Assembly (NCBI GenBank): GCA_029779695.1
Contig: JAKPAB010000200.1
Span: 1-64,000, forward strand
Reading direction: 5' to 3'
Source: Bacillota bacterium
GTDB taxonomy: Bacteria; Bacillota; Clostridia; Lachnospirales; Lachnospiraceae
DNA: 64,000 nucleotides
A program made the translations under genes and the position numbers. Below are positions 1 to 64,000 of this stretch, in pieces; positions within the stretch are counted from its first letter, which is position 1; each line of letters opens with the position of its first letter. Below the pieces are notes generated by a model. The model was not told the origin of the DNA. It was given only the letters and a program-made list of their open reading frames with translations, and searched no databases.

Positions 1-5
1 AGTAC

Positions 6-36
6 TTGTTAACGTATCATAAAACGAAGGTATAAT
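6..36 (+). promoter_or_regulatory. possible promoter for the SEC-C protein gene
   Basis: A TTGTTA element at 6-11 and a perfect TATAAT at 31-36 lie upstream of the first gene, but the spacer is 19 bases, longer than the usual 17. The rest of the 1-146 stretch is AT-rich and shows no other clear signal. Confidence 0.3.
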
Positions 37-146
37 AAAGACTTTTCTGTACTTTGTGCTGATAAAGTGATAATATATCTCAGTCTGATTTTGTTATTCA
101 GAAATAAATATAATTTATTATATCTAAAGAATAGGAGACAGTTCTT

Positions 147-656
147 ATGACATTACTGGAAGAATGGCGTAAAGAGGCATATGATGCCAATGAAGATCCA
201 CAGAGACTTAAAGATTTTTGGGATGATTACTTTGTAAAAGAGAAAAACATATACAAGGAACTTTTAAAGACACCTAAAAAAGCTGTAAAGGGTACCGTAA
301 AGGATCTTGCTGAGAAATATGGTATTACAGTCAAGGAAATGACAGGTTTTCTGGATGGGATCAATGAGAGTCTAAAAAAAGAGAATCCCATTGAAGAGAT
401 GGCTGAAGACACAGAGGTATCTCTTGAATTTGATACAGAGAAACTATATAGAAACATGGTTGAGGCAGACGCTCCATGGCTCTATGAATTAGAAGAATGG
501 AATGATATCTTCTCAGAAGAAGAGAAAAAAAACTTATTTCTCGCTCAGAAGAAATCACATACAGTAGTCAATGGACCTAAGATCGGAAGAAATGATCCTT
601 GCCCTTGTGGAAGCGGTAAGAAATATAAGTATTGCTGTGGCAAAAAAAATAAATAA
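147..656 (+). CDS. SEC-C motif protein of unknown function
   Basis: The 169-residue product ends in a SEC-C zinc-binding motif ([18 protein letters not shown]), the same kind of metal knuckle found at the C terminus of SecA. About 140 acidic, helical residues precede it and I do not recognise them as a named catalytic domain. SEC-C modules usually bind zinc and mediate contacts with ribosomes, SecB or nucleic acid, but nothing here fixes the partner. The ATG follows AGGAGACAG at good spacing. The gene stands alone, facing the tyrA-aroA pair, with a strong hairpin terminator directly after it. It could be a SecA-associated or ribosome-associated accessory protein; that is inference only. Confidence 0.75.
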
Positions 657-664
657 ATTCATTA

Positions 665-700
665 AAAAGCTCATTCAGGATATTTCATGAATGAGCTTTT
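665..700. terminator. bidirectional hairpin terminator between the SEC-C gene and aroA
   Basis: A perfect 13 bp stem (AAAAGCTCATTCA / TGAATGAGCTTTT) with a 10-base loop has A and T tracts at its two ends. It sits between two convergent genes, so it can end transcripts from either side. Confidence 0.7.
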
Positions 701-781
701 GCTATATATATTTATGTATTTTTTTCTAGGTTTAGGTAGTTAATTTCTAGGTTTGTGTTTTTTGTTTATGATTTTCTATAT

Positions 782-2089
782 TTATTTATAGAGCTTGTTT
801 ATATCATCAAAAAATGTAGGATACGAAATTTTTACACATTCAGGATAATCAAATGTGGTTTCGCCATTAGCAGTAAGTCCGGCAATGGCAAATGCCATAG
901 CGATTCGATGATCTTTGTATGTTTTTACTTTAATTGCATGCAAAGGCTTGCCACCATTTATCTTCATTCCATCACTGGTTGGTTGTATATCGCATCCCAT
1001 TTTTTGGAGATTATATGATATAGCTTTAATCCTATCGGATTCTTTTACGCGAAGCTCTGAAGCATCTTTTATTATTGTCTCGCCATCACAAAAGGCAGCT
1101 AAAACTGCAATGACAGGTATTTCGTCTATAAGAGAAGGAATAATTTCTTTTTCAATCACTGTTCCGTGAAGAGAACTGCTTTTAACAGTGATGTCACCAA
1201 CTGATTCTCCACATTCTTCAGATTTGTTCTCAATATGAATATTTCCACCCATGTTTTTTATCACTTCTATAATACCGGAACGGGTTTCATTCAAATTGAC
1301 ATGTTTTATAGTGATTTCGCTGTTCTCTGTAATCAATCCGGCTACCATGAAATAAGCAGCAGATGAAATATCAGAAGGAATATTTATATCCATGGAAGAA
1401 AGCATATTTCCAGGAGTGAGAGACGAAACATATTCATTATTTTTTTCATCATAATAGCAGTTTATATCACAACCCATTCCTTTAAGCATAAGTTCCGTAT
1501 GGTTTCTAGACAATACATCTTCTCGTACAATAGTTTTCCCAGAAGAATAGAGCCCGGAGAGCAAGAGACATGATTTGACCTGCGCACTTGATACGGGCAT
1601 TTTATAATCTATTTCCTGTAGGATGGATGGATTAATTATAAGTGGAAGACATCCATTATTTCTTTCAGACCGGATATTGGCATTTCTAAGGAGAAGAGGA
1701 GAAATGATCCTGTTCATGGGCCTGGCAGAAAGTGATTCATCACCATATAATTTAGTCGAAAAGTTCTGACCGGACAAAATACCACTTATTAACCGAGTGG
1801 TAGTTCCGCTATTTCCCATATCAAGTGGAGTAACTGGAACTTTTAGACCATGTAGACCGGCACCTCTTATAATTAAAGTATGTCTATCCATATCACAATT
1901 AATTTCGACTCCCATTTTCTTAAAGGCATTCATAGTAGAAATGCAGTCGGCACCATTTAAGAATCCGTTTATACGGCTGCTGCCTCCGGAAAGAGAAGCA
2001 AGCATTATACTTCTATGAGAAATAGATTTATCACCTGGTACATTTATCTCTCCAAATAGTGATTTTCTTGTTATACATATATTATTCAT
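782..2089 (-). CDS. aroA: 3-phosphoshikimate 1-carboxyvinyltransferase (EPSP synthase)
   Basis: This cytosolic enzyme joins shikimate-3-phosphate and phosphoenolpyruvate to make EPSP, the sixth step of the shikimate pathway to aromatic amino acids. The 435-residue length is normal. The family signatures are clear: DKSISHRS near the N terminus binds substrate, GNSGTTTRL matches the conserved GNAGT region, and VKESDRI appears in the C-terminal half. The ATG is preceded by GAGG at six bases. It lies 22 bases downstream of tyrA on the same strand and almost certainly shares its transcript. aroB is also in this window, at 51.5 kb, in an unrelated operon, so aromatic genes are dispersed in this genome. 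Confidence 0.96.
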   Translation of the reverse strand: MNNICITRKSLFGEINVPGDKSISHRSIMLASLSGGSSRINGFLNGADCISTMNAFKKMGVEINCDMDRHTLIIRGAGLHGLKVPVTPLDMGNSGTTTRLISGILSGQNFSTKLYGDESLSARPMNRIISPLLLRNANIRSERNNGCLPLIINPSILQEIDYKMPVSSAQVKSCLLLSGLYSSGKTIVREDVLSRNHTELMLKGMGCDINCYYDEKNNEYVSSLTPGNMLSSMDINIPSDISSAAYFMVAGLITENSEITIKHVNLNETRSGIIEVIKNMGGNIHIENKSEECGESVGDITVKSSSLHGTVIEKEIIPSLIDEIPVIAVLAAFCDGETIIKDASELRVKESDRIKAISYNLQKMGCDIQPTSDGMKINGGKPLHAIKVKTYKDHRIAMAFAIAGLTANGETTFDYPECVKISYPTFFDDINKLYK

Positions 2090-2111
2090 ATAAACCTCGA
2101 TAAAATATTGA

Positions 2112-3212
2112 TCAGCTCTTTGTGTGCAGAGTATAATTTTGCTTTTTTAATGTATCAATAGCTTTATTCATTGCATTAAAATCATAGAATTCAATTCTTA
2201 ATACACCTTCTTCAAACTCTCTGTTATTAATAATCCCAATGTTTTTAAGGCTAATATTGTTGTCTGCCAATAAACGGCTTACCATAGCTATTCCGCCGAC
2301 CTTATCCTCCATATCAGAATAGAACTCATAGGACGGAGCGATGCTTCCGGGAGATTTGATAGGAAGTGAATCCCTATATTCCTTGGCTTCTGAAAAAAAT
2401 CTTAATATTTCTTCCGTATTTTCATTACTGATTGAATCTTTAATAGCTGCAATATCTCGCTGGAATATATCAATTGCCTGAAGAACAGCTTCTTTATTGG
2501 ATAAGCAAATGTTTTGCCACATAATAGGTGAAGATGAGGATATTCGTGTTATATCTCGAAATCCACCAGCTGCAATAGTTTTCATTAATTGATCCTTTGA
2601 ATCGGACTCCATCAAAAGATTGACAAGAGAAGCAGATATTATATGAGGCAAGTGACTGACAATTGCTGCAGCAAAATCATGTTTTTCAGGCGAAACAAGA
2701 ATTGGGATGGCATGTAGATGAGCGATAAAATCAATAAACTGATCTGAAGTTTCTTCGCTTATACTTGATGCCGGAGTTATTATATAAAATGCATTTTCAA
2801 GAATAAGAGGGTCTGCATTTGAAAAACCAACTGTTTCCTTACCGGTCATTGGATGACCGCCTATAAAATTTGCTGACATATCAAGAGATTCGGCAAGAGA
2901 ATTGATCTCACTTTTAACGGAGCCAACATCTGTAATAATGCAAGATTCTTTGACTATATATTTAAGAGCCTTTAAATATTCATTATTAATTTTAACCGGA
3001 CTGCACAAAAAAATAACATCCATGTCAGAAAAAAATTCGATTGAAAGCTGGCTATTATTTAAAATGATGCCATCATAATATGCTTCACTTACTGTTTCAT
3101 TATGGTATGCAGTTCCATATATCTCGGAATCTGGATAGTATTTTTTTATTGCTTTAGCGATAGAACCACCAATTAATCCTAGGCCAATAAAGCCAATTTT
3201 ATTAAGTTTCAT
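2112..3212 (-). CDS. tyrA: prephenate dehydrogenase with C-terminal ACT domain
   Basis: The product oxidatively decarboxylates prephenate to 4-hydroxyphenylpyruvate on the way to tyrosine. A Rossmann dinucleotide site (GFIGLGLIGGS) opens the protein, GGHPMTGKE is the family motif in the catalytic domain, and the last 70 or so residues look like an ACT domain that would bind tyrosine for feedback control. The ORF track begins at 3233, but AAAGGA lies about nine bases before the ATG at 3212, while the outer ATG has AGGA only three bases away, so I place the start at 3212 (366 residues). aroA follows in the same operon. Confidence 0.94.
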   Translation of the reverse strand: MKLNKIGFIGLGLIGGSIAKAIKKYYPDSEIYGTAYHNETVSEAYYDGIILNNSQLSIEFFSDMDVIFLCSPVKINNEYLKALKYIVKESCIITDVGSVKSEINSLAESLDMSANFIGGHPMTGKETVGFSNADPLILENAFYIITPASSISEETSDQFIDFIAHLHAIPILVSPEKHDFAAAIVSHLPHIISASLVNLLMESDSKDQLMKTIAAGGFRDITRISSSSPIMWQNICLSNKEAVLQAIDIFQRDIAAIKDSISNENTEEILRFFSEAKEYRDSLPIKSPGSIAPSYEFYSDMEDKVGGIAMVSRLLADNNISLKNIGIINNREFEEGVLRIEFYDFNAMNKAIDTLKKQNYTLHTKS

Positions 3213-3364
3213 TTTTAATTTTCCTTTTTTCATTTTCCTATGCCATAATAATGACTTTAATTTGTTATATGGTAATTTAAGCTGGTTTTAAAGTCAATTA
3301 TTACAAAAGATAATAAAACAAATCATTAATTGTATATTATTATCAGATAACAGATAAAATAACG

Positions 3365-3393
3365 TTGTTAAAGAATAAAAACAATAATAAAAT
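3365..3393 (+). promoter_or_regulatory. sigma-A type promoter upstream of the EF-G-like gene
   Basis: TTGTTA and TAAAAT are separated by exactly 17 bases and face the EF-G-like gene, leaving a leader of about 80 bases. The gap 3213-3482 is otherwise AT-rich with no other clear structure; a promoter for tyrA-aroA on the other strand must also lie here but I could not pick it out. Confidence 0.5.
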
Positions 3394-3482
3394 ATGCACA
3401 TTATAACAAAAATAGATTGTATTAAGCTACAGTATTTAGTAAAATTAACAACAGAAATCAACCTTTGAAGGGAGGATGTGAC

Positions 3483-5567
3483 ATGAAAGTTTTTACAACA
3501 GACAAGATTAGAAATGTCGTTTTACTGGGACACTCTGGGGCAGGAAAGACTTTACTGGCAGAATCAATGGCTTTTTTGTCTGGGCTTAAGGACAAACCTG
3601 GAACTATTGAATCCGGAAACACGATCAGTGATTTCGGTAAGCAGGAAATTCAAAAAAAATATTCTATTAGAACTTCTGTAATACCAATTGAATGGAACGA
3701 TACAAAAATCAATATTCTTGACACACCGGGATCCTTTGATTTTGTGGGGGAGGCAGAGGAAGCAGCAGATGCTGCTGATGCAGCAATTATTGTAGTAAAT
3801 GGAAAAGAAGGCATACAGGTTGGCACTTTAAAGGCATGGTTACTTTGCGAGAAATATCATCTTCCTAGACTTATATATGTCACAAATATGGATTATGATG
3901 ATGCTTCTTTTAAAAATGTAGTAGAAGAACTTACAGAAAAATATGGTAAAAAAATTGCTCCTTTTCATTTTCCTATAAGAGAAGACAAGCATTTTGTAGG
4001 ATATGTAAATGTACTTTCATCTAATGCATACAGTTTTACCGGTAAAAATGAAGCGGAGATATGTGATATTCCGGATTACTCCAAGGAAAATCTGGAAATC
4101 TACAATACATCACTTATGGAAGCTGTTGCAGAGACATCTGAAGAATTTATGGACAGATATTTAGAGGGAGAAACATTTTCTGAAGATGAGATCAGATCTT
4201 CGATTCGAGTTAACATGCTTGATGGAAGCATCGTTCCTATATCAATGGGATCAAATTTCCTACATCAGGGAACGTATACGCTTCTTGATGATATAGTTAA
4301 ATATTTCCCCAGTCCTGATAAGAAAAAATGTGCAGGTATTGATGCTCAGTCAAATGAGGTTTTTGATGCTGACTATGATTTTTCCAAACCAAAATCAGCT
4401 TATGTCTGGAAAACATTGGTAGACCCGTTTATGGGAAAATATTCTTTTATCAAGGTTAATTCCGGAGTAATTAAAACAGACGATGTTTTATATAATCAGC
4501 ATAAAAATGTAGAATCGAAAATAGGAAAACTTTATGTACTTCGAGGCAGCAAGCCTGAGGAAGTGCCTGAACTTCATGCAGGTGATATAGGCGTACTCAG
4601 CAAGGTGCCTGAGGTTACTACAACAGATTCATTATCAACCAAGAAAAATACAATACTTTATATCAGAACATCGCTTCCAACACCCTATGCCAGTGTTGCA
4701 TATCATGCAACTAAAAAAGAAGAAGAGGATAAGGTGGCTGATGCACTTTCCAAGATCATGCAGGAAGACCTTACAATAAAAACTAAAAATGATAGTGAAA
4801 ATCATCAGAGTCTTATATTTGGACTTAGCAGGCAACATATTGAGACCGTTTTATCAGAAGCTAAAGACAGGTATCATGTAGAGGTTATTCTTGATAAGCC
4901 TAGAACGCCATTTAGAGAAACAATAAAAGGCAAGTCAGATGTTGAATATAAACACAAAAAACAATCAGGAGGGCATGGTCAGTACGGGCATATCAAGATG
5001 ACATTCGAACCTTCAGGTAATCTTGAAGAAGCGTATAGCTTTACGGAGTCAGTTGTTGGAGGGGCAGTTCCCAAGAATTTTTTTCCAGCTGTTGAAAAAG
5101 GTATAAAAGAGGGAGTTAAAGCAGGTCCTCTTGCAGGTTATCCTGTTGTTGGTATTCATGCAAATCTCTATGATGGATCGTATCATCCGGTAGATTCCAG
5201 TGAACAGTCATTTTATACAGCATCAGTTATGGCCTTTAAAAAGGGAATAATGGAGGCAACACCGATTCTTCTAGAACCGATTGCTCTCCTCAAGGTTTCA
5301 GTTCAGGATGCAACTATCGGAGATGTAATGGGAGACCTAAATAAGAGACGGGCCAGAGTTCTCGGGATGAACCCGACAGAGAGTGGTGTTCAGGAGATTC
5401 AGGTGGAGATACCTTATGAGGAATTGCCTGATTATGGGACTGTTCTTAGATCTCTTACAGCTGGATTTGGAGATTATTCTTATGAATTTCTTCGTTATGA
5501 CCCCGCATCAAAAGAGATAACTGACAGAGAGGTTGAAAACGCCAAAACACAAGAGGCAAATTATTGA
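3483..5567 (+). CDS. elongation factor G-like GTPase (EF-G paralogue)
   Basis: The 694-residue protein has the EF-G layout: GTPase domain, domain II, then domains III to V. The P-loop is GHSGAGKT instead of the canonical GHIDAGKT, switch I has YSIRTS where EF-G has RGITI, the G3 box is DTPG, and the G4 box is TNMD rather than NKMD. These changes mark the EF-G-like family found beside true EF-G in many Firmicutes and Actinobacteria, whose role is poorly defined. The ORF track starts at a TTG (3465), but GGGAGG sits seven bases before the ATG at 3483, which I take as the start. It has its own promoter and a very strong terminator, so it is a single-gene unit. It is not a TetM-type protection protein, judging by the P-loop. 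Confidence 0.88.
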   Translation: MKVFTTDKIRNVVLLGHSGAGKTLLAESMAFLSGLKDKPGTIESGNTISDFGKQEIQKKYSIRTSVIPIEWNDTKINILDTPGSFDFVGEAEEAADAADAAIIVVNGKEGIQVGTLKAWLLCEKYHLPRLIYVTNMDYDDASFKNVVEELTEKYGKKIAPFHFPIREDKHFVGYVNVLSSNAYSFTGKNEAEICDIPDYSKENLEIYNTSLMEAVAETSEEFMDRYLEGETFSEDEIRSSIRVNMLDGSIVPISMGSNFLHQGTYTLLDDIVKYFPSPDKKKCAGIDAQSNEVFDADYDFSKPKSAYVWKTLVDPFMGKYSFIKVNSGVIKTDDVLYNQHKNVESKIGKLYVLRGSKPEEVPELHAGDIGVLSKVPEVTTTDSLSTKKNTILYIRTSLPTPYASVAYHATKKEEEDKVADALSKIMQEDLTIKTKNDSENHQSLIFGLSRQHIETVLSEAKDRYHVEVILDKPRTPFRETIKGKSDVEYKHKKQSGGHGQYGHIKMTFEPSGNLEEAYSFTESVVGGAVPKNFFPAVEKGIKEGVKAGPLAGYPVVGIHANLYDGSYHPVDSSEQSFYTASVMAFKKGIMEATPILLEPIALLKVSVQDATIGDVMGDLNKRRARVLGMNPTESGVQEIQVEIPYEELPDYGTVLRSLTAGFGDYSYEFLRYDPASKEITDREVENAKTQEANY

Positions 5568-5594
5568 CAAATATTCTCGCTGTGATAGAATTTT

Positions 5595-5637
5595 AACGAG
5601 GTGCAGGCAAGCACAGCTTGCCTGCACCTCGTTTTTT
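5595..5637 (+). terminator. strong rho-independent terminator after the EF-G-like gene
   Basis: A perfect 18 bp stem (AACGAGGTGCAGGCAAGC and its complement) closes on the three-base loop ACA and is followed by TTTTTT. It is much more GC-rich than its surroundings. Confidence 0.95.
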
Positions 5638-5677
5638 ATCATTGAAATCAATGTAAAATTGTCAAAAGGAGTATTGT

Positions 5678-6679
5678 ATGGACAATGTTCTTATTTTAGA
5701 AAAGAATCCATCTGATATGAAATTTTTAAAGACACTTCAAAAGTATAGCGATTATAATTATTACTTTATTGAAGAACCGGGAAGTGCTCTTGATATGATA
5801 GATGAAAAAAATATTGATGTATTTGTATGCCCATATGAGTTAAAGGGATATAATACAGAAGATATTTTGATGACAGTTAATCTTATGACTAACCATCCTC
5901 TTTGTGTTTTGACGACAAATGCCGAAAAAATCCCTGAACTTTTAAATTGTCTTAATTCCTATTCTGTATTTAGAATGGTAATAAAACCATTTATGAATAT
6001 CCTGGATATTAAGTCTGCAATTGATGATGCAGTAAATAGAAGGGCTTCAGTTGGAGCAAGAGGTGATGATTTTCTTTCTTCAATAATAGATGATTCAAAA
6101 GAAACCGATTTTTGGAAAAATCATGATCGGATGATCGATTATAGATATCTTAAACTTTTTTTGGGAATATATACCGGGGCTGTACTAGTCAATAATAATA
6201 AAGATGACAGCATCAAAGAAAATATCAAAAATAATAATGAGATCTTTCTAGTGGAAATGTTTCTACAGGATGTATGGGATGGGTATATGAAAACCTGCGT
6301 ACTTAATCCGCCTCTACTTGGTAGGCTTAATGGTATGTTCAATGGAGAGGGCTCGACGGATGGTAAGGACTACCTTGGATTAAATATTTCGACAGATACC
6401 AAAAAAAAATATAATAAGCGTTCTGACCTTATTCTTGCTATTCTTATTTTCAGAGAATATCTAAGGCATTCTCTTACGGAATATAGTGGAGATATAAAAG
6501 TCATGTCGGATAATGGATGGATTCTTGTTAAACTGTCGATTGTATCTGAGGGAAGCACTATACTTGAAGATGATTTTATAAAAAAAGAAGTAGAAAAGCT
6601 ATTATCTTTATTCTGCTATAAATATTCGCTTGGAACTGGTGAGTCTGCATATACTGGTGCGGCTATAATTAAGGAATAA
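5678..6679 (+). CDS. pseudo-receiver domain protein of unknown function
   Basis: Residues 1-120 follow the fold pattern of a response-regulator receiver: a hydrophobic first strand (NVLILEKN), a conserved threonine strand (CVLTTNAE) and a lysine-proline near the end (VIKPF). However, the acidic pocket after strand 1 is EKNP, and the position of the phospho-accepting aspartate reads CPYELKG, so phosphorylation is unlikely. The remaining 210 residues have no domain I recognise and no membrane segment. AAAGGAG precedes the ATG by seven bases. The gene follows a strong terminator and is 19 bases upstream of icd, so the two may be cotranscribed. A cytosolic signal-relay or scaffold role is possible but not shown. 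Confidence 0.6.
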
Positions 6680-6698
6680 TTTTGAAAGGATCTTTGCA

Positions 6699-7907
6699 AT
6701 GAAAAAAATCATTATGGACACTCCGCTTGTTGAGATGGACGGAGATGAGATGACCAGAATTCTCTGGAAAATGATCAAGGACGATCTTATAATTCCCTTT
6801 GTTGATCTAAAATCAGAGTATTATGATCTTGGACTAGAGAATAGAGACCGTACCAACGATGAAGTTACAGTTCTTTCTGCCAAGGCTACAAAAAAATATA
6901 AGGTTGCTGTAAAATGTGCCACGATCACACCGAATGCGGCAAGAGTTGAAGAATACCATTTAAAAGAAATGTGGAAGAGTCCTAATGGCACAATCAGAGC
7001 AATTCTTGATGGAACTGTTTTTAGAGCACCTATTCTTGTTAAGGGAATCGCACCTAATGTAAAGACATGGAAAAAGCCCATAACTGTGGCACGTCATGCA
7101 TATGGTGATGTTTATAAGGCAGCTGAGATGAAGGTGACTGATGCCGGAAAAGCAGAGCTAGTATTTACGGATAAAGATGGTAATGAGGAAAGAGTACTCA
7201 TCAATGAGTTTGAGGGTGCCGGTATTCTCCAGGGACAATATAATACAGAAAAGTCAATTAGAAGCTTTGCAAAGAGTTGTTTTGAATTTGCACTGGATAA
7301 AAAGGAAGATCTGTGGTTTGCCTCAAAAGACACGATTTCTAAAAAATATGATCATACATTCAAGGATATTTTCCAGAAAGAGTATGATGATTGCTATAAA
7401 GAAAAATTTGATAAAGCCGGAATAACTTATTTCTATACACTTATTGATGATGCTGTAGCAAGAGTAATGAAATCAGAAGGCGGATTTATATGGGCTCTTA
7501 AAAATTACGATGGAGATGTAATGAGCGATATGCTTTCTTCTGCTTATGGTTCTCTGGCAATGATGACATCAGTTCTGGTATCTCCAGAGGGATATTTTGA
7601 ATACGAAGCAGCTCACGGCACTGTGCAGAGGCATTATTATAAATATTTAAAGGGAGAAACAACCTCAACTAATTCAGTAGCAACTATTTTTGCCTGGAGC
7701 GGTGCACTTCGAAAAAGAGGTGAACTGGATTCAAATGATGAGCTTATGGATTTTGCTGATAAGCTTGAAAAGGCTTGCATTGATACGATAGAAAGTGGAA
7801 AAATGACCAAGGATCTTGCACTTATTACTACATTCAAGGATCCAACAACACTTTCAAGTGAAAATTTTATTAAGGAGATTCAAAAAAACCTCGCAAAGAT
7901 GGTTTGA
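6699..7907 (+). CDS. icd: NADP-dependent isocitrate dehydrogenase
   Basis: This enzyme converts isocitrate to 2-oxoglutarate with NADP+, supplying the carbon skeleton for glutamate. The 402-residue protein is of the homodimeric, eukaryote-like subfamily: it opens with [13 protein letters not shown], contains [10 protein letters not shown], and has the coenzyme-site region [16 protein letters not shown] lies before the ATG. The ABC-F gene begins at or just past its stop codon. In an anaerobe with an incomplete citric acid cycle the enzyme most likely serves biosynthesis; that is general knowledge of the lineage and not read from the sequence. Confidence 0.95.
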
Positions 7908-7918
7908 AAAATATATAT

Positions 7919-9838
7919 ATGCTTTTAACTTGTTCAAATCTGGAAAAATTATTTCCGGGAAAAAAATTATTTTCAGGTCTATCTTTTAACCTGGATAAAA
8001 ATGAAAGACTAGGAATACTGGGTGAAAATGGATGTGGAAAATCAACACTTTTAAAAATAATAAGTGGAGAACTTACGGCAGATGATGGCAATATTTCAGT
8101 TCAGTCTGAAACGTCCATCGGCTATTTAGCACAGTATCAGGATGATAGTTTAAATGGTTCTATAATCGATGTTGTATTGGAATCAAAAAAAGAGCTTATA
8201 AAAAAAGAATCAGAACTTAGAAATATGGAATCGGAGATGGCTGTTTTATCCGGGGAGGATCTAAAACTTCATCTGGAGAAATATCATAAGTTGTCTGAAG
8301 AATTTGAAAACGAAGGTGGACTGGTATATAGAAGTCTGGCAACAGGAATAGTAAAGGGTCTGGGATTTTCAGAAGATGAGTTTTTAAAATCTTTTTCCAA
8401 CTTATCAGGTGGACAGAAGACCAGAGTGTCATTAGGCAAACTACTATTATCTAATCCAGACATATTAATGCTTGATGAGCCTACTAATCACCTGGATATA
8501 CATTCGGTCGAATGGCTGGAAAGCTTTTTACAGGGGTATAAAGGAGCAATTATCCTGGTATCCCATGATAGGTATTTCCTGGACAATGTTATTAATAAAG
8601 TTCTTGATATAACAGAAAATGACACAAGATTATACACAGGTAATTACACTGAAGCTATGCACAAGAAAAAGCTGATTTATGAGGCAGATCTAAAAGCATA
8701 CAAAAAACAGCAAGATAAGATACAACATGAAGAGAAGGTCATCGACACTCTTCAACGATTTAATAGAGAAAAATCGATAAAAAGAGCAGAAAGTCGGAAA
8801 AAGGTACTTGATAAGATTACCCTTTTAGATTCTCCTGTCAGTGAAAAAGAGGCAATGTTTCTTCAATTTAAGTCTGAAAGAAGAAGCGGAAATGATGTTC
8901 TAGAGGTAACGAATCTAAAGAAGCAATTTGATGATCAGCTATTATTTGAAGGCTTATCCTTCTATTTAGGAAGAGGAGATCGTCTTGGAATTTTAGGAGA
9001 TAATGGCACTGGTAAGACTACCCTTCTTCGAATCATAAATGGTCTTTTGCCACCTGATTCAGGAGAGATAAAAATAGGTGCTTCAGTTGATATTGGATAT
9101 TATGATCAGGGTCAGCAGAATCTTAATGACGAGAATTCTGTTTTTTCAGAATTAAGGAATACCTATCCTGACATGAATAATACATTGATAAGAAATACGT
9201 TGGCTGCCTTTGATTTTAAAGGTGATGATGTGGATCGAAGGGTAAAAGCCCTAAGCGGAGGTGAAAGAGGACGATTATCACTTGCTAAACTTATGCTTAA
9301 GAATTCCAATCTATTGATATTAGATGAGCCTACCAACCATTTGGATATAAAATCCAAGGAAAAACTTGAAGATGCCCTTATTGACTATGACGGAACGATT
9401 CTGTTCGTATCGCATGACAGATATTTTATTAATAGAATAGCGAATAGGATACTAGTTCTGAATGGTGATTCTGCTGATGAATACATGGGTAATTATGATG
9501 ATTATCTGGCTAAATCTACTGAACTTGAGTTCCTAAGGGATAAGAACTCGGAAAATATTCCATTAGTTGATCAATCAGATGAAAACAAAATTGACTATAA
9601 TAAGCAAAAGCAGGAAAAAGCCAAGCAGAAAAAAATACAAAAAGAAATAGCATCTCTTGAAGAAGAAATTGAAAGACTTGAGGCCCTTAAGTCGGATACA
9701 GAAAATGAAATGGCAGATTCGTCTATTTCATCTGACTCCGGTAAGCTTAATGAACTTAATAAAATATTGGTGGATTCATCAAATAAAATTGATGAAGCTT
9801 ATTCTAAATGGGATGAGCTTACTGAACAGCTTCAATAA
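7919..9838 (+). CDS. ABC-F family ATPase (ribosome-associated type)
   Basis: Two ABC ATPase domains lie in one chain without membrane segments. Walker A motifs are GENGCGKST and GDNGTGKTT, signatures are LSGGQKTRVS and LSGGERGRLS, and both Walker B regions read LDEPTNHLD, the ABC-F hallmark. A charged linker joins the halves, and a coiled-coil tail of about 90 residues follows, as in the Uup/YdiF group. ABC-F proteins act on the ribosome in translation control or, in some branches, antibiotic protection; nothing here points to resistance. The ORF track begins at a TTG (7904) overlapping the icd stop; I prefer the ATG at 7919 because its first residues (MLLTCSNLEKLF) match the family start. 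Neither has a good ribosome site, so translation may be coupled to icd. Confidence 0.9.
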   Translation: MLLTCSNLEKLFPGKKLFSGLSFNLDKNERLGILGENGCGKSTLLKIISGELTADDGNISVQSETSIGYLAQYQDDSLNGSIIDVVLESKKELIKKESELRNMESEMAVLSGEDLKLHLEKYHKLSEEFENEGGLVYRSLATGIVKGLGFSEDEFLKSFSNLSGGQKTRVSLGKLLLSNPDILMLDEPTNHLDIHSVEWLESFLQGYKGAIILVSHDRYFLDNVINKVLDITENDTRLYTGNYTEAMHKKKLIYEADLKAYKKQQDKIQHEEKVIDTLQRFNREKSIKRAESRKKVLDKITLLDSPVSEKEAMFLQFKSERRSGNDVLEVTNLKKQFDDQLLFEGLSFYLGRGDRLGILGDNGTGKTTLLRIINGLLPPDSGEIKIGASVDIGYYDQGQQNLNDENSVFSELRNTYPDMNNTLIRNTLAAFDFKGDDVDRRVKALSGGERGRLSLAKLMLKNSNLLILDEPTNHLDIKSKEKLEDALIDYDGTILFVSHDRYFINRIANRILVLNGDSADEYMGNYDDYLAKSTELEFLRDKNSENIPLVDQSDENKIDYNKQKQEKAKQKKIQKEIASLEEEIERLEALKSDTENEMADSSISSDSGKLNELNKILVDSSNKIDEAYSKWDELTEQLQ

Positions 9839-9857
9839 TTTTACTTGGAAGTTTTCC

Positions 9858-9886
9858 TTGATAATGTGATTAAATATATATAAAAT
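9858..9886 (+). promoter_or_regulatory. sigma-A type promoter for the rex operon
   Basis: TTGATA and TAAAAT are spaced by exactly 17 bases, about 65 bases ahead of rex. I looked for a Rex operator of the TTGTGAA-N6-TTCACAA type overlapping it and did not find a convincing one. Confidence 0.6.
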
Positions 9887-9949
9887 CTAAAAAGTAACTG
9901 GTTGCAGTTTATTTAAAACGCACCAATATAGTAGAAAGGCTAGAGCAAT

Positions 9950-10576
9950 ATGCAGAAAGAAATATCTCCTGCCGTAATTAGAAGAATGCCAAGGTATTAT
10001 AGGTATCTTGGTGAATTGATGAACTGTGGCGTTGAAAGGATATCCTCAAGGGACCTATCAGAACGAATGCATGTAACGGCATCACAGATCAGACAGGATC
10101 TAAACAATTTCGGTGGTTTTGGCCAGCAAGGTTATGGCTACAATGTAAAATTTCTCCATGATGAGATTGGGCGAATACTCGGACTTGAAAACAATCATAA
10201 TGTTATTATAATCGGAATGGGACACATAGGTCAGGCAATTGCCAATTATAAGAACTTTGAAAGCGTTGGCTTTTATATGTGCGGATTTTTTGACATTGAT
10301 TCATCTCTTAAAGGCAAGAAAATAAGAGGAATTCCGATTAGAATGATAGATGAGTTACCAGAATTTACCAAGAATACTAAGGTTGATATTGCTACACTTA
10401 CTATTCCCAAGGAAAATGCTGATAAAATGGTTGAAAAACTTATTGGCCTTGGAATAAAGTCGATATGGAATTTTGCTCTTGTAGACCTTGAAGTTCCTAG
10501 TGATGTGATAGTTGAAAATGTTCATCTGTCTGATAGCTTAATGCAATTATCATATAATATAGCAAAGAGTAAATGA
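9950..10576 (+). CDS. rex: redox-sensing transcriptional repressor Rex
   Basis: Rex senses the NADH/NAD+ ratio and represses fermentation and respiration genes when NAD+ is high. The 208-residue protein has an N-terminal winged helix (residues 1-80, with ITSRDLSE-like and ASQIRQDLNNFGGFGQQGYGY regions, the second being a Rex signature) and a Rossmann domain with GMGHIGQA. The length is typical. AGAAAGG precedes the ATG. It heads an operon in which each following gene overlaps the last by four bases (ATGA), ending in the NAD(P)HX repair enzyme, so redox sensing and nicotinamide repair are translated together. Confidence 0.97.
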   Translation: MQKEISPAVIRRMPRYYRYLGELMNCGVERISSRDLSERMHVTASQIRQDLNNFGGFGQQGYGYNVKFLHDEIGRILGLENNHNVIIIGMGHIGQAIANYKNFESVGFYMCGFFDIDSSLKGKKIRGIPIRMIDELPEFTKNTKVDIATLTIPKENADKMVEKLIGLGIKSIWNFALVDLEVPSDVIVENVHLSDSLMQLSYNIAKSK

Positions 10577-11340
10577 TTATGGATGAAGAAAGCTTCAAAA
10601 AAGCCATATTAGAGACTAAGTTACCTCTATTAGTTCTTGATAATAAATGGCATCGCTTGTTTGCTGTTCATGGTAAGCCAGATGAAGTGATTATACTTGA
10701 AAAGGTACTTCGTGACCTTTTGGCAAGACAGGGTCAGCTTAATAATGACCTAAAGAGTCTTAAAAAGATCAAGAATCAGCTTATGCAGGATATTGTCTCT
10801 AATATGGGACAAAATGAAGAAAAAAATGTTAAGGACAATCAGACATTGGCAATGGCAGAAAATAAGCGTCTCATTGAAGAGACTAATGCCAAGATGGAAT
10901 CCGTAGAAGATGAACTTCTGGAAATTCCCATAACGATTAATGATAAGAATAAAGAACTTATGCTCTATACAATGTTCTATTGCTATAGTTATCTCAGAAA
11001 AAATAAAGAGCAAGTTGATGAAATCGATGAATGGATTAAAAAAATAAGAGTAGAGCTTAAGAAAAATATCATAAGAAAACAGAACAGAAAGATTAATAAC
11101 AGAGAAATGTATTCGTATATGCATGATGTTTTTGGCAAAGATGTTATTAATCTTTTCGACGTTAGGGTTGAAGATCTAGAAGAAGAACAGAAGCATCTTG
11201 ATGAGCTTCATTCCACGGAACAAAATAGTACTTCCGAAGAGAATCCTATAGATAAAACAGATTTTGAAGAGGATTCTGTTGATAAAAAAGATACGGAAGA
11301 GGATTCTGCTTATAAAAAAGATGCTGAGGAGGAGTCATGA
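10573..11340 (+). CDS. coiled-coil protein of unknown function, rex operon
   Basis: The 255-residue product is highly charged and mostly helical, with a likely coiled coil across residues 50-115 (QLNNDLKSLKKIKNQ and after) and a basic stretch near residues 155-180 (KKNIIRKQNRK). There is no signal peptide or membrane segment, so it should be cytosolic. The last 30 residues are three tandem copies of an acidic ten-residue unit (DKTDFEEDSV and variants). I do not recognise a catalytic domain. Its ATG overlaps the rex stop, and nnr overlaps its own stop, so it is made with both. A structural or regulatory role is possible but unsupported. Confidence 0.65.
   Translation: MIMDEESFKKAILETKLPLLVLDNKWHRLFAVHGKPDEVIILEKVLRDLLARQGQLNNDLKSLKKIKNQLMQDIVSNMGQNEEKNVKDNQTLAMAENKRLIEETNAKMESVEDELLEIPITINDKNKELMLYTMFYCYSYLRKNKEQVDEIDEWIKKIRVELKKNIIRKQNRKINNREMYSYMHDVFGKDVINLFDVRVEDLEEEQKHLDELHSTEQNSTSEENPIDKTDFEEDSVDKKDTEEDSAYKKDAEEES
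11251..11340 (+). repeat. three tandem 30-base repeats at the end of the coiled-coil gene
   Basis: Copies at 11251-11280, 11281-11310 and 11311-11340 share the pattern GATAAAA-AGAT-GAAGAGGATTCT. The last copy supplies the ribosome site (GAGGAGG) and the start codon of nnr. Confidence 0.85.
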
Positions 11341-12824
11341 AAAAGGTTCTGACAGGTCAGAAAATGAGGACCTTGGATCTAGATACAATTGAAAAATATG
11401 GATTGTCAGAATATATCTTAATCGAAAGAGCAGCACTTTCTTTCTTTGATGAAATTGAGCACAGCATTTCTTTTGATGACAATATATATATTTTTTGCGG
11501 AAGAGGAAATAATGGAGCTGACGGAATGGCTCTTGGTAGAATTCTCTTTTTAAAAAAATATAATGTTAAAATATTCTTATTAGATAATTCATCCTCTTCA
11601 GAAAGCTTATCCGCAGGAGCCAAATACGAAATAGGTATTATTGAAAAATATAACATTCCAACATATGATTTTTCTGAGCAAGACGGAAAATGCAATATTA
11701 TAATTGATTCCATTTTTGGAACAGGCTTGAACCGTGAATTAGATCAAAGTATTGTTTCGTATATAGATTTGATAAATGAACTTAAAATCAAGAACAATTG
11801 TCTAGTATATGGCATGGATATTCCAAGTGGAGTTTCTTCAGATGATGGTAGGATTTTTGGAAAAGCTGTTTTATGTGATAAAACCATTACATTTGGATAT
11901 TCAAAAGTTGGTCAGTTGATATCCCCTGGAAAGGAATACTGTGGACAGGTAGTTGTCAAGGACTCTGGAATATATGATTTTGAAGAAAAAAAGGATAGAT
12001 ATATTTTAGAGGATAAGGATGTTTTAGGCCTACCGGCCAGACATCCATCCGGTAATAAAGGAACATTTGGAAGTGTTCTTGTCATTGCAGGTGATAGTGG
12101 AATGGCGGGGGCAGCCTTTATGTGTGCCAAGGCTGCATATGAAGCTGGCGCCGGTCTTGTCCGTATATTTACAAATGAGGATAACAGGATAATACTTCAG
12201 ACATTGATTCCTGAGGCTATTATTGTATGCTATGATAAATATCAGGAGACTGATTTAATAAAACAAATAAATGATACTGATATAATTGTATGCGGACCTG
12301 GTCTTGGAAAGAATAAGGATTCTGAAAAAATTGTACAATGTGTGTTGAAAAATTCGTCAGTTCCGGTTGTTTTAGACGCGGATGCTCTTAATATAATTGC
12401 TAATAATACGGAAATACTTAAACTTCCACATCCTGAACTGATACTTACACCTCACCCTGGTGAAATGGCCCGACTTCTGGACTCGAGCATTCCATACGTA
12501 ATGGATAACCTACTTAGGATTGCCGAAGAGTTCTCAAGAGACTATAATGTAGTTCTTGTGCTAAAGAGTGCTTGTTCCATAACAGCTATTCCATTTGGCA
12601 ATACGTATATAAATACTACAGGAAATGATGGAATGGCAACAGGAGGATCAGGGGATGTACTAGCCGGCTATATCGGAGGAATGCTTGCCCAGGATAGAAC
12701 CAATGATTTTTTGGTCCCGCTTGCAGTTTATCTGCATGGTAAGGCAGGGGAAAAAGCATCAGAAAAGTACAGTAACTATTCAATGACATCAAGGGATATC
12801 CTTGATGCGCTAAAAGAAATATAA
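11337..12824 (+). CDS. nnr: bifunctional NAD(P)HX epimerase / ADP-dependent dehydratase
   Basis: The protein repairs hydrated NADH and NADPH: the N-terminal half (about 1-215) is the YjeF_N epimerase, with CGRGNNGADGMALGR, and the C-terminal half (about 225-495) is the ribokinase-like dehydratase, with LDADALN, LTPHPGEM and the GGSGDVLAG catalytic loop. The 495-residue fused form is normal for bacteria. The ATG overlaps the preceding stop (ATGA), with GAGGAGG just ahead. Being in one operon with rex links damage repair of nicotinamide cofactors to the redox sensor. Confidence 0.95.
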   Translation: MKKVLTGQKMRTLDLDTIEKYGLSEYILIERAALSFFDEIEHSISFDDNIYIFCGRGNNGADGMALGRILFLKKYNVKIFLLDNSSSSESLSAGAKYEIGIIEKYNIPTYDFSEQDGKCNIIIDSIFGTGLNRELDQSIVSYIDLINELKIKNNCLVYGMDIPSGVSSDDGRIFGKAVLCDKTITFGYSKVGQLISPGKEYCGQVVVKDSGIYDFEEKKDRYILEDKDVLGLPARHPSGNKGTFGSVLVIAGDSGMAGAAFMCAKAAYEAGAGLVRIFTNEDNRIILQTLIPEAIIVCYDKYQETDLIKQINDTDIIVCGPGLGKNKDSEKIVQCVLKNSSVPVVLDADALNIIANNTEILKLPHPELILTPHPGEMARLLDSSIPYVMDNLLRIAEEFSRDYNVVLVLKSACSITAIPFGNTYINTTGNDGMATGGSGDVLAGYIGGMLAQDRTNDFLVPLAVYLHGKAGEKASEKYSNYSMTSRDILDALKEI

Positions 12825-12829
12825 TAGTA

Positions 12830-12876
12830 ATATAGAAGTGATATAGAAGTGATATAATAGTTATTATATAGAAGTC
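12830..12876 (+). repeat. short repeats of ATATAGAAGTG before alr
   Basis: Two exact 11-base copies lie in tandem at 12830-12851, and a third (ATATAGAAGTC) at 12866-12876 carries the only purine-rich stretch before the alr start. It may be a slippage product in the leader. Confidence 0.7.
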
Positions 12877-12878
12877 AT

Positions 12879-14060
12879 ATGAAAGAAAGTGCAGTAAAAA
12901 TGAATTTTGAAAGAGTACATGCTGAGATTAATCTTGATAATCTTTTGTTTAATGTACGTGAGATGAAAAAAGTTATACCGGAAGATTCAAAAATTATGGC
13001 TGTTATAAAGGCTGATGCTTATGGAAATGGGGCTGTTGAGACTGCACAGACACTTGAAAAGCAGGATGAAATTGGTGGATTTTGTACAGCTACATTTGAT
13101 GAAGCCATTGAGCTTCGAAATAATAATATCAATAAACCGATTCTTGTTTTAGGCCTTGTCTTTCCATCGGATTATGATGAAATGATAAGATCTGATATCA
13201 GACCAACAGTATACGATCTTGAACTGGCAGAAAAAATAAATAAGTCAGCTGAAAAAATCGGTAAAAAGGCCAAGATCCATATCAAAATAGATACTGGAAT
13301 GGGTCGGATAGGATTTCAGCCTGATGAAAATGGGATAGATGATATAATATCTATAAGCAGACTTCCATTTATTGATTTAGAAGGCATATTTACACATTTT
13401 TCCAGATGTGATGAAAAAGAAAAGAAATATGCTGACAATCAGCAGGCTTGTTTTGAAAAAACTATTTCTAGATTAAGGGAATCCGGTATTACATTTACAT
13501 TTTCACATAGTGCAAATAGTGCAGCAATTATGGAATATCCACCTGCTTATTCTAAACTCGTAAGAGCAGGGATAACATTATATGGAATGTGGCCATCCAA
13601 TGAAGTTGATCATTCATTCCCGCTAAAGAGTGTTATGACATTAAAGGCATCTGTTATTTATGTCAAGGTTCTTCCGGCAGGATGCCCGATTGGATATGGG
13701 GGAACATATGTAACTGACAAGGATACAAAAATCGCAACTGTATCGATTGGTTACGCTGACGGAATGCCGAGATCTCTTTCAAATAAAGGAGAAGTATTGA
13801 TTCATGGTAGACGTGTTCCTATAATTGGTAGGATATGTATGGATCAGATGATGGTTGATGTTACTGACATACCGGATGTTAATATGTTTGATACAGTTAC
13901 AATAATTGGAACTGATGGCAAAGAAGAAATAACAATGGAAGAAGTCGGAGATAAATCTGGAAGATTTAACTACGAGCTTTCATGTCTTCTAGGCAATAGA
14001 CGCATTCCAAAAATTTATTTTCTAGATGGCAAGGAAGTTAAACGTACTTTTGAAATGTAG
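12879..14060 (+). CDS. alr: alanine racemase
   Basis: This PLP enzyme interconverts L- and D-alanine for peptidoglycan. The PLP lysine sits in the AVIKADAYGNGA signature near residue 45. The catalytic tyrosine of the other subunit lies in GYGGTYV. GRICMDQMMVD is the conserved C-terminal barrel motif. The length of 393 is typical. The start is uncertain: the ATG at 12879 has only a weak GAAG nearby, and the ATG at 12900, closer to the family start, has no better site. The gene follows nnr by 54 bases containing short repeats; nnr-alr adjacency is common in bacteria. Confidence 0.95.
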   Translation: MKESAVKMNFERVHAEINLDNLLFNVREMKKVIPEDSKIMAVIKADAYGNGAVETAQTLEKQDEIGGFCTATFDEAIELRNNNINKPILVLGLVFPSDYDEMIRSDIRPTVYDLELAEKINKSAEKIGKKAKIHIKIDTGMGRIGFQPDENGIDDIISISRLPFIDLEGIFTHFSRCDEKEKKYADNQQACFEKTISRLRESGITFTFSHSANSAAIMEYPPAYSKLVRAGITLYGMWPSNEVDHSFPLKSVMTLKASVIYVKVLPAGCPIGYGGTYVTDKDTKIATVSIGYADGMPRSLSNKGEVLIHGRRVPIIGRICMDQMMVDVTDIPDVNMFDTVTIIGTDGKEEITMEEVGDKSGRFNYELSCLLGNRRIPKIYFLDGKEVKRTFEM

Positions 14061-14074
14061 ATTTTGGAGATCTT

Positions 14075-14917
14075 ATGTTGTTTAAAAACAAAGGCATTAA
14101 AAACATTAGAAAAAAGTCCAAAAGGGATGAAACTGCTTCTGAAATAACCGAAGCAGAAATTCTGTCAATGGTTAATGAGGGTAATGAAAATGGCTCATTA
14201 TTAAATAGTGAAGCTATTATGGTTAAAAATGTTCTGAATCTGGATGATGAAACGGTGAAGGACATTATGATCCATAGAACACAGATTGTTGCCATTGATG
14301 GAGACAGTTCCATTCAAGATGCCATAGATATGTTTGTATCCAATAGTTTTTCAAGATTTCCGGTTTTTATAGGATCTATTGATAATATTATAGGAATTAT
14401 TCATATTAAAGATATTCTTAAATATGCTAGTTCACCATCAAATTTAATGAAAAAAGTCAGGGACGAAAGTGGGCTTATCAGACCAGCGGAATCAGTTCCT
14501 GAGACCCATGGTGTATATACACTCTTTACAACAATGAAGCGTGAAAAAACACATATGGCAGTAGTCGTAGATGAGTATGGTCAGACAAGTGGTATTGTTA
14601 CAATGGAAGATATTCTTGAGGAAATTGTCGGCAATATACAGGATGAACATGATAATGAAAAGGCTCTGGTTGAGAAACTTCCATCGAATTCTTACAGAAT
14701 GAATGGTAGGACACCGCTTGAAGATGTGTGCGAGACTCTTGGCATTAACATTGAATTGCCTGATGTAGAGACACTTAATGGATATTTGATCAATAAGTTA
14801 GGCAAAATTCCTGATGAGCATTCAAAGTTTAAGATTACAGATAATGGTTATGATTTTAATATAATGGATGTAAAAGATCGTGTTATACAGGAAGTTCGTA
14901 TTTCGCTCCATAAATAA
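14075..14917 (+). CDS. CBS-pair protein with CorC/HlyC domain (soluble)
   Basis: Residues 30-110 and 115-190 hold a pair of CBS domains (for instance RFPVFIGSIDNIIGIIHIKD and VVVDEYGQTSGIVTMEDILEEIVG), followed by a CorC_HlyC transporter-associated domain to residue 280. The DUF21 membrane domain of full hemolysin-C/CorB transporters is missing, so this is the short, cytosolic CorC-like form. The family is tied to magnesium and cobalt efflux, with CBS domains binding adenine nucleotides, but the short form's job is not settled. TTTGGAG precedes the ATG. It follows alr by 14 bases and is probably in the same operon. Confidence 0.85.
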   Translation: MLFKNKGIKNIRKKSKRDETASEITEAEILSMVNEGNENGSLLNSEAIMVKNVLNLDDETVKDIMIHRTQIVAIDGDSSIQDAIDMFVSNSFSRFPVFIGSIDNIIGIIHIKDILKYASSPSNLMKKVRDESGLIRPAESVPETHGVYTLFTTMKREKTHMAVVVDEYGQTSGIVTMEDILEEIVGNIQDEHDNEKALVEKLPSNSYRMNGRTPLEDVCETLGINIELPDVETLNGYLINKLGKIPDEHSKFKITDNGYDFNIMDVKDRVIQEVRISLHK

Positions 14918-14928
14918 ATAATGATTAC

Positions 14929-14957
14929 TTTACGATATTTGATAAAAATGATAGAAT
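14929..14957 (+). promoter_or_regulatory. possible promoter for yebC
   Basis: TTTACG and TAGAAT are 17 bases apart, about 100 bases ahead of yebC. A second weaker pair lies closer to the gene, so the exact start of transcription is unclear. Confidence 0.4.
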
Positions 14958-15060
14958 TTCAGATAGGTATGATTTTCGAATAGGAATATATCGTACTTTA
15001 TAGGTTTACATATCCTATTTATTCTACATATATTTTTTAAACAGAAAGGAATTGTAACAG

Positions 15061-15798
15061 ATGTCAGGTCATTCAAAGTTTGCAAATATTAAACACAAAA
15101 AAGAGAGAAACGATTCCGCAAAAGGCAAAGTTTTTACAATTATAGGAAGAGAAATTGCTGTTGCTGTTAAAGATGGCGGAGCTGATCCTGCAAATAACAG
15201 TAGACTTCGTGATGTTATTGCCAAAGCCAAGGCTGCCAATATGCCTAACGACACTATTGACAGAGGAATAAAAAAGGCAGCCGGTGATGCTAATTCAGTT
15301 AATTATGAAAAGGTGATTTATGAGGGATATGGACCCAGCGGAACAGCTATTATCGTTGAAACTCTTACGGATAACAGAAATCGTACTGCTGCCAATGTAA
15401 GAAATGCTTTTACAAAGGGAAAAGGTAACGTTGGAACTCTCGGCTGTGTATCATATATGTTCGATCAAAAAGGACAGATCCTTATCAGTAAGGAAGACTG
15501 TGATATGGATGCTGATGATCTTATGATGCTTGCAATTGAGGCAGGTGCAGATGATGTCAACGAATCTGAAGACGGATTTGAGATATTAACAGCTCCTTCG
15601 GATTTCTCAGCTGTCAGATCAACACTAGAAGAAAAAAACATTCCTATGGCAGAGGCCGATATTACTATGATTCCTCAGACATATGTAAAACTTGATAATG
15701 AGGAAGATGTATCTTTGCTCCAAAGAACAATTGATCTTCTAGAAGAAGATGATGATGTTCAGAATGTATACCATAACTGGGAAGAAGATGAAGATTAA
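15061..15798 (+). CDS. yebC: YebC/PmpR family protein
   Basis: The 245-residue protein opens with the family signature MSGHSKFANIKHKK and keeps PNDTIDRGIKKA and YEGYGPSG. YebC proteins were long listed as transcription regulators; members of the YebC2 branch have been linked to relief of ribosome stalling at proline-rich stretches. Which branch this belongs to I cannot decide by eye. AAAGGA precedes the ATG. It has its own leader and is followed by glgA after 31 bases, a pairing without an obvious functional link. Confidence 0.94.
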   Translation: MSGHSKFANIKHKKERNDSAKGKVFTIIGREIAVAVKDGGADPANNSRLRDVIAKAKAANMPNDTIDRGIKKAAGDANSVNYEKVIYEGYGPSGTAIIVETLTDNRNRTAANVRNAFTKGKGNVGTLGCVSYMFDQKGQILISKEDCDMDADDLMMLAIEAGADDVNESEDGFEILTAPSDFSAVRSTLEEKNIPMAEADITMIPQTYVKLDNEEDVSLLQRTIDLLEEDDDVQNVYHNWEEDED

Positions 15799-15829
15799 CT
15801 AATCATTTAGCTCTTTAAGGAGGACAGGT

Positions 15830-17278
15830 ATGAAGCGAATCCTTTTCGCATCTAGTGAATGTGTTCCATTTATAAAAACCGGAGGGCTTGCTGATGTTGT
15901 AGGAGCTCTTCCTAAGGAGTTTGATCCTAAAGTGTGGGATATAAGGGTTGTATTGCCAAATTATACCTGTATTCCTCCTAAGTTTAGAGATAAATTTGAA
16001 TATGTTACTCATTTTCAAATGGACTGCGGTCCATATATCGGCACCAAATATGTTGGTATCATGAAATATTTGTATCAGGGAATTATGTACTATTTTATTG
16101 ATAATCTTGATTATTATGACTGCTTTTATCCCTATGGTGAGGTCAGACGGGACATAGAAAGATTTACTTTCTTTGATAAAGCAGTTCTTTCTATGCTACC
16201 AATTATTGGATTTCAGCCGGAACTTATTCATTGTCATGATTGGCAGACAGGACTGATACCTGTCTATCTAAAAAATGATTTTCAGGGAAATCCTTTTTTC
16301 TCGGGAATGAAAACGGTTATGACAATTCATAATCTTAAATTTCAGGGAATATGGGATGTCAAGACATTGAAAGGGCTTTCAGGTCTCTCTGATAATTTGT
16401 TTGCGCCGGATAAGCTTGAATTCAATAAACAGGGAAATATGTTAAAGGGTGGTATTGTCTATGCAGATTACATTACTACCGTCTCAAAATCCTATGCTGA
16501 TGAGATTCAGACTCACTATTATGGTGAGGGCCTAGATGGTCTATTGTCTGCCAGACATTATGATATGCAGGGCATTGTCAATGGCATAGACAATGACATG
16601 TATGATCCGGACAAAGATCCAGCTATTTATAAAAAATATAATCTTTCTAATTTTAGGAAGAATAAGAAAATTAATAAGGAAGAGCTTCAAAAGGAGCTAG
16701 GACTTACTGTTGATAAAAAGAAATATATGATTGGTTTAATATCAAGACTTACGGACCAAAAGGGACTGGATCTTATCAACTATTGCATAGAAGGCCTCAT
16801 TGATGAATTTACTCAGCTTGTTGTTATCGGAACAGGTGAATCTCAATATGAGAATATGTTCAGGCATTATGCGTGGAAATATCCTGAAAATGTTTCTGCA
16901 AATATATGTTATTCAGAGGACTTGGCACACAAGCTGTATGCAGCTGCAGATGCATTTTTAATGCCATCAAAATTTGAACCGTGTGGACTTACACAGCTCA
17001 TATCTTTTAGATATGGGACTGTTCCAATCGTAAGGGAGACCGGCGGATTAAAAGATACTGTAACCCCGTATAATGAATATGAACATACAGGAGATGGGTT
17101 CTCATTTTTAAATTATAATGGAGATGAACTACTGAATACCGTTAATTATTCCAAATTTGTTTTTTTTGAAAAGAAGAGTGAATGGAATAAAATGGTTGAC
17201 AGAGGAATGCAGAAAGATTATTCGTGGCATAATCAGAAGACTAGTTATGAAGAACTTTATCACTATTTAATAGGCTGA
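15830..17278 (+). CDS. glgA: glycogen synthase (ADP-glucose type, GT5)
   Basis: The enzyme extends alpha-1,4-glucan from ADP-glucose. The N-terminal KTGGLADVVGALPKE is the ADP-glucose site and the C-terminal PSKFEPCGLTQ holds the conserved catalytic glutamate region of GT5 synthases. The 482-residue length is normal. AAGGAGG stands before the ATG. No other glg genes are in the window. Glycogen storage is common in rumen and gut Lachnospiraceae. Confidence 0.95.
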   Translation: MKRILFASSECVPFIKTGGLADVVGALPKEFDPKVWDIRVVLPNYTCIPPKFRDKFEYVTHFQMDCGPYIGTKYVGIMKYLYQGIMYYFIDNLDYYDCFYPYGEVRRDIERFTFFDKAVLSMLPIIGFQPELIHCHDWQTGLIPVYLKNDFQGNPFFSGMKTVMTIHNLKFQGIWDVKTLKGLSGLSDNLFAPDKLEFNKQGNMLKGGIVYADYITTVSKSYADEIQTHYYGEGLDGLLSARHYDMQGIVNGIDNDMYDPDKDPAIYKKYNLSNFRKNKKINKEELQKELGLTVDKKKYMIGLISRLTDQKGLDLINYCIEGLIDEFTQLVVIGTGESQYENMFRHYAWKYPENVSANICYSEDLAHKLYAAADAFLMPSKFEPCGLTQLISFRYGTVPIVRETGGLKDTVTPYNEYEHTGDGFSFLNYNGDELLNTVNYSKFVFFEKKSEWNKMVDRGMQKDYSWHNQKTSYEELYHYLIG

Positions 17279-17288
17279 AAGTAAGGTA

Positions 17289-20228
17289 ATGGCTAATAAT
17301 ACAGGTAAAAGAAAAAAAACGAATAAAAATACAAACCAAAAATCAACGTTAAAAAGGCAAGATAAAAGTGTTGAAAATAGTGTTGAGATCAGAAATGATA
17401 TTATTGTAATTGGAATCATTTTTGTTTGTGCACTTTTATTTATTAGTAATTTGGGTATGGGCGGAGCACTTGGCAATGTATTGTCAGGATTCTTTTTTGG
17501 GATCTTCGGTCTATTTAATTATTTAATCCCTATTTATATTTCAATTGTAAGCGTGTTTTGCCTAATCAGAAAAGATGAAAAGGACACTCGGATAAGAGCT
17601 GTCTTTTTTGTGTTACTTATTTTTATTATCTGTATGTTTATCTCTCTTTTTATGGACGGAAGCGATACGATAGGACCTGTAAGTTCCTATTTATATTCAA
17701 AAGATAATCACAGCGGTGGCGGTTTCTTCGGAGGAGCTCTTGCAGAGTTTTTTGTGACGATATTTGGAATCGTAGGAGCATATATTATTGATATTTTTTT
17801 AATGATTTTATCTATAATAGCAATCTCCGGCTTCTCAGTTGTAAATTGGGCCAGAGAGATAATACAGGAAAAAAAGAGAATTTATGATCAGAATAAGAAT
17901 ATCGATCGTGAAGAAAAAAGACTAAGAAGAGAAGAAAGAGAAAACGAGAGACAGCTTCGTAGGCAGGAAGAAAGAAAACGTGATAATGAACTTTTGAAAC
18001 AAAAAGAGGCAGAAGAAGAAAGCCCTATTCATGTGTTAAATCTTGATGTTCCAAAGAAGCAGAGTAGAGCTAATTCAAACATACATCCAGGCAGACCGAC
18101 CAGAAATGATGCTAATCTAAAACAGAATGATAATGCTTTACCTGAAGTAGATCCGAGTCTTCCTAGAAGAGATCGACAGATCACAGGTATGACATTTAAT
18201 ACAGAAATTGCTCCAATTGAAGGTCTGTCCAAATCGCAATCTGATGAGATGAATGAAATTAAAATGGATTCATACAAGACTTATTCAATGAATTCTTCTT
18301 CACCAAAAATAAAAGAAGAAAATCTGAATAAATCAAGTGATGATTCATTGTTTGATGAAGTTAAAGTTAATACTGTTACTGTTCATTCAGATAAAACATC
18401 TGAATCGATTCTTGATGTATTAGACAATATTACATCTAGTGATAATTCTGATGTGGAATCTGTTTTGCCTGAGGCTACTGTGATTTCAGATGATACTTCA
18501 ATCATCAAAAAAGTGGATATTTCTAATGATATTTCACAGAAAAAAAGGCCTGTTTCTATTCCATCACAGAATATGAGGGATGTTTCGACGGAAAATTCAT
18601 TTAATAAGTTTAATGATAGTAATTCAAGTCAAGCTCCAATAGCCGATATTAAGAAGCCTGAGATTACTGCTAACACATTTGTTAATGAAAATAGACCATA
18701 TGTATTTCCGAGTATTGATCTATTGAAAAATTTAACTAGTAATAATAGTTCTTCCGGACACAGTGATATGCAAAAAACTGCAGATAAGCTTGAACTTATT
18801 TTGAAAAATTTTGGAATCAATGCCAGAGTAACAGGATTTAGTCATGGCCCATCAGTTACTAGATATGAGCTATTACCTGAGATGGGTGTAAAAGTTGCCA
18901 AGGTTCTTAATCTTCAAGATGATATCAAGATGAATCTTGCCGCAACAGATATTAGGATTGAGGCTCCAATACCTGGCAAAAATGCTATTGGCATTGAGGT
19001 ACCTAACAAAAAAAGAGAAGCGGTTGGTTTGAGAGGATTGGTTGATTCAAAAGAATTTAAGTCATCTAAGTCAAAAATTGCTTTTGGGCTTGGTCTCGAT
19101 ATTGCCGGTAATGTTATCATATCTGATATTGCCAAGATGCCTCATTTGCTTATAGCAGGTGCAACCGGATCAGGAAAATCAGTTTGTATCAATACAATTA
19201 TCATGAGTATTCTGTATAAGGCAACTCCGGATGAAGTCAAGTTTATTATGATCGATCCTAAGGTTGTAGAACTGAGCGTATACAATGGTATACCACATCT
19301 TCTTATTCCGGTTGTCACAGACCCTAAAAAGGCTTCGGGTGCGCTTCAATGGGCTGTCAAGGAAATGATGGATCGTTATAAGAAATTTGCCGATTGTCAT
19401 GTGAGAGACATTGATGGTTATAATTCCAAGATTATCGATGGAAGGCTTAAAATAGTAAATAACGGACAGGATATTGAGATAGCTGCCAAGAAGATGCCGC
19501 AACTGGTCGTTATTGTTGACGAGCTTGCGGATCTTATGATGGTTGCATCCAAGGAAGTTGAAGAAGCTATATGTAGATTGGCCCAGCTTGCAAGAGCTGC
19601 AGGTATACATATAGTTATTGCTACCCAAAGACCTTCAGTTAATGTTATTACAGGACTTATAAAGGCAAATATGCCATCAAGAATTGCACTTTCAGTTACA
19701 AGTGGTATAGATTCTAGAACGATCATTGATATGGTAGGAGCAGAGCGATTATTGGGTCATGGTGATATGCTCTATTATCCGCAGGAAATTAGTAAGCCGA
19801 TAAGATTGCAAGGAGCATACGTTGATGATGAAGAAGTCCAAAGAGTAACATCATTTTTAAGAAGCAGTAATACACCGTCTGTTGAAGATTCAGAGGAACT
19901 AAAGAGAATCCAGGAAGATGTTGAGAAAAGTTCAGTTTCTTCATCTGAAGAAGGGTATGTTTCCATTGGTGGAGACGAAGGTGGATTTGATAAAGAAAGA
20001 GATGATTTCTTTGCAGATGCTGCAAGACTTGTAATCGACAAAGATAAAGGTTCAATAGGAATGCTTCAGAGAAATTTTAAGATTGGATTCAATAGAGCAG
20101 CAAGAATTGTAGATCAGCTAGAGGAGTTTGGAGTGGTTGGTCCTGAAGAAGGAACCAAGCCCAGAAAAATATTGGTTACTATACAGGAATTTGAACAGAT
20201 GTGGGAAAATGAGGGAGGTTCAAATTGA
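17289..20228 (+). CDS. ftsK: FtsK/SpoIIIE DNA translocase
   Basis: This septum-bound pump moves chromosomal DNA during division or sporulation. The 979-residue protein has four membrane segments in residues 38-180, a charged coiled stretch (about 190-240), a long serine- and aspartate-rich linker to about 480, the RecA-like motor with GATGSGKS and a Walker B region ([12 protein letters not shown]), and a C-terminal gamma winged-helix ([22 protein letters not shown]) that reads orienting DNA motifs. In Xer systems this gamma domain or its motor can activate recombination, which is of interest given the XerS-like gene at 54-55 kb. AAGGT precedes the ATG closely. fhs follows with a one-base overlap of its ATG with the stop. 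Confidence 0.95.
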
Positions 20229-21901
20229 TGAAAACAGATATTGAAATTGCTCAGGAAAACGTAATGCAGCCTATTTCTAAGGTATGTGAAGAAAAGCTAG
20301 GCATAGGCTCGGATAGTCTTGAAGCTTATGGCAAATACAAGGCAAAATTATCGGAAGAATATCTTAAGACTCTTAAATCAAAGAAAAGAGGCAAGCTTGT
20401 CCTCGTTACTGCGGTTAACCCTACTCCTGCCGGAGAGGGAAAAACAACAACAAGCATAGGCCTAAGTGATGCACTTTGTAAAATAGGCAAGAAATCTGTT
20501 CTAGCATTAAGAGAACCATCTCTTGGACCATGTTTTGGTATCAAGGGTGGAGCTGCTGGTGGTGGATATGCGCAGGTAGTTCCAATGGATGAATTAAATC
20601 TTCATTTTACTGGTGATTTTCATGCAATCACTTCGGCAAATAATCTTTTGGCAGCACTTTTGGATAATCATATTCAGCAAGGCAACGAACTTGGCATCGA
20701 TCCTAGAAGAGTAGTATGGAAAAGATGCGAAGATATGAACGACAGAGCCCTTAGAAACATAGTTATTGGGCTAGGTGCCAAGGCAGACGGTATGGTTCGT
20801 GAGGATCATTTTATTATCACCGTAGCATCTGAAATAATGGCAATTTTATGTTTGGCTGAAGATTTATCAGATTTAAAAAACAGATTAAGTAAAATTATTG
20901 TTGCATATGATTTTAATGGTGATCCGGTAACTGCTAAGGATCTAAATGCAGTTGGTTCAATGGCTGTTCTTCTTAAGGATGCAATTAAACCCAATGTAAT
21001 CCAGACACTTGAACATAATCCAGCTATTGTCCATGGTGGTCCTTTTGCCAATATAGCTCATGGATGCAATTCTGTTAGAGCTACTAAGGCAGCTCTTTCT
21101 CTTGGAGATATTTGTGTTACAGAGGCAGGATTTGGTGCTGACCTTGGGGCTGAAAAGTTCCTAGATATCAAATGCAGAATGGCTGGTCTGGTTCCGGATA
21201 CCGCTGTACTTGTTGCCACAGTTAGATCATTAAAGTACAATGGTGGTATCGCTAAAGATGAACTTACCAAACCTAATACGGATGCCTTGAAAAAAGGAAT
21301 TGTAAATCTTGAAAAGCATATTGAAAATCTACAGAGTTACAACATTCCAATTGTTGTAACGCTTAATCGTTTTATTTCTGATACAGACGAAGAGATTAAT
21401 CTGGTAAGAGAATTTTGCGAGAAAAGAGGCTGCCGATTCGCAATGAGTGAAGTATGGGAAAAAGGCAGCGAAGGTGGAATAGCGTTGGCTGAAGAGGTTT
21501 TAAAGGCCATAGATTCAAACTCAAATCAATTTGCTCCTATTTACCCTTTGGACATTCCTATCAAGGAAAAAATAGAAACGATTGCAAAAAAGATATATGG
21601 TGCAGGAGAAGTAGTATATTCTGCTTCTGCCATAAAGGAGATTACACACCTCACAGAAATGGGTCTTGATAAGACTCCGGTATGTATTGCCAAGACACAG
21701 TATTCACTTTCGGATGATCCGAAAAAACTTGGCAGACCGGAAGGATTTACACTTAATGTAAGAGATGTATATGCTTCAAGCGGTGCAGGATTTATAGTAG
21801 TATTGACAGGAAATGTTATGACAATGCCTGGTCTTCCAAAGAAACCGGCGGCTTATAATATTGATATAACAGATGATGGAAAAATAATCGGGCTTTTTTA
21901 A
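20228..21901 (+). CDS. fhs: formate-tetrahydrofolate ligase
   Basis: The enzyme makes 10-formyl-tetrahydrofolate from formate, THF and ATP. The P-loop region [14 protein letters not shown] and the family motifs [20 protein letters not shown] and FTGDFHA are intact, and the 557-residue length is standard. The ORF track uses a TTG at 20225; GGGAGG nine bases before the ATG at 20228 favours that ATG. folD follows after 45 bases, giving a compact C1-folate pair that can feed purine synthesis or an acetogenic methyl branch. Confidence 0.97.
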
Positions 21902-21946
21902 ATAAAATAGGTACCTCCGTCATTACAGATAGCCAGGGAGTAATTT

Positions 21947-22813
21947 ATGACAGAAATACTGGATGGAAAGAAGATTTCATCAGATATAAAAAATGAAGTC
22001 AGAGAAGCTGTAGAGAAAATAAGAGAAGCAGGTAAATCTGTTTCTCTTGCAGTAATAATTGTTGGAGATGATCCTGCTTCAAAGATATATGTTAGAAACA
22101 AAAAGAAGGCTTGTGATTATACAGGAATTAATTCAATTAATATTGAGCTACCATCAGATATAAATGAAGATCAGCTTTTGAATAAAATAGAGCAGTTGAA
22201 TAACGATAAAAGTATAAACGGAATCCTTGTTCAGCTTCCACTTCCTAAACACATACATAAGGATAAAGTAATTAATAAGATTTCTCCATACAAGGATGTA
22301 GATGGATTCCATCCTATCAATATTGGAAGGCTATCTACGAATAAGCCTGTTTTTACGCCATGTACTCCGGAAGGTATAATAGAGCTACTTAGAAGATACA
22401 ACATTGTAATAGATGGAAAAAACTGTGTTGTCATTGGAAGAAGTGATATCGTGGGTAAGCCGGTTTTTAATCTTCTTTTAAATGAAAATGGTACTGTGAC
22501 GATATGTCATACACATACAAAGAATATTAATGATATTACGTTGAATGCGGATGTCATTATTTCTGCAGTCGGTAAAAGACATGTGGTCACAAAGGATATG
22601 GTTAAACCAGGGGTTGTAATAGTAGATGCCGGAATGAATAGAGAATCCGATGGTAAGTTGTATGGAGACTGCGATTATGATGATATTTTTGATATGGCCT
22701 CATACATAACTCCGGTACCGGGTGGAGTTGGTCCAATGACTATTGCAATGCTCATGAAAAATTGTCTTAAAGCTTATGAAATACAGAAAGCAGGCTTAAA
22801 TGAAATGCCCTAA
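21947..22813 (+). CDS. folD: methylenetetrahydrofolate dehydrogenase / methenyl-THF cyclohydrolase
   Basis: The bifunctional enzyme interconverts methylene-, methenyl- and 10-formyl-THF. YVRNKKKACDYTGI carries the catalytic lysine region, ILVQLPLPKHI and PCTPEGI are family motifs, and VIGRSDIVGKP with TPVPGGVGPMT belongs to the NADP site. The length of 288 is typical. AGGGAG precedes the ATG. It is paired with fhs, and its last 14 bases overlap the next gene. Confidence 0.97.
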   Translation: MTEILDGKKISSDIKNEVREAVEKIREAGKSVSLAVIIVGDDPASKIYVRNKKKACDYTGINSINIELPSDINEDQLLNKIEQLNNDKSINGILVQLPLPKHIHKDKVINKISPYKDVDGFHPINIGRLSTNKPVFTPCTPEGIIELLRRYNIVIDGKNCVVIGRSDIVGKPVFNLLLNENGTVTICHTHTKNINDITLNADVIISAVGKRHVVTKDMVKPGVVIVDAGMNRESDGKLYGDCDYDDIFDMASYITPVPGGVGPMTIAMLMKNCLKAYEIQKAGLNEMP

Positions 22814-23903
22814 GTGTGGATTTGACATTCCGGAAGGGGATCTCTTTTGTCCGAATTGTGGCGCAGAGATTAGAATCGTTCCGGATTATAATCTTTTTGA
22901 AGAAGATATTCTATCATCAATGATTGCTGATGATAAGGATAAATCTGATAAAAAAAATGTCAATGAAATTAAAAATGACAAAAAGAAGAAAACAAAGAGT
23001 CGAAAAAAGATAGTTTGTATTACGTTAATTTTTGTATCTTGTATAATTCTTGGAGGTTTTTTGCTATTTAGCTATTTTAATTCTTTTTCTTACTTAATGA
23101 GTAATGGATACTCACTTGAGAAAAAAGATAATTATTCAGCTGCATATTATAAGTATTTAAAGGCAGCACAAAAATTTGATTCTGCCAAGGCATATACTGA
23201 TGCAGGTGAGATGCAGTACAAGATGAAGAATAAATCAAAGGCCGAGAAACTTTTATATAAGGCAATTGATTCAGACTCTACGTACAAAGATGCATATAAA
23301 CTTTTAATTGACATTTATGAACAGGAAAAAAACTTTGATGCAATTTCGACACTAAAGGAAAGCAGTAGCAATTCAAAGATACAGGCTCTTTTTAAGGATA
23401 TTGTTACAGGCAAAGTTATTTTTTCAAAATCGGGCGGAAAATATGATGATGATATTGAGCTTACACTTAATGCATCAGGCTCTTATGATATATACTATAC
23501 TCTAGATGGAAAAGAACCAGGAAAGAGTCAAGGAACCAAATATTATGAGCCAATAATCTTGTCAGAGGGAGAAACTGTTGTTAAAGCAGTTTGTGTCAAT
23601 ACTAATGGTAAGGTTGGAGTTGAAGCAAAAGAAAATTACAAAATCAGTTACAAAAAGCCTGGAGATCCAATTGTATCACCGGAAAGCGGGTCATTTGTAA
23701 AACCTGAAACAATCACAATTTCTGCAGATGGTGGATGCCGGATATTTTACACATGGGATGGATCTGATCCGAATGTTAATTCTGCCGAGTATACCGGACC
23801 TATAGACATGCTTCCTGGTAATAATGTTTTGTCTGTCATTGTTATTGATAAGCATGATCTTTCTTCTAATATAGTTAGAAAAAATTATATTTTTAATCAA
23901 TAA
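22800..23903 (+). CDS. zinc-ribbon membrane protein with chitobiase-like C-terminal repeats
   Basis: A two-cysteine-pair zinc ribbon (CPKCGFDI and CPNCGAEI) opens the protein, followed by a lysine-rich stretch, one membrane segment at about residues 70-92 (IVCITLIFVSCIILGGFLLF), and TPR-like helices over about 105-190. Two repeats of the CHB_HEX_C_1 type follow, each with a YYTLDGKEP or FYTWDGSDP core and a YEPI/YTGPI turn. The topology is a cytosolic ribbon and an external tail. Such proteins are common and unstudied in Lachnospiraceae. The start overlaps folD by 14 bases in another frame. The function is unknown; surface binding or envelope sensing is inference. Confidence 0.7.
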   Translation: MKCPKCGFDIPEGDLFCPNCGAEIRIVPDYNLFEEDILSSMIADDKDKSDKKNVNEIKNDKKKKTKSRKKIVCITLIFVSCIILGGFLLFSYFNSFSYLMSNGYSLEKKDNYSAAYYKYLKAAQKFDSAKAYTDAGEMQYKMKNKSKAEKLLYKAIDSDSTYKDAYKLLIDIYEQEKNFDAISTLKESSSNSKIQALFKDIVTGKVIFSKSGGKYDDDIELTLNASGSYDIYYTLDGKEPGKSQGTKYYEPIILSEGETVVKAVCVNTNGKVGVEAKENYKISYKKPGDPIVSPESGSFVKPETITISADGGCRIFYTWDGSDPNVNSAEYTGPIDMLPGNNVLSVIVIDKHDLSSNIVRKNYIFNQ

Positions 23904-23919
23904 TAAGAAAGAGTAACAT

Positions 23920-24930
23920 ATGGATAATGAAATCCAGCTCGACATTCCACTTACGCATGTAGGAAATGTTTTTGGACAGCTCGATAAAAATGTAAAAATA
24001 ATTGAAGAGAGACTAAATGTTGTAATAACTCAACGAGGGGATTCTATAAAAATATCCGGAAGTGATAATAATGCAACTGTAGCCGAAAAAGTAATTGATG
24101 AACTCTTAGAATTAAGCATCCGTGGTAATGAAATAACAGAGCAGAATGTTCAATACGCTTTATCTATTAATGCAAATGAATTGGAACAGCACAAGCTATT
24201 AAGTATTGATGATTATATTATATGCAGGACTTATTTAGGCAAGCCAATTAAGTCTAAAACTATTGGCCAAAAAAATTATGTTGATTCTATCAGAGATGAG
24301 ATGATCGTTTTTGGATCAGGGCCTGCCGGAACAGGGAAAACTTATCTTGCAATGGCAATGGCTGTTGACTCATTTCAAAAAGAAGAAGTCCAAAAGATAA
24401 TTTTAACAAGACCTGCAATTGAAGCCGGTGAAAAATTGGGTTTTTTGCCAGGGGATCTTCAAAGCAAAATAGATCCATATTTAAGACCATTGTACGATGC
24501 ACTTTATAATATAATGGGACCTGAAAACTTTCAGAGAAATATGGAAAGAGAACGAATAGAAGTTGCTCCACTGGCTTATATGAGAGGCCGAACGCTAGAG
24601 AACGCTTTTATTATACTAGATGAAGCACAGAATACCACACCGTCTCAAATGAAGATGTTTCTCACCAGAATCGGTTTCGGATCAAAAGTAGTTATTACCG
24701 GTGACAGAACCCAAAAGGATCTTCCTAATGATGCGGTTTCAGGCCTTGATATGGCTGAAAAGATATTAAAAAAAGTGAAAGGAATTTCTTTTATAGAATT
24801 AACAGGAAAAGATGTTGTGAGACATCCTCTTGTACAGAGAATAGTTCAAGCATACGAAGATTATGAGACAAGTCAAATTAAAAAGACAAATAGAAAAGAA
24901 TCAAAGAACCAGACCAGAAGGAAGCAATAA
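23920..24930 (+). CDS. phoH: PhoH family ATPase
   Basis: The 336-residue protein has a KH-like N-terminal region (residues about 15-75, ITQRGDSIKISG) and a helicase-superfamily ATPase with GPAGTGKTYLAMAMAV as Walker A and FIILDEAQNTTP as Walker B. PhoH proteins are RNA-linked ATPases and are regularly encoded next to ybeY, as here with one gene between. An AAGAAAGAG stretch precedes the ATG. The last 68 bases overlap the start of the following 7TM gene. Confidence 0.93.
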   Translation: MDNEIQLDIPLTHVGNVFGQLDKNVKIIEERLNVVITQRGDSIKISGSDNNATVAEKVIDELLELSIRGNEITEQNVQYALSINANELEQHKLLSIDDYIICRTYLGKPIKSKTIGQKNYVDSIRDEMIVFGSGPAGTGKTYLAMAMAVDSFQKEEVQKIILTRPAIEAGEKLGFLPGDLQSKIDPYLRPLYDALYNIMGPENFQRNMERERIEVAPLAYMRGRTLENAFIILDEAQNTTPSQMKMFLTRIGFGSKVVITGDRTQKDLPNDAVSGLDMAEKILKKVKGISFIELTGKDVVRHPLVQRIVQAYEDYETSQIKKTNRKESKNQTRRKQ

Positions 24931-26119
24931 TCCTTCTCTTAGAAGAATACTTATGATTTTAATCATATCAGTTATTTCTATCATGTTTGTGTGGTTTTAT
25001 ATTGGCCCCAATGAACTGATGATGGATCAGATTTTATTTATTTCAGCAACAGGTCTTATTATGCTGTCGCTATTTATCTATACAATTATGTCAGAAAGAA
25101 AAAAAGGGATTATAATCTTTGAGAGCACATCCTATATACGTTTGTTTTTTATCATTCTGATTCAATGGATTATTAATCAGATTTATCCATATATGCCTGA
25201 ATTCTTACCTGTTTTTATGATTATTTCGTTTCTGATTTTACCTGGAATGGGTCTTATTTGCGCCTTTGAATTTGTATTTTTCGATATATTGCTGTTTTGT
25301 ATTACGGCACAGCCTGATTCATATGTACTCATTTATCTCATTAGTGAAGCGTCTATGGGTGTTCTTTTTGCAACATTGATGCTTGAAAATCATAGAGAAG
25401 GGAAAAAGGGACTTTGCTTGTCCATTCTTCTTGGTGTTACTGCATGTTTTAATATGTTGTTTTATTTTTATAATACCGATCATTTTGTTTCAAAAGAAAA
25501 TTTACTTATATCTATAATGTCTGGAATAGGGTTTGTACTATTTGGCTTATTTATTTATCCTTTTTTTATTCGTTTTTTTGAAAGAGAAAAAGATGCATTG
25601 TTTAGAGCTATCTTAAATGATTCAGCTATGTTTAGGCAAGAAATCAAGAATTTTTCAGAGATGGAATATACGCATGCTCTTCGTGTGTCAAAGTTATCTG
25701 CATCTGCAGCCGAAATCATTTCCAGTGATACGAGATTAGCCATGGCAGGAGGATTATATTATAGACTTGGAAAAATCTATGATAAGGATAACAGTCGTGC
25801 TATAAAAATAATGGAAGATAATTGTTTTCCAAGAGAAGTTATAAATATTGTATATGAATATAACGGGATAATGCGAATTCCTACGACTCGAGAATCAGCA
25901 ATTATCCATATGGTTGATAATGTGATCACTCGAATTGAACTAATGAAAGATGACTCTATGAATAACTCATGGAATCAGAATATGGTTATATACCAGACAT
26001 TAAATGAATTATCGCAAAAGGGTATATATGATAATTCAGGGTTAAGTATGAATCAGTACTTGAAGGTCAGAGATTTCTTGGTTAATACTGATCTGACCAT
26101 CTGTTATGCAGGAGGATAA
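24863..26119 (+). CDS. degenerate 7TM-HD (PgpH-like) protein, probably inactive phosphodiesterase
   Basis: The place between phoH and ybeY is usually held by the cyclic-di-AMP phosphodiesterase PgpH. This 418-residue protein keeps a block of membrane segments (about residues 30-240) and a C-terminal region alignable to the HD domain, but the large external 7TMR-HDED sensor domain is absent. In the HD part the first histidine remains (YTHALRVS, near 270), the YYHDIGK core reads YYRLGKI (near 300), and the HHG motif reads EYNGIM. TTRESAIIHMVDNV matches the tail helix. The ATG at 24863 lies within phoH; a later ATG at 24953 is possible. Hydrolysis of c-di-AMP seems impossible; nucleotide binding or a scaffold role may remain. 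Confidence 0.65.
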   Translation: MRQVKLKRQIEKNQRTRPEGSNNPSLRRILMILIISVISIMFVWFYIGPNELMMDQILFISATGLIMLSLFIYTIMSERKKGIIIFESTSYIRLFFIILIQWIINQIYPYMPEFLPVFMIISFLILPGMGLICAFEFVFFDILLFCITAQPDSYVLIYLISEASMGVLFATLMLENHREGKKGLCLSILLGVTACFNMLFYFYNTDHFVSKENLLISIMSGIGFVLFGLFIYPFFIRFFEREKDALFRAILNDSAMFRQEIKNFSEMEYTHALRVSKLSASAAEIISSDTRLAMAGGLYYRLGKIYDKDNSRAIKIMEDNCFPREVINIVYEYNGIMRIPTTRESAIIHMVDNVITRIELMKDDSMNNSWNQNMVIYQTLNELSQKGIYDNSGLSMNQYLKVRDFLVNTDLTICYAGG

Positions 26120-26123
26120 TAAG

Positions 26124-26630
26124 TTGACGATTTTATTTTCAAATGATATAAATGCTGATTTCGGATTTGACATGGAAGAAACAGCAAAAATTGTAATTAA
26201 TGGTGCTCTTGATCATGAAAAATTCCCATATGAATGCGAAGTCAGCATATCAATTGTGGATGGATATACGATCAAAGGTTTAAATAACAATTTTAGAAAA
26301 ATAGACAAGGTTACTGATGTTTTATCATTTCCAATGCTTAATTATATAGCACCAGGAGATTTCTCTGATGTAGGAGATGACAATGATACGATTTCACCTG
26401 AATCTGGAGAAATAATGCTTGGAGATATCGTCCTTTGTAAGGAAAAAATACTTGCACAGGCTGAGGAATACGGACACAGTGTAAGAAGAGAATATTCTTT
26501 TCTTATAGCACATAGTATGTTACATTTAATGGGTTATGATCATATCGATGATAATGAGCGACGGATTATGGAGAAAAAACAGGAAGAGATACTTGAATCT
26601 GTTAATATTACAAGAACATTGGAGGAATAA
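26124..26630 (+). CDS. ybeY: endoribonuclease YbeY
   Basis: YbeY is a zinc metalloprotein needed for 16S rRNA 3-prime maturation and ribosome quality control. The metal site HSMLHLMGYDH is intact near the C terminus, and TDVLSFPM is the second family motif. The ORF track starts at an ATG (26106) that lies before the previous stop; AGGAGG at 26110-26115 points instead to the TTG at 26124, giving 168 residues, a normal length. The usual partner era is not here; a DUF3048 gene follows by two bases. Confidence 0.94.
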   Translation: MTILFSNDINADFGFDMEETAKIVINGALDHEKFPYECEVSISIVDGYTIKGLNNNFRKIDKVTDVLSFPMLNYIAPGDFSDVGDDNDTISPESGEIMLGDIVLCKEKILAQAEEYGHSVRREYSFLIAHSMLHLMGYDHIDDNERRIMEKKQEEILESVNITRTLEE

Positions 26631-26632
26631 AA

Positions 26633-27727
26633 ATGAAAAAAATAAGGATAGCTCTGTTTATAATTATTCCAATAACAGCAATCGTACTTATTATAACAGC
26701 CGTATTTGCAAGCAGAACTAAAAAGGATGATACTTCTAATAAAACTACAAAGAACGAGCCTAAGGTTACAAAAGAAAAAGTAGTAGATACAAAAGAAACA
26801 GTAAGTGTGCTTACAGGTATGCCTGAGAGCAAAGCAGAAGCTGATAGAAGACCTTATGCAATAATGACTGAGAATACAAAAGATGCAATTCCTCAGTATG
26901 GTCTCAATTCTAGCTCACTTATATATGAATGTCCTGTAGAAGGCGGAATCACTCGTCTTATGGCAATATATGAAAGTACAGATGGACTTGATAGAATCGG
27001 TAATGTACGATCATGTAGACCTTATTTTCCAATTATTGCATCTGAATATGATGCGGTTTATGTCCACTATGGACAAAGTGCCGAGGGAAAAGCTGTACTT
27101 GATTCAGGAATTGTAGACGAATTAAATGGATTAAGTGGAGTTGGTAACAAGGTTTTTTATAGATCATCTGACAAAAAAGCGCCGCATAATGCTTATACAA
27201 GCGCCGCAGGATTAAAGGCCGGATCAGATAAAATGAATTTTGCCACTACTTATGATAGCAGTAAGCAGCAACATTTTCAGTTTGCAACGGAGAAAGAACC
27301 GAATCTTCTCTCTGGTGGAACAGATGCCAAGAAGGTATCATTATATTTCTTTAATAATGCTCCATATTTTACCTATGATACTACGACTGGATTATATAAC
27401 AGATTTGAATTTGGAGCTAAACAGATAGATGCTGTTGATGGCAAACAGATTACTGTTAAGAATATCATCTTGGAAAATGTAACTTCTTCAAAATACAACG
27501 AGAACAAGGGAACACTTAACCTTGGTGTTGTAGGAAGTGGTGTCGGTAAGTATATAACAAATGGTAAATGTATAGATATTAAATGGAAAAAAGATTCCGA
27601 GAAGGCAATGACAACATATTTTGATGCTACAGGTAAGAAAATCATTCTTAATCCAGGACGTACCTGGGTATCATTAATAGAAGAACAATATGCAGATAGA
27701 AATTCAATTTCTGCAACAGCTGAGTAA
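26633..27727 (+). CDS. DUF3048 domain protein (YerB-like), membrane-anchored
   Basis: The 364-residue protein has one N-terminal membrane segment (about residues 5-26) with no lipobox, a short lysine-rich linker, and a DUF3048 region beginning at PYAIMTENTKDAIPQYGL and including the ECPVEGGITRLMAIY and RSCRPYF motifs. The family is secreted or surface-anchored in Firmicutes and has no proven activity. GGAGG lies before the ATG. It follows ybeY by two bases and precedes a flippase gene, so an envelope role is a fair guess. Confidence 0.85.
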   Translation: MKKIRIALFIIIPITAIVLIITAVFASRTKKDDTSNKTTKNEPKVTKEKVVDTKETVSVLTGMPESKAEADRRPYAIMTENTKDAIPQYGLNSSSLIYECPVEGGITRLMAIYESTDGLDRIGNVRSCRPYFPIIASEYDAVYVHYGQSAEGKAVLDSGIVDELNGLSGVGNKVFYRSSDKKAPHNAYTSAAGLKAGSDKMNFATTYDSSKQQHFQFATEKEPNLLSGGTDAKKVSLYFFNNAPYFTYDTTTGLYNRFEFGAKQIDAVDGKQITVKNIILENVTSSKYNENKGTLNLGVVGSGVGKYITNGKCIDIKWKKDSEKAMTTYFDATGKKIILNPGRTWVSLIEEQYADRNSISATAE

Positions 27728-27738
27728 AAAGGTTTAAA

Positions 27739-29391
27739 ATGACGGATAGTAACAAGAAGAGAAATACCATATTGGTTCAAGGCTCGATTTTTGCTGTAGC
27801 TTCACTGATCAGTAGGATAATCGGACTTATTTACCGGGTGCCTTTGACATCCATTATTGGAAAAACAGGCAATGATTATTATGGAACGGCATATACCGTT
27901 TATAATATCGTACTTATTTTTTCTTCTTACAGTATTCCACTTGCTGTATCAAAACTGGTTTCGGCAAGAATGGCGAAGCATGAATATGAAAATGCAAGAA
28001 GGGTGTTCAGAGGATCCCTGATATTTGCAATTGTTACCGGTGGCATTGGCATGGTTATTGTATTTTTTGGGGCCGGCGTATTTACAAGCTGGCTAAAAAC
28101 TCCAATGTCAACTCCTGCACTTAAGATCCTTGCTCCGGTTATTTTGATGGTGGCAATCGTTGGTGTTCTAAGAGGCTTTTTTCAAGGTTTGAATACAATG
28201 ATCCCTAGCTCTATTTCTCAGATAATTGAGCAGATCATGAATGCAGTTGTCAGTGTAGTAGCAGCGTTTATCCTGTTCGGATACGGAAGCAGAGTCGGTG
28301 CTGTACTTGGTAATAAGGATAAATATGCAGCAGCATATGGTGCCAGTGGCGGAACATTAGGTACATTCGCAGGCTCACTGGCAGCTCTTATCTTTATGAT
28401 TTTTATTCACTTTTTATATAGAAAAGTGTTTAAACGAAAGCTTAAAAAGCAAAGAAATGTATCGGTTGAATCATATAGAAGTATCTTTATTGCGCTTATT
28501 CTAACGATTATTCCTGTCATACTTAGTACAGCCGTTTACAATTCAGTTTCAATTTTAGAAACATATATATTTAAAAATATTGCTACACTTCAGACATATT
28601 CAGAACATCAGATTTCTACATGGTGGGGAGTCTATACTGGAGAAGTATCGGTTTTAAAAAATATACCGATTTCAATTGCGTCTGCTATGGCAGCATCAAG
28701 TGTACCGGCAATAACAGCATCTTTTAACAAAAATGATAAGGCTGAGGTTGAACATCAGATAACATCTGCTACGAGATTTATATCGATTATAGCCTTACCA
28801 TGTACAGTTGGAATGATCGTACTGGCCAATCCGATTCTTAAACTCTTATTCCATGATCCAGATAATGTATCTGCTTATATGCTGATGTTTGGAGCCTTAT
28901 CAATTCCTTTTTTCTGTATATCGACTCTTACCAATGGACTCTTACAGGGAATAAATAAGATGAGCGAACCGGTTAAAAATGCACTTTTAGCCTTGGTTTT
29001 GTATGCTGTATTTTTGATATTTACGTTGGAAGTATTGCATCTGAATATATATGGTGTGTTAATATCTCTTGTTTTCTATGGTTTTATGATGTGTATCCTA
29101 AACAGGAGGGCATTAAACAAATATAGCAAGATCAAGCAGGATATTTTTAAGACATATGTTCTTCCACTTATTGCTTCAATAATTATGGGAATATTTGTAT
29201 ATCTTGGATATCAGCTTATGAACATTGCAACTCACTCTAATGCAATAAGCACTTTATTTGCAATACTTGTTGGTATTTTCACTTATTTTATTTCAATTGT
29301 TAAGATTCATGGAATAACTGAAAATGAAATGAGACGTTTTCCTAAGGGAGAAATGCTAGTAAAATTTGCAAATAAACTTCATCTTCTATAA
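27739..29391 (+). CDS. MATE-like polysaccharide/lipid flippase (SpoVB/MurJ relative)
   Basis: The 550-residue protein is polytopic with about 14 membrane segments and opens with a lysine-rich tail and the GSIFAVASLISRIIGLIYR signature of the oligosaccharidyl-lipid flippase family. NGLLQGINKMSEP is another recognisable family segment. Members include SpoVB, the Amj/MurJ-type lipid II flippases and capsule exporters; I cannot tell which by eye. AAAGG precedes the ATG and the preceding DUF3048 gene ends 11 bases before. The substrate is unknown. Confidence 0.85.
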   Translation: MTDSNKKRNTILVQGSIFAVASLISRIIGLIYRVPLTSIIGKTGNDYYGTAYTVYNIVLIFSSYSIPLAVSKLVSARMAKHEYENARRVFRGSLIFAIVTGGIGMVIVFFGAGVFTSWLKTPMSTPALKILAPVILMVAIVGVLRGFFQGLNTMIPSSISQIIEQIMNAVVSVVAAFILFGYGSRVGAVLGNKDKYAAAYGASGGTLGTFAGSLAALIFMIFIHFLYRKVFKRKLKKQRNVSVESYRSIFIALILTIIPVILSTAVYNSVSILETYIFKNIATLQTYSEHQISTWWGVYTGEVSVLKNIPISIASAMAASSVPAITASFNKNDKAEVEHQITSATRFISIIALPCTVGMIVLANPILKLLFHDPDNVSAYMLMFGALSIPFFCISTLTNGLLQGINKMSEPVKNALLALVLYAVFLIFTLEVLHLNIYGVLISLVFYGFMMCILNRRALNKYSKIKQDIFKTYVLPLIASIIMGIFVYLGYQLMNIATHSNAISTLFAILVGIFTYFISIVKIHGITENEMRRFPKGEMLVKFANKLHLL

Positions 29392-29411
29392 AAGAAACGG
29401 GTGATTTTATT

Positions 29412-30683
29412 ATGATATATGATATTTGTATAGTTGGAGCAGGAGCCTCAGGCCTCTTTGCTGCACAATATCTTGCCAATCGTGGAATGTCCGTTGTTCT
29501 TGTAGAGGGAAATGATGCATTTGGCAAGAAATTAAGGTTGACCGGTAATGGAAGATGTAATTTAACAAATGAAAAAATGGAATCATCATGCTTTTATTGC
29601 AAGGATGATTCCTTTATTAGTTCTATTATAAGCACTGTTCCAAATGAAAGACTTTTTGATGAATTTAAAAATATTCTTTTGGATACGGTTAATCTAGATG
29701 GATACTATTATCCTGCCGATGTTTCATCGCAAAGTGTCATAAATGCATTATCAATTCCAATTTTAAAATCAGACATAAAAATTATCAACAAGACAAAAGT
29801 TCGTGAAGTACAAAAGAATGATGGTATATTTACAATTCTAGGGGATAAAAACATTAAGGCATCTGAGAGACCAGTTATCTGCTTATCCAGAAAACTTATT
29901 TTGTCATGTGGAGGTGCATCATATCCCAAAACAGGAAGTGATGGAAGCGGCATTAAGATCTTGGAAAAACTTGGTCTTAAGGTCACTAGACCTCTTCCCG
30001 CACTAGTTCCACTTATATGCAATAATAGAAATATATCGATGTTAAAGGGACTTAGACATATTGGCCGGATAACACTTTTGAATGATAAAAACAATACAAT
30101 TACAGAGACTGGTGAGATTCAATATACGGAAGATGGCTTATCAGGAATAGCTATATTTCAGATAAGCAGAATAATCGTAAGGAAGATTGATAGAGGTGAA
30201 AAAGCAGAGCTTTTTATAGACCACATTCCAAATATGGATTATGATGAACTGGCAGATAATCTTAAGCGAAGATTTTCTTGCAAAAATTTTTCACTATCAG
30301 TACAAGAAGCACTTAATAGTTTAATACCGGGCAGATTAATAAATTATGTATTAGCGGAGTTGTCGATTTCATCAGATACTGAGGCTAATAAAATTGATAG
30401 CAATTTGCTTATTCGAATTTCTGATAAATTAAAAAATGATAGATTTGAAATTGCTGAATCCAAAAAATTAGATAAAGCACAGACAATATCAGGTGGAATA
30501 GATGTTTCTGAACTTGAATTTGAAACAATGGAAGTAAAGAAAATAAGTGGTTTATATACCACTGGGGAAATGATTGATTGCGATGGGATATGCGGAGGAT
30601 ATAATCTTTATTTTGCATTTTCCACATCGCTTATGGCTTGTGAGGGAATAATAAAAAAATATGCTACAGATAAATCAAATTAA
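29412..30683 (+). CDS. HI0933/BaiN-like FAD-dependent oxidoreductase
   Basis: An FAD-binding Rossmann motif (IVGAGASGLFAA) opens the 423-residue protein, LTGNGRCNLTN is the family signature, and ISGGIDVSELEFETME with GEMIDCDGICGGYNL closes it. Members are listed as aminoacetone oxidase family or BaiN-like bile-acid reductases, but most are uncharacterised, and bile-acid activity must not be assumed from this alone. The ribosome site is weak. The next flavoprotein gene overlaps its end by 23 bases. Confidence 0.88.
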   Translation: MIYDICIVGAGASGLFAAQYLANRGMSVVLVEGNDAFGKKLRLTGNGRCNLTNEKMESSCFYCKDDSFISSIISTVPNERLFDEFKNILLDTVNLDGYYYPADVSSQSVINALSIPILKSDIKIINKTKVREVQKNDGIFTILGDKNIKASERPVICLSRKLILSCGGASYPKTGSDGSGIKILEKLGLKVTRPLPALVPLICNNRNISMLKGLRHIGRITLLNDKNNTITETGEIQYTEDGLSGIAIFQISRIIVRKIDRGEKAELFIDHIPNMDYDELADNLKRRFSCKNFSLSVQEALNSLIPGRLINYVLAELSISSDTEANKIDSNLLIRISDKLKNDRFEIAESKKLDKAQTISGGIDVSELEFETMEVKKISGLYTTGEMIDCDGICGGYNLYFAFSTSLMACEGIIKKYATDKSN

Positions 30684-32250
30684 AATGGATGCCTCAGAGA
30701 ACAGTGATAAAAATTTACGGTCAAGGGCTATTAAGATTTTAAATTTAAAAGAGTCTTATATTGACGAGTTTAAAATACTTAGGAAATCGTATGATGCCAG
30801 AAAAAAACCTGATATTAAGATCATATATTCTGTTGCTATATCATTAAAGGATAAAAAAAAGGAAGAAAAGCTCTTAAAAAGAACAGGAAAGCATAAAATA
30901 TCAGAGTATATTTCAGCTTCATATATAATCAACGGAGATGTATATCACCCATCTAAAAGACCAATAATTATCGGAGCCGGCCCTGCCGGTTTATTTGCGG
31001 CCCTTCTTCTTTCTGAAAAAGGATTTTCACCACTTATAATAGAAAGAGGGAAAAAAGTAGAAGAACGTTCAAAAGATATTGATAGATTTTGGAATGAAAA
31101 TATCCTTGATACAGAATCTAATGTTTCATTTGGTGAAGGTGGAGCCGGAACATTTTCGGATGGTAAGCTTAATACTCAAATCAACGATAAATCAGGACGA
31201 AATGATTATGTATTGAAGCATTTTGTAGAATGTGGAGCTCCTGTCAGCATTTTGTATGATGCCAAACCACATGTTGGAACAGACATTTTAAAAAATGTAA
31301 TTATAAATATCAGAAAAAAAATAGAAGATAATGGCGGAGAATTTTTATTCAATTCTTGCGTTACAGATTTTGTTATAGAAGATAATAAATTGACAAGTTT
31401 AATCATCAATGGTTCAAGAACTATTGATTGTCAGGATGTTATTTTATCAATAGGGCACAGTGCAAGAGATACGATTCATACTTTATATAAGCACAGCATC
31501 CCCATGACAGCCAAGAACTTTGCTGTTGGATTCAGAGTTGAACATACAAGAAAATTTATTGATTATTCACAGTACGGAGTCGAAAAAGATTTTCTTCCAG
31601 CAGCTTCATACAAGCTAACAGATAATCTATCTAATAATAGAGGGGTATATTCTTTTTGTATGTGTCCTGGTGGATATGTTGTCAATTCATCAAGTGAAAA
31701 TAATGCTATGGTTGTAAATGGAATGAGTTATAGTGGAAGAAATGGAGATAACTCAAATAGTGCGATAGTTGTTTCTGTTGGTGAAAAGGAATTTAATATA
31801 AATGATCCAATGTCAGCATTGAGATATCAGCTTGATATAGAGAAAAAAACATTTGAAATCGGTGCAGGCACGATACCACAGCAGCTCTATTCTGATTTTA
31901 AAAATGATACCGTTTCATCCAGTTATGGCTCATATTCTTCTTGTACTAAGGGGGGAACATCCTTCCAAAATCTACGACATATTTTTTCGGAGGAGATCAA
32001 TAATTCCTTTATAGAAGGGATGCAATCTTTTGATAGAAAAATACCTGGATTTGCATCTGGTGATACAATACTTTCAGGTATTGAGAGCAGAACTTCATCT
32101 CCAGTAAGAATAACAAGAAATGAAAATGGAACTTCTTCCGTCAGTGGATTATTTCCATGTGGAGAAGGCGCTGGATATGCAGGTGGGATAATGTCTGCAG
32201 CAATGGATGGTCTTAAAATAGCAGAGAAAGTGATAAATTTTACAAGATGA
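30661..32250 (+). CDS. FAD-dependent dehydrogenase of the COG2509 type
   Basis: The 529-residue protein has a family-typical N-terminal segment (MLQINQIKM and a helical domain to about residue 95), then an FAD motif (IIGAGPAGLFAALLL) and the signature GGAGTFSDGKLNTQI. GEGAGYAGGIMSAAMDG completes the FAD site. The start at 30661 overlaps the previous gene by 23 bases but matches the family start, so I keep it over the ATG at 30685. The role is unknown. It is translationally linked to mutS by an ATGA overlap. Confidence 0.87.
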   Translation: MLQINQIKMDASENSDKNLRSRAIKILNLKESYIDEFKILRKSYDARKKPDIKIIYSVAISLKDKKKEEKLLKRTGKHKISEYISASYIINGDVYHPSKRPIIIGAGPAGLFAALLLSEKGFSPLIIERGKKVEERSKDIDRFWNENILDTESNVSFGEGGAGTFSDGKLNTQINDKSGRNDYVLKHFVECGAPVSILYDAKPHVGTDILKNVIINIRKKIEDNGGEFLFNSCVTDFVIEDNKLTSLIINGSRTIDCQDVILSIGHSARDTIHTLYKHSIPMTAKNFAVGFRVEHTRKFIDYSQYGVEKDFLPAASYKLTDNLSNNRGVYSFCMCPGGYVVNSSSENNAMVVNGMSYSGRNGDNSNSAIVVSVGEKEFNINDPMSALRYQLDIEKKTFEIGAGTIPQQLYSDFKNDTVSSSYGSYSSCTKGGTSFQNLRHIFSEEINNSFIEGMQSFDRKIPGFASGDTILSGIESRTSSPVRITRNENGTSSVSGLFPCGEGAGYAGGIMSAAMDGLKIAEKVINFTR

Positions 32251-34934
32251 ATGAGACAGTATACGGAATAAGCGATATTTCAGTATATACACCGATGATG
32301 CAACACTATCTAAGTGTTAAAACCGAATACAGAGATTGTATTTTATTTTATCGACTTGGGGATTTTTATGAAATGTTTTTTGATGATGCCAAGGTCGTAT
32401 CAAAAGAATTAGAGCTTACGCTTACAGGAAAAAGCTGTGGCACAGAGGAACGCGCCCCTATGTGCGGAATACCTTTTCATGCAGCTGATACATATATAAA
32501 CAGGCTGGTTAAAAGAGGCTACAAGGTGGCGATATGTGAGCAGCTAGAAGATCCCAAAACTGCAACCGGAATTGTGAAAAGAGGAGTTATCAGAGTAGTA
32601 ACACCTGGAACCAATTTGGATAATTATTCACTTGACGAATCAATGAATAATTATTTGATGAGTGTTTGCGTTGTAGAGGATGTTTTCGGCATATCACTTT
32701 GTGACATTTCCACAGGTGAATTAATGCTTACTGAAGTCAAGGGAATAAGCGGATTCTATGACCAGTATAACAAGTCACAGCCATCAGAGATTATTTGTAA
32801 CGATGCATTTGTGCTCTCAGGAGTCGATGTAGACGTAATAAAGAATAAGGATAATACAGCAGTATCTGTTCTTAATTCAGGTTATTTTGATGATTCTGAA
32901 GCGCTAAGACTTATTAGTGATAAATTTCCTAATGAGGTCATTAGTGGTACGGATATCAATGAGTTTCCGACAGGAATATTATCATGTGGAGCGATTCTAA
33001 AGTATTTATTTGAAACACAAAAAAATGACCTAATAAACATTTCTTCTATTAAAATAGTTCATGACAGTACGTTCATGGAACTAGACAGTGCTACCAGAAG
33101 AAATCTTGAATTAACAGAGACACTTCGAGATAAGGAAAAACGCGGTTCTCTTTTATGGGTACTTGATCATACAAAAACAGCAATGGGTGCAAGATTCCTT
33201 AGGCAGATGATAGAGGAACCACTTAAATCCAAACAAGAAATCGAAAAAAGATTAGACTGTGTCGATGAATTTTTAAAGCATGTTGTTGATAGAGAAGAAT
33301 TACGAGAATATCTGAATCCAGTTTATGATTTGGAGAGATTGGTAACAAGAGTTTCTTATAAAACAGCAAATCCCAGAGATCTTGTGTCTCTTCGTGGTTC
33401 GCTAAATTCTCTGCCACCGATCAAACAGGTGCTTTCTGGATTTGACTCAAAATTAATAAATGAGATCAATAATGATATTGATTCACTTAGTGACATCTGC
33501 AGCATTCTTATAAATTCAATTAATGATGAACCACCTGTATCCGTCCACGATGGCAATATAATCAAAACTGGATTTGACGCTACGGTTGATGAACTTAGAT
33601 TGGCTCAGACAAATGGCAAAACATGGATTGCAGAACTAGAATCAGGTGAAAAAGAAAAAACAGGGATCAAAAATTTAAGGGTAAGGTATAACAAGGTATT
33701 TGGTTATTATATTGAAATAACCAATTCAAATCTTGACCAAGTACCTGATAGATATATCCGAAAACAAACGCTTACAAATGCTGAGAGATTTTTTACACCA
33801 GAATTAAAGGAAATGGAAAATAAAATCCTTGGAGCGGAAGATAGGCTGTATTCGCTTGAGAATTCTATATATAATCAGATTTTGGATAAGATCACAGAAA
33901 ATGTTCAGCGAATACAGAAAACGGCTCGCTCCATTGCTAAAATTGATGCTCTTATTTCTCTTTCAGTTGCTGCAGAAAGAGGTAGTTTCAAAAGACCCAA
34001 AATTAATGAGAGAGGTAAACTGGTTATAAAAAAAGGACGTCATCCTGTTGTAGAGAAAATGATGAAGGATTCTCTTTTTGTAGATAATGATACAGAACTT
34101 GATACCAAGGATAATCGTGTTGCCATTATAACCGGACCTAATATGGCAGGAAAATCTACATATATGAGACAGGTCGCTCTCATTACACTTATGGCTCAGA
34201 TTGGGTCATTTGTGCCTGCTGAAAGTGCAGATATAAGTATCGTAGACCGAATATTTACAAGAGTTGGAGCATCAGATGATCTGTCAAGTGGACAGAGTAC
34301 ATTTATGGTTGAGATGAATGAAGTGGCCAATATTCTCAAGAATGCAACTAAGAATTCTCTTTTGATACTCGATGAAATAGGCAGAGGAACCAGTACTTTT
34401 GACGGTCTTTCAATAGCCTGGGCCGTTGTAGAATATGTCAGTGACCCTAAAATAATCGGAGCCAAGACGCTATTTGCCACACATTATCATGAACTGACAG
34501 AACTTGAAGGCAAATTATCAGGAGTTCATAATTACTGCAGTGCAGTAAAAGAAAATCCAGACGGGATTGTGTTTCTTAGAAAGATTGTTCGAGGCGGGGC
34601 AGATAGAAGTTATGGTATAGAGGTGGCTAAGATTGCCGGTCTTCCTAAAGAAGTTATCGACAGAGCTGAAGATCTGCTTCAAGAGATACTTAAAAATGAT
34701 CTTTCCACTGTAACCCAGTCAATTGAAGCTGTTGGTGATGTGATGAAAGCCAGCGAAAAGAAAAAAGCAGCCCAGAGCAATAATGATGATTCCAACCAGC
34801 TATCCTTTCTTGGAGCCCTAAGTGATAATGATATTATTGATGAAATTATACACATGGATCTGAGCGCCATGACTCCAATTGAAGCCATGAATGAACTAGA
34901 TTCCATTCAAAAGAAGGTTAAAAATAGATGGTAG
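32247..34934 (+). CDS. mutS: DNA mismatch repair protein MutS
   Basis: MutS recognises mismatches and small loops after replication. The 895-residue protein carries the mismatch-reading motif FYEMFFDDA near residue 40, the connector and clamp domains, the ATPase Walker A GPNMAGKST and LDEIGRGTSTFDGLS, and the HTH tail (KEVIDRAEDLL). It overlaps the flavoprotein before it by four bases and mutL after it by seven, so the repair pair is tightly coupled. Confidence 0.98.
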   Translation: MNETVYGISDISVYTPMMQHYLSVKTEYRDCILFYRLGDFYEMFFDDAKVVSKELELTLTGKSCGTEERAPMCGIPFHAADTYINRLVKRGYKVAICEQLEDPKTATGIVKRGVIRVVTPGTNLDNYSLDESMNNYLMSVCVVEDVFGISLCDISTGELMLTEVKGISGFYDQYNKSQPSEIICNDAFVLSGVDVDVIKNKDNTAVSVLNSGYFDDSEALRLISDKFPNEVISGTDINEFPTGILSCGAILKYLFETQKNDLINISSIKIVHDSTFMELDSATRRNLELTETLRDKEKRGSLLWVLDHTKTAMGARFLRQMIEEPLKSKQEIEKRLDCVDEFLKHVVDREELREYLNPVYDLERLVTRVSYKTANPRDLVSLRGSLNSLPPIKQVLSGFDSKLINEINNDIDSLSDICSILINSINDEPPVSVHDGNIIKTGFDATVDELRLAQTNGKTWIAELESGEKEKTGIKNLRVRYNKVFGYYIEITNSNLDQVPDRYIRKQTLTNAERFFTPELKEMENKILGAEDRLYSLENSIYNQILDKITENVQRIQKTARSIAKIDALISLSVAAERGSFKRPKINERGKLVIKKGRHPVVEKMMKDSLFVDNDTELDTKDNRVAIITGPNMAGKSTYMRQVALITLMAQIGSFVPAESADISIVDRIFTRVGASDDLSSGQSTFMVEMNEVANILKNATKNSLLILDEIGRGTSTFDGLSIAWAVVEYVSDPKIIGAKTLFATHYHELTELEGKLSGVHNYCSAVKENPDGIVFLRKIVRGGADRSYGIEVAKIAGLPKEVIDRAEDLLQEILKNDLSTVTQSIEAVGDVMKASEKKKAAQSNNDDSNQLSFLGALSDNDIIDEIIHMDLSAMTPIEAMNELDSIQKKVKNRW

Positions 34935-36787
34935 AACATGAAATAAAACTTCTTGATGAAGAAACGATAGGCAAGATATCGGCCGGAGAGGTAATTGAGC
35001 AACCGGCTTCAATAGTAAAGGAACTTATTGAAAATTCAATAGATTCCGGAGCTTCAAGCATATCTGTTGAAATAAAAGAAGGTGGAATTTCATATATTCG
35101 TGTCACTGATGATGGATGCGGAATAAGTAGAAAGCAGATAAGAAATGCCTTTTTGAGACACTCTACCAGTAAAATCCAAAATGCAGATGACCTGTATTAT
35201 GTTCATACACTTGGATTCAGAGGTGAAGCACTTGCTAGCATTGCAGCTGTATCTAAGGTTCGACTTTTGACAAAATCTATTAATGATCCACTTGGAACAA
35301 CCGTATATATTGAAGGTGGACAGGAAATCGAATTTGAAGATTGTGGTACGCCTGATGGTACCACATTTATTATTACTGATATTTTTTATAATACGCCTGT
35401 CAGGAAGAAATTTCTTTTAACTTCTACTTCAGAGGGAAACCAAATTCAAAATCTGGTTGAACATATTGCTTTTTCACACCCGGATATTTCATTTAGATTT
35501 ATATCAAATGGAAGTGAAAAGATACTTACCCCGGGAAATGGAAGTCTTAAGGATACAGTTTATAAAATACTTGGAAATGAAATCGTGAAAAATATTTTAC
35601 CAATAAAAGCCGGCAATGAAAACGTTAAGATATCCGGATATATAGGTAAGTCTGTAATAAATCGAGGAAACAGAAAATACGAAACATTTTTTGTGAATAA
35701 AAGATACATACATGATAAGGCACTTTCAAAAGCTGTAGAGGAAGGTTATGAAGGTTTTCTGATGCAGCATCAGTATCCATTTTTTATTTTATTTCTTGAT
35801 TTTCCGGATGGTGCTGTAGATGTTAATTTTCACCCCAAAAAAGAAGAAGTCAGATTTGAAAGAAAAAATGACATCTGTGATGAATTAGTAAAATCTGTTC
35901 ATGATAGATTAACACTTCGAGAAGACATTGATGTAGTTCCAATCAATGATATTGTTAAAGCAAATACAACTAAAGATATTGATATACTTGAAGAAAATAA
36001 TGATTATGTAGTTGACTTTTCAGAATCTGAGAAGTCTTATGTTGCAGAAACTAATGTAAGCGTATATAATTCCAGTGTTAAAAAACCTGCATTTCAGGGA
36101 TTTGAGCCTTTTGAAGACAAGAAAACAGATGATACGGTTTTAATACCTGAATTACGTGATGATATTCCTGTTAAATATGAGCAAAGAAGTTTTTTGACAG
36201 ATGAAAGCAGACCATTTTTTAATATAATAGGACAGGTCTTTGACACGTACTGGATAATCGAGTATAAGGGCAAGATGTTTATAATTGATCAGCATGCTGC
36301 GCATGAAAAGGTCAATTATGAGAGATTGGTAAAGAAAGTTCATAATCAATCTGTTGTCTCACAAATACTTAGCCCACCAATTATCATTTCGCTTAACGAA
36401 GAAGAACAGACGAATCTTAATCAACATTTTGAGGACTTTGAAGCATTAGGATTCAAACTTTCACCTTTTGGAGGAAACGATTTTGCACTTTCTGAAGTTC
36501 CCTATGAAATGGAATCTGTTGATAAAAAACAACTTTTCTTAGATATAATTGAAGAGGCCGGAAAGTGGAAGAAACTTTCGGATACAAGACTTGTAAGGGA
36601 TAGACTTGCAACGATGGCGTGTAAAGCTTCTATTAAGGGCAATCAAAGTGTGTCTAGAGGAGAAATTGAAGAATTGATATCAGAATTATTAACGTTGGAT
36701 AATCCATATCATTGCCCTCATGGAAGACCAACTATGATTTCTTTTGATAGAAATGATCTGGATAAAATGTTTAAGAGGATCGTATAA
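34928..36787 (+). CDS. mutL: DNA mismatch repair endonuclease MutL
   Basis: MutL links MutS to strand incision. The N-terminal GHKL ATPase shows KISAGEVIEQPASIVKELIENSID, DDGCGI and GFRGEALASI. The C-terminal half has the endonuclease metal site DQHAAHEKVNYER with MACKASIKG and CPHGRPT, so this is the nicking form used by bacteria without MutH. The length of 619 is normal, with an acidic linker around residues 330-420. miaA follows with a one-base overlap. Confidence 0.98.
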   Translation: MVEHEIKLLDEETIGKISAGEVIEQPASIVKELIENSIDSGASSISVEIKEGGISYIRVTDDGCGISRKQIRNAFLRHSTSKIQNADDLYYVHTLGFRGEALASIAAVSKVRLLTKSINDPLGTTVYIEGGQEIEFEDCGTPDGTTFIITDIFYNTPVRKKFLLTSTSEGNQIQNLVEHIAFSHPDISFRFISNGSEKILTPGNGSLKDTVYKILGNEIVKNILPIKAGNENVKISGYIGKSVINRGNRKYETFFVNKRYIHDKALSKAVEEGYEGFLMQHQYPFFILFLDFPDGAVDVNFHPKKEEVRFERKNDICDELVKSVHDRLTLREDIDVVPINDIVKANTTKDIDILEENNDYVVDFSESEKSYVAETNVSVYNSSVKKPAFQGFEPFEDKKTDDTVLIPELRDDIPVKYEQRSFLTDESRPFFNIIGQVFDTYWIIEYKGKMFIIDQHAAHEKVNYERLVKKVHNQSVVSQILSPPIIISLNEEEQTNLNQHFEDFEALGFKLSPFGGNDFALSEVPYEMESVDKKQLFLDIIEEAGKWKKLSDTRLVRDRLATMACKASIKGNQSVSRGEIEELISELLTLDNPYHCPHGRPTMISFDRNDLDKMFKRIV

Positions 36788-37734
36788 TGGCAAACAAGCC
36801 AAAATTAATTATAATAGCTGGACCCACAGCTGTTGGAAAAACAGATATATCTGTAAAAGTTGCAAAAAAACTCGGCGGAGAAATTATCTCCGCCGATTCC
36901 ATGCAGGTATACAGAGATATGAATATCGGGACAGCAAAAGCGACAAATGAAGAAATGCAGGGAATACAGCATCATTTGATTGATGTTTTGGATCCTTCTG
37001 ATAATTTTAACGTTTCTATTTTTAAAAATCTTTCAGATACTGCAATCATGGATGTGTTATGCAGAAACAAAGTGCCTATAATGGTTGGCGGTACAGGTTT
37101 TTACATTCAGGCAGTATTATATAATATAGATTTTTCTGAAGGTGAAACCGATGAGGCTTATTCAGAAAGTTTATATAAACTGATAGCTGAAGAAGGTGAA
37201 AATGCAGAAGAAAGATTGTATGAAAAACTAAAAAAAATAGATCCAGCCTCATCAGAGATCATACATAAAAACAATAGTAAAAGAGTTATAAGAGCTTTGG
37301 AATACTATCACTGCACCGGAAAACCTATATCAGAAAAAAATGATGAAGAAAAAAACAAAGAAGAAATCTTTGATTCTTATTTTTTTGTCATCACCGATGA
37401 TAGGCAGACTCTTTACGATAGAATAGACAACCGTGTGGATAAAATGATAGAAGATGGTCTATTAAATGAAGTTTTGAATTTATATAAAAGAGGTATTAGT
37501 CAAGAATCAACCGCAATGCATGGTATTGGTTATAGTCAGCTTCTTCCTGTTGTAAAGGGAGAAGATACATTAGAACATGCAGTTGAAATAATTAAAAGAG
37601 ATTCAAGAAGATATGCCAAGAGACAGCTGACATGGTTTAAAAGAGAGAAAAAAGTGATCTGGATCGATCGTCAGGATTTTAAGGACAACGAAGAGATTGC
37701 AGATTATATAAGTAAAAAATATTTGGAGGAATAG
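36787..37734 (+). CDS. miaA: tRNA dimethylallyltransferase
   Basis: MiaA adds the isopentenyl group to A37 of tRNAs reading UNN codons. The P-loop GPTAVGKTDIS, the DSMQVYRDMNIGTAK substrate motif and the C-terminal RYAKRQLTWFKRE are all present, and the 315-residue length is standard. The start ATG shares its A with the mutL stop. The mutS-mutL-miaA order is common across bacteria. A perfect 10 bp palindrome lies within the coding sequence at 36872-36896. Confidence 0.98.
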   Translation: MANKPKLIIIAGPTAVGKTDISVKVAKKLGGEIISADSMQVYRDMNIGTAKATNEEMQGIQHHLIDVLDPSDNFNVSIFKNLSDTAIMDVLCRNKVPIMVGGTGFYIQAVLYNIDFSEGETDEAYSESLYKLIAEEGENAEERLYEKLKKIDPASSEIIHKNNSKRVIRALEYYHCTGKPISEKNDEEKNKEEIFDSYFFVITDDRQTLYDRIDNRVDKMIEDGLLNEVLNLYKRGISQESTAMHGIGYSQLLPVVKGEDTLEHAVEIIKRDSRRYAKRQLTWFKREKKVIWIDRQDFKDNEEIADYISKKYLEE

Positions 37735-37737
37735 GTT

Positions 37738-39021
37738 TTGGAAATTTACAATGATTTTGGTATTCAAAAAGAAGTTTATGATTTTGGGGAAAAAATATTA
37801 ACTGATCTTGAAGCACGATTCAGGGTAATAGATAAAAATGCAGAATACAATCAGCTAAAGGTGATTCGAGCAATGCAAGATGCGAATGTTGATGCAGAAT
37901 GTTTTAATGCATCCAGTGGATATGGATATGATGATATCGGAAGAGAAAAACTTGAAAAGGTTTATTCTAATACATTTAAAACAGAAGATGCTCTGGTACG
38001 TCCCCAGATCACTTGTGGAACTCATGCCTTAGCACTGGCCATGATGTCAAATCTAAGACCTGGTGATGAACTCTTGTCACCGGTAGGGAGACCATACGAC
38101 ACTCTAGAAGAAGTAATAGGGATAAGAGATTCAAGAGGCTCGTTAATGGAATATGGCATATCTTACAGAGAGGTCGATCTACTTCCAGACTTTTCTTTTG
38201 ATTATGAAGGAATAAAAAAAGCAATCAATAAAAATACAAAGCTTGTAACTATACAGCGTTCAAAAGGTTATGCATCGAGACCTACCTTTTCTGTAAAACA
38301 GATAGGTGAGCTTATATCATTTATAAAAAGTATAAAGCCGAAAGTTACGATAATGATCGATAATTGTTATGGGGAATTTGTTGAAACAATCGAACCATCA
38401 GAAGTTGGTGCAGATATGATTGTTGGTTCTCTGATAAAAAATCCTGGTGGTGGACTGGCTCCTATCGGCGGATATATAGCGGGAACAAAAGAATGTGTAG
38501 AAAATGCTTCATATAGACTAACGAGTCCGGGTCTCGGAAAAGAAGTAGGAGCATCGCTTGGGATTCTTAGATCCTTTTATCAGGGTTTTTTTATGGCACC
38601 AACAGTAACAGCTTCAGCATTAAAAGGAGCAATTTTTGCAGCTAATATATATGAAAGACTTGGATTTAAGTGTATTCCAAATGCAACGGAATCAAGACAT
38701 GATATTATTCAGGCTGTTGAACTTCGTGATCCTAAAAAACTACAGGCATTTGCAGAAGGAATCCAAAAAGCATCTCCAGTGGATTCTTATGTCACACCGA
38801 TTCCCTGGGATATGCCCGGATATGATTCCAAGGTTATCATGGCTGCTGGATCGTTTGTCCAAGGCTCATCTATTGAGCTTTCATGTGATGGACCACTTAG
38901 AGAACCATACTCAGTTTATTTCCAGGGAGGTCTTACATGGCCTCATGCGAAACTTGGAATACTTTCATCCCTTCAAAAACTTTGTGATGCCAACCTTGTG
39001 AATGTAAATTCATTATGCTAA
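37738..39021 (+). CDS. methionine gamma-lyase family protein (aluminium resistance protein family)
   Basis: This PLP fold-type I enzyme belongs to COG4100. The PLP lysine region is GSLIKNPGGGLAPIGGYIAG, and RSKGYASRPT and IMIDNCYGEF are family segments. The 427-residue length is typical. The start is a TTG at 37738 with GGAGG eight bases before. The gene regularly follows miaA (often with hfq between) in Firmicutes; hfq is absent here. A carbon-sulfur lyase activity is assigned by family only. Confidence 0.9.
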   Translation: MEIYNDFGIQKEVYDFGEKILTDLEARFRVIDKNAEYNQLKVIRAMQDANVDAECFNASSGYGYDDIGREKLEKVYSNTFKTEDALVRPQITCGTHALALAMMSNLRPGDELLSPVGRPYDTLEEVIGIRDSRGSLMEYGISYREVDLLPDFSFDYEGIKKAINKNTKLVTIQRSKGYASRPTFSVKQIGELISFIKSIKPKVTIMIDNCYGEFVETIEPSEVGADMIVGSLIKNPGGGLAPIGGYIAGTKECVENASYRLTSPGLGKEVGASLGILRSFYQGFFMAPTVTASALKGAIFAANIYERLGFKCIPNATESRHDIIQAVELRDPKKLQAFAEGIQKASPVDSYVTPIPWDMPGYDSKVIMAAGSFVQGSSIELSCDGPLREPYSVYFQGGLTWPHAKLGILSSLQKLCDANLVNVNSLC

Positions 39022-39070
39022 AATATTTTATTGTCTGATAGTCCTGTCCCAAATAATTGACAGGTTTTAT

Positions 39071-39766
39071 ATGAACAAAGAGAATATTGCAATCAAGGAT
39101 TTATCTGCTTCTGACAGGCCATACGAAAAGGCTGTCCGTTTTGGCATGCAAGCACTTAGTGACAAGGAACTTTTATCTATTTTTATAAGGTCTGGAACGC
39201 AAGAATCATCTGCATTGGATATTTCAGACAGGATATTATGTTTCAGGGCCGGTAATCTTAGAAATTTAGTGGATTTATCTTATGACGAATTTCTTAACTT
39301 TCCTGGAATAGGTGAGATCAAAGCTTTACAGCTCAAGGCAATAGCTGAAATAACCGAGAGATTAAGCAGAGATAAGAGAAATGAAAAGATTGTACTTTCG
39401 AATCCCGAAAGTATTGCATGGTATTTTATGGAAACTATGCGATCTCTTGATCGAGAAAATCTTGTTGCTGTGTTTTTTGATGTAAAATCAGGGCTTATAG
39501 GATACAGGACCATAGCTGTAGGTAGCAGAAATATCGCCCCAGTGTGCCCGGATGTTATTTTCAAAGAAGCTGTTTCATTAAAAGCAGCATACATGGTATT
39601 GATACATAATCATCCAAGTGGAGATCCGACTCCGAGTAAAGCAGACATAGAAGTTACAAAGAGAATAAAAGAGTGTGGAAATATAATGAATATTCCCCTT
39701 AGTGACCATATCATTATAGGAGACAATAGTTTTTACAGCTTTTATAACGATAAAGCATGTAATTAG
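39071..39766 (+). CDS. radC: RadC family JAMM/MPN protein
   Basis: The 231-residue protein has an N-terminal helix-hairpin-helix region (FPGIGEIKALQLKA) and a C-terminal JAMM metalloprotease-like domain with HNHPSGDPTPSKAD. Despite its name RadC is not established as a repair enzyme. It sits directly ahead of mreB, a neighbourhood kept in many Firmicutes. A short hairpin (CCTGTC / GACAGG) just ahead of the ATG includes the likely ribosome site. Confidence 0.94.
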   Translation: MNKENIAIKDLSASDRPYEKAVRFGMQALSDKELLSIFIRSGTQESSALDISDRILCFRAGNLRNLVDLSYDEFLNFPGIGEIKALQLKAIAEITERLSRDKRNEKIVLSNPESIAWYFMETMRSLDRENLVAVFFDVKSGLIGYRTIAVGSRNIAPVCPDVIFKEAVSLKAAYMVLIHNHPSGDPTPSKADIEVTKRIKECGNIMNIPLSDHIIIGDNSFYSFYNDKACN

Positions 39767-39782
39767 TAGGAGGGAAACTTTA

Positions 39783-40802
39783 ATGTCTAATGGGTACGGC
39801 ATAGATTTAGGAACATGCAATTTAAAGATTTACAGCAAATCAGCACAAGCTGTTACAAATGTAAAAAATACAATTGCATTGTATGACAAAGACAAAATAT
39901 ATGCATACGGAGATGATGCTTATTCAATGTATGAAAAGGCACCGGAAAACATCGGTGTATCATTTCCAATAAGTAATGGGGTCATATCTGATTTTAATAA
40001 TATGCAGGGGCTTCTCATTCATGTACTTGAAAATGAAGTCAAGGCTCATTTAAAGGGATCTGATATTGTTCTTGCAGTTCCGACGGATATAACTGAGGTT
40101 GAAAAAAAAGCCTTTAACGATATGTTTGCCAGAAACAAATCAAAGATCAAGGTAAAGAGTGTATCTCTGTGTGAGAAACCTCTTGCAGATGCACTTGGTA
40201 TGGGAATTGATATAACAGAACCTACAGGTGTAATGGTAGTAGATCTTGGCGCAGATACAACAGAGATATCAGTTATTTCTCTTGGAGGGCTTGTTCTTTC
40301 TAATCTTCTTACTTTTGGCGGAAACCGATTAGATGATGATATTGTTACACATCTAAAGAGAAAATATAATCTTCTTATCGGAAGAAAAACGGCTAAAGAA
40401 TTAAAAGAAAAAATCGGCTCTACCAGTGAGGGAAGAGGCGAAAGCATGGAAGTTGTAGGAAGAGATGTTGTTGCAGGCCTTCCGGTTTCTATGACTATTG
40501 ATTCTGATATGGTCTATGAAGCCATTAAGGAAGATCTTAACAGTATATGTAATTCAATTAAAACCATACTTGAAAAGGTTCCACCTGAGATTGCCAAGGA
40601 TATCGTTTACTCAGGAATATATCTTACTGGTGGTTCATCTTCGATACATGGTATCTCGGATCTTTTTAATGAACTTACTAATATCAAAATGAACGTGGCA
40701 GAAGACGGAGAAAATACTGTAGCTCTTGGACTTGGAAGGATTCTTACTGACAATAAGTTCCGTCAGTATGGTTACACGATGAGATCAAGGATATATAGTT
40801 AA
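39783..40802 (+). CDS. mreB: rod shape-determining protein MreB
   Basis: MreB is the bacterial actin that guides side-wall synthesis. The phosphate-1 motif GIDLGTCNLKIY, the phosphate-2 region MVVDLGADTTEISV and the adenosine motif LTGGSSSIHG are present. The length of 339 is normal. TAGGAGGG precedes the ATG. It heads the elongasome operon mreB-mreC-mreD-PBP2-minC-rodA, where junctions are a few bases or overlap. Confidence 0.96.
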   Translation: MSNGYGIDLGTCNLKIYSKSAQAVTNVKNTIALYDKDKIYAYGDDAYSMYEKAPENIGVSFPISNGVISDFNNMQGLLIHVLENEVKAHLKGSDIVLAVPTDITEVEKKAFNDMFARNKSKIKVKSVSLCEKPLADALGMGIDITEPTGVMVVDLGADTTEISVISLGGLVLSNLLTFGGNRLDDDIVTHLKRKYNLLIGRKTAKELKEKIGSTSEGRGESMEVVGRDVVAGLPVSMTIDSDMVYEAIKEDLNSICNSIKTILEKVPPEIAKDIVYSGIYLTGGSSSIHGISDLFNELTNIKMNVAEDGENTVALGLGRILTDNKFRQYGYTMRSRIYS

Positions 40803-40815
40803 TCAAGGCTAGTGT

Positions 40816-41673
40816 ATGGAAAAGAAGAAAAAAACAAGAATTCCCTCGGAATCATTATTTATAATATTATTTACAGTAGGAATAATTTTTCTACTCCTTA
40901 GTTATGTCAATAATTTTAAGGGTGGAATATTTGGAACTGTAACTAATGCAATTTTTGCACCGATTCAGACTGGAATTGAACGGGTAGGTTCTCGGGCATC
41001 AAAGTATAGAGCGGATTCAAAAACAATAGATGAGCTTACTTCCGAAAACGAAAAATTAAAAAAGCAGAATGAAAATCTCACTTCAAAATTAAGTCAGATA
41101 CAGCTTCAGAGTTCTGAGCTTGAAAATCTTCAGAAGCTGTATAAACTAGATCAACAGTACACAGGTTATAATAAAACTGGTGCAAGGATTATAGCTCGTG
41201 GATCGGATAACTGGTTTAATACATTTACAATAGACAAGGGTACAAAGGATGGCATTCGGACAGATATGAATGTTATTGCTGATGGCGGTCTAGTTGGAAT
41301 CGTAATTAAATCAGGCAGAAATTATTCCTTAGTTCGTTCGATTATTGATGATACATCTAACGTCAGTGGTATGTCTCTAAATACAGGAAATACTTGTATA
41401 ATATCAGGAAATCTTCAATCTATGACAAAAAGTAATAGGATTAAGATTACAAATCTTGAAAATCCTGATAACAAAATTAAAAGCGGTGAGCCGATTGTAA
41501 CAAGTAATATAAGTGACAAATATCTTCCTGGAATTCTTATTGGATATTTGGATAGTACAAAGGAAGATTCTAATCAAATGACATTTTCAGGTACAGTTAC
41601 TCCTGCCGTTGACTTTAAACATTTGCAAAATGTTCTTGTTGTTCTATCTAAAAAGGAGACGGGAGCAAAATGA
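40816..41673 (+). CDS. mreC: rod shape-determining protein MreC
   Basis: A single N-terminal membrane segment (residues about 14-30) is followed by a coiled coil (about 70-110, ENEKLKKQNENL) and a beta-rich external domain with DGGLVGIVIKSGRNYSLV, the MreC signature. MreC joins MreB to the synthases PBP2 and RodA outside the membrane. The 285-residue length is usual. It overlaps mreD by four bases. Confidence 0.95.
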   Translation: MEKKKKTRIPSESLFIILFTVGIIFLLLSYVNNFKGGIFGTVTNAIFAPIQTGIERVGSRASKYRADSKTIDELTSENEKLKKQNENLTSKLSQIQLQSSELENLQKLYKLDQQYTGYNKTGARIIARGSDNWFNTFTIDKGTKDGIRTDMNVIADGGLVGIVIKSGRNYSLVRSIIDDTSNVSGMSLNTGNTCIISGNLQSMTKSNRIKITNLENPDNKIKSGEPIVTSNISDKYLPGILIGYLDSTKEDSNQMTFSGTVTPAVDFKHLQNVLVVLSKKETGAK

Positions 41674-42203
41674 AAATAATTCCTATTTTAAAGAAGGCTG
41701 TCGTTTTGCTTGTCTCGGTATTTATACTGAACATTTTGCAAACGGCGGTTTTTCCTTATCTTGCATTGGGAGGAGTAATTCCTAATTTGCTTCTTGTACT
41801 TACTTCTTTTTATGGATTTATGAGAAATCGACGTGAAGGAATGATTGCAGGACTTTTGTGTGGACTTGTAATCGATTTTTCATCAGGTACGCTTTTTGGA
41901 ACACATGTTATTATCCTCTTAACCATTGGATACCTAAATGGTCTATCCAGAAAAGTATTTTTTGGTGATGATGTTAAACTGCCTATATTGTTTGTCGGAT
42001 TAAGTGATTTACTGTATGGTTTATTCATTTATCTTGTATCTTTTGCATTTAGACAAAGTGGGGATTTTAATTTTTATCTGATGAATATAATCATTCCTGA
42101 AGCTGTTTATTCAGTTATGATTTCTTTTGTATTATATTTTATATATGCAAGAATATTTATATGGATGAATCGTGAAGAGAGAAAAGTGGAGCATATACTT
42201 TGA
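41670..42203 (+). CDS. mreD: rod shape-determining protein MreD
   Basis: The 177-residue protein is very hydrophobic with about five membrane segments, in the normal size range, and contains the FYGFMRNRREGMIAGLLCGL stretch typical of MreD. It is a membrane partner of MreC in side-wall synthesis. The start overlaps mreC by four bases and the end overlaps the TTG start of the PBP2 gene. Confidence 0.92.
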   Translation: MKIIPILKKAVVLLVSVFILNILQTAVFPYLALGGVIPNLLLVLTSFYGFMRNRREGMIAGLLCGLVIDFSSGTLFGTHVIILLTIGYLNGLSRKVFFGDDVKLPILFVGLSDLLYGLFIYLVSFAFRQSGDFNFYLMNIIIPEAVYSVMISFVLYFIYARIFIWMNREERKVEHIL

Positions 42204-45040
42204 GTGAATTGATATATAAGATCAAAGAAAAATTTTTTAATACCAGAATAAATATTGTATTTGTGATTTTTGCTGTTTTTTTCTGCATTTTGATTTTGCG
42301 TCTATTTGTACTTCAAATAGTGAGAGGTCAAAAATATCTGTCCAATTATAATCTATTGGTTGAAAAAAAAGAAAGCATAGATGCAACCAGAGGTAACATT
42401 TATGATAGGAATGGTAAGCTATTGGCATATAATGAAATGGCTTATTCTGTTACCATAGCCGATACTTTTTCAAACTATACCAGAGACCAGAAAAATGCTG
42501 CACTTAATAAGGAAATATATGATGTTGTTTATAATGCTGAGCGTCTTGGAGATACTGTTTCCAATGATTTCTCCATAAATTATGTCTCAGATGGCAACTA
42601 TGAATTTAATGTAACTGGCAAGACGTTACAAAGATTCCGTGCAGATATTTTTGGTAAATCAAATATTTCTGATTTAGGTTATGATGAAAAAATTGGTATC
42701 AATACATCAAACGCTAGTGCTAAAACTATAATTGAATATCTTAGCAGTAAAAATAAATATAATATTTCAAAAAAATATTCTGAAAAATACAGATATGAGA
42801 TTTTAACAATAAGATATGCAATGAGTTTGAATTCTTATAGAAAATATATTTCTACTCCTATTACAAGTAATGTTGGTAATGCAACGGTAGCTTACGTAAA
42901 AGAAAATTCTAATAACTTGCCAGGTGTTGCAGTAGAAGAGAAAACCATCAGAAAATACAATGATAGTAAGTATTTTTCTCATATACTTGGATACACAGGG
43001 AAAATATCAACCGAAGAATATGATGAACTTTCTAAAAAAAATAAAGGAACAACATCAAATGATATTGTTGGTAAGGCCGGAATAGAACAGGTTATGAATG
43101 ATTTCCTTACCGGGAAAAAGGGAAGCGACACTTTGTATGTTGATAATATGGGAAATGTTATCAAACAGACCAAGCATGTGAATGCTGTTCCTGGCAATGA
43201 CGTTTATTTATCTATAGATAAAGATCTTCAAGAGAGAACCTATAATCTTCTTGAATCAGAGGTAGCCGGAATTCTAGTATCAAATATGGCAAATATCAAG
43301 ACCTTTGTTAAAACCGGAGACGAGGACATTGTTGTTCCGGTCTATGATGCTTATATTAATCTAATTCAAAATCAAGTTATAGATACATCACATTTTGAAG
43401 ACAAGAATGCAACTGATCTTGAGAAAAAAGTATTAGAAGAATTTAATTCTAAATTCAGTGAGGTTCAATCATCTCTTAATGATAAGTTTTCAGGTGGTGA
43501 TAATGTTGCATTTGGAAATGAAACTGATGAATACAAAGAATATGAAACATTTATAATCAAATATTTAAAAAATGAAAATGTAATTAATTCTGCAGCAATT
43601 GACACATCTGATGAAAAGTTCAAAGGTTGGTCAAACGGTACTATCAGCATAAATGAGTATTTGGAATATTGCATTAAAAAAGACTGGATAGATGTTTCGA
43701 AAATTTCTGCTGATTCAAAGTATGCCAATACTTCAGAATTATATAAAAATTTGTATGAATATGTGATTAATAATATTAAGACAAATAATGATTTTCAAAA
43801 AATTGTATATAAGTATGCTGTTTTAAACGATATGATAACCGGAAATCAGGTTTGTGCATTACTATATGATCAAAATGTGCTTCAGCCCGATGCAGCGACT
43901 AGAGATGCCCTTGTAAATGGCAAGACTTCAGCCTATAATTTTATGATTCAAAAAATCACTTCCTTAGAGATTACCCCAGGGCAGCTTGGCCTCACTCCAT
44001 GTTCAGCATCTTGTGTTATTACCAACGCCAAGACCGGAGAACTACTGGCATGTGTATCATATCCGGGATATGATAACAACAAACTGGCTAATACTGTTGA
44101 TTCAAAGTATTACTCATACCTTAATGCTAATAAATCCAGTCCACTTTATAATCATGCTACTCAACAGCAGACGGCACCAGGATCAACTTTTAAAATGGTA
44201 ACAGCGACTGCAGGACTTACAGAAGGCGTTATTGATACATCAACAACATTTATTTGTAATGGTCAATTTGATCTTATCAGTAATAAGCCTAAATGCTGGA
44301 TATATCCTGGCAGCCATGGCAAGGAAGTCTTAACAACTGCTATAAGAGATTCATGTAACGTCTTCTTTTATAATGTTGGTTATCTCTTAGCCGGAGGTGC
44401 ATCAAATTATAATGATGGTTTAGGAATTCAAAGAATCAGTAAGTATGCATCAATGTATGGACTTACTGATAAGACAGGAATTGAAATTACGGAAAACAAA
44501 TCTGATGTTGCAACAGAATATCCTGTAATGGCCGCAATTGGGCAGTCAAATAACAATATGACAACTATTGCATTAGACAGGTATGTTACCGCAGTTGCAA
44601 ATAAGGGTACGGTTTATAATTACACTCTTTTAAATCATGTACAAGATAAAAAAGGGAAAGTAATAAAGACATATTCACCATCGGTGAAGAACCAGATCCA
44701 GGTTTTGAATTATGCTCAGTGGAGTGCAATTCATTCAGGTATGGAAATGGTTGTATCTAATCTTGCACCATTTGATAATAGTCCCGTTCCGGTTGCAGGT
44801 AAAACAGGAACAGCTCAGGAAAATAAAAATAGACCTAGCCATGCTTTATTTGTTGGTTTTTGCCCTGCAAATGATCCTGACATTGCAATTGCAGTCAGAA
44901 TTCCTAATGGATATAAATCAGCATATGCTGCTAGTGTTTCAAGAGATATAATTGGGTGTTATTATAACGAAGAATCGTCTATTCAAAAGGCTAATGCAGT
45001 TCAAGCATTATCCATTACAAGTAGTTCTTCAGGAGATTAA
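42200..45040 (+). CDS. mrdA: penicillin-binding protein 2 (elongasome transpeptidase) with large insertion
   Basis: This class B PBP cross-links peptidoglycan in the side wall. One membrane segment (about residues 17-38) and a pedestal (RGNIYDRNGKLLA) are followed by the transpeptidase with STFK (serine 662), SCN (718) and KTG (868). The protein is 946 residues, longer than most homologues: between the IDKDLQ stretch (near 340) and the GELLACVSYPGYD stretch (near 605) about 250 residues replace the usual 25 or so. The start is a TTG overlapping the mreD stop, with GTGGAG at eight bases. Its neighbours MreD and RodA are its known partners. Confidence 0.94.
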   Translation: MSELIYKIKEKFFNTRINIVFVIFAVFFCILILRLFVLQIVRGQKYLSNYNLLVEKKESIDATRGNIYDRNGKLLAYNEMAYSVTIADTFSNYTRDQKNAALNKEIYDVVYNAERLGDTVSNDFSINYVSDGNYEFNVTGKTLQRFRADIFGKSNISDLGYDEKIGINTSNASAKTIIEYLSSKNKYNISKKYSEKYRYEILTIRYAMSLNSYRKYISTPITSNVGNATVAYVKENSNNLPGVAVEEKTIRKYNDSKYFSHILGYTGKISTEEYDELSKKNKGTTSNDIVGKAGIEQVMNDFLTGKKGSDTLYVDNMGNVIKQTKHVNAVPGNDVYLSIDKDLQERTYNLLESEVAGILVSNMANIKTFVKTGDEDIVVPVYDAYINLIQNQVIDTSHFEDKNATDLEKKVLEEFNSKFSEVQSSLNDKFSGGDNVAFGNETDEYKEYETFIIKYLKNENVINSAAIDTSDEKFKGWSNGTISINEYLEYCIKKDWIDVSKISADSKYANTSELYKNLYEYVINNIKTNNDFQKIVYKYAVLNDMITGNQVCALLYDQNVLQPDAATRDALVNGKTSAYNFMIQKITSLEITPGQLGLTPCSASCVITNAKTGELLACVSYPGYDNNKLANTVDSKYYSYLNANKSSPLYNHATQQQTAPGSTFKMVTATAGLTEGVIDTSTTFICNGQFDLISNKPKCWIYPGSHGKEVLTTAIRDSCNVFFYNVGYLLAGGASNYNDGLGIQRISKYASMYGLTDKTGIEITENKSDVATEYPVMAAIGQSNNNMTTIALDRYVTAVANKGTVYNYTLLNHVQDKKGKVIKTYSPSVKNQIQVLNYAQWSAIHSGMEMVVSNLAPFDNSPVPVAGKTGTAQENKNRPSHALFVGFCPANDPDIAIAVRIPNGYKSAYAASVSRDIIGCYYNEESSIQKANAVQALSITSSSSGD

Positions 45041-45042
45041 TT

Positions 45043-45726
45043 ATGAATGATGCAGTTATGATCAGAAGTCTTCCGCATGGTATTTCATTGCGACTTGATC
45101 CAGACATACCCATAGAAGATATTCTTAGAGACATATGTTATAAATTTGCCTCATCTAGAAAATTTTTTGGGCAGTCAGATCTTGTCTTGGAGATTGAGGG
45201 AAGAAATCTGTCTGATGAAGAGCTCATAGCTGTGATTCAATCAATAGAATATAATTCTGATATTAAGGTCACGCTTGTAAGTATCAATAATAGAACTATA
45301 GATACTAGATTTATAAAGATGGATGAAAGTACCAAAGAAGAGTATATCGATAATAATGCCAAGATAATATATGAACTATCTCCAAACGAAAAAGAGATTT
45401 TTTCCGATTCATCAATTGTTGTATTGGGAAATGTACCTGAAGAGTACACCATTAGATCGCTAGGAAATATTATTGTAACAGGAGCATTATATGGAGCAGT
45501 CTTTGCAGGGTATCCAGGTAGAAGAAAATGTATAATTGCCTCAGGTCTAATGGAGGGAAGGGTACTAAATATTGGCGGAGAAAATTATACTCCAGAAAAG
45601 AAAAAAATGTTCTACGGTTATAAAAAACTTAAGGGAGCTTCAATTTTGTCGTATTCTGATGGAAAATTTTCTCTTACTGAATTTGGTGATATAGATATTT
45701 TACAGCACTTAAAGAGAAAGGCATAA
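45043..45726 (+). CDS. minC: MinC-like septum inhibitor, lacking the MinD-binding motif
   Basis: The 227-residue protein has a MinC N-terminal domain and a C-terminal beta-helix (SIVVLGNVPEEYTIRS, NIIVTGALYGAVFAG). MinC blocks FtsZ assembly away from midcell and needs MinD to reach the membrane. The RSGQ motif that contacts MinD, expected just ahead of the VVLG strand, is replaced by SPNE (near residue 112). minD and minE, which normally follow, are missing: rodA begins after one base. The protein may therefore act without MinD or with another partner. AGGAG lies before the ATG. Confidence 0.85.
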   Translation: MNDAVMIRSLPHGISLRLDPDIPIEDILRDICYKFASSRKFFGQSDLVLEIEGRNLSDEELIAVIQSIEYNSDIKVTLVSINNRTIDTRFIKMDESTKEEYIDNNAKIIYELSPNEKEIFSDSSIVVLGNVPEEYTIRSLGNIIVTGALYGAVFAGYPGRRKCIIASGLMEGRVLNIGGENYTPEKKKMFYGYKKLKGASILSYSDGKFSLTEFGDIDILQHLKRKA

Positions 45727-45727
45727 A

Positions 45728-46834
45728 ATGCTTTTTAGAAATTATAGATTTAAAAATTTAAATATTAGACTAATACTATGTGTAATAGTATTGACAATTG
45801 TTGGAATTCTTATAATAGGAAGTGCTGACATTGCATCTCAGAAGAGACAAATAGTTGGTCTTGTAATGGGACTTGCAGTAATGACAGCAGTTATGCTTAT
45901 TGATTTTGAATTTTTGCTTCAATATCACTGGATCTTCTATGCATTAACCATAATTTTACTCGGTCTTGTGCTTGTCGTGGGAGTTGGTTCACATGGTGCA
46001 GTAAGATGGCTAAAAATTGGAGTTCGATTTCAGCCTTCTGAAATTGCAAAGGTATTTTTAGTACTTTTTTTTGCATGGTTTTTAAGTAAATACCAAGAAG
46101 ATATCAATACTATTAAATGCCTATGTATAATTGCTGTATTATCAGCTGTTCCTCTTTTACTTATTTTAAAAGAACCGGATCTATCTACTACAATTGTTAC
46201 ATTCATGGTTATAGTAACTATGATATTCTGTTCCGGACTATCCAAAAAAATTGTTGTTCCAATTGTGTCATTCGGTGTTCCATTTACAGGTTTATATATA
46301 CTGTTTGCCTATAAAACCGGCAAAACATTTTTAAAGGCTTATCAGGCAAAAAGAATTCTTTCATGGCTTCACCCAAATGATTATCCAGCTGATGCATATC
46401 AGCAGCAGAATTCTATTATGGCTATTGGATCTGGACTTTTTTTTGGAAAAGGACTCTATAATGATAGTACAACATCTGTAAAAAATGGTAATTATATTTC
46501 AGAACCTAATACAGACTTTATATTTGCAGTTGCAGGAGAAGAACTCGGTTTTATTGGATCAATGCTAATCATTCTCCTTATATTCCTGATTGCATTCGAA
46601 TGTCTTAGAACTGCAAAAAAAGCAAAGAACTTAAGTGGAAGACTTTTATGCATTGGTATTGCATCAGTAATTGCATATCAGGGTTTTGTTAATATTTCCG
46701 TTGTAACAGGATTAATGCCTAATACAGGGCTTACACTTCCATTTGTAAGTTATGGACTTACATCATTACTTACACTTTTTCTGGGAATTGGTTTGGTTTT
46801 AAATGTTAGTCTTCATGAAAAACGGTATCACTAA
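45728..46834 (+). CDS. rodA: RodA/FtsW family (SEDS) glycosyltransferase, probably RodA
   Basis: The 368-residue polytopic protein has about ten membrane segments and the SEDS signatures WLKIGVRFQPSEIAK, FLKEPDLSTTIV and EPNTDFIFAVAGEELGF. SEDS proteins polymerise lipid II glycan strands and pair with a class B PBP. The position in the mre-PBP2 cluster argues for RodA over FtsW. The start is one base after the minC stop, which shows that no gene was missed between them. Confidence 0.93.
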   Translation: MLFRNYRFKNLNIRLILCVIVLTIVGILIIGSADIASQKRQIVGLVMGLAVMTAVMLIDFEFLLQYHWIFYALTIILLGLVLVVGVGSHGAVRWLKIGVRFQPSEIAKVFLVLFFAWFLSKYQEDINTIKCLCIIAVLSAVPLLLILKEPDLSTTIVTFMVIVTMIFCSGLSKKIVVPIVSFGVPFTGLYILFAYKTGKTFLKAYQAKRILSWLHPNDYPADAYQQQNSIMAIGSGLFFGKGLYNDSTTSVKNGNYISEPNTDFIFAVAGEELGFIGSMLIILLIFLIAFECLRTAKKAKNLSGRLLCIGIASVIAYQGFVNISVVTGLMPNTGLTLPFVSYGLTSLLTLFLGIGLVLNVSLHEKRYH

Positions 46835-46892
46835 GAATACAAATAAGCTATAATAATACGAGCAACGCAAAATGTATGCGCGAGGAGGTAAT

Positions 46893-47288
46893 ATGAATAT
46901 AGGACTTGTAGCACACGATGCTAAAAAAAATCTTATGCAGAACTTTTGTATTGCATATAAGGGTATTCTAATTAAAAATGAACTTTACGCCACTGGAACT
47001 ACGGGAAGATTGATAGAGGAAGTGACGAATCTTAATATTCATAAATTCCTTGCAGGACATATGGGTGGCACTCAACAACTCGGTGCTCAGATAGAGCATA
47101 ATAACATTGATCTTGTTATATTTATAAGAGATCCATTGAATCCAAAATCCAATGAACCGGATGTAAATAACATTGTTAGAATTTGTGATGCAAACAATAT
47201 TCCCCTTGCAACCAATCTTGCAACGGCAGAACTTCTTATTAAAGCACTTGACCGAGGAGATCTTGACTGGCGTGAAATGTACAAATAA
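46893..47288 (+). CDS. mgsA: methylglyoxal synthase
   Basis: The enzyme turns dihydroxyacetone phosphate into methylglyoxal and phosphate, a bypass of lower glycolysis. Recognisable parts are GLVAHDAKKNLM, TGTTGR, GHMGGTQQLGAQI and FIRDPLNPKSNEPDV. The ORF track begins at 46872, but GAGGAGG sits four to five bases before the ATG at 46893, giving 131 residues, close to the family norm. Placement behind rodA is frequent in Clostridia. The last bases overlap the next gene. Confidence 0.96.
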   Translation: MNIGLVAHDAKKNLMQNFCIAYKGILIKNELYATGTTGRLIEEVTNLNIHKFLAGHMGGTQQLGAQIEHNNIDLVIFIRDPLNPKSNEPDVNNIVRICDANNIPLATNLATAELLIKALDRGDLDWREMYK

Positions 47289-48249
47289 AAAATTAGTTTC
47301 TATATTATTGATTGGATGTTGTGTTTTTTTGTCTTCATGCAGTTTTGATAGGTATGAAAGAAAATATAAAACAGTTCAGACATCTAATGATCTTGGTATA
47401 ATATCTTCTTATTCAATAAATAATGAATTTTATTCGGCTTCATTATGTAAGCCATTAAAATCTAATACAGGAGTAGAGATTGCACCTGATATTTCTCATG
47501 TACAATCTGCAGCCGTGTTTGATGTGACGAGTAATCAGACACTTTTAAACTATAATATGCTAGATAAGGTTTATCCGGCCAGCACAACAAAGATTCTCAC
47601 AGCATTAACAGCATTCAAGTACGGTAATTTGGATCAAAAGGTTACAGTTAGTGAAAATGCTGTTAATCAAACAGATGGTTCTTCGCTAGCTAATATAGCT
47701 GTTGGAGATGAACTTACTGTAAGACAGTTATTATATGGCTTGATGCTTCCAAGCGGCAATGATGCAGCTGTAGCAATTGCTGAGGGTGTGGCAGGTTCTG
47801 AAGAGAAGTTTGTTAAATTAATGAATGAAACAGCTCATTCTCTTGGAGCTACTCATTCACATTTTGTTACGACAAATGGTCTTCATAATGATGATCACTA
47901 CACAACGTGCTATGATATGTATCTTATTTTTAATGCTGCATTAAAGTATGATGAGCTTGTTCAGATTATGAGTTCAAAGAGCTATGATGCATATTTCAGA
48001 GATGGGAATGGACAGCCCAAAAGCATGACATGGCATACCACCGATAAATTCTTAAATGGTGAGAAAAAACTTAGTGATGGTTTTTCTGTTGTTGCAGGAA
48101 AAACAGGTACAACATCAGAGGCAAAATATTGTTTAGCTCTTGTTACAAATGCTCCAAATGGGCACAAGATTATTTCATTTGTGTATAAAGCGGATAACCG
48201 ATATAACCTTTATCTTTTGCAGAATGAGATATTAGGAATTGTGAAGTAG
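47272..48249 (+). CDS. D-alanyl-D-alanine carboxypeptidase, lipoprotein (DacA/S11 family)
   Basis: The enzyme trims the terminal D-alanine of peptidoglycan stems. The S11 motifs are STTK (in YPASTTKILTALTAF), SGN (in LPSGNDAAVAIAEG) and KTG (in VAGKTGTTSEAK). The ORF track starts deep in mgsA; the GTG at 47272, with GGAG upstream, gives a clean lipoprotein signal (KKLVSILLIGCCVFLSSC, lipobox LSSC) and 325 residues. The TTG at 47263 is an alternative. The catalytic domain is present but no long C-terminal anchor helix is seen, in keeping with a lipid anchor at the front. Confidence 0.9.
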   Translation: MKCTNKKLVSILLIGCCVFLSSCSFDRYERKYKTVQTSNDLGIISSYSINNEFYSASLCKPLKSNTGVEIAPDISHVQSAAVFDVTSNQTLLNYNMLDKVYPASTTKILTALTAFKYGNLDQKVTVSENAVNQTDGSSLANIAVGDELTVRQLLYGLMLPSGNDAAVAIAEGVAGSEEKFVKLMNETAHSLGATHSHFVTTNGLHNDDHYTTCYDMYLIFNAALKYDELVQIMSSKSYDAYFRDGNGQPKSMTWHTTDKFLNGEKKLSDGFSVVAGKTGTTSEAKYCLALVTNAPNGHKIISFVYKADNRYNLYLLQNEILGIVK

Positions 48250-48253
48250 TTTC

Positions 48254-48282
48254 TTGTTATTTATATATGTATATATTATAAT
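48254..48282 (+). promoter_or_regulatory. sigma-A type promoter ahead of the P-loop gene
   Basis: TTGTTA and a perfect TATAAT are 17 bases apart, just after the carboxypeptidase stop, with a 41-base gap to the next ATG. Confidence 0.65.
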
Positions 48283-48323
48283 AAATCAATAACAATGCAG
48301 TCGCACTTCAAAGGAGGTTTCTC

Positions 48324-48746
48324 ATGGTTGAATTAATTGTGGGGGAGAAGGGAAGAGGTAAGACTAAGCAACTTTTAGACAGGGTCAACAAAGCTGTGGA
48401 ATCCGTTAGCGGGAATGTAGTGTTTGTTGACAGCAATACAAGCCATATGCTTGAGTTGGATCCAAAGATTAGGTTAGTAGTGCTTAATCGATATCCCCTT
48501 AAAACTACTGAAAATTTTTTGGGATTTGTAAACGGGGTTATTTCACAGAATAGAGACATTGAAGAAATTTACATTGATGGATTTTTAAAAAATGCTTGTA
48601 TCGATGTTAATGAGGGCCTTGAAACAGCAATTTCAGACTTAGAAGAGTTATCTGAGATGTTTAACATTAATTTTATATTAAGCGTCTCAAAAGAGAAAAA
48701 AGATCTTCCGGATTCATTACAAGACAAAGTTATGCTTGCACTTTAA
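48324..48746 (+). CDS. small P-loop protein of unknown function
   Basis: The 140-residue protein begins with a Walker A-like motif (VGEKGRGKTKQLLD) and has an IYIDGF strand near residue 75 that could be Walker B. There is no membrane segment. Short P-loop proteins of this kind occur at this position in related genomes and are sometimes labelled PilT-like, but no pilus context exists here. AAAGGAGG precedes the ATG, a good promoter lies upstream and a terminator follows, so it is a single-gene unit between wall genes and the sepF cluster. The role is unknown. Confidence 0.7.
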   Translation: MVELIVGEKGRGKTKQLLDRVNKAVESVSGNVVFVDSNTSHMLELDPKIRLVVLNRYPLKTTENFLGFVNGVISQNRDIEEIYIDGFLKNACIDVNEGLETAISDLEELSEMFNINFILSVSKEKKDLPDSLQDKVMLAL

Positions 48747-48757
48747 TTTAGAAAGTT

Positions 48758-48797
48758 ATAGAGGGGAGTTCTGTAAAACAGGACCCCTCTCTTTTTT
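48758..48797 (+). terminator. rho-independent terminator after the P-loop gene
   Basis: GAGGGG-A-GTTCTG pairs with CAGGACCCCTC around a TAAAA loop, with one bulge and one wobble, and is followed by CTCTTTTTT. Confidence 0.85.
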
Positions 48798-48811
48798 GGA
48801 GATATATATAG

Positions 48812-50194
48812 ATGCCTCAAAAACGAAAGGTCTTAAAATTTCATAGGCAGGTTCATTGGAACATAAGCTTATTTGTTATACTTGTTATTTTGATATATAT
48901 TATTTTTCATATTTTTTCATATTTTACTAAAGGGTCTATTTCTATTTATGAAGTTAAAATGGGAAAGATAGCAAGAAATAATCACTATGAAGCGTTGGCA
49001 ATACGAGAAGAAAGCGTAGTAAATGCAGATACAGATGGTTATCCGTTTTACTATGTTACAAATGGAAGTCGAGTTGGCATGAAGACCAATGTATATGCCA
49101 TGGATAAGTCTGGCAATCTTTCCAGTAAGCTTTCTGGTGAGAGCATCGATGTATCTTCTGTATCAAAAAGCAATCTTCAAAAATTTTCAAAACTTGTTTC
49201 AATATTTTCAGATGGATATAATAGTGTTAATTTTAAATCAGCATACACATATGAAACTGATTTAAATGACCAGGTAGAGGGAATATATCATCAGGAAGCT
49301 GAAAAAAGTCTTCAAAACGAGATTCAGACAGCAATGCAAAATGGAACATATACGATATACCATCCTGCCAAAACCGGATTCTTATTATATTCTTTAGATG
49401 GATACGAGGGAGTAACTCTTGATAATTTTCAAAATGTAATCAACTCCGGAACTGATGATAAATCAAAGGATCTTAGAAAAGAAGAAAAAATATCATCAGG
49501 CAATCCTGTATATAAATTAATTACCTCTGACGACTGGAATCTGGTAATGAAAATAACAGATTCATCTGCCAATGAATTAAAGGATAAAAAAAATATAAAA
49601 ATTAAATTTGATTATGATGGAGCATCGGCAAGTGCATCAAGCAGCATCAAAGATGTAGATGGAAATAAATATCTTATTCTTTCACTTGATGATTCCATGG
49701 AAAGATATGCTTCTTCAAGGTATGTTTCTATTGAACTTTTACTTAACCAAAAAGATGGTCTTAAAATCCCTAATTCTGCTGTTGTAAACCATAGTTTTTA
49801 TAAAATACCTAAAGATTATTTCTTTAAGGGAAATAATTCTTCAGCTTTAGGCGTCATGTCAACGGAGTCAGGTGATTCGGGAACAGGTTTTATCCCTCTG
49901 GATATTTATTATTCTGACGATGACAACTATTATGTAGATATAAATGACTTAAGTGGTATTAAAAATATTCGACTTCCTGATACGCTTCAGACATTTAAGC
50001 TTAAAAATCACACCGCATCACTTACAGGAGTTTATAATGTAAATAAGGGTTATGCAACCTTTTCATATATCAACGTTTTGTATAAAACAGATGATTATAG
50101 CATTATAGAAAAATCAAGTGATTATGGGATTACCCAATACGATCACATTGCCCTTGAAGGTAAAAGTGTTAAAAATGGTCAGATTATTTATTGA
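48812..50194 (+). CDS. HlyD-like membrane protein of the sepF cluster
   Basis: The 460-residue protein has one N-terminal membrane segment (about residues 18-40) and an outside part in which a barrel-sandwich-like region flanks a helical stretch, the layout of HlyD-type adaptor subunits. The AIREESVVNADTDGYPFYY segment after the membrane helix is recognisable in proteins found just ahead of yggS-sepF in Clostridia. No ABC transporter or efflux pump is next to it, so a transport role is doubtful; its constant place beside division genes suggests envelope work. GGAG lies ten bases from the ATG. Confidence 0.7.
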   Translation: MPQKRKVLKFHRQVHWNISLFVILVILIYIIFHIFSYFTKGSISIYEVKMGKIARNNHYEALAIREESVVNADTDGYPFYYVTNGSRVGMKTNVYAMDKSGNLSSKLSGESIDVSSVSKSNLQKFSKLVSIFSDGYNSVNFKSAYTYETDLNDQVEGIYHQEAEKSLQNEIQTAMQNGTYTIYHPAKTGFLLYSLDGYEGVTLDNFQNVINSGTDDKSKDLRKEEKISSGNPVYKLITSDDWNLVMKITDSSANELKDKKNIKIKFDYDGASASASSSIKDVDGNKYLILSLDDSMERYASSRYVSIELLLNQKDGLKIPNSAVVNHSFYKIPKDYFFKGNNSSALGVMSTESGDSGTGFIPLDIYYSDDDNYYVDINDLSGIKNIRLPDTLQTFKLKNHTASLTGVYNVNKGYATFSYINVLYKTDDYSIIEKSSDYGITQYDHIALEGKSVKNGQIIY

Positions 50195-50251
50195 TAATTA
50201 TTTGAAGGCATAAAATATTAGTAAACAATTTTTTGAATGGAGAAAATAGAG

Positions 50252-50944
50252 ATGATAACTGATAATATTAAAACAGTACATGAAAATATTGAGGCTTCAT
50301 GCATCAAGGCAAATAGAGATCCTTCTGAGGTTGAATTGATTGCAATTTCAAAAACAAAGCCTATTTCTGACATTAAGCTTGCATATGAAGCCGGAGAAAG
50401 ATCTTTTGGAGAAAATAAAGTTCAGGAATTATGTACAAAATATCCAGAACTTCCAGAAGATATAAAATGGCATGTTGTTGGTCATTTGCAGAGAAATAAG
50501 GTTAAGAAAATAATTGGACATGTTGCACTTATTCATTCCGTCGATACATATAGACTAGCTGAAGAAATAAATATTCAGTCAAAAAAAGCTGAAATAGTTA
50601 CACCGATTCTTATAGAAGTAAATATTGCAGGTGAGGAATCAAAAAGTGGTATAAGTTTAAACGAGGCCGAAGAATTGATCAGAGAAATAGCTCCACTTGA
50701 TGGAATACAGATAAAGGGATTAATGACAGTTGCACCGAATTTACCTAATCCTGAGGATACGAGGACGTATTTCCACAAAATGCATCAGTTATTCATTGAC
50801 ATAAAAAATGAAAACATTGATAATGTATTGATGGATACCTTATCTATGGGAATGACAAATGATTATAAAATTGCCATTGAAGAGGGATCTACAATGATTA
50901 GAGTCGGGACAGCAATTTTTGGCTCTAGGAATTATAATATTTAA
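50252..50944 (+). CDS. yggS: YggS family PLP homeostasis protein
   Basis: The protein is a single-domain PLP-binding barrel with the lysine in LIAISKTKP and the FGENKVQEL and HVVGHLQRNK motifs; C-terminal LSMGMTNDYKIAIEEGSTMIRVGTAIFG completes the signature. It balances free PLP and has no known catalysis. The ORF track starts at 50237, but GGAG at about eight bases favours the ATG at 50252 (230 residues). It stands directly before sepF as in most Firmicutes. Confidence 0.95.
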   Translation: MITDNIKTVHENIEASCIKANRDPSEVELIAISKTKPISDIKLAYEAGERSFGENKVQELCTKYPELPEDIKWHVVGHLQRNKVKKIIGHVALIHSVDTYRLAEEINIQSKKAEIVTPILIEVNIAGEESKSGISLNEAEELIREIAPLDGIQIKGLMTVAPNLPNPEDTRTYFHKMHQLFIDIKNENIDNVLMDTLSMGMTNDYKIAIEEGSTMIRVGTAIFGSRNYNI

Positions 50945-50998
50945 TAATTTAAATATTTATTGGTCAATATAAAATATAGTTTAGTATGGAGAGTTGTT

Positions 50999-51514
50999 AT
51001 GGGATTCTTTGACAAGATTCTTAATGTAATGAAACTAAATGGTGAGGACGATTATGATGATGAATACGACGATGATGACGTATATTCGGAAGAGTCTTCA
51101 TTATTTAACAAGAAAAAGACGGATGATGCAGTTACAGAAACTTCCGCATCTGCTCCTGCAGAAAAAAGAACATTTAATTCTAGCAAGATAACACCGCTTC
51201 GTTCGAAAAAATCAGGAGGATCTGAACCTATGGAAGTATGTGTTTTTAAACCTTCATCTTTTGAAGATGCAAGAGAGATTGGTGAAACACTTTTAGCTAA
51301 GCAAACCGTAATCTTAAACATGGAGGGAGTGGATGTTGCACTTGCTCAGAGAATTGTAGACTTTGCGTCCGGTTCTTGCTTTGCGCTTGAAGGTAATCTT
51401 CAGAAGGTAAGTAATTTTATCTTCGTTATCACACCTGCACAGATTAGTATTTCAGGTGATCTTCAGGAAATTGTCAACAATTTTGACTTTAATGGTATTC
51501 AGACAGGTTTTTAA
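50999..51514 (+). CDS. sepF: cell division protein SepF
   Basis: SepF ties FtsZ to the membrane and shapes the division septum. The start at 50999 (MGFFDKILNVMKLNG, GGAG ahead) creates the amphipathic N-terminal helix that binds membrane; the ORF track start at 50960 would bury it. An acidic linker follows, then the DUF552 core (PSSFEDAREIGETLLAKQTVILNMEG). The length of 171 is normal. With MinC apparently unpartnered in this genome, SepF and FtsK are the clearest division proteins in the window. Confidence 0.95.
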   Translation: MGFFDKILNVMKLNGEDDYDDEYDDDDVYSEESSLFNKKKTDDAVTETSASAPAEKRTFNSSKITPLRSKKSGGSEPMEVCVFKPSSFEDAREIGETLLAKQTVILNMEGVDVALAQRIVDFASGSCFALEGNLQKVSNFIFVITPAQISISGDLQEIVNNFDFNGIQTGF

Positions 51515-51517
51515 AAT

Positions 51518-52609
51518 ATGTCAACAATTTTGGATGTTAAATGTGATAATAAAAAAGCATATGAAATAGTTATTGAGTCTTCCCTTAGTTTTTTTTCAGA
51601 TAGTTTTGAAAGAATAGGGAAGACTTATTCTAATGTCTGCATAATTACGGATTCAGGAGTCGAAAAATACTATTTGGATAATATTGAAAAAATATTTTCA
51701 AAAGAGCTTAATAAAAAAGTATTTCATTTTGTTTTTGAACAAGGAGAAGGCTTTAAAAATCTTGATACCGTTCAGAATATTTATAAATTTTTGGTGGATA
51801 ACAATTTTACAAGAGATGATTTGCTCGTTGCACTTGGCGGGGGAGTCACAGGTGATATTACAGGTTTCTGTGCCGCAACATATTTAAGAGGTATAGATTT
51901 TATTCAAATTCCAACTTCACTTCTTGCTCAGGTTGACAGTAGCGTTGGAGGTAAGACCGGCGTTGATTTTCTATCATACAAGAATATGGTAGGGGCTTTT
52001 TATATGCCTAAGTTAGTGTATTGCAGTATGGATGTATTAAATACATTGGATAATAGGCAGTTTATAGCAGGGCTTGGTGAAGTAATAAAATACGGTTATT
52101 GCTTTGATATAGAATTTTTAAACTTTTTAACAAATAACAGAGAAAAAATATTAAATCGTGATCAAGAATGTCTTGAAATTATAGTAAAAAAATCATTAGA
52201 ACATAAGAGAAGAGTTGTCGAAGAAGATCCTAATGAAAAAAATATCCGTGCTCTTTTGAATTTTGGACATACTATAGGTCATGCAGTAGAAAAATTAAAG
52301 AACTTTGAACTTCTACATGGAGAATGTGTAGCAATTGGAATAGCTGCTGCTTCATATATATCAATGAAAAAAGATTTAATATCATTGGATGATTATAATT
52401 ATGTGATCTCTACTCTGGAAAGTTTTGGACTGCCTACAAGTGTAAATGGTCTTGAACCTGGCGAGATTACAAAAACAACTTATAGTGATAAAAAAAGAAC
52501 AGGTTCAGGAATTAAATTTATTTTATTAAATAAAATAGGAAGTGGCTATATAGCCACTGATGTAAGTGATATAGATATCAATGATGCAGCAAAAAGTATA
52601 CTAGTATAA
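51518..52609 (+). CDS. aroB: 3-dehydroquinate synthase
   Basis: The NAD- and zinc-dependent enzyme closes DAHP to 3-dehydroquinate, the second shikimate step. LLVALGGGVTGDITGFCAATYLRGIDFIQ, QVDSSVGGKTGVD and the zinc-site region LNFGHTIGHA with HGECVAIG are clear (quoted from one continuous protein of 363 residues in separate parts). It begins three bases after sepF and has no strong ribosome site, so it may be translated by coupling. No other aro gene is next to it. Confidence 0.96.
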   Translation: MSTILDVKCDNKKAYEIVIESSLSFFSDSFERIGKTYSNVCIITDSGVEKYYLDNIEKIFSKELNKKVFHFVFEQGEGFKNLDTVQNIYKFLVDNNFTRDDLLVALGGGVTGDITGFCAATYLRGIDFIQIPTSLLAQVDSSVGGKTGVDFLSYKNMVGAFYMPKLVYCSMDVLNTLDNRQFIAGLGEVIKYGYCFDIEFLNFLTNNREKILNRDQECLEIIVKKSLEHKRRVVEEDPNEKNIRALLNFGHTIGHAVEKLKNFELLHGECVAIGIAAASYISMKKDLISLDDYNYVISTLESFGLPTSVNGLEPGEITKTTYSDKKRTGSGIKFILLNKIGSGYIATDVSDIDINDAAKSILV

Positions 52610-52630
52610 TAAGATAAGTTGGATGCAAAT

Positions 52631-53155
52631 ATGAATAATAAAAACAAAGCTTATAATAAAATTTTATTTTATATAAAGGCAATTATTTTGGTTTTGGTAC
52701 TTGTTGCTTTAGATCAAATAACAAAGCATCAGGCCTTTATATATTTAAAAGATAGTCCCAATATTTCTATAATACCTAATGTTCTTGAACTTACATATTT
52801 TGAAAATACGGGGGCTGCATTTAGCATAATGGATTCAGCAACCTTTTTTCAGACTATTATGAAGTTTATAACACCAGTTTTTTTCATTATAATCATGATA
52901 ATATTTTACAAAGCATCCAAAGATATTGAACATCGTCCATTATCAATTGTTCTTCTTTTTATTTTAAGCGGAGCAATAGGTAATTATATTGATAGGATCA
53001 CAAACAATTATGTAATTGATTTTATATATTTTTCTGCTATTAATTTTCCTATCTTTAATGTTGCAGATATATATGTAACATTAGGATTTGTTATTGTTGC
53101 TTTTATAATTCTTTTTGTATACAAAGATGAAGATGAAGCTAAAAAGGAAGAATAG
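52631..53155 (+). CDS. lspA: lipoprotein signal peptidase (signal peptidase II)
   Basis: LspA cuts the signal peptide from prolipoproteins such as the carboxypeptidase at 47 kb. Four membrane segments are visible, with the catalytic aspartates in the GNYIDRI and FNVADIYVTLG motifs and NTGAAFSI as a further family mark. The ORF track uses a TTG at 52619; the ATG at 52631 with GGAT six bases ahead seems better, giving 174 residues. rluD follows, the standard lspA-rluD pair. Confidence 0.95.
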   Translation: MNNKNKAYNKILFYIKAIILVLVLVALDQITKHQAFIYLKDSPNISIIPNVLELTYFENTGAAFSIMDSATFFQTIMKFITPVFFIIIMIIFYKASKDIEHRPLSIVLLFILSGAIGNYIDRITNNYVIDFIYFSAINFPIFNVADIYVTLGFVIVAFIILFVYKDEDEAKKEE

Positions 53156-53158
53156 TCT

Positions 53159-54082
53159 ATGAGTGATCTCATACAAAAATACATAGCCAATGATTTAGAT
53201 GTATATAAGCGCTTAGATACATTTTTAGTTGAGTTAAACACTGATTATTCCAGAAGTCATTACTCTGATCTGATCAAAAAAGGTAATATTCTTGTAAATG
53301 GAAAAACAATTCAAAAGCCAGGATACAGGATATGTGAAAATGATGAACTTACTGTAAATATTCCTGAGCCTGAGTCTCTAACTGTTGAAGCTGAAAATAT
53401 ACCTATTGAAATATTATATGAGGATTCTGATGTTATTGTTGTAAATAAGCCAAAAGGTATGGTCGTACATCCCGCAGAAGGACATTATAATGGCACGCTA
53501 GTTAATGCACTTTTATGGCACTGTAAGGATAGCCTAAGCGGAATAAATGGTGTTTTACGTCCTGGAATCGTACATCGAATTGATATGAACACTACAGGAT
53601 CTTTGATTGTCTGCAAAAATGATAATTCTCATAGAAAAATAGCAGAACAGATTAAAAATCATACTGTAAACCGGATATATGTTGGAATAGTGCATGGTAA
53701 CCTAAAAGAAGAAGAAGGAACTATTAATGCGCCTATTGGTAGGAGCAAAAACGATAGAAAAAAAATGGCTATTTCTCTCGAAGGAAAAGAAGCCATTACT
53801 CATTATAAAGTTTTAAAAAGACTGAACGGTTATACTTATGTTGAATTTAAACTAGGAACAGGGCGAACTCATCAAATTAGAGTACACATGGCATCCATAC
53901 ATCATCCTTTATTAGGTGATGATGTATATGGCCCATCAAAATGCCCAATTAAGGGACTAGATGGACAATGTCTTCATGCGTGGAAAATAGGATTTGTGCA
54001 TCCATCATCTGAAAAATACCTCGAATATGAAGCGCCAATTCCAGAATATATGCGTGAACTTTTAACCAAGCTAGAATTATGA
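53159..54082 (+). CDS. rluD: RluD-type 23S rRNA pseudouridine synthase
   Basis: The enzyme isomerises uridines in 23S rRNA. An S4 domain lies at residues about 15-75 and the catalytic region reads PGIVHRIDMNTTG, with the catalytic aspartate in HRIDMNTTG, where HRLDKDTSG is usual. GRTHQIRVHM is the second family motif. The 307-residue length is typical. It is the last plus-strand gene before the orientation switch, and an AT-rich hairpin follows it. Confidence 0.94.
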   Translation: MSDLIQKYIANDLDVYKRLDTFLVELNTDYSRSHYSDLIKKGNILVNGKTIQKPGYRICENDELTVNIPEPESLTVEAENIPIEILYEDSDVIVVNKPKGMVVHPAEGHYNGTLVNALLWHCKDSLSGINGVLRPGIVHRIDMNTTGSLIVCKNDNSHRKIAEQIKNHTVNRIYVGIVHGNLKEEEGTINAPIGRSKNDRKKMAISLEGKEAITHYKVLKRLNGYTYVEFKLGTGRTHQIRVHMASIHHPLLGDDVYGPSKCPIKGLDGQCLHAWKIGFVHPSSEKYLEYEAPIPEYMRELLTKLEL

Positions 54083-54108
54083 TCATTATTTAAATCTTAT
54101 CCATATTA

Positions 54109-54179
54109 AATCTAAATAAATCTAAATTTAAAATTATAATCTAAATTTAAATCACAAAAAATCATAATCTAAATCTAAA
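54109..54179 (+). repeat. AT-rich cluster of AATCTAAA repeats
   Basis: Five copies of AATCTAAA occur within 71 bases between the convergent rluD and XerS-like genes (from 54109, 54119, 54138, 54166 and 54172), the last running into the hairpin. The whole 54083-54250 gap is over four-fifths A and T by eye. Confidence 0.75.
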
Positions 54180-54221
54180 ACATAATAAATCTATTTATAT
54201 ATAGATTTATTATGTTTTAGA
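54174..54221. terminator. long AT-rich hairpin between convergent genes
   Basis: A perfect 20 bp inverted repeat (TCTAAAACATAATAAATCTA and its complement) surrounds TTTATATA. It is likely to be a bidirectional transcript end, though the stem is almost all A-T pairs and no long T tract follows. Confidence 0.55.
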
Positions 54222-54250
54222 TACTTTACAAATCAAACCTAGAACAATGC

Positions 54251-55315
54251 TTAATTTTCGCGGTTAAAATCAACCGCATTTCTAGCCTGTCTTTTATGCT
54301 CATCCTCAATAGCTGCATAATAATCAATTGTTGTATTTATATTCTCATGTCCGAGTACATCGGCCACAAGCCTAATATCACCTGTTTCACGATAAAGAGC
54401 AGTTCCATATGTACTTCTTAACTTATGAGGTGTTATTTTCTTGTTTGGTACAGCAATTCTTGCATATTTTTTTACAAGATTTTCAATTGCATCTATACTT
54501 ATTCGTTTTCCCTGTAAGGATAAAAATAGAGCAGTCTCTTGGCTATCTCTCGGAATAATATGGTTTCTTTCAAGATTTAGATAATCTGATATAGCCTCAT
54601 GAACTGCATCTCCAAAATATAGTACATCTTGACCGCCACCTTTTCGAACAATCACAAATGAGTCATCTTTTAAATTAACATCTGCAATATCAAGACCGTT
54701 ACACTCTGATACACGTATACCTGTATTAAGCATTAATGTTAAAATTGCAAGATCTCTATATTTAGTTTTATCTGCAAATTTTTTCTGTCTGTCACTCATT
54801 GAATCTGATCCATTTTTAATTGCATTTAGCACTGCACGAACTTCGTATGAATTCATTCGAATTATATTTTTGTCTTTTTTTAATTTGGGAAGTGGGACGA
54901 GACTTGTAGGATCTTCCTTAATATATTTATGTGCAATTAAATATTTATACATTCCCCTTAAAGGAGCCATACGTCTTGCAATACCTTTATTTCCATTTTC
55001 ATGATAATCATTTACATCTATATTTAATTCCAGAAAACGCTGATATTCCATTATATCTTCTGATCTAATCAAAGATAGATCATCGCAATTAAACACCTTT
55101 ATTTTTCTATTAGCTAGTGTAGGGTTCTTATCTATTAGAAATTTAAAAAAAGTTAACAAATCATATGCATATTGAATACGAGTACTTAATTGAGTGTTAA
55201 CTTCTTTGCTGTATAAAAAATCAACAGCCGGCTGTGGTAGTTCGGTCAACAGCTCACGAAACTTAACCATTTGTATCTTTTTCTTGTCTTTGTAAAAAGC
55301 AGAGTCTTTTCCCAT
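54251..55315 (-). CDS. XerS-like tyrosine recombinase
   Basis: The 354-residue protein has a core-binding N-terminal domain (to about residue 165) and a tyrosine recombinase domain with the first arginine in TGIRVSEC, HKLRSTYG, the LGHENINTT box and the nucleophile tyrosine at about 333. It is longer than XerC or XerD (about 300), and the RKGGGQDVLYFGD and insert before YRDLAILTL resemble the single recombinase XerS of streptococci and lactococci; that likeness is from memory. TATAAT lies just upstream (55334-55339). A perfect 13-6-13 palindrome is 45 bases before the start, and the gene sits where gene direction flips, so chromosome dimer resolution is a likely role. A phage-type integrase is less likely, as no phage genes are near. 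Confidence 0.8.
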   Translation of the reverse strand: MGKDSAFYKDKKKIQMVKFRELLTELPQPAVDFLYSKEVNTQLSTRIQYAYDLLTFFKFLIDKNPTLANRKIKVFNCDDLSLIRSEDIMEYQRFLELNIDVNDYHENGNKGIARRMAPLRGMYKYLIAHKYIKEDPTSLVPLPKLKKDKNIIRMNSYEVRAVLNAIKNGSDSMSDRQKKFADKTKYRDLAILTLMLNTGIRVSECNGLDIADVNLKDDSFVIVRKGGGQDVLYFGDAVHEAISDYLNLERNHIIPRDSQETALFLSLQGKRISIDAIENLVKKYARIAVPNKKITPHKLRSTYGTALYRETGDIRLVADVLGHENINTTIDYYAAIEDEHKRQARNAVDFNREN

Positions 55316-55360
55316 ATTGATTTGTTCTTTTCTATTATATATAAGGTCATTTCACTACTC

Positions 55361-55392
55361 ACTATCGGAAAAACAGATATTTTTCCGATAGT
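55361..55392. other. dif-like palindrome upstream of the XerS-like gene
   Basis: ACTATCGGAAAAA and TTTTTCCGATAGT form perfect 13 bp arms around the six-base centre CAGATA. Arms of about 11-13 bases with a six-base spacer are the architecture of Xer core sites. Neither strand has a T tract after the stem, so it is a poor terminator for plsC. It abuts a weak -35 position of the recombinase gene, so an operator is an alternative reading. Confidence 0.55.
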
Positions 55393-55445
55393 TACATATT
55401 TAAATAATACTACTATTTATAACTACATTCAATAAAATTATAATT

Positions 55446-56165
55446 TCAGTTATCAAATACACCATATTCCTCCATAGTTGCAATAATAGAATTTTTAATA
55501 TTAATTGCTATCTCCGGTGTTTTCATATCTTTATAATCATCATAGTAAAATGGTTTATTAAAAATAACCTTCGTAACCACCTTTCCAATTGATAAGCTAT
55601 TAAGTGGTTTGTATGTATCAATTAGTGTAACAGGAACAATTGGACACTTTGCACGCACAGCAGACTTAAAACTTCCAGGTTTAAAATCTTGTACCTTATT
55701 GTGATTATTTTTATATCCTCCTTCTGAAAAAAGAATATAAATACGACCTTTTTTAACTTCAGAAGTGATATCATTCATTACTTCTAATCCCTGTCTTAAA
55801 TTATTAAGTTCAAGGCGCTTGGCACGTAGCATATTGACCATTTCTCGAACAAAAAACTGGTATGACTTATGTTTGTCCATCACAAAAGTACACGGCTTAT
55901 TATGGGCATATATGATCGCTGTAGCATCATATTTTCCCTGATGATTTGGGAACATAACATATCCACCATCTTTTGGTAGATTTTCAGTACCATAAATCTC
56001 TGTAATTATTTTCCCAGCTTTATTCATCGCTTGAACATTTTCCTGAGCAAATCTATATCGATCCTCTTCAGTTACTTTATGATCTTTAGCCAGGGAGCGC
56101 ATATGAGTTACCATATATGGAATACGATGCAGATTCCAAAAAATAATAATTATAAGTCTAAGCAT
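55446..56165 (-). CDS. plsC: 1-acyl-glycerol-3-phosphate acyltransferase family (PlsC)
   Basis: The 239-residue membrane-linked enzyme adds the second acyl chain in phosphatidic acid synthesis. The catalytic HX4D motif is NHQGKYD near residue 80, and the substrate loop reads FSEGGY where FPEGTR is usual. A hydrophobic N-terminal stretch may anchor it. AAAGGG precedes the ATG by four bases. It follows the yneA-like gene by eight bases on the minus strand, so it may share the SOS-controlled transcript. The altered loop suggests an unusual acyl acceptor or donor; that is inference. Confidence 0.87.
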   Translation of the reverse strand: MLRLIIIIFWNLHRIPYMVTHMRSLAKDHKVTEEDRYRFAQENVQAMNKAGKIITEIYGTENLPKDGGYVMFPNHQGKYDATAIIYAHNKPCTFVMDKHKSYQFFVREMVNMLRAKRLELNNLRQGLEVMNDITSEVKKGRIYILFSEGGYKNNHNKVQDFKPGSFKSAVRAKCPIVPVTLIDTYKPLNSLSIGKVVTKVIFNKPFYYDDYKDMKTPEIAINIKNSIIATMEEYGVFDN

Positions 56166-56173
56166 AAAACCCT

Positions 56174-56485
56174 TTATTTCTTCTTTGAGCTGAAATAAGG
56201 AATAACAAGATTCTCTCCTGATGTAATGTTATCATCTGTTATATGATTTAGATCCATTACATTAACAATATAATCATTCGTATTTTGAATGTCACTATTG
56301 TTATATTCAAGTGCAATATCGTTTAATGTCATTCCTCTATTTATTGTTATTGTCTTGTAATAAGTATATATCTCTTTTGAGCCTTTTGCATTACATATTC
56401 TATATGATAAAGATATAAAAAAAATCACAGCAGTTAATGACAATAAAACCTTAACTATTTTAAAATTCTTTTTCTTTGCTATCAT
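56174..56485 (-). CDS. YneA-like SOS cell-division inhibitor (membrane helix plus LysM)
   Basis: The 103-residue protein has one N-terminal membrane segment (about residues 12-28) and a small LysM-like domain (TITINRGMTLNDIALEYN to the end, NLVIPY). YneA of Bacillus has this layout, lies divergent from lexA, and stalls division after DNA damage. Here too the gene is divergent from lexA with several LexA-box candidates between them. The assignment rests on size, layout and context, as YneA sequences diverge strongly. GGAGGG lies upstream at long spacing, with AAGAAG nearer. Confidence 0.7.
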   Translation of the reverse strand: MIAKKKNFKIVKVLLSLTAVIFFISLSYRICNAKGSKEIYTYYKTITINRGMTLNDIALEYNNSDIQNTNDYIVNVMDLNHITDDNITSGENLVIPYFSSKKK

Positions 56486-56558
56486 AATTAACTTCTTTCC
56501 CTCCTGCTTTGATTAGTTATAAAATACAAATATTTCTAATCCAAGCAATGCATAAAAG

Positions 56559-56643
56559 TAAACTTTTGTTCACAAACATATTAACGCCAGTACATTTGTT
56601 TGTCAATGCTTTTATCGAACAAATTTTCACAAAAATATGTTTG
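56559..56643. promoter_or_regulatory. candidate LexA operators between the yneA-like gene and lexA
   Basis: Against the Firmicutes consensus CGAACRNRYGTTYC, good partial matches are CGAACAAATTTTCA (56616-56629), AGTACATTTGTTTG (56589-56602), CAAAAATATGTTTG (56630-56643, overlapping a TTGAAT -35 at 56641) and the weaker TAAACTTTTGTTCA (56559-56572). A TATTAT -10 lies at 56663-56668. The cluster would let LexA control itself and the divergent gene. Confidence 0.65.
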
Positions 56644-56707
56644 AATTTAAAATTTATTATGTTATTATATAAACAGTATAAAAATTGTTTGTATCCGGGA
56701 GGTACTT

Positions 56708-57322
56708 ATGGCATACGGTAAGATTTCACCCAAACAGCTGGAAATTCTTGAGTTTATGAAAAATGAAATTATTAATAAGGGATACCCGCCTTCGGTTCGT
56801 GAAATCGGTGAGGCTGTACATCTTAAATCTACTGCTTCTGTTTTTACTCATTTAGAGAAGTTGGAGAAAAATGGTTATATTAAGAGAGATCCTTCCAAAC
56901 CACGTGCAATTGAGATTATTGATGATAATTTTAATCTAACTAGGCGTGAAGTTGTCAATGTACCTGTTGTTGGTTATGTTGCTGCTGGTCTTCCGCTTCT
57001 TGCTGTTCAAAATATTGATAACTACTTTCCTATTCCTGCAGAATATATGCCAAATGAGCAATGCTTTATGCTCAAGGTCAAGGGAGAAAGCATGATCAAT
57101 GCAGGTATTTTAAATGGGGATACAATTCTCGTAGAGAAAACTAGCACAGCTAAAAATGGAGATATGGTCGTAGCTTTAGTTGATGATTCTGCTACAGTTA
57201 AAACATTTTATAAAGAGAAAAATCATATTCGTCTTCAGCCTGAAAACGATAATATGGATCCAATTATTGTTATTGATTGTGACATACTCGGAAAAGTTAT
57301 TGGAGTTTTTAGATTTTTTTAA
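56708..57322 (+). CDS. lexA: LexA repressor
   Basis: LexA represses SOS genes and cleaves itself when RecA is active. The winged helix fills residues 1-70 (PSVREIGEAVHLKSTASVFTHLEKLE). The Ala-Gly cleavage site lies in VGYVAAGLP; the catalytic serine is in VKGESMINAGILNGD and the lysine in TVKTFYKE region of the S24 peptidase. The length of 204 is normal. GGGAGG precedes the ATG. It is the only plus-strand gene right of 54 kb and has its own strong terminator. Confidence 0.97.
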   Translation: MAYGKISPKQLEILEFMKNEIINKGYPPSVREIGEAVHLKSTASVFTHLEKLEKNGYIKRDPSKPRAIEIIDDNFNLTRREVVNVPVVGYVAAGLPLLAVQNIDNYFPIPAEYMPNEQCFMLKVKGESMINAGILNGDTILVEKTSTAKNGDMVVALVDDSATVKTFYKEKNHIRLQPENDNMDPIIVIDCDILGKVIGVFRFF

Positions 57323-57345
57323 TTATATTGATTTAGTTTAGAGTT

Positions 57346-57381
57346 AAAAAACCCTCCCACATGTTTATGGGAGGGTTTTTT
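57346..57381. terminator. bidirectional terminator between lexA and rsfS
   Basis: AAAAAACCCTCCCA pairs perfectly with TGGGAGGGTTTTTT across an eight-base loop; the A and T tracts serve both convergent genes. Confidence 0.95.
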
Positions 57382-57413
57382 ATATTTATTTATGAATTAA
57401 AAAATTTATTTAT

Positions 57414-57746
57414 CTAATTAATTTTTTTTGCATCACGCCATATTCTATCAAGATCATAATACTTTCGCTTATCTCTAGAAAACAAGTGAACAATAATATT
57501 TCCATAATCTATAAGGACCCATTCACAATGATGAAGCCCTTCAATACTTATTGTTTTATGATTATTCTTATGCATATATTCATCGCAGGCTTCTCTTAAT
57601 GCATCTAAGTGACTCTCAGTGTTACCAGTTGCAATCACAAAATAATCAGCCAAAGGTGAAATATTAGATATATCAAGAATACTAATGTCATCGGCTATTT
57701 TTTTATCTAGTACATTTGCAAGTCCGCATAACAAGTCCTGTTCCAT
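57414..57746 (-). CDS. rsfS: ribosomal silencing factor RsfS
   Basis: RsfS binds L14 on the large subunit and prevents joining under starvation. The 110-residue protein shows DISNISPLADYFVIATG and YGNIIVHLFSRDKRKYYDLDRIW, both family signatures. The ORF track runs upstream into nadD-yqeK; the true ATG at 57746 has GGAGGGG ahead. It closes the operon running from hisIE to rsfS on the minus strand. Confidence 0.96.
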   Translation of the reverse strand: MEQDLLCGLANVLDKKIADDISILDISNISPLADYFVIATGNTESHLDALREACDEYMHKNNHKTISIEGLHHCEWVLIDYGNIIVHLFSRDKRKYYDLDRIWRDAKKIN

Positions 57747-57777
57747 TTTTGCCCCTCCATCTTTAACACAAAAACTA

Positions 57778-58959
57778 TTACATGGATTTATAATATTCAT
57801 ATGTTTCAATAGTAGTTTCATCCATCTCAAGATTAATTGATTGTAAATAAGCAATTGTATCTCTCAATATTATCTTGACACACAAATCCAAATCATTAAA
57901 AGCTAGATTTCTGATTTCAATTAGATTAATCTGTTTATTTCGATTTGGCTCTATATAATCTGCCACAAAAATAATCTTATCCAAAAGTGACATCTCTGGA
58001 CAACCTGTTGTATGTACCTTTATTGCATGCATGATCTCTTCATTGTCGACATTATACTTGTTTTTACAAAGAAAAGCTCCTGCCTTCCCATGTAAAAGAT
58101 AAGGTTTAGAACGTTCTGAAGCTGTAATTGCTATTTTATTATCTTCACAAAGCTTTATCAAATCATCATCAGACATATATTTTGCACAGTCATGCAATAA
58201 TCCAGCATAAATGGCCTTTTGCAAAGGATAAGAATATCTCATAGATAGCGAGGCTGCTGTATACATAACACCAATGGTGTGTTTAAATCTAGAAGGTTTC
58301 TGCTTTGCTTTTAGATCTTCCTTTATGCTTTGGATGCTATCCCATGATCTCATATCTGTTAAATCATACAACTCATGTTCATTCAGATATTCATATACAC
58401 CACCAGGCAAATAATTTCTAACGTCAACAAGTGTATTCGCATTTCGAATAGATGTAGAGGAAATCTGAACTTCATCCATTGGAACATATATAAACTTGCC
58501 GGTATATTTTTGCTCCATAGTCTTGCAAATGACCTCTAGAGAATTCCTATCTGCTTTTTCTCTGTTGCAAACAGCTATTGTGCATAACGAACTTATAATG
58601 TCAGGTCTGACCCATGTATTAAAAGTCTTAAGACTATCCGCCCCAATTAGAAAAAACAACTCATCATCAGGATATAGTAATTTGATTTTTTGCAATGTTT
58701 CATAGGAATAACACTTACTCATTTTTTGAAACTCAAAATCTTTGCATTTAAAATATGGATAATCTTTAATCATTAAATTAACCATATTAAATCTATCAAT
58801 TATCGATATATCTCTTGAAACATTTTTATGAGGTGGATTGCCAGCCGGGATAAACCAGACTTCATCCAAATTTAATTTTTCATAAGATGCTAATGCAATG
58901 TTTAAATGTCCTAAATGAGGTGGGTTAAACGTTCCACCCAAAATTCCTATTCTTCGCAT
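57778..58959 (-). CDS. nadD: NadD-YqeK fusion: nicotinate-nucleotide adenylyltransferase plus HD domain
   Basis: Residues 1 to about 200 are NadD, which makes deamido-NAD from nicotinate mononucleotide, with GGTFNPPHLGHL and SSTSIRN as signatures. Residues about 205-393 are a YqeK-type HD domain with RFKHTIGV, LLHDCAKY, LLHGKAGA, IKVHTTG and FVADYIEPNR; YqeK enzymes hydrolyse diadenosine tetraphosphate to ADP. In most Firmicutes these are two adjacent genes; here they are one 393-residue chain without a break. All metal ligands of the HD domain appear present. yhbY precedes and rsfS follows. Confidence 0.95.
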   Translation of the reverse strand: MRRIGILGGTFNPPHLGHLNIALASYEKLNLDEVWFIPAGNPPHKNVSRDISIIDRFNMVNLMIKDYPYFKCKDFEFQKMSKCYSYETLQKIKLLYPDDELFFLIGADSLKTFNTWVRPDIISSLCTIAVCNREKADRNSLEVICKTMEQKYTGKFIYVPMDEVQISSTSIRNANTLVDVRNYLPGGVYEYLNEHELYDLTDMRSWDSIQSIKEDLKAKQKPSRFKHTIGVMYTAASLSMRYSYPLQKAIYAGLLHDCAKYMSDDDLIKLCEDNKIAITASERSKPYLLHGKAGAFLCKNKYNVDNEEIMHAIKVHTTGCPEMSLLDKIIFVADYIEPNRNKQINLIEIRNLAFNDLDLCVKIILRDTIAYLQSINLEMDETTIETYEYYKSM

Positions 58960-58974
58960 ATTCCATGCCTTCTT

Positions 58975-59289
58975 TTATTCAGTAGTCTTACTTCTTTTTT
59001 TAGGTAAAATTATCTGAGGCTCTTTTGCTGGCTTGTATAAAATTACCTTCCTTCCAATAACCCTTACAAGCGTAGATCTTGTTCGTCCGGCTATTGTTTC
59101 ACCTATCTCTCTCGGATCAGAAAAACAATTTTTTAAAATAGTAAGCTTAATAAGCTCATGAGTATTAAAAGTTTCATCTACAGCATTTATCAGCTCTGGA
59201 CTAATCTCATCCTTGCCAATCTGCATTATAGAGTTTTCCTTGGATGCGAGAGAAGTAAGATATGCTCGTTCCTTATTATTAAGAATCAT
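58975..59289 (-). CDS. yhbY: YhbY family RNA-binding protein (CRM domain)
   Basis: The 104-residue protein is a stand-alone CRM domain with YLTSLASKENSIMQIGKDE and GRKVILYKPAKE. Homologues bind pre-50S particles and help assembly. It is set between obg and nadD-yqeK, the standard order in Firmicutes. Confidence 0.95.
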   Translation of the reverse strand: MILNNKERAYLTSLASKENSIMQIGKDEISPELINAVDETFNTHELIKLTILKNCFSDPREIGETIAGRTRSTLVRVIGRKVILYKPAKEPQIILPKKRSKTTE

Positions 59290-59319
59290 TTTCTTTCCTA
59301 TTTCTTTCTAAAAATTTAA

Positions 59320-60603
59320 TTACTTGTAATATTCGAATAGATTACCACCAACATCGACAGTATCACCATCTTGAATACCAAGTTCATCAAGTTTTTTCTG
59401 TATTCCTTTTTCCTTAATATATTTTTGGAAAAATAGAAATCCCTTCTCAGAATCAAGATTTGTATATCCGAGCATTTTATTAATGCTTCGTCCTTCTATC
59501 ATAAATATACCATCATCATCTTTATAGACATTTATAAGGTCTTCTTCAGGTCTGCTCTCATTGGGATCTATTTCACTCTCATAAGTAGTAATATCATCCG
59601 GCAAAGATTTTAAAATATTAGATGTCGCAAAAAGAAGTTCTTTGAGTCCTTCACCTGTTACAGCTGAAATCCCAAAAACAGAAATATCCTTGTCTTTAAA
59701 AGCATCATGAATTCTATTTAAAAGTTCTTCTTTATCACCTTGGTATGAGTCAAGTTTATTGGCAGCAATAAGTTGTGGTTTGTCTAGCAGTCCTTCACCA
59801 TATTTGATCAACTCATTATTGATTGCCTTAATATCTTCTACTGGATCTCTTCCTTCAACAGACGCAGCATCTACAACATGAATAAGAATTTTAGTTCTCT
59901 GAATATGTCTTAGAAACTCAATTCCTAGTCCGATTCCTTCTGATGCGCCTTCTATTATTCCTGGAATATCAGCTAATACAAACTCAGGAACATTAGGATA
60001 ATTTACAACGCCGAGCATTGGTTCAAGCGTTGTAAAATGATAGTTTGCAATCTTAGGGTCAGCATTTGTAACTCTAGACAGTAACGTTGACTTACCTACA
60101 TTAGGAAATCCAAGTAATCCAACATCAGCAATCAGCTTAAGTTCAAGGATAATATCTGCTTCTCTAGAATCTCCACCTGGCTTAGCATATTTTGGAGCCT
60201 GCATAGTTGATGTAGCAAAATGCTGATTACCCAATCCGCCTCTTCCGCCTTTTAAAATGGTGTATGAAGAGTTTTCACCCGACATATCCATAATAACTTT
60301 TCCGCTTGCAGCATCTTTTATAATTGTTCCCTCTGGAACTTTGAGAATAAGATTTTCTCCATTTTTTCCATGCTGATTTTTCTTTCTGCCTTCTTCACCG
60401 TCTTCGGCTGAGAATTTGATTTTATGACGATAATCAGAAAGGGTATTTGTTCTTTTATCAACAACAAAAATGACGCTGCCGCCTCTTCCGCCGTCACCGC
60501 CATCCGGACCACCATCCGGAACATATTTTTCACGTCTAAAACTAACGTGTCCGTTACCGCCCTTACCAGAACGAATAGCTATTCTTGCATGATCTGAAAA
60601 CAT
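59320..60603 (-). CDS. obg: GTPase Obg/CgtA
   Basis: Obg helps assemble the 50S subunit and links growth to nucleotide state. The glycine-rich Obg fold (RIAIRSGKGGNGHVSFRR, GGDGGRGGSVIF) is followed by the GTPase with GFPNVGKSTLL, DIPG and NKLD, and a C-terminal OCT domain (to residue 427) as in Gram-positive Obg. AGAGGTAAT lies before the ATG. A hairpin with a T tract lies between rpmA and obg, which may lower obg expression relative to the ribosomal genes. Confidence 0.97.
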   Translation of the reverse strand: MFSDHARIAIRSGKGGNGHVSFRREKYVPDGGPDGGDGGRGGSVIFVVDKRTNTLSDYRHKIKFSAEDGEEGRKKNQHGKNGENLILKVPEGTIIKDAASGKVIMDMSGENSSYTILKGGRGGLGNQHFATSTMQAPKYAKPGGDSREADIILELKLIADVGLLGFPNVGKSTLLSRVTNADPKIANYHFTTLEPMLGVVNYPNVPEFVLADIPGIIEGASEGIGLGIEFLRHIQRTKILIHVVDAASVEGRDPVEDIKAINNELIKYGEGLLDKPQLIAANKLDSYQGDKEELLNRIHDAFKDKDISVFGISAVTGEGLKELLFATSNILKSLPDDITTYESEIDPNESRPEEDLINVYKDDDGIFMIEGRSINKMLGYTNLDSEKGFLFFQKYIKEKGIQKKLDELGIQDGDTVDVGGNLFEYYK

Positions 60604-60616
60604 AATTACCTCTTCT

Positions 60617-60649
60617 TAAAAATAAAACCCGACTGTTGTACAGCCGGGT
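60617..60649 (-). terminator. intra-operon terminator/attenuator between rpmA and obg
   Basis: On the minus strand ACCCGGCTGT-ACA-ACAGTCGGGT (one wobble pair) is followed by TTTTATTTTT. It would end a share of rplU-prp-rpmA transcripts and let some read on into obg. Confidence 0.8.
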
Positions 60650-60667
60650 AAAGTCTTACGTCATTAC

Positions 60668-60952
60668 TTATTCTGCAACCGGATAAACAGAAGCAACTTT
60701 TTTGTCTCTGCCCTTACGCTCATAGCGAAGAATTCCGTCAGATGTTGCGAAAAGAGTGTCATCTCCACCCCTCATAACATTGACTCCCGGATGAATCTTA
60801 GTTCCACGCTGGCGATAAATAATATTTCCAGCTTTAACTGCCTGTCCGTCTGCCCTCTTGGCTCCGAGTCTCTTTGATTCGGAATCTCTACCATTCTTGG
60901 TAGATCCCATTCCCTTTTTGTGGGAGAAAAATTGAAGGTCTAAATTCAACAT
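60668..60952 (-). CDS. rpmA: 50S ribosomal protein L27 with cleavable N-terminal leader
   Basis: The 94-residue protein has the L27 body ([22 protein letters not shown], quoted in part) behind the extension [14 protein letters not shown]. In Firmicutes this extension is cut by Prp after the LDLQFF-type motif so that the mature N terminus can reach the peptidyl-transferase centre. The prp gene is immediately upstream, consistent with that. Its length and position after prp are as expected. Confidence 0.97.
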
Positions 60953-60955
60953 TTT

Positions 60956-61282
60956 CTATACCTCCTGAATGTTAATAATCAGATACTTGTCATCGTATTT
61001 TTTCTGTATCTCACTGAGTCCAAAAACCATTGAATCAATGAGAAGTTTACTTCTTTCTGATGAAGACGATTTGAACTTCAGATCAATAGTTCCGCTTTCC
61101 TGTTCCTGTGTAATAGAGAATTCATCACCGGTAAATCGTTCAATTGAATTTATCGTATTTATGATAAGAATACTTGCTGCTGCACAAACAATATCTTTGC
61201 CATGCTCATCATATCCCGCATGTCCGGATGTAGAAAGACTAATATATTGATCATCTCTCTTGATCAAATCTACCTTAATCAT
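60956..61282 (-). CDS. prp: ribosomal processing cysteine protease Prp
   Basis: Prp removes the N-terminal extension of L27. The catalytic histidine is in TSGHAGYDEHG and the cysteine in DIVCAAAS, both in the N-terminal third; the 108-residue length is normal. It sits between rplU and rpmA with gaps of two or three bases, the usual rplU-prp-rpmA arrangement. Confidence 0.96.
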   Translation of the reverse strand: MIKVDLIKRDDQYISLSTSGHAGYDEHGKDIVCAAASILIINTINSIERFTGDEFSITQEQESGTIDLKFKSSSSERSKLLIDSMVFGLSEIQKKYDDKYLIINIQEV

Positions 61283-61284
61283 AA

Positions 61285-61593
61285 TTAAGCGTTGATCTTT
61301 TCAATCTTAACTTGTGTGAAAGACTGTCTATGACCATTCTTCTTGTGATAGCCAGTTTTTCTCTTGTACTTGTATACGATGACCTTTTTAGCACGACCGT
61401 TTCTAACAACAGAAGCTTCAACCTTTGCTCCATTTACAGTCGGATCTCCTACCTTGAGCTCACCGTCATTAATGCAGAGAACATCTTCAAATGTTACTGT
61501 GTCTCCTGCTTCCTGATCCAGTTTTTCAATGGTAATGATATCACCTTCGGATACTTTGTACTGTTTGCCACCAGTCTTTATAACTGCATACAT
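61285..61593 (-). CDS. rplU: 50S ribosomal protein L21
   Basis: The 102-residue protein shows [17 protein letters not shown] at the start and [15 protein letters not shown] near the end, both L21 signatures. GGAGGTGCC precedes the ATG. It begins the ribosomal operon behind a structured leader and a clear promoter, so L21 probably controls its own operon. Confidence 0.98.
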
Positions 61594-61596
61594 CTA

Positions 61597-61676
61597 TGGC
61601 ACCTCCTATTATCATTACTCGCCGATTTTGGTGTTGTCAGCTATTGACAAACTTCTAACCTAGTCGAGCGGCATAC
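61597..61676 (-). ncRNA. probable L21 leader (autoregulatory mRNA element)
   Basis: Between the promoter and rplU about 80 bases can fold: TTGTCA-ATAGC-TGACAA makes an inner hairpin, and GCCG pairs with CGGC around it. The position matches the L21 leader of Gram-positive bacteria; I cannot run the covariance model to confirm. Confidence 0.55.
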
Positions 61677-61682
61677 CGTAGT

Positions 61683-61711
61683 ATACTAACACATCATTCT
61701 TTCCCCGTCAA
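61683..61711 (-). promoter_or_regulatory. sigma-A type promoter for the rplU operon
   Basis: On the minus strand TTGACG and TAGTAT are 17 bases apart. The -35 and most of the spacer lie within the last codons of the RNase E/G gene, so the ribosomal operon starts inside its upstream neighbour. Confidence 0.75.
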
Positions 61712-62782
61712 CTGTTGTCTAAGAGGAGTCTCGATTTTTTTCCTTGTAATTTCCATTATTCCAAGTGAAGTAATATCAACGACATTTGTAATTGTATTAT
61801 TCTCTAAAAACTGCATTTTCATATATGATAATAATTCATCGTATCTTTTTTTATTCTTAAGATTAATAAGATCAATCAAAATTATTCCGGACAAATTTCT
61901 AATCTTGATCTGTTTAGATACCTCTAGAAGTGCTTCCATATTGATATTAAAGAAGTAATCATCTACACTATCCGCATTTTTTCTAGAACTTCTTCCCGAA
62001 TTAACGTCAATTACTTCAAAAGCTTCGGTATGGTTAAAAACAATTTCAGCTCCAGATTTAAGCTTGACTGAATGAGCAGATGCATTATCAAGTTTTGAGG
62101 TCAATGAATACAGTTTATATAACGAAAAGTCGTTATCACTATATAATTCAATATTAAGCGAAGAATCTTCATAATATATATTTTTAAGCTCATTATATAT
62201 ATTTATATCATCTGTAATGACCCTGCCTATGCTATTCAAATTTCTATTAATTCTATGAATATAATGCATATCACCAGATTGAATCTTGTCAAATAACGCA
62301 AATGATTCTAAATTATCCACAGTACATACTTCACCCATTGGGTATTTAGACTTTTGCCTTTCTGATTTTACCTTGAATATGATTTCATCGCCTTGATGAG
62401 GCCCTTTTTTTTTTGATTTTTTATCAAAATATTGAAGTTCCTTATTACCAGGGTCAACACATGCGAATCCATAATCTCCTATGTTAACAAGTAATGAATT
62501 GTTTTTAAGTATTTTATCGATCCTGCCAGAAAATATATCGTCAATTTTAATAGCATAATCTAAAAAAGGTGTTCTATCCGCATATATATTTAAAAGATTT
62601 CTTTTTTCATCAAGTAAAAATTCAAACAAAAAATCTCGCTCGTTATATTTCCCGTCGGAAATTATTAATATGTTATTTCTTTTATTAATATTCTTATCTC
62701 TATATATATCTGTAATTGTATTAACTCTTGTTATTTTTTCATTCATATTATTGTTTAACATCAAACCACATGTCTTATTCAC
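61694..62782 (-). CDS. rng: RNase E/G family ribonuclease, short form
   Basis: The protein has an S1-like RNA-binding region (about residues 70-150, IFSGRIDKILKNNSLLVNIGDYGF) and the RNase E/G catalytic metal motifs FEVIDVNSGRSS and GIILIDLINLKN. It stops right after the MEITRKKIETPL segment, so the CPxCxG zinc-link and small C-terminal domain of RNase G are lacking. Its 362 residues are fewer than the usual 400-plus, and the sequence is divergent. The start is a GTG overlapping the hisIE stop (GTGA); ATGs 8 and 13 codons on are alternatives. The family processes rRNA and mRNA. Confidence 0.85.
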   Translation of the reverse strand: MNKTCGLMLNNNMNEKITRVNTITDIYRDKNINKRNNILIISDGKYNERDFLFEFLLDEKRNLLNIYADRTPFLDYAIKIDDIFSGRIDKILKNNSLLVNIGDYGFACVDPGNKELQYFDKKSKKKGPHQGDEIIFKVKSERQKSKYPMGEVCTVDNLESFALFDKIQSGDMHYIHRINRNLNSIGRVITDDINIYNELKNIYYEDSSLNIELYSDNDFSLYKLYSLTSKLDNASAHSVKLKSGAEIVFNHTEAFEVIDVNSGRSSRKNADSVDDYFFNINMEALLEVSKQIKIRNLSGIILIDLINLKNKKRYDELLSYMKMQFLENNTITNVVDITSLGIMEITRKKIETPLRQQLTGKE

Positions 62783-63999
62783 CGATTTGACAGCTCAATT
62801 GCAATTTCTTCCCAGGTCAATCCCTTTTCAACCATGAGTACCATCATGTGGTAGAGAAAATCCGCCATTTCATATTTTACTTCCTCTTTTTCGGGATTTT
62901 TAGCTGCGATAATTATTTCTGAAGCCTCTTCACCTACTTTTTTCAATATTTTATCTAGGCCTTTATCAAACAGGTAATTTGTATATGATCCATCTTTGGG
63001 ATGTTCCTTTCTGCCGGCAATAACCTCATATTCACTTTCTAAAATACTAAGAGGATTATTGTTTTTATATTCCTTTTTCAGAATAGAATTAAAAAAGCAG
63101 CTTGGCGCACCAGTGTGACACGCTATTCCATCCACCTGCGATACTTTAGCCAAAATTGTATCATTATCACAATCAAGGATCAGTTCTTTGATATATTGAT
63201 AATGGCCTGATGTCTCCCCTTTTATCCAAATAGATTGCCTGCTTCTACTAAAATATGTCATTTTTCCTGAAAGAACTGTCAAATTATATGATTCCTCATT
63301 CATATAGGCAACCATAAGGACCTGGTTTGTCCTATAATCCTGAATTACCACAGGCACAAGTCCGTTAGCATCAGTTTTGATCTCAGAAAAATCAATGGCA
63401 GCTGTTAATTTCATTACAGAAACACCATTATCTGTCAAATCTTTCTTATAAGCCATTATATCAAAATTCGGATTTGAAAAATCCGATGAAATATAGCTTT
63501 CAAATGAATTATCCTTGTAAAATTCATATGATGGGGATATATCACCCTCTTGCTGGAGACCAATAGGAAGATCCGATAGGCTCTGAACACTTGTAAGTAT
63601 TGATTTTGACATAACAATAAATCCATATAGGCTCTCATCGAGGATTTCTTTTATCTTAAAAAGAAGATCCACATTCTTTAGAGACATCAGAAGCTTATCT
63701 TTACCAAATCTTTTTGAAGCATCAGTAAGAATAGAAAGTGAATCCATGTTCGAACCATTTAGAATCACCTTACTGCATCCTGCGTATAATAGCTTTTTGA
63801 CGTCTTCAAGTCTTCTTATATTTCCACCTGCAAAAATTGGAATCTCTGAAATGCTTGCGATTTTTCTAAGCAATAATAGATTTGTCTCATGCTCTGAATC
63901 TTCCACAGATAGATCATAGACTATAAGTCCGTCCATTCCATTGTCATTATATTTTTTTATAAGATTAGAAATATCACCATGGTACTTCTCTTCATCCAT
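62779..63999 (-). CDS. hisIE: HisA/HisF-like + HisI + HisE fusion (histidine biosynthesis), probably cut by the window end
   Basis: The C-terminal half is a normal bifunctional HisIE: phosphoribosyl-AMP cyclohydrolase with DCDNDT and the zinc motif CHTGAPSCFF, then phosphoribosyl-ATP pyrophosphatase with GEEASEIIIAAKN. They perform steps two and three of histidine synthesis. Ahead of them about 200 residues resemble a HisA/HisF half-barrel (DGLIVYDLSVEDSEHE, IPIFAGGNIRRLEDVKKLLYAG). The first strand with the catalytic aspartate of HisF would lie before residue 1, and the ATG at 63999 is one base from the window edge without a visible ribosome site, so the gene probably continues beyond it. 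rng follows by a four-base overlap. Confidence 0.88.
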   Translation of the reverse strand: MDEEKYHGDISNLIKKYNDNGMDGLIVYDLSVEDSEHETNLLLLRKIASISEIPIFAGGNIRRLEDVKKLLYAGCSKVILNGSNMDSLSILTDASKRFGKDKLLMSLKNVDLLFKIKEILDESLYGFIVMSKSILTSVQSLSDLPIGLQQEGDISPSYEFYKDNSFESYISSDFSNPNFDIMAYKKDLTDNGVSVMKLTAAIDFSEIKTDANGLVPVVIQDYRTNQVLMVAYMNEESYNLTVLSGKMTYFSRSRQSIWIKGETSGHYQYIKELILDCDNDTILAKVSQVDGIACHTGAPSCFFNSILKKEYKNNNPLSILESEYEVIAGRKEHPKDGSYTNYLFDKGLDKILKKVGEEASEIIIAAKNPEKEEVKYEMADFLYHMMVLMVEKGLTWEEIAIELSNR

Positions 64000-64000
64000 T

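Follow-up and report, generated by a model that had tools for sequence, protein, structure and literature searches.

A conserved palindrome beside a tyrosine recombinase gene is very probably the dif-type site of a single-recombinase Xer system in Lachnospiraceae

The window, a stretch of 64,000 nucleotides of a Lachnospiraceae genome, contains the palindrome ACTATCGGAAAAA-CAGATA-TTTTTCCGATAGT, with perfect arms of 13 bp and an asymmetric centre of 6 bp, which reads TATCTG on the strand of the neighbouring tyrosine recombinase gene (Table 1). The preliminary description had reported a perfect 13-6-13 palindrome located 45 bases upstream of the recombinase start, with no T tract after it, and we confirmed each of these points in the window; the terminator scan also passes over the palindrome. 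The palindrome is intergenic, with the recombinase gene on one side and an acyltransferase gene (55446–56165, minus strand) on the other, whose stop codon is 53 bases away. The anatomy is that of a dif-type site, with inverted arms of about 11 bp, an asymmetric centre (6–8 bp in this class), an intergenic position, and low G+C. The palindrome is found only once in the window when up to 3 mismatches are allowed, with no occurrence in 100 shuffles, and once in the whole assembly (2.72 Mb, 364 contigs). A lexA-like gene (56708–57322) is located 1.3 kb from the palindrome, on the strand opposite to that of the recombinase gene.

Table 1. Positions of the site, the recombinase gene, and associated features in the window.
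Feature	Position	Strand	Basis or remark
Tyrosine recombinase, 354 aa, presumed to be the sole Xer of the genome	54251–55315	−	
Dif-type recombination site (very probable)	55361–55392	−	Conservation, single copy, perfect palindrome
Core 28-mer	55363–55390		TATCGGAAAAA-TATCTG-TTTTTCCGATA, read on the recombinase strand
Core arms	55380–55390 and 55363–55373		
Asymmetric centre	55374–55379		
Switch of GC skew with converging gene orientations, inferred replication terminus	53998–55392	No strand	Skew, gene directions
FtsK/SpoIIIE gamma domain, within a 984-aa open frame	19995–20180	+	Single such domain in the genome

The length of a dyad alone says little, because two other dyads in the window, at 54173–54222 (22 bp arms) and at 5595–5633, are longer. 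The case for the palindrome thus rests on its conservation, position, and single copy, and not on the dyad itself. The AT-rich dyad at 54173–54222 was considered as a rival dif, as it holds TTATTATGTTTTA, which is reminiscent of a canonical dif arm. It was rejected because its perfect arms lie between the converging ends of an rluD-like gene and the recombinase gene, the nearest relatives, L012 and L013, gave no match to it, and it was called terminator-like by the terminator scan.

The site is conserved among relatives. With up to 3 mismatches allowed, TATCGGAAAAATATCTGTTTTTCCGATA is found once and only once in each of the nine genomes of the window genus (9/9), and the reversed pattern is found in none of them. 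In the eight genus genomes with a found recombinase orthologue, the site is 64–179 bp upstream of that gene, and all eight share the centre TATCTG. Outside the genus, the two arms covary, as seen in the pairs TATTCGYNAAA/TTTNRCGAATA, TATACGACAAA/TTTTTCCAAAA, and TATGCGCAAAA/TTTTACGAATA. We examined a sample of 130 loci, 80 of them named and a few of them duplicates, in which the named loci include those of Shuttleworthella satelles, Pseudobutyrivibrio ruminis, Butyrivibrio sp., Enterocloster bolteae, Blautia luti, and Dorea phocaeensis. Related 11-6-11 sites scoring above 17 bits are present in 91 of the 130 loci, all upstream of the recombinase gene, with a median distance of 142 bp from site to gene start. 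Within 1.5 kb of the gene, the rate of sites is 65% upstream, compared with 0/126 downstream and 0/129 in shuffled upstream DNA. Since the loci that were scored served in part to train the site profile, the absolute scores are optimistic, and it is the controls that carry the argument for an upstream site. In about 30% of the 130 loci, there is no clear site close to the gene; some of these are contig ends, and in some the site may have diverged or moved. A scan of 299 Lachnospiraceae genomes with the fixed pattern TATTCGNNAAA-N6-TTTNNCGAATA, which is a test independent of the trained profile, gave matches in 92 genomes and none with the reversed control. Among the matches listed, the pattern is present in a single copy per genome, with three exceptions.

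The arms are complementary across loci at 89–95% for positions 1, 3, and 6, and at 29–48% for positions 7–8. Positions 9–11 (AAA/TTT) are invariant, at least in part from the construction of the search. This pattern suits a DNA-binding protein and not an RNA stem, because positions 7–8 mismatch while the flanking positions are kept.

One relative (G254, loci L211–L212, at C1:315120 and 339710) has two dif-type sites that differ in their centres and are separated by 24.6 kb. The DNA between them spans from the recombinase side to lexA, is mostly of lower G+C, and contains glycosyltransferase-like genes; lexA is likewise about 1.5 kb from one of the sites. It is possible that the bracketed DNA is an element that integrated at dif.

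The alignment of the recombinase family shows that R201, K225, H297, R300, H323, and Y333 are invariant, and from their alignment with XerD these residues are predicted to be the catalytic set of a tyrosine recombinase. The Tyr is ten residues past the histidine of the LGH motif in 46/46 family members, compared with nine residues in the 24 rows of XerS, XerC, and XerD. The window genus has Tyr at both positions, Y332 and Y333, and from the alignment either could be the attacking residue. The enzyme had been described as XerS-like, and this is apt for its size and for the linkage of gene and site, but it is not XerS. NCBIfam XerS is the best model for the protein, but the score of 182.9 bits is below the cut-off of 267; the recombinase of a relative, G212, scores 215.5 bits. 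Furthermore, a quick maximum likelihood tree, midpoint-rooted so that the root between the recombinase family, XerS, and XerC/D is not fixed by it, places the family on a separate branch (SH-aLRT 99) and XerS on another (97). The AlphaFold model of the recombinase (pLDDT 83, pTM 0.55) matches XerA, XerH, XerD, and Tn1549 Int about equally. The nearest PDB sequences and folds are generic Xer/integrase matches, which, with a model pTM of only 0.55, do not decide the family.

Nearly all of 61 relatives, which belong to Lachnospiraceae and other families of the order, have an orthologue of the recombinase; in most of these genomes there is one strong match, with two in G011. In a class-wide sample, exactly one match at E ≤ 1e-80 was obtained in 47 of 291 genomes, some of which belong to families outside the order. 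Two complete relatives of one genus (g232) in the same family, G239 and G505, are without the recombinase, and a third, G546, has a weaker match only; loss or replacement of the system is possible in these genomes.

XerC over the cut-off was found in 0/61 genomes, and neither a XerD-like protein nor a XerC/XerD pair was found in the window genus. The best XerD match in the window genome (C163) is at 160 bits, and its neighbour, read from open frames, is a gene resembling a phage small terminase. About 24 of the 61 relatives (L061–L084) do have one XerD-like protein each, at 314–370 bits against a cut-off of 329.6, without XerC over the cut-off. Because of these relatives, the term 'single recombinase' is not universal: the earlier suggestion that such a module replaces XerC/XerD is supported for the window genus, but some related genera keep one XerD-like gene. 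A B. subtilis-type dif was found in 0/61 genomes at 3 mismatches. The protein with the FtsK/SpoIIIE gamma domain is presumed to be the activator and DNA pump. XerS over the NCBIfam cut-off (L245–L251) is also present in G873 and in genomes of 5.6–7.3 Mb from another family of the phylum, namely G633, G676, G714, and G826; XerC/XerD-like genes are present as well in several of these genomes.

The GC skew in the window is about +0.08 to +0.23 over most of the stretch between 4 and 54 kb, after which it is about −0.07 to −0.20; the cumulative skew has its peak at 53,998. Between 50 and 62.8 kb, the genes are mostly on the plus strand to the left of the site and mostly on the minus strand to the right. 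Of 40 relatives with the site and at least 7 kb on each side, 38 have positive skew ahead of the site and negative skew past it. The proposal of a candidate dif site beside the recombinase is supported. On copy number, on conservation in relatives, and on the absence of a XerC/XerD pair and a canonical dif from the window genus, the three points on which it could have failed, the outcome favours it. The site is also at a GC-skew switch, both in the window and in these relatives. Since the local direction of genes can mimic a skew flip, two single-contig relatives were sampled lengthwise in 20-kb stretches. In G217 (2,241,876 bp), the site at 1,778,563 is between skews of +0.114 and −0.094, and the sole other skew switch is at 630–720 kb, with the half-genome point from the site at about 658 kb. 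In G314 (2,856,089 bp), the site at 1,921,063 is between skews of +0.197 and −0.102, and the other switch is at 500–620 kb, with the half-genome point at about 493 kb. In each of these two genomes, the skew switch at the terminus coincides with the site, and the other switch is half a chromosome away. The evidence for the terminus position is direct in these two relatives and local in the window.

Could the palindrome have a function other than recombination? Dyads are commonly operators, and the gene start is close to the site in about 70% of loci, so the recombinase or another regulator might bind there to control the recombinase gene, with no recombination taking place. We consider this very unlikely, since the site is 0.6–6 kb from the gene in many loci and marks the skew switch genome-wide, and since the asymmetric centre is kept in the genus, as expected of a crossover region. 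Autoregulation of the recombinase may occur alongside recombination at the site. An RNA hairpin, such as an intrinsic terminator of the upstream acyltransferase gene, is almost certainly not the explanation; although a 13-bp stem with a 6-base loop just past the acyltransferase stop would be suitable, there is no T tract, the terminator scan does not select it, the site is single in each genome, and the mismatched positions 7–8 between conserved flanks in relatives are the pattern of protein binding.

Other alternatives concern the enzyme. The recombinase shares a superfamily with integrases, and relatives of the site are found on viral contigs, as would be expected if the enzyme were the integrase of an element and the palindrome its attachment site instead of a dimer resolution site. 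However, nearly every Lachnospirales genome sampled has one orthologue, at the terminus, and the recombinase is present in just 4 of 80 viral loci, probably with host DNA, which makes this reading extremely unlikely. It is also highly improbable that the recombinase and a XerD-like protein act together on the site. Such a partner would be available in the relatives with one XerD-like protein, but the window genus and many complete relatives are without it, and the arms of the window site are identical, as expected for one enzyme.

The preliminary description had pointed to a likeness to difSL, and this likeness holds. With the two sites in register, the window site and difSL, taken from the genome of L244, agree at 18/28 positions (P = 0.0035 in a comparison with random palindromes matched to the window site in composition). 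The agreement with difH is 14/28 (P = 0.155 on the same basis, not above chance), and that with B. subtilis dif and with E. coli dif is 12/28 each, at the chance level. The XerC/XerD system with canonical dif in those two species resembles the present one in its 11-6-11 site at the terminus and the FtsK gamma domain, but it has two enzymes of about 300 aa. The L244 genome encodes a bona fide XerS (557 bits) with ATCTTTCCGAAAAACTATAATTTTCTTGAAAAATA beside xerS, in agreement with the halves of difSL quoted in PMC5357621. XerS/difSL of streptococci and lactococci (PMC5357621) is like the present system in having a single recombinase of about 355 aa, the gene beside the site, and a terminus location. 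By contrast, the protein described here is below the XerS cut-off and outside the XerS clade, with one extra residue before the catalytic Tyr; the window arms are symmetric, whereas the two arms of difSL differ from each other, and its centre is given as 11 bp (PMC5357621).

The literature on XerH/difH of Campylobacter and Helicobacter (PMC2731167, PMC5241119) describes a single recombinase of about 354–362 aa, a 6-bp centre, and a site near the gene in most species, all as seen here, and FtsK dependence in H. pylori. The sequence similarity of XerH to the window recombinase is low (36.2 bits in the PDB search), and any tyrosine recombinase would give a fold match of this kind. The full symmetry of the window arms is unlike both difSL and difH. 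XerL/dif of Legionellales, as described in PMC9765430, is also an order-wide single-recombinase system that was long missed by homology, with uninterrupted inverted-repeat arms of 10–12 bp, and it is exploited by a mobile element; it is found in another phylum, and in L. pneumophila the gene and site are more than 400 kb apart. The reviews and surveys name XerS, XerH, XerA, and XerL as single-recombinase systems, and we found no mention of Lachnospiraceae in the available text of these sources (PMC5357621, PMC2731167, PMC9765430).

We conclude that the palindrome is very likely a dif-type chromosome dimer resolution site and that the neighbouring recombinase is a member of a single-recombinase family that extends across Clostridia and differs from XerS, XerC, and XerD. 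This conclusion draws on the conservation and single copy of the site, its linkage to the recombinase, its location at the terminus, the catalytic residues, and a genus without XerC/XerD. The preliminary description had placed the module in this genome, but it is not peculiar to it, being order-wide or wider. As judged from sequence, the module of one enzyme and one site very probably recurs across Lachnospiraceae and neighbouring gut Clostridia.

In the proposed mechanism, the binding, cleavage positions, and FtsK dependence are modelled on XerS, XerH, and XerL. Two monomers of the recombinase would bind, one on each 11-bp arm of the site, and two bound sites would then pair to give a synaptic tetramer. 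Cleavage would occur at the borders of arm and centre, as modelled on XerH-difH (PMC5241119), followed by stepwise strand exchange across the 6-bp asymmetric centre. The reaction would be switched on at the septum, most likely by the FtsK/SpoIIIE gamma domain, and dimeric chromosomes would be converted to monomers. Since the arms are fully symmetric, directionality would have to come from the asymmetric centre or from activation, and not from arm affinity.

Lachnospiraceae are among the commonest gut and rumen bacteria. No description of a dif site or of a dimer resolution route in Lachnospiraceae was found in the literature searched, which covered subscription papers only in part, and we found no paper there on XerS in this family. 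The best reading is that the module is previously undescribed, in the sense that no earlier description was found and priority is not certain. A linked, portable 28-bp site with one gene makes dimer resolution directly testable, and in draft genomes the module serves as a marker of the terminus. It also provides evolutionary data on the interconversion of one-enzyme and two-enzyme Xer systems, and the site is a possible landing site for genetic tools.

The pattern TATTCGNNAAA-N6-TTTNNCGAATA is also present on at least 120 viral contigs, with one match for the reversed control. Among the 80 viral loci inspected (L263–L342), 4 have the host recombinase and 2 a weak match resembling XerC, and the flanking DNA examined has neither in the other 74; the 4 with the recombinase are probably a host flank or a prophage edge. 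The genus-type and Blautia/Dorea-type patterns gave no viral matches. At the free arm positions 7–8, the viral dinucleotides are mostly the same as those in chromosomal sites. These observations suggest that the viral sites are candidate phage mimics of dif, as in IMEX elements, and such mimicry is a possible explanation for the persistence of integrase-less phages. A broader proposal is that a further single-recombinase Xer lineage, with the Tyr spacing longer by one residue, accounts for dimer resolution in most Lachnospirales and in several further families of Clostridia, and that many gut and rumen phages carry mimics of its site, possibly integrating without an integrase of their own; we regard the chances for and against this proposal as evenly balanced. 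The neighbours of the viral sites that were tested are terminase, portal, and primase genes, and a search for related terminases led to gut phages and to phages of Eggerthella and Clostridioides.
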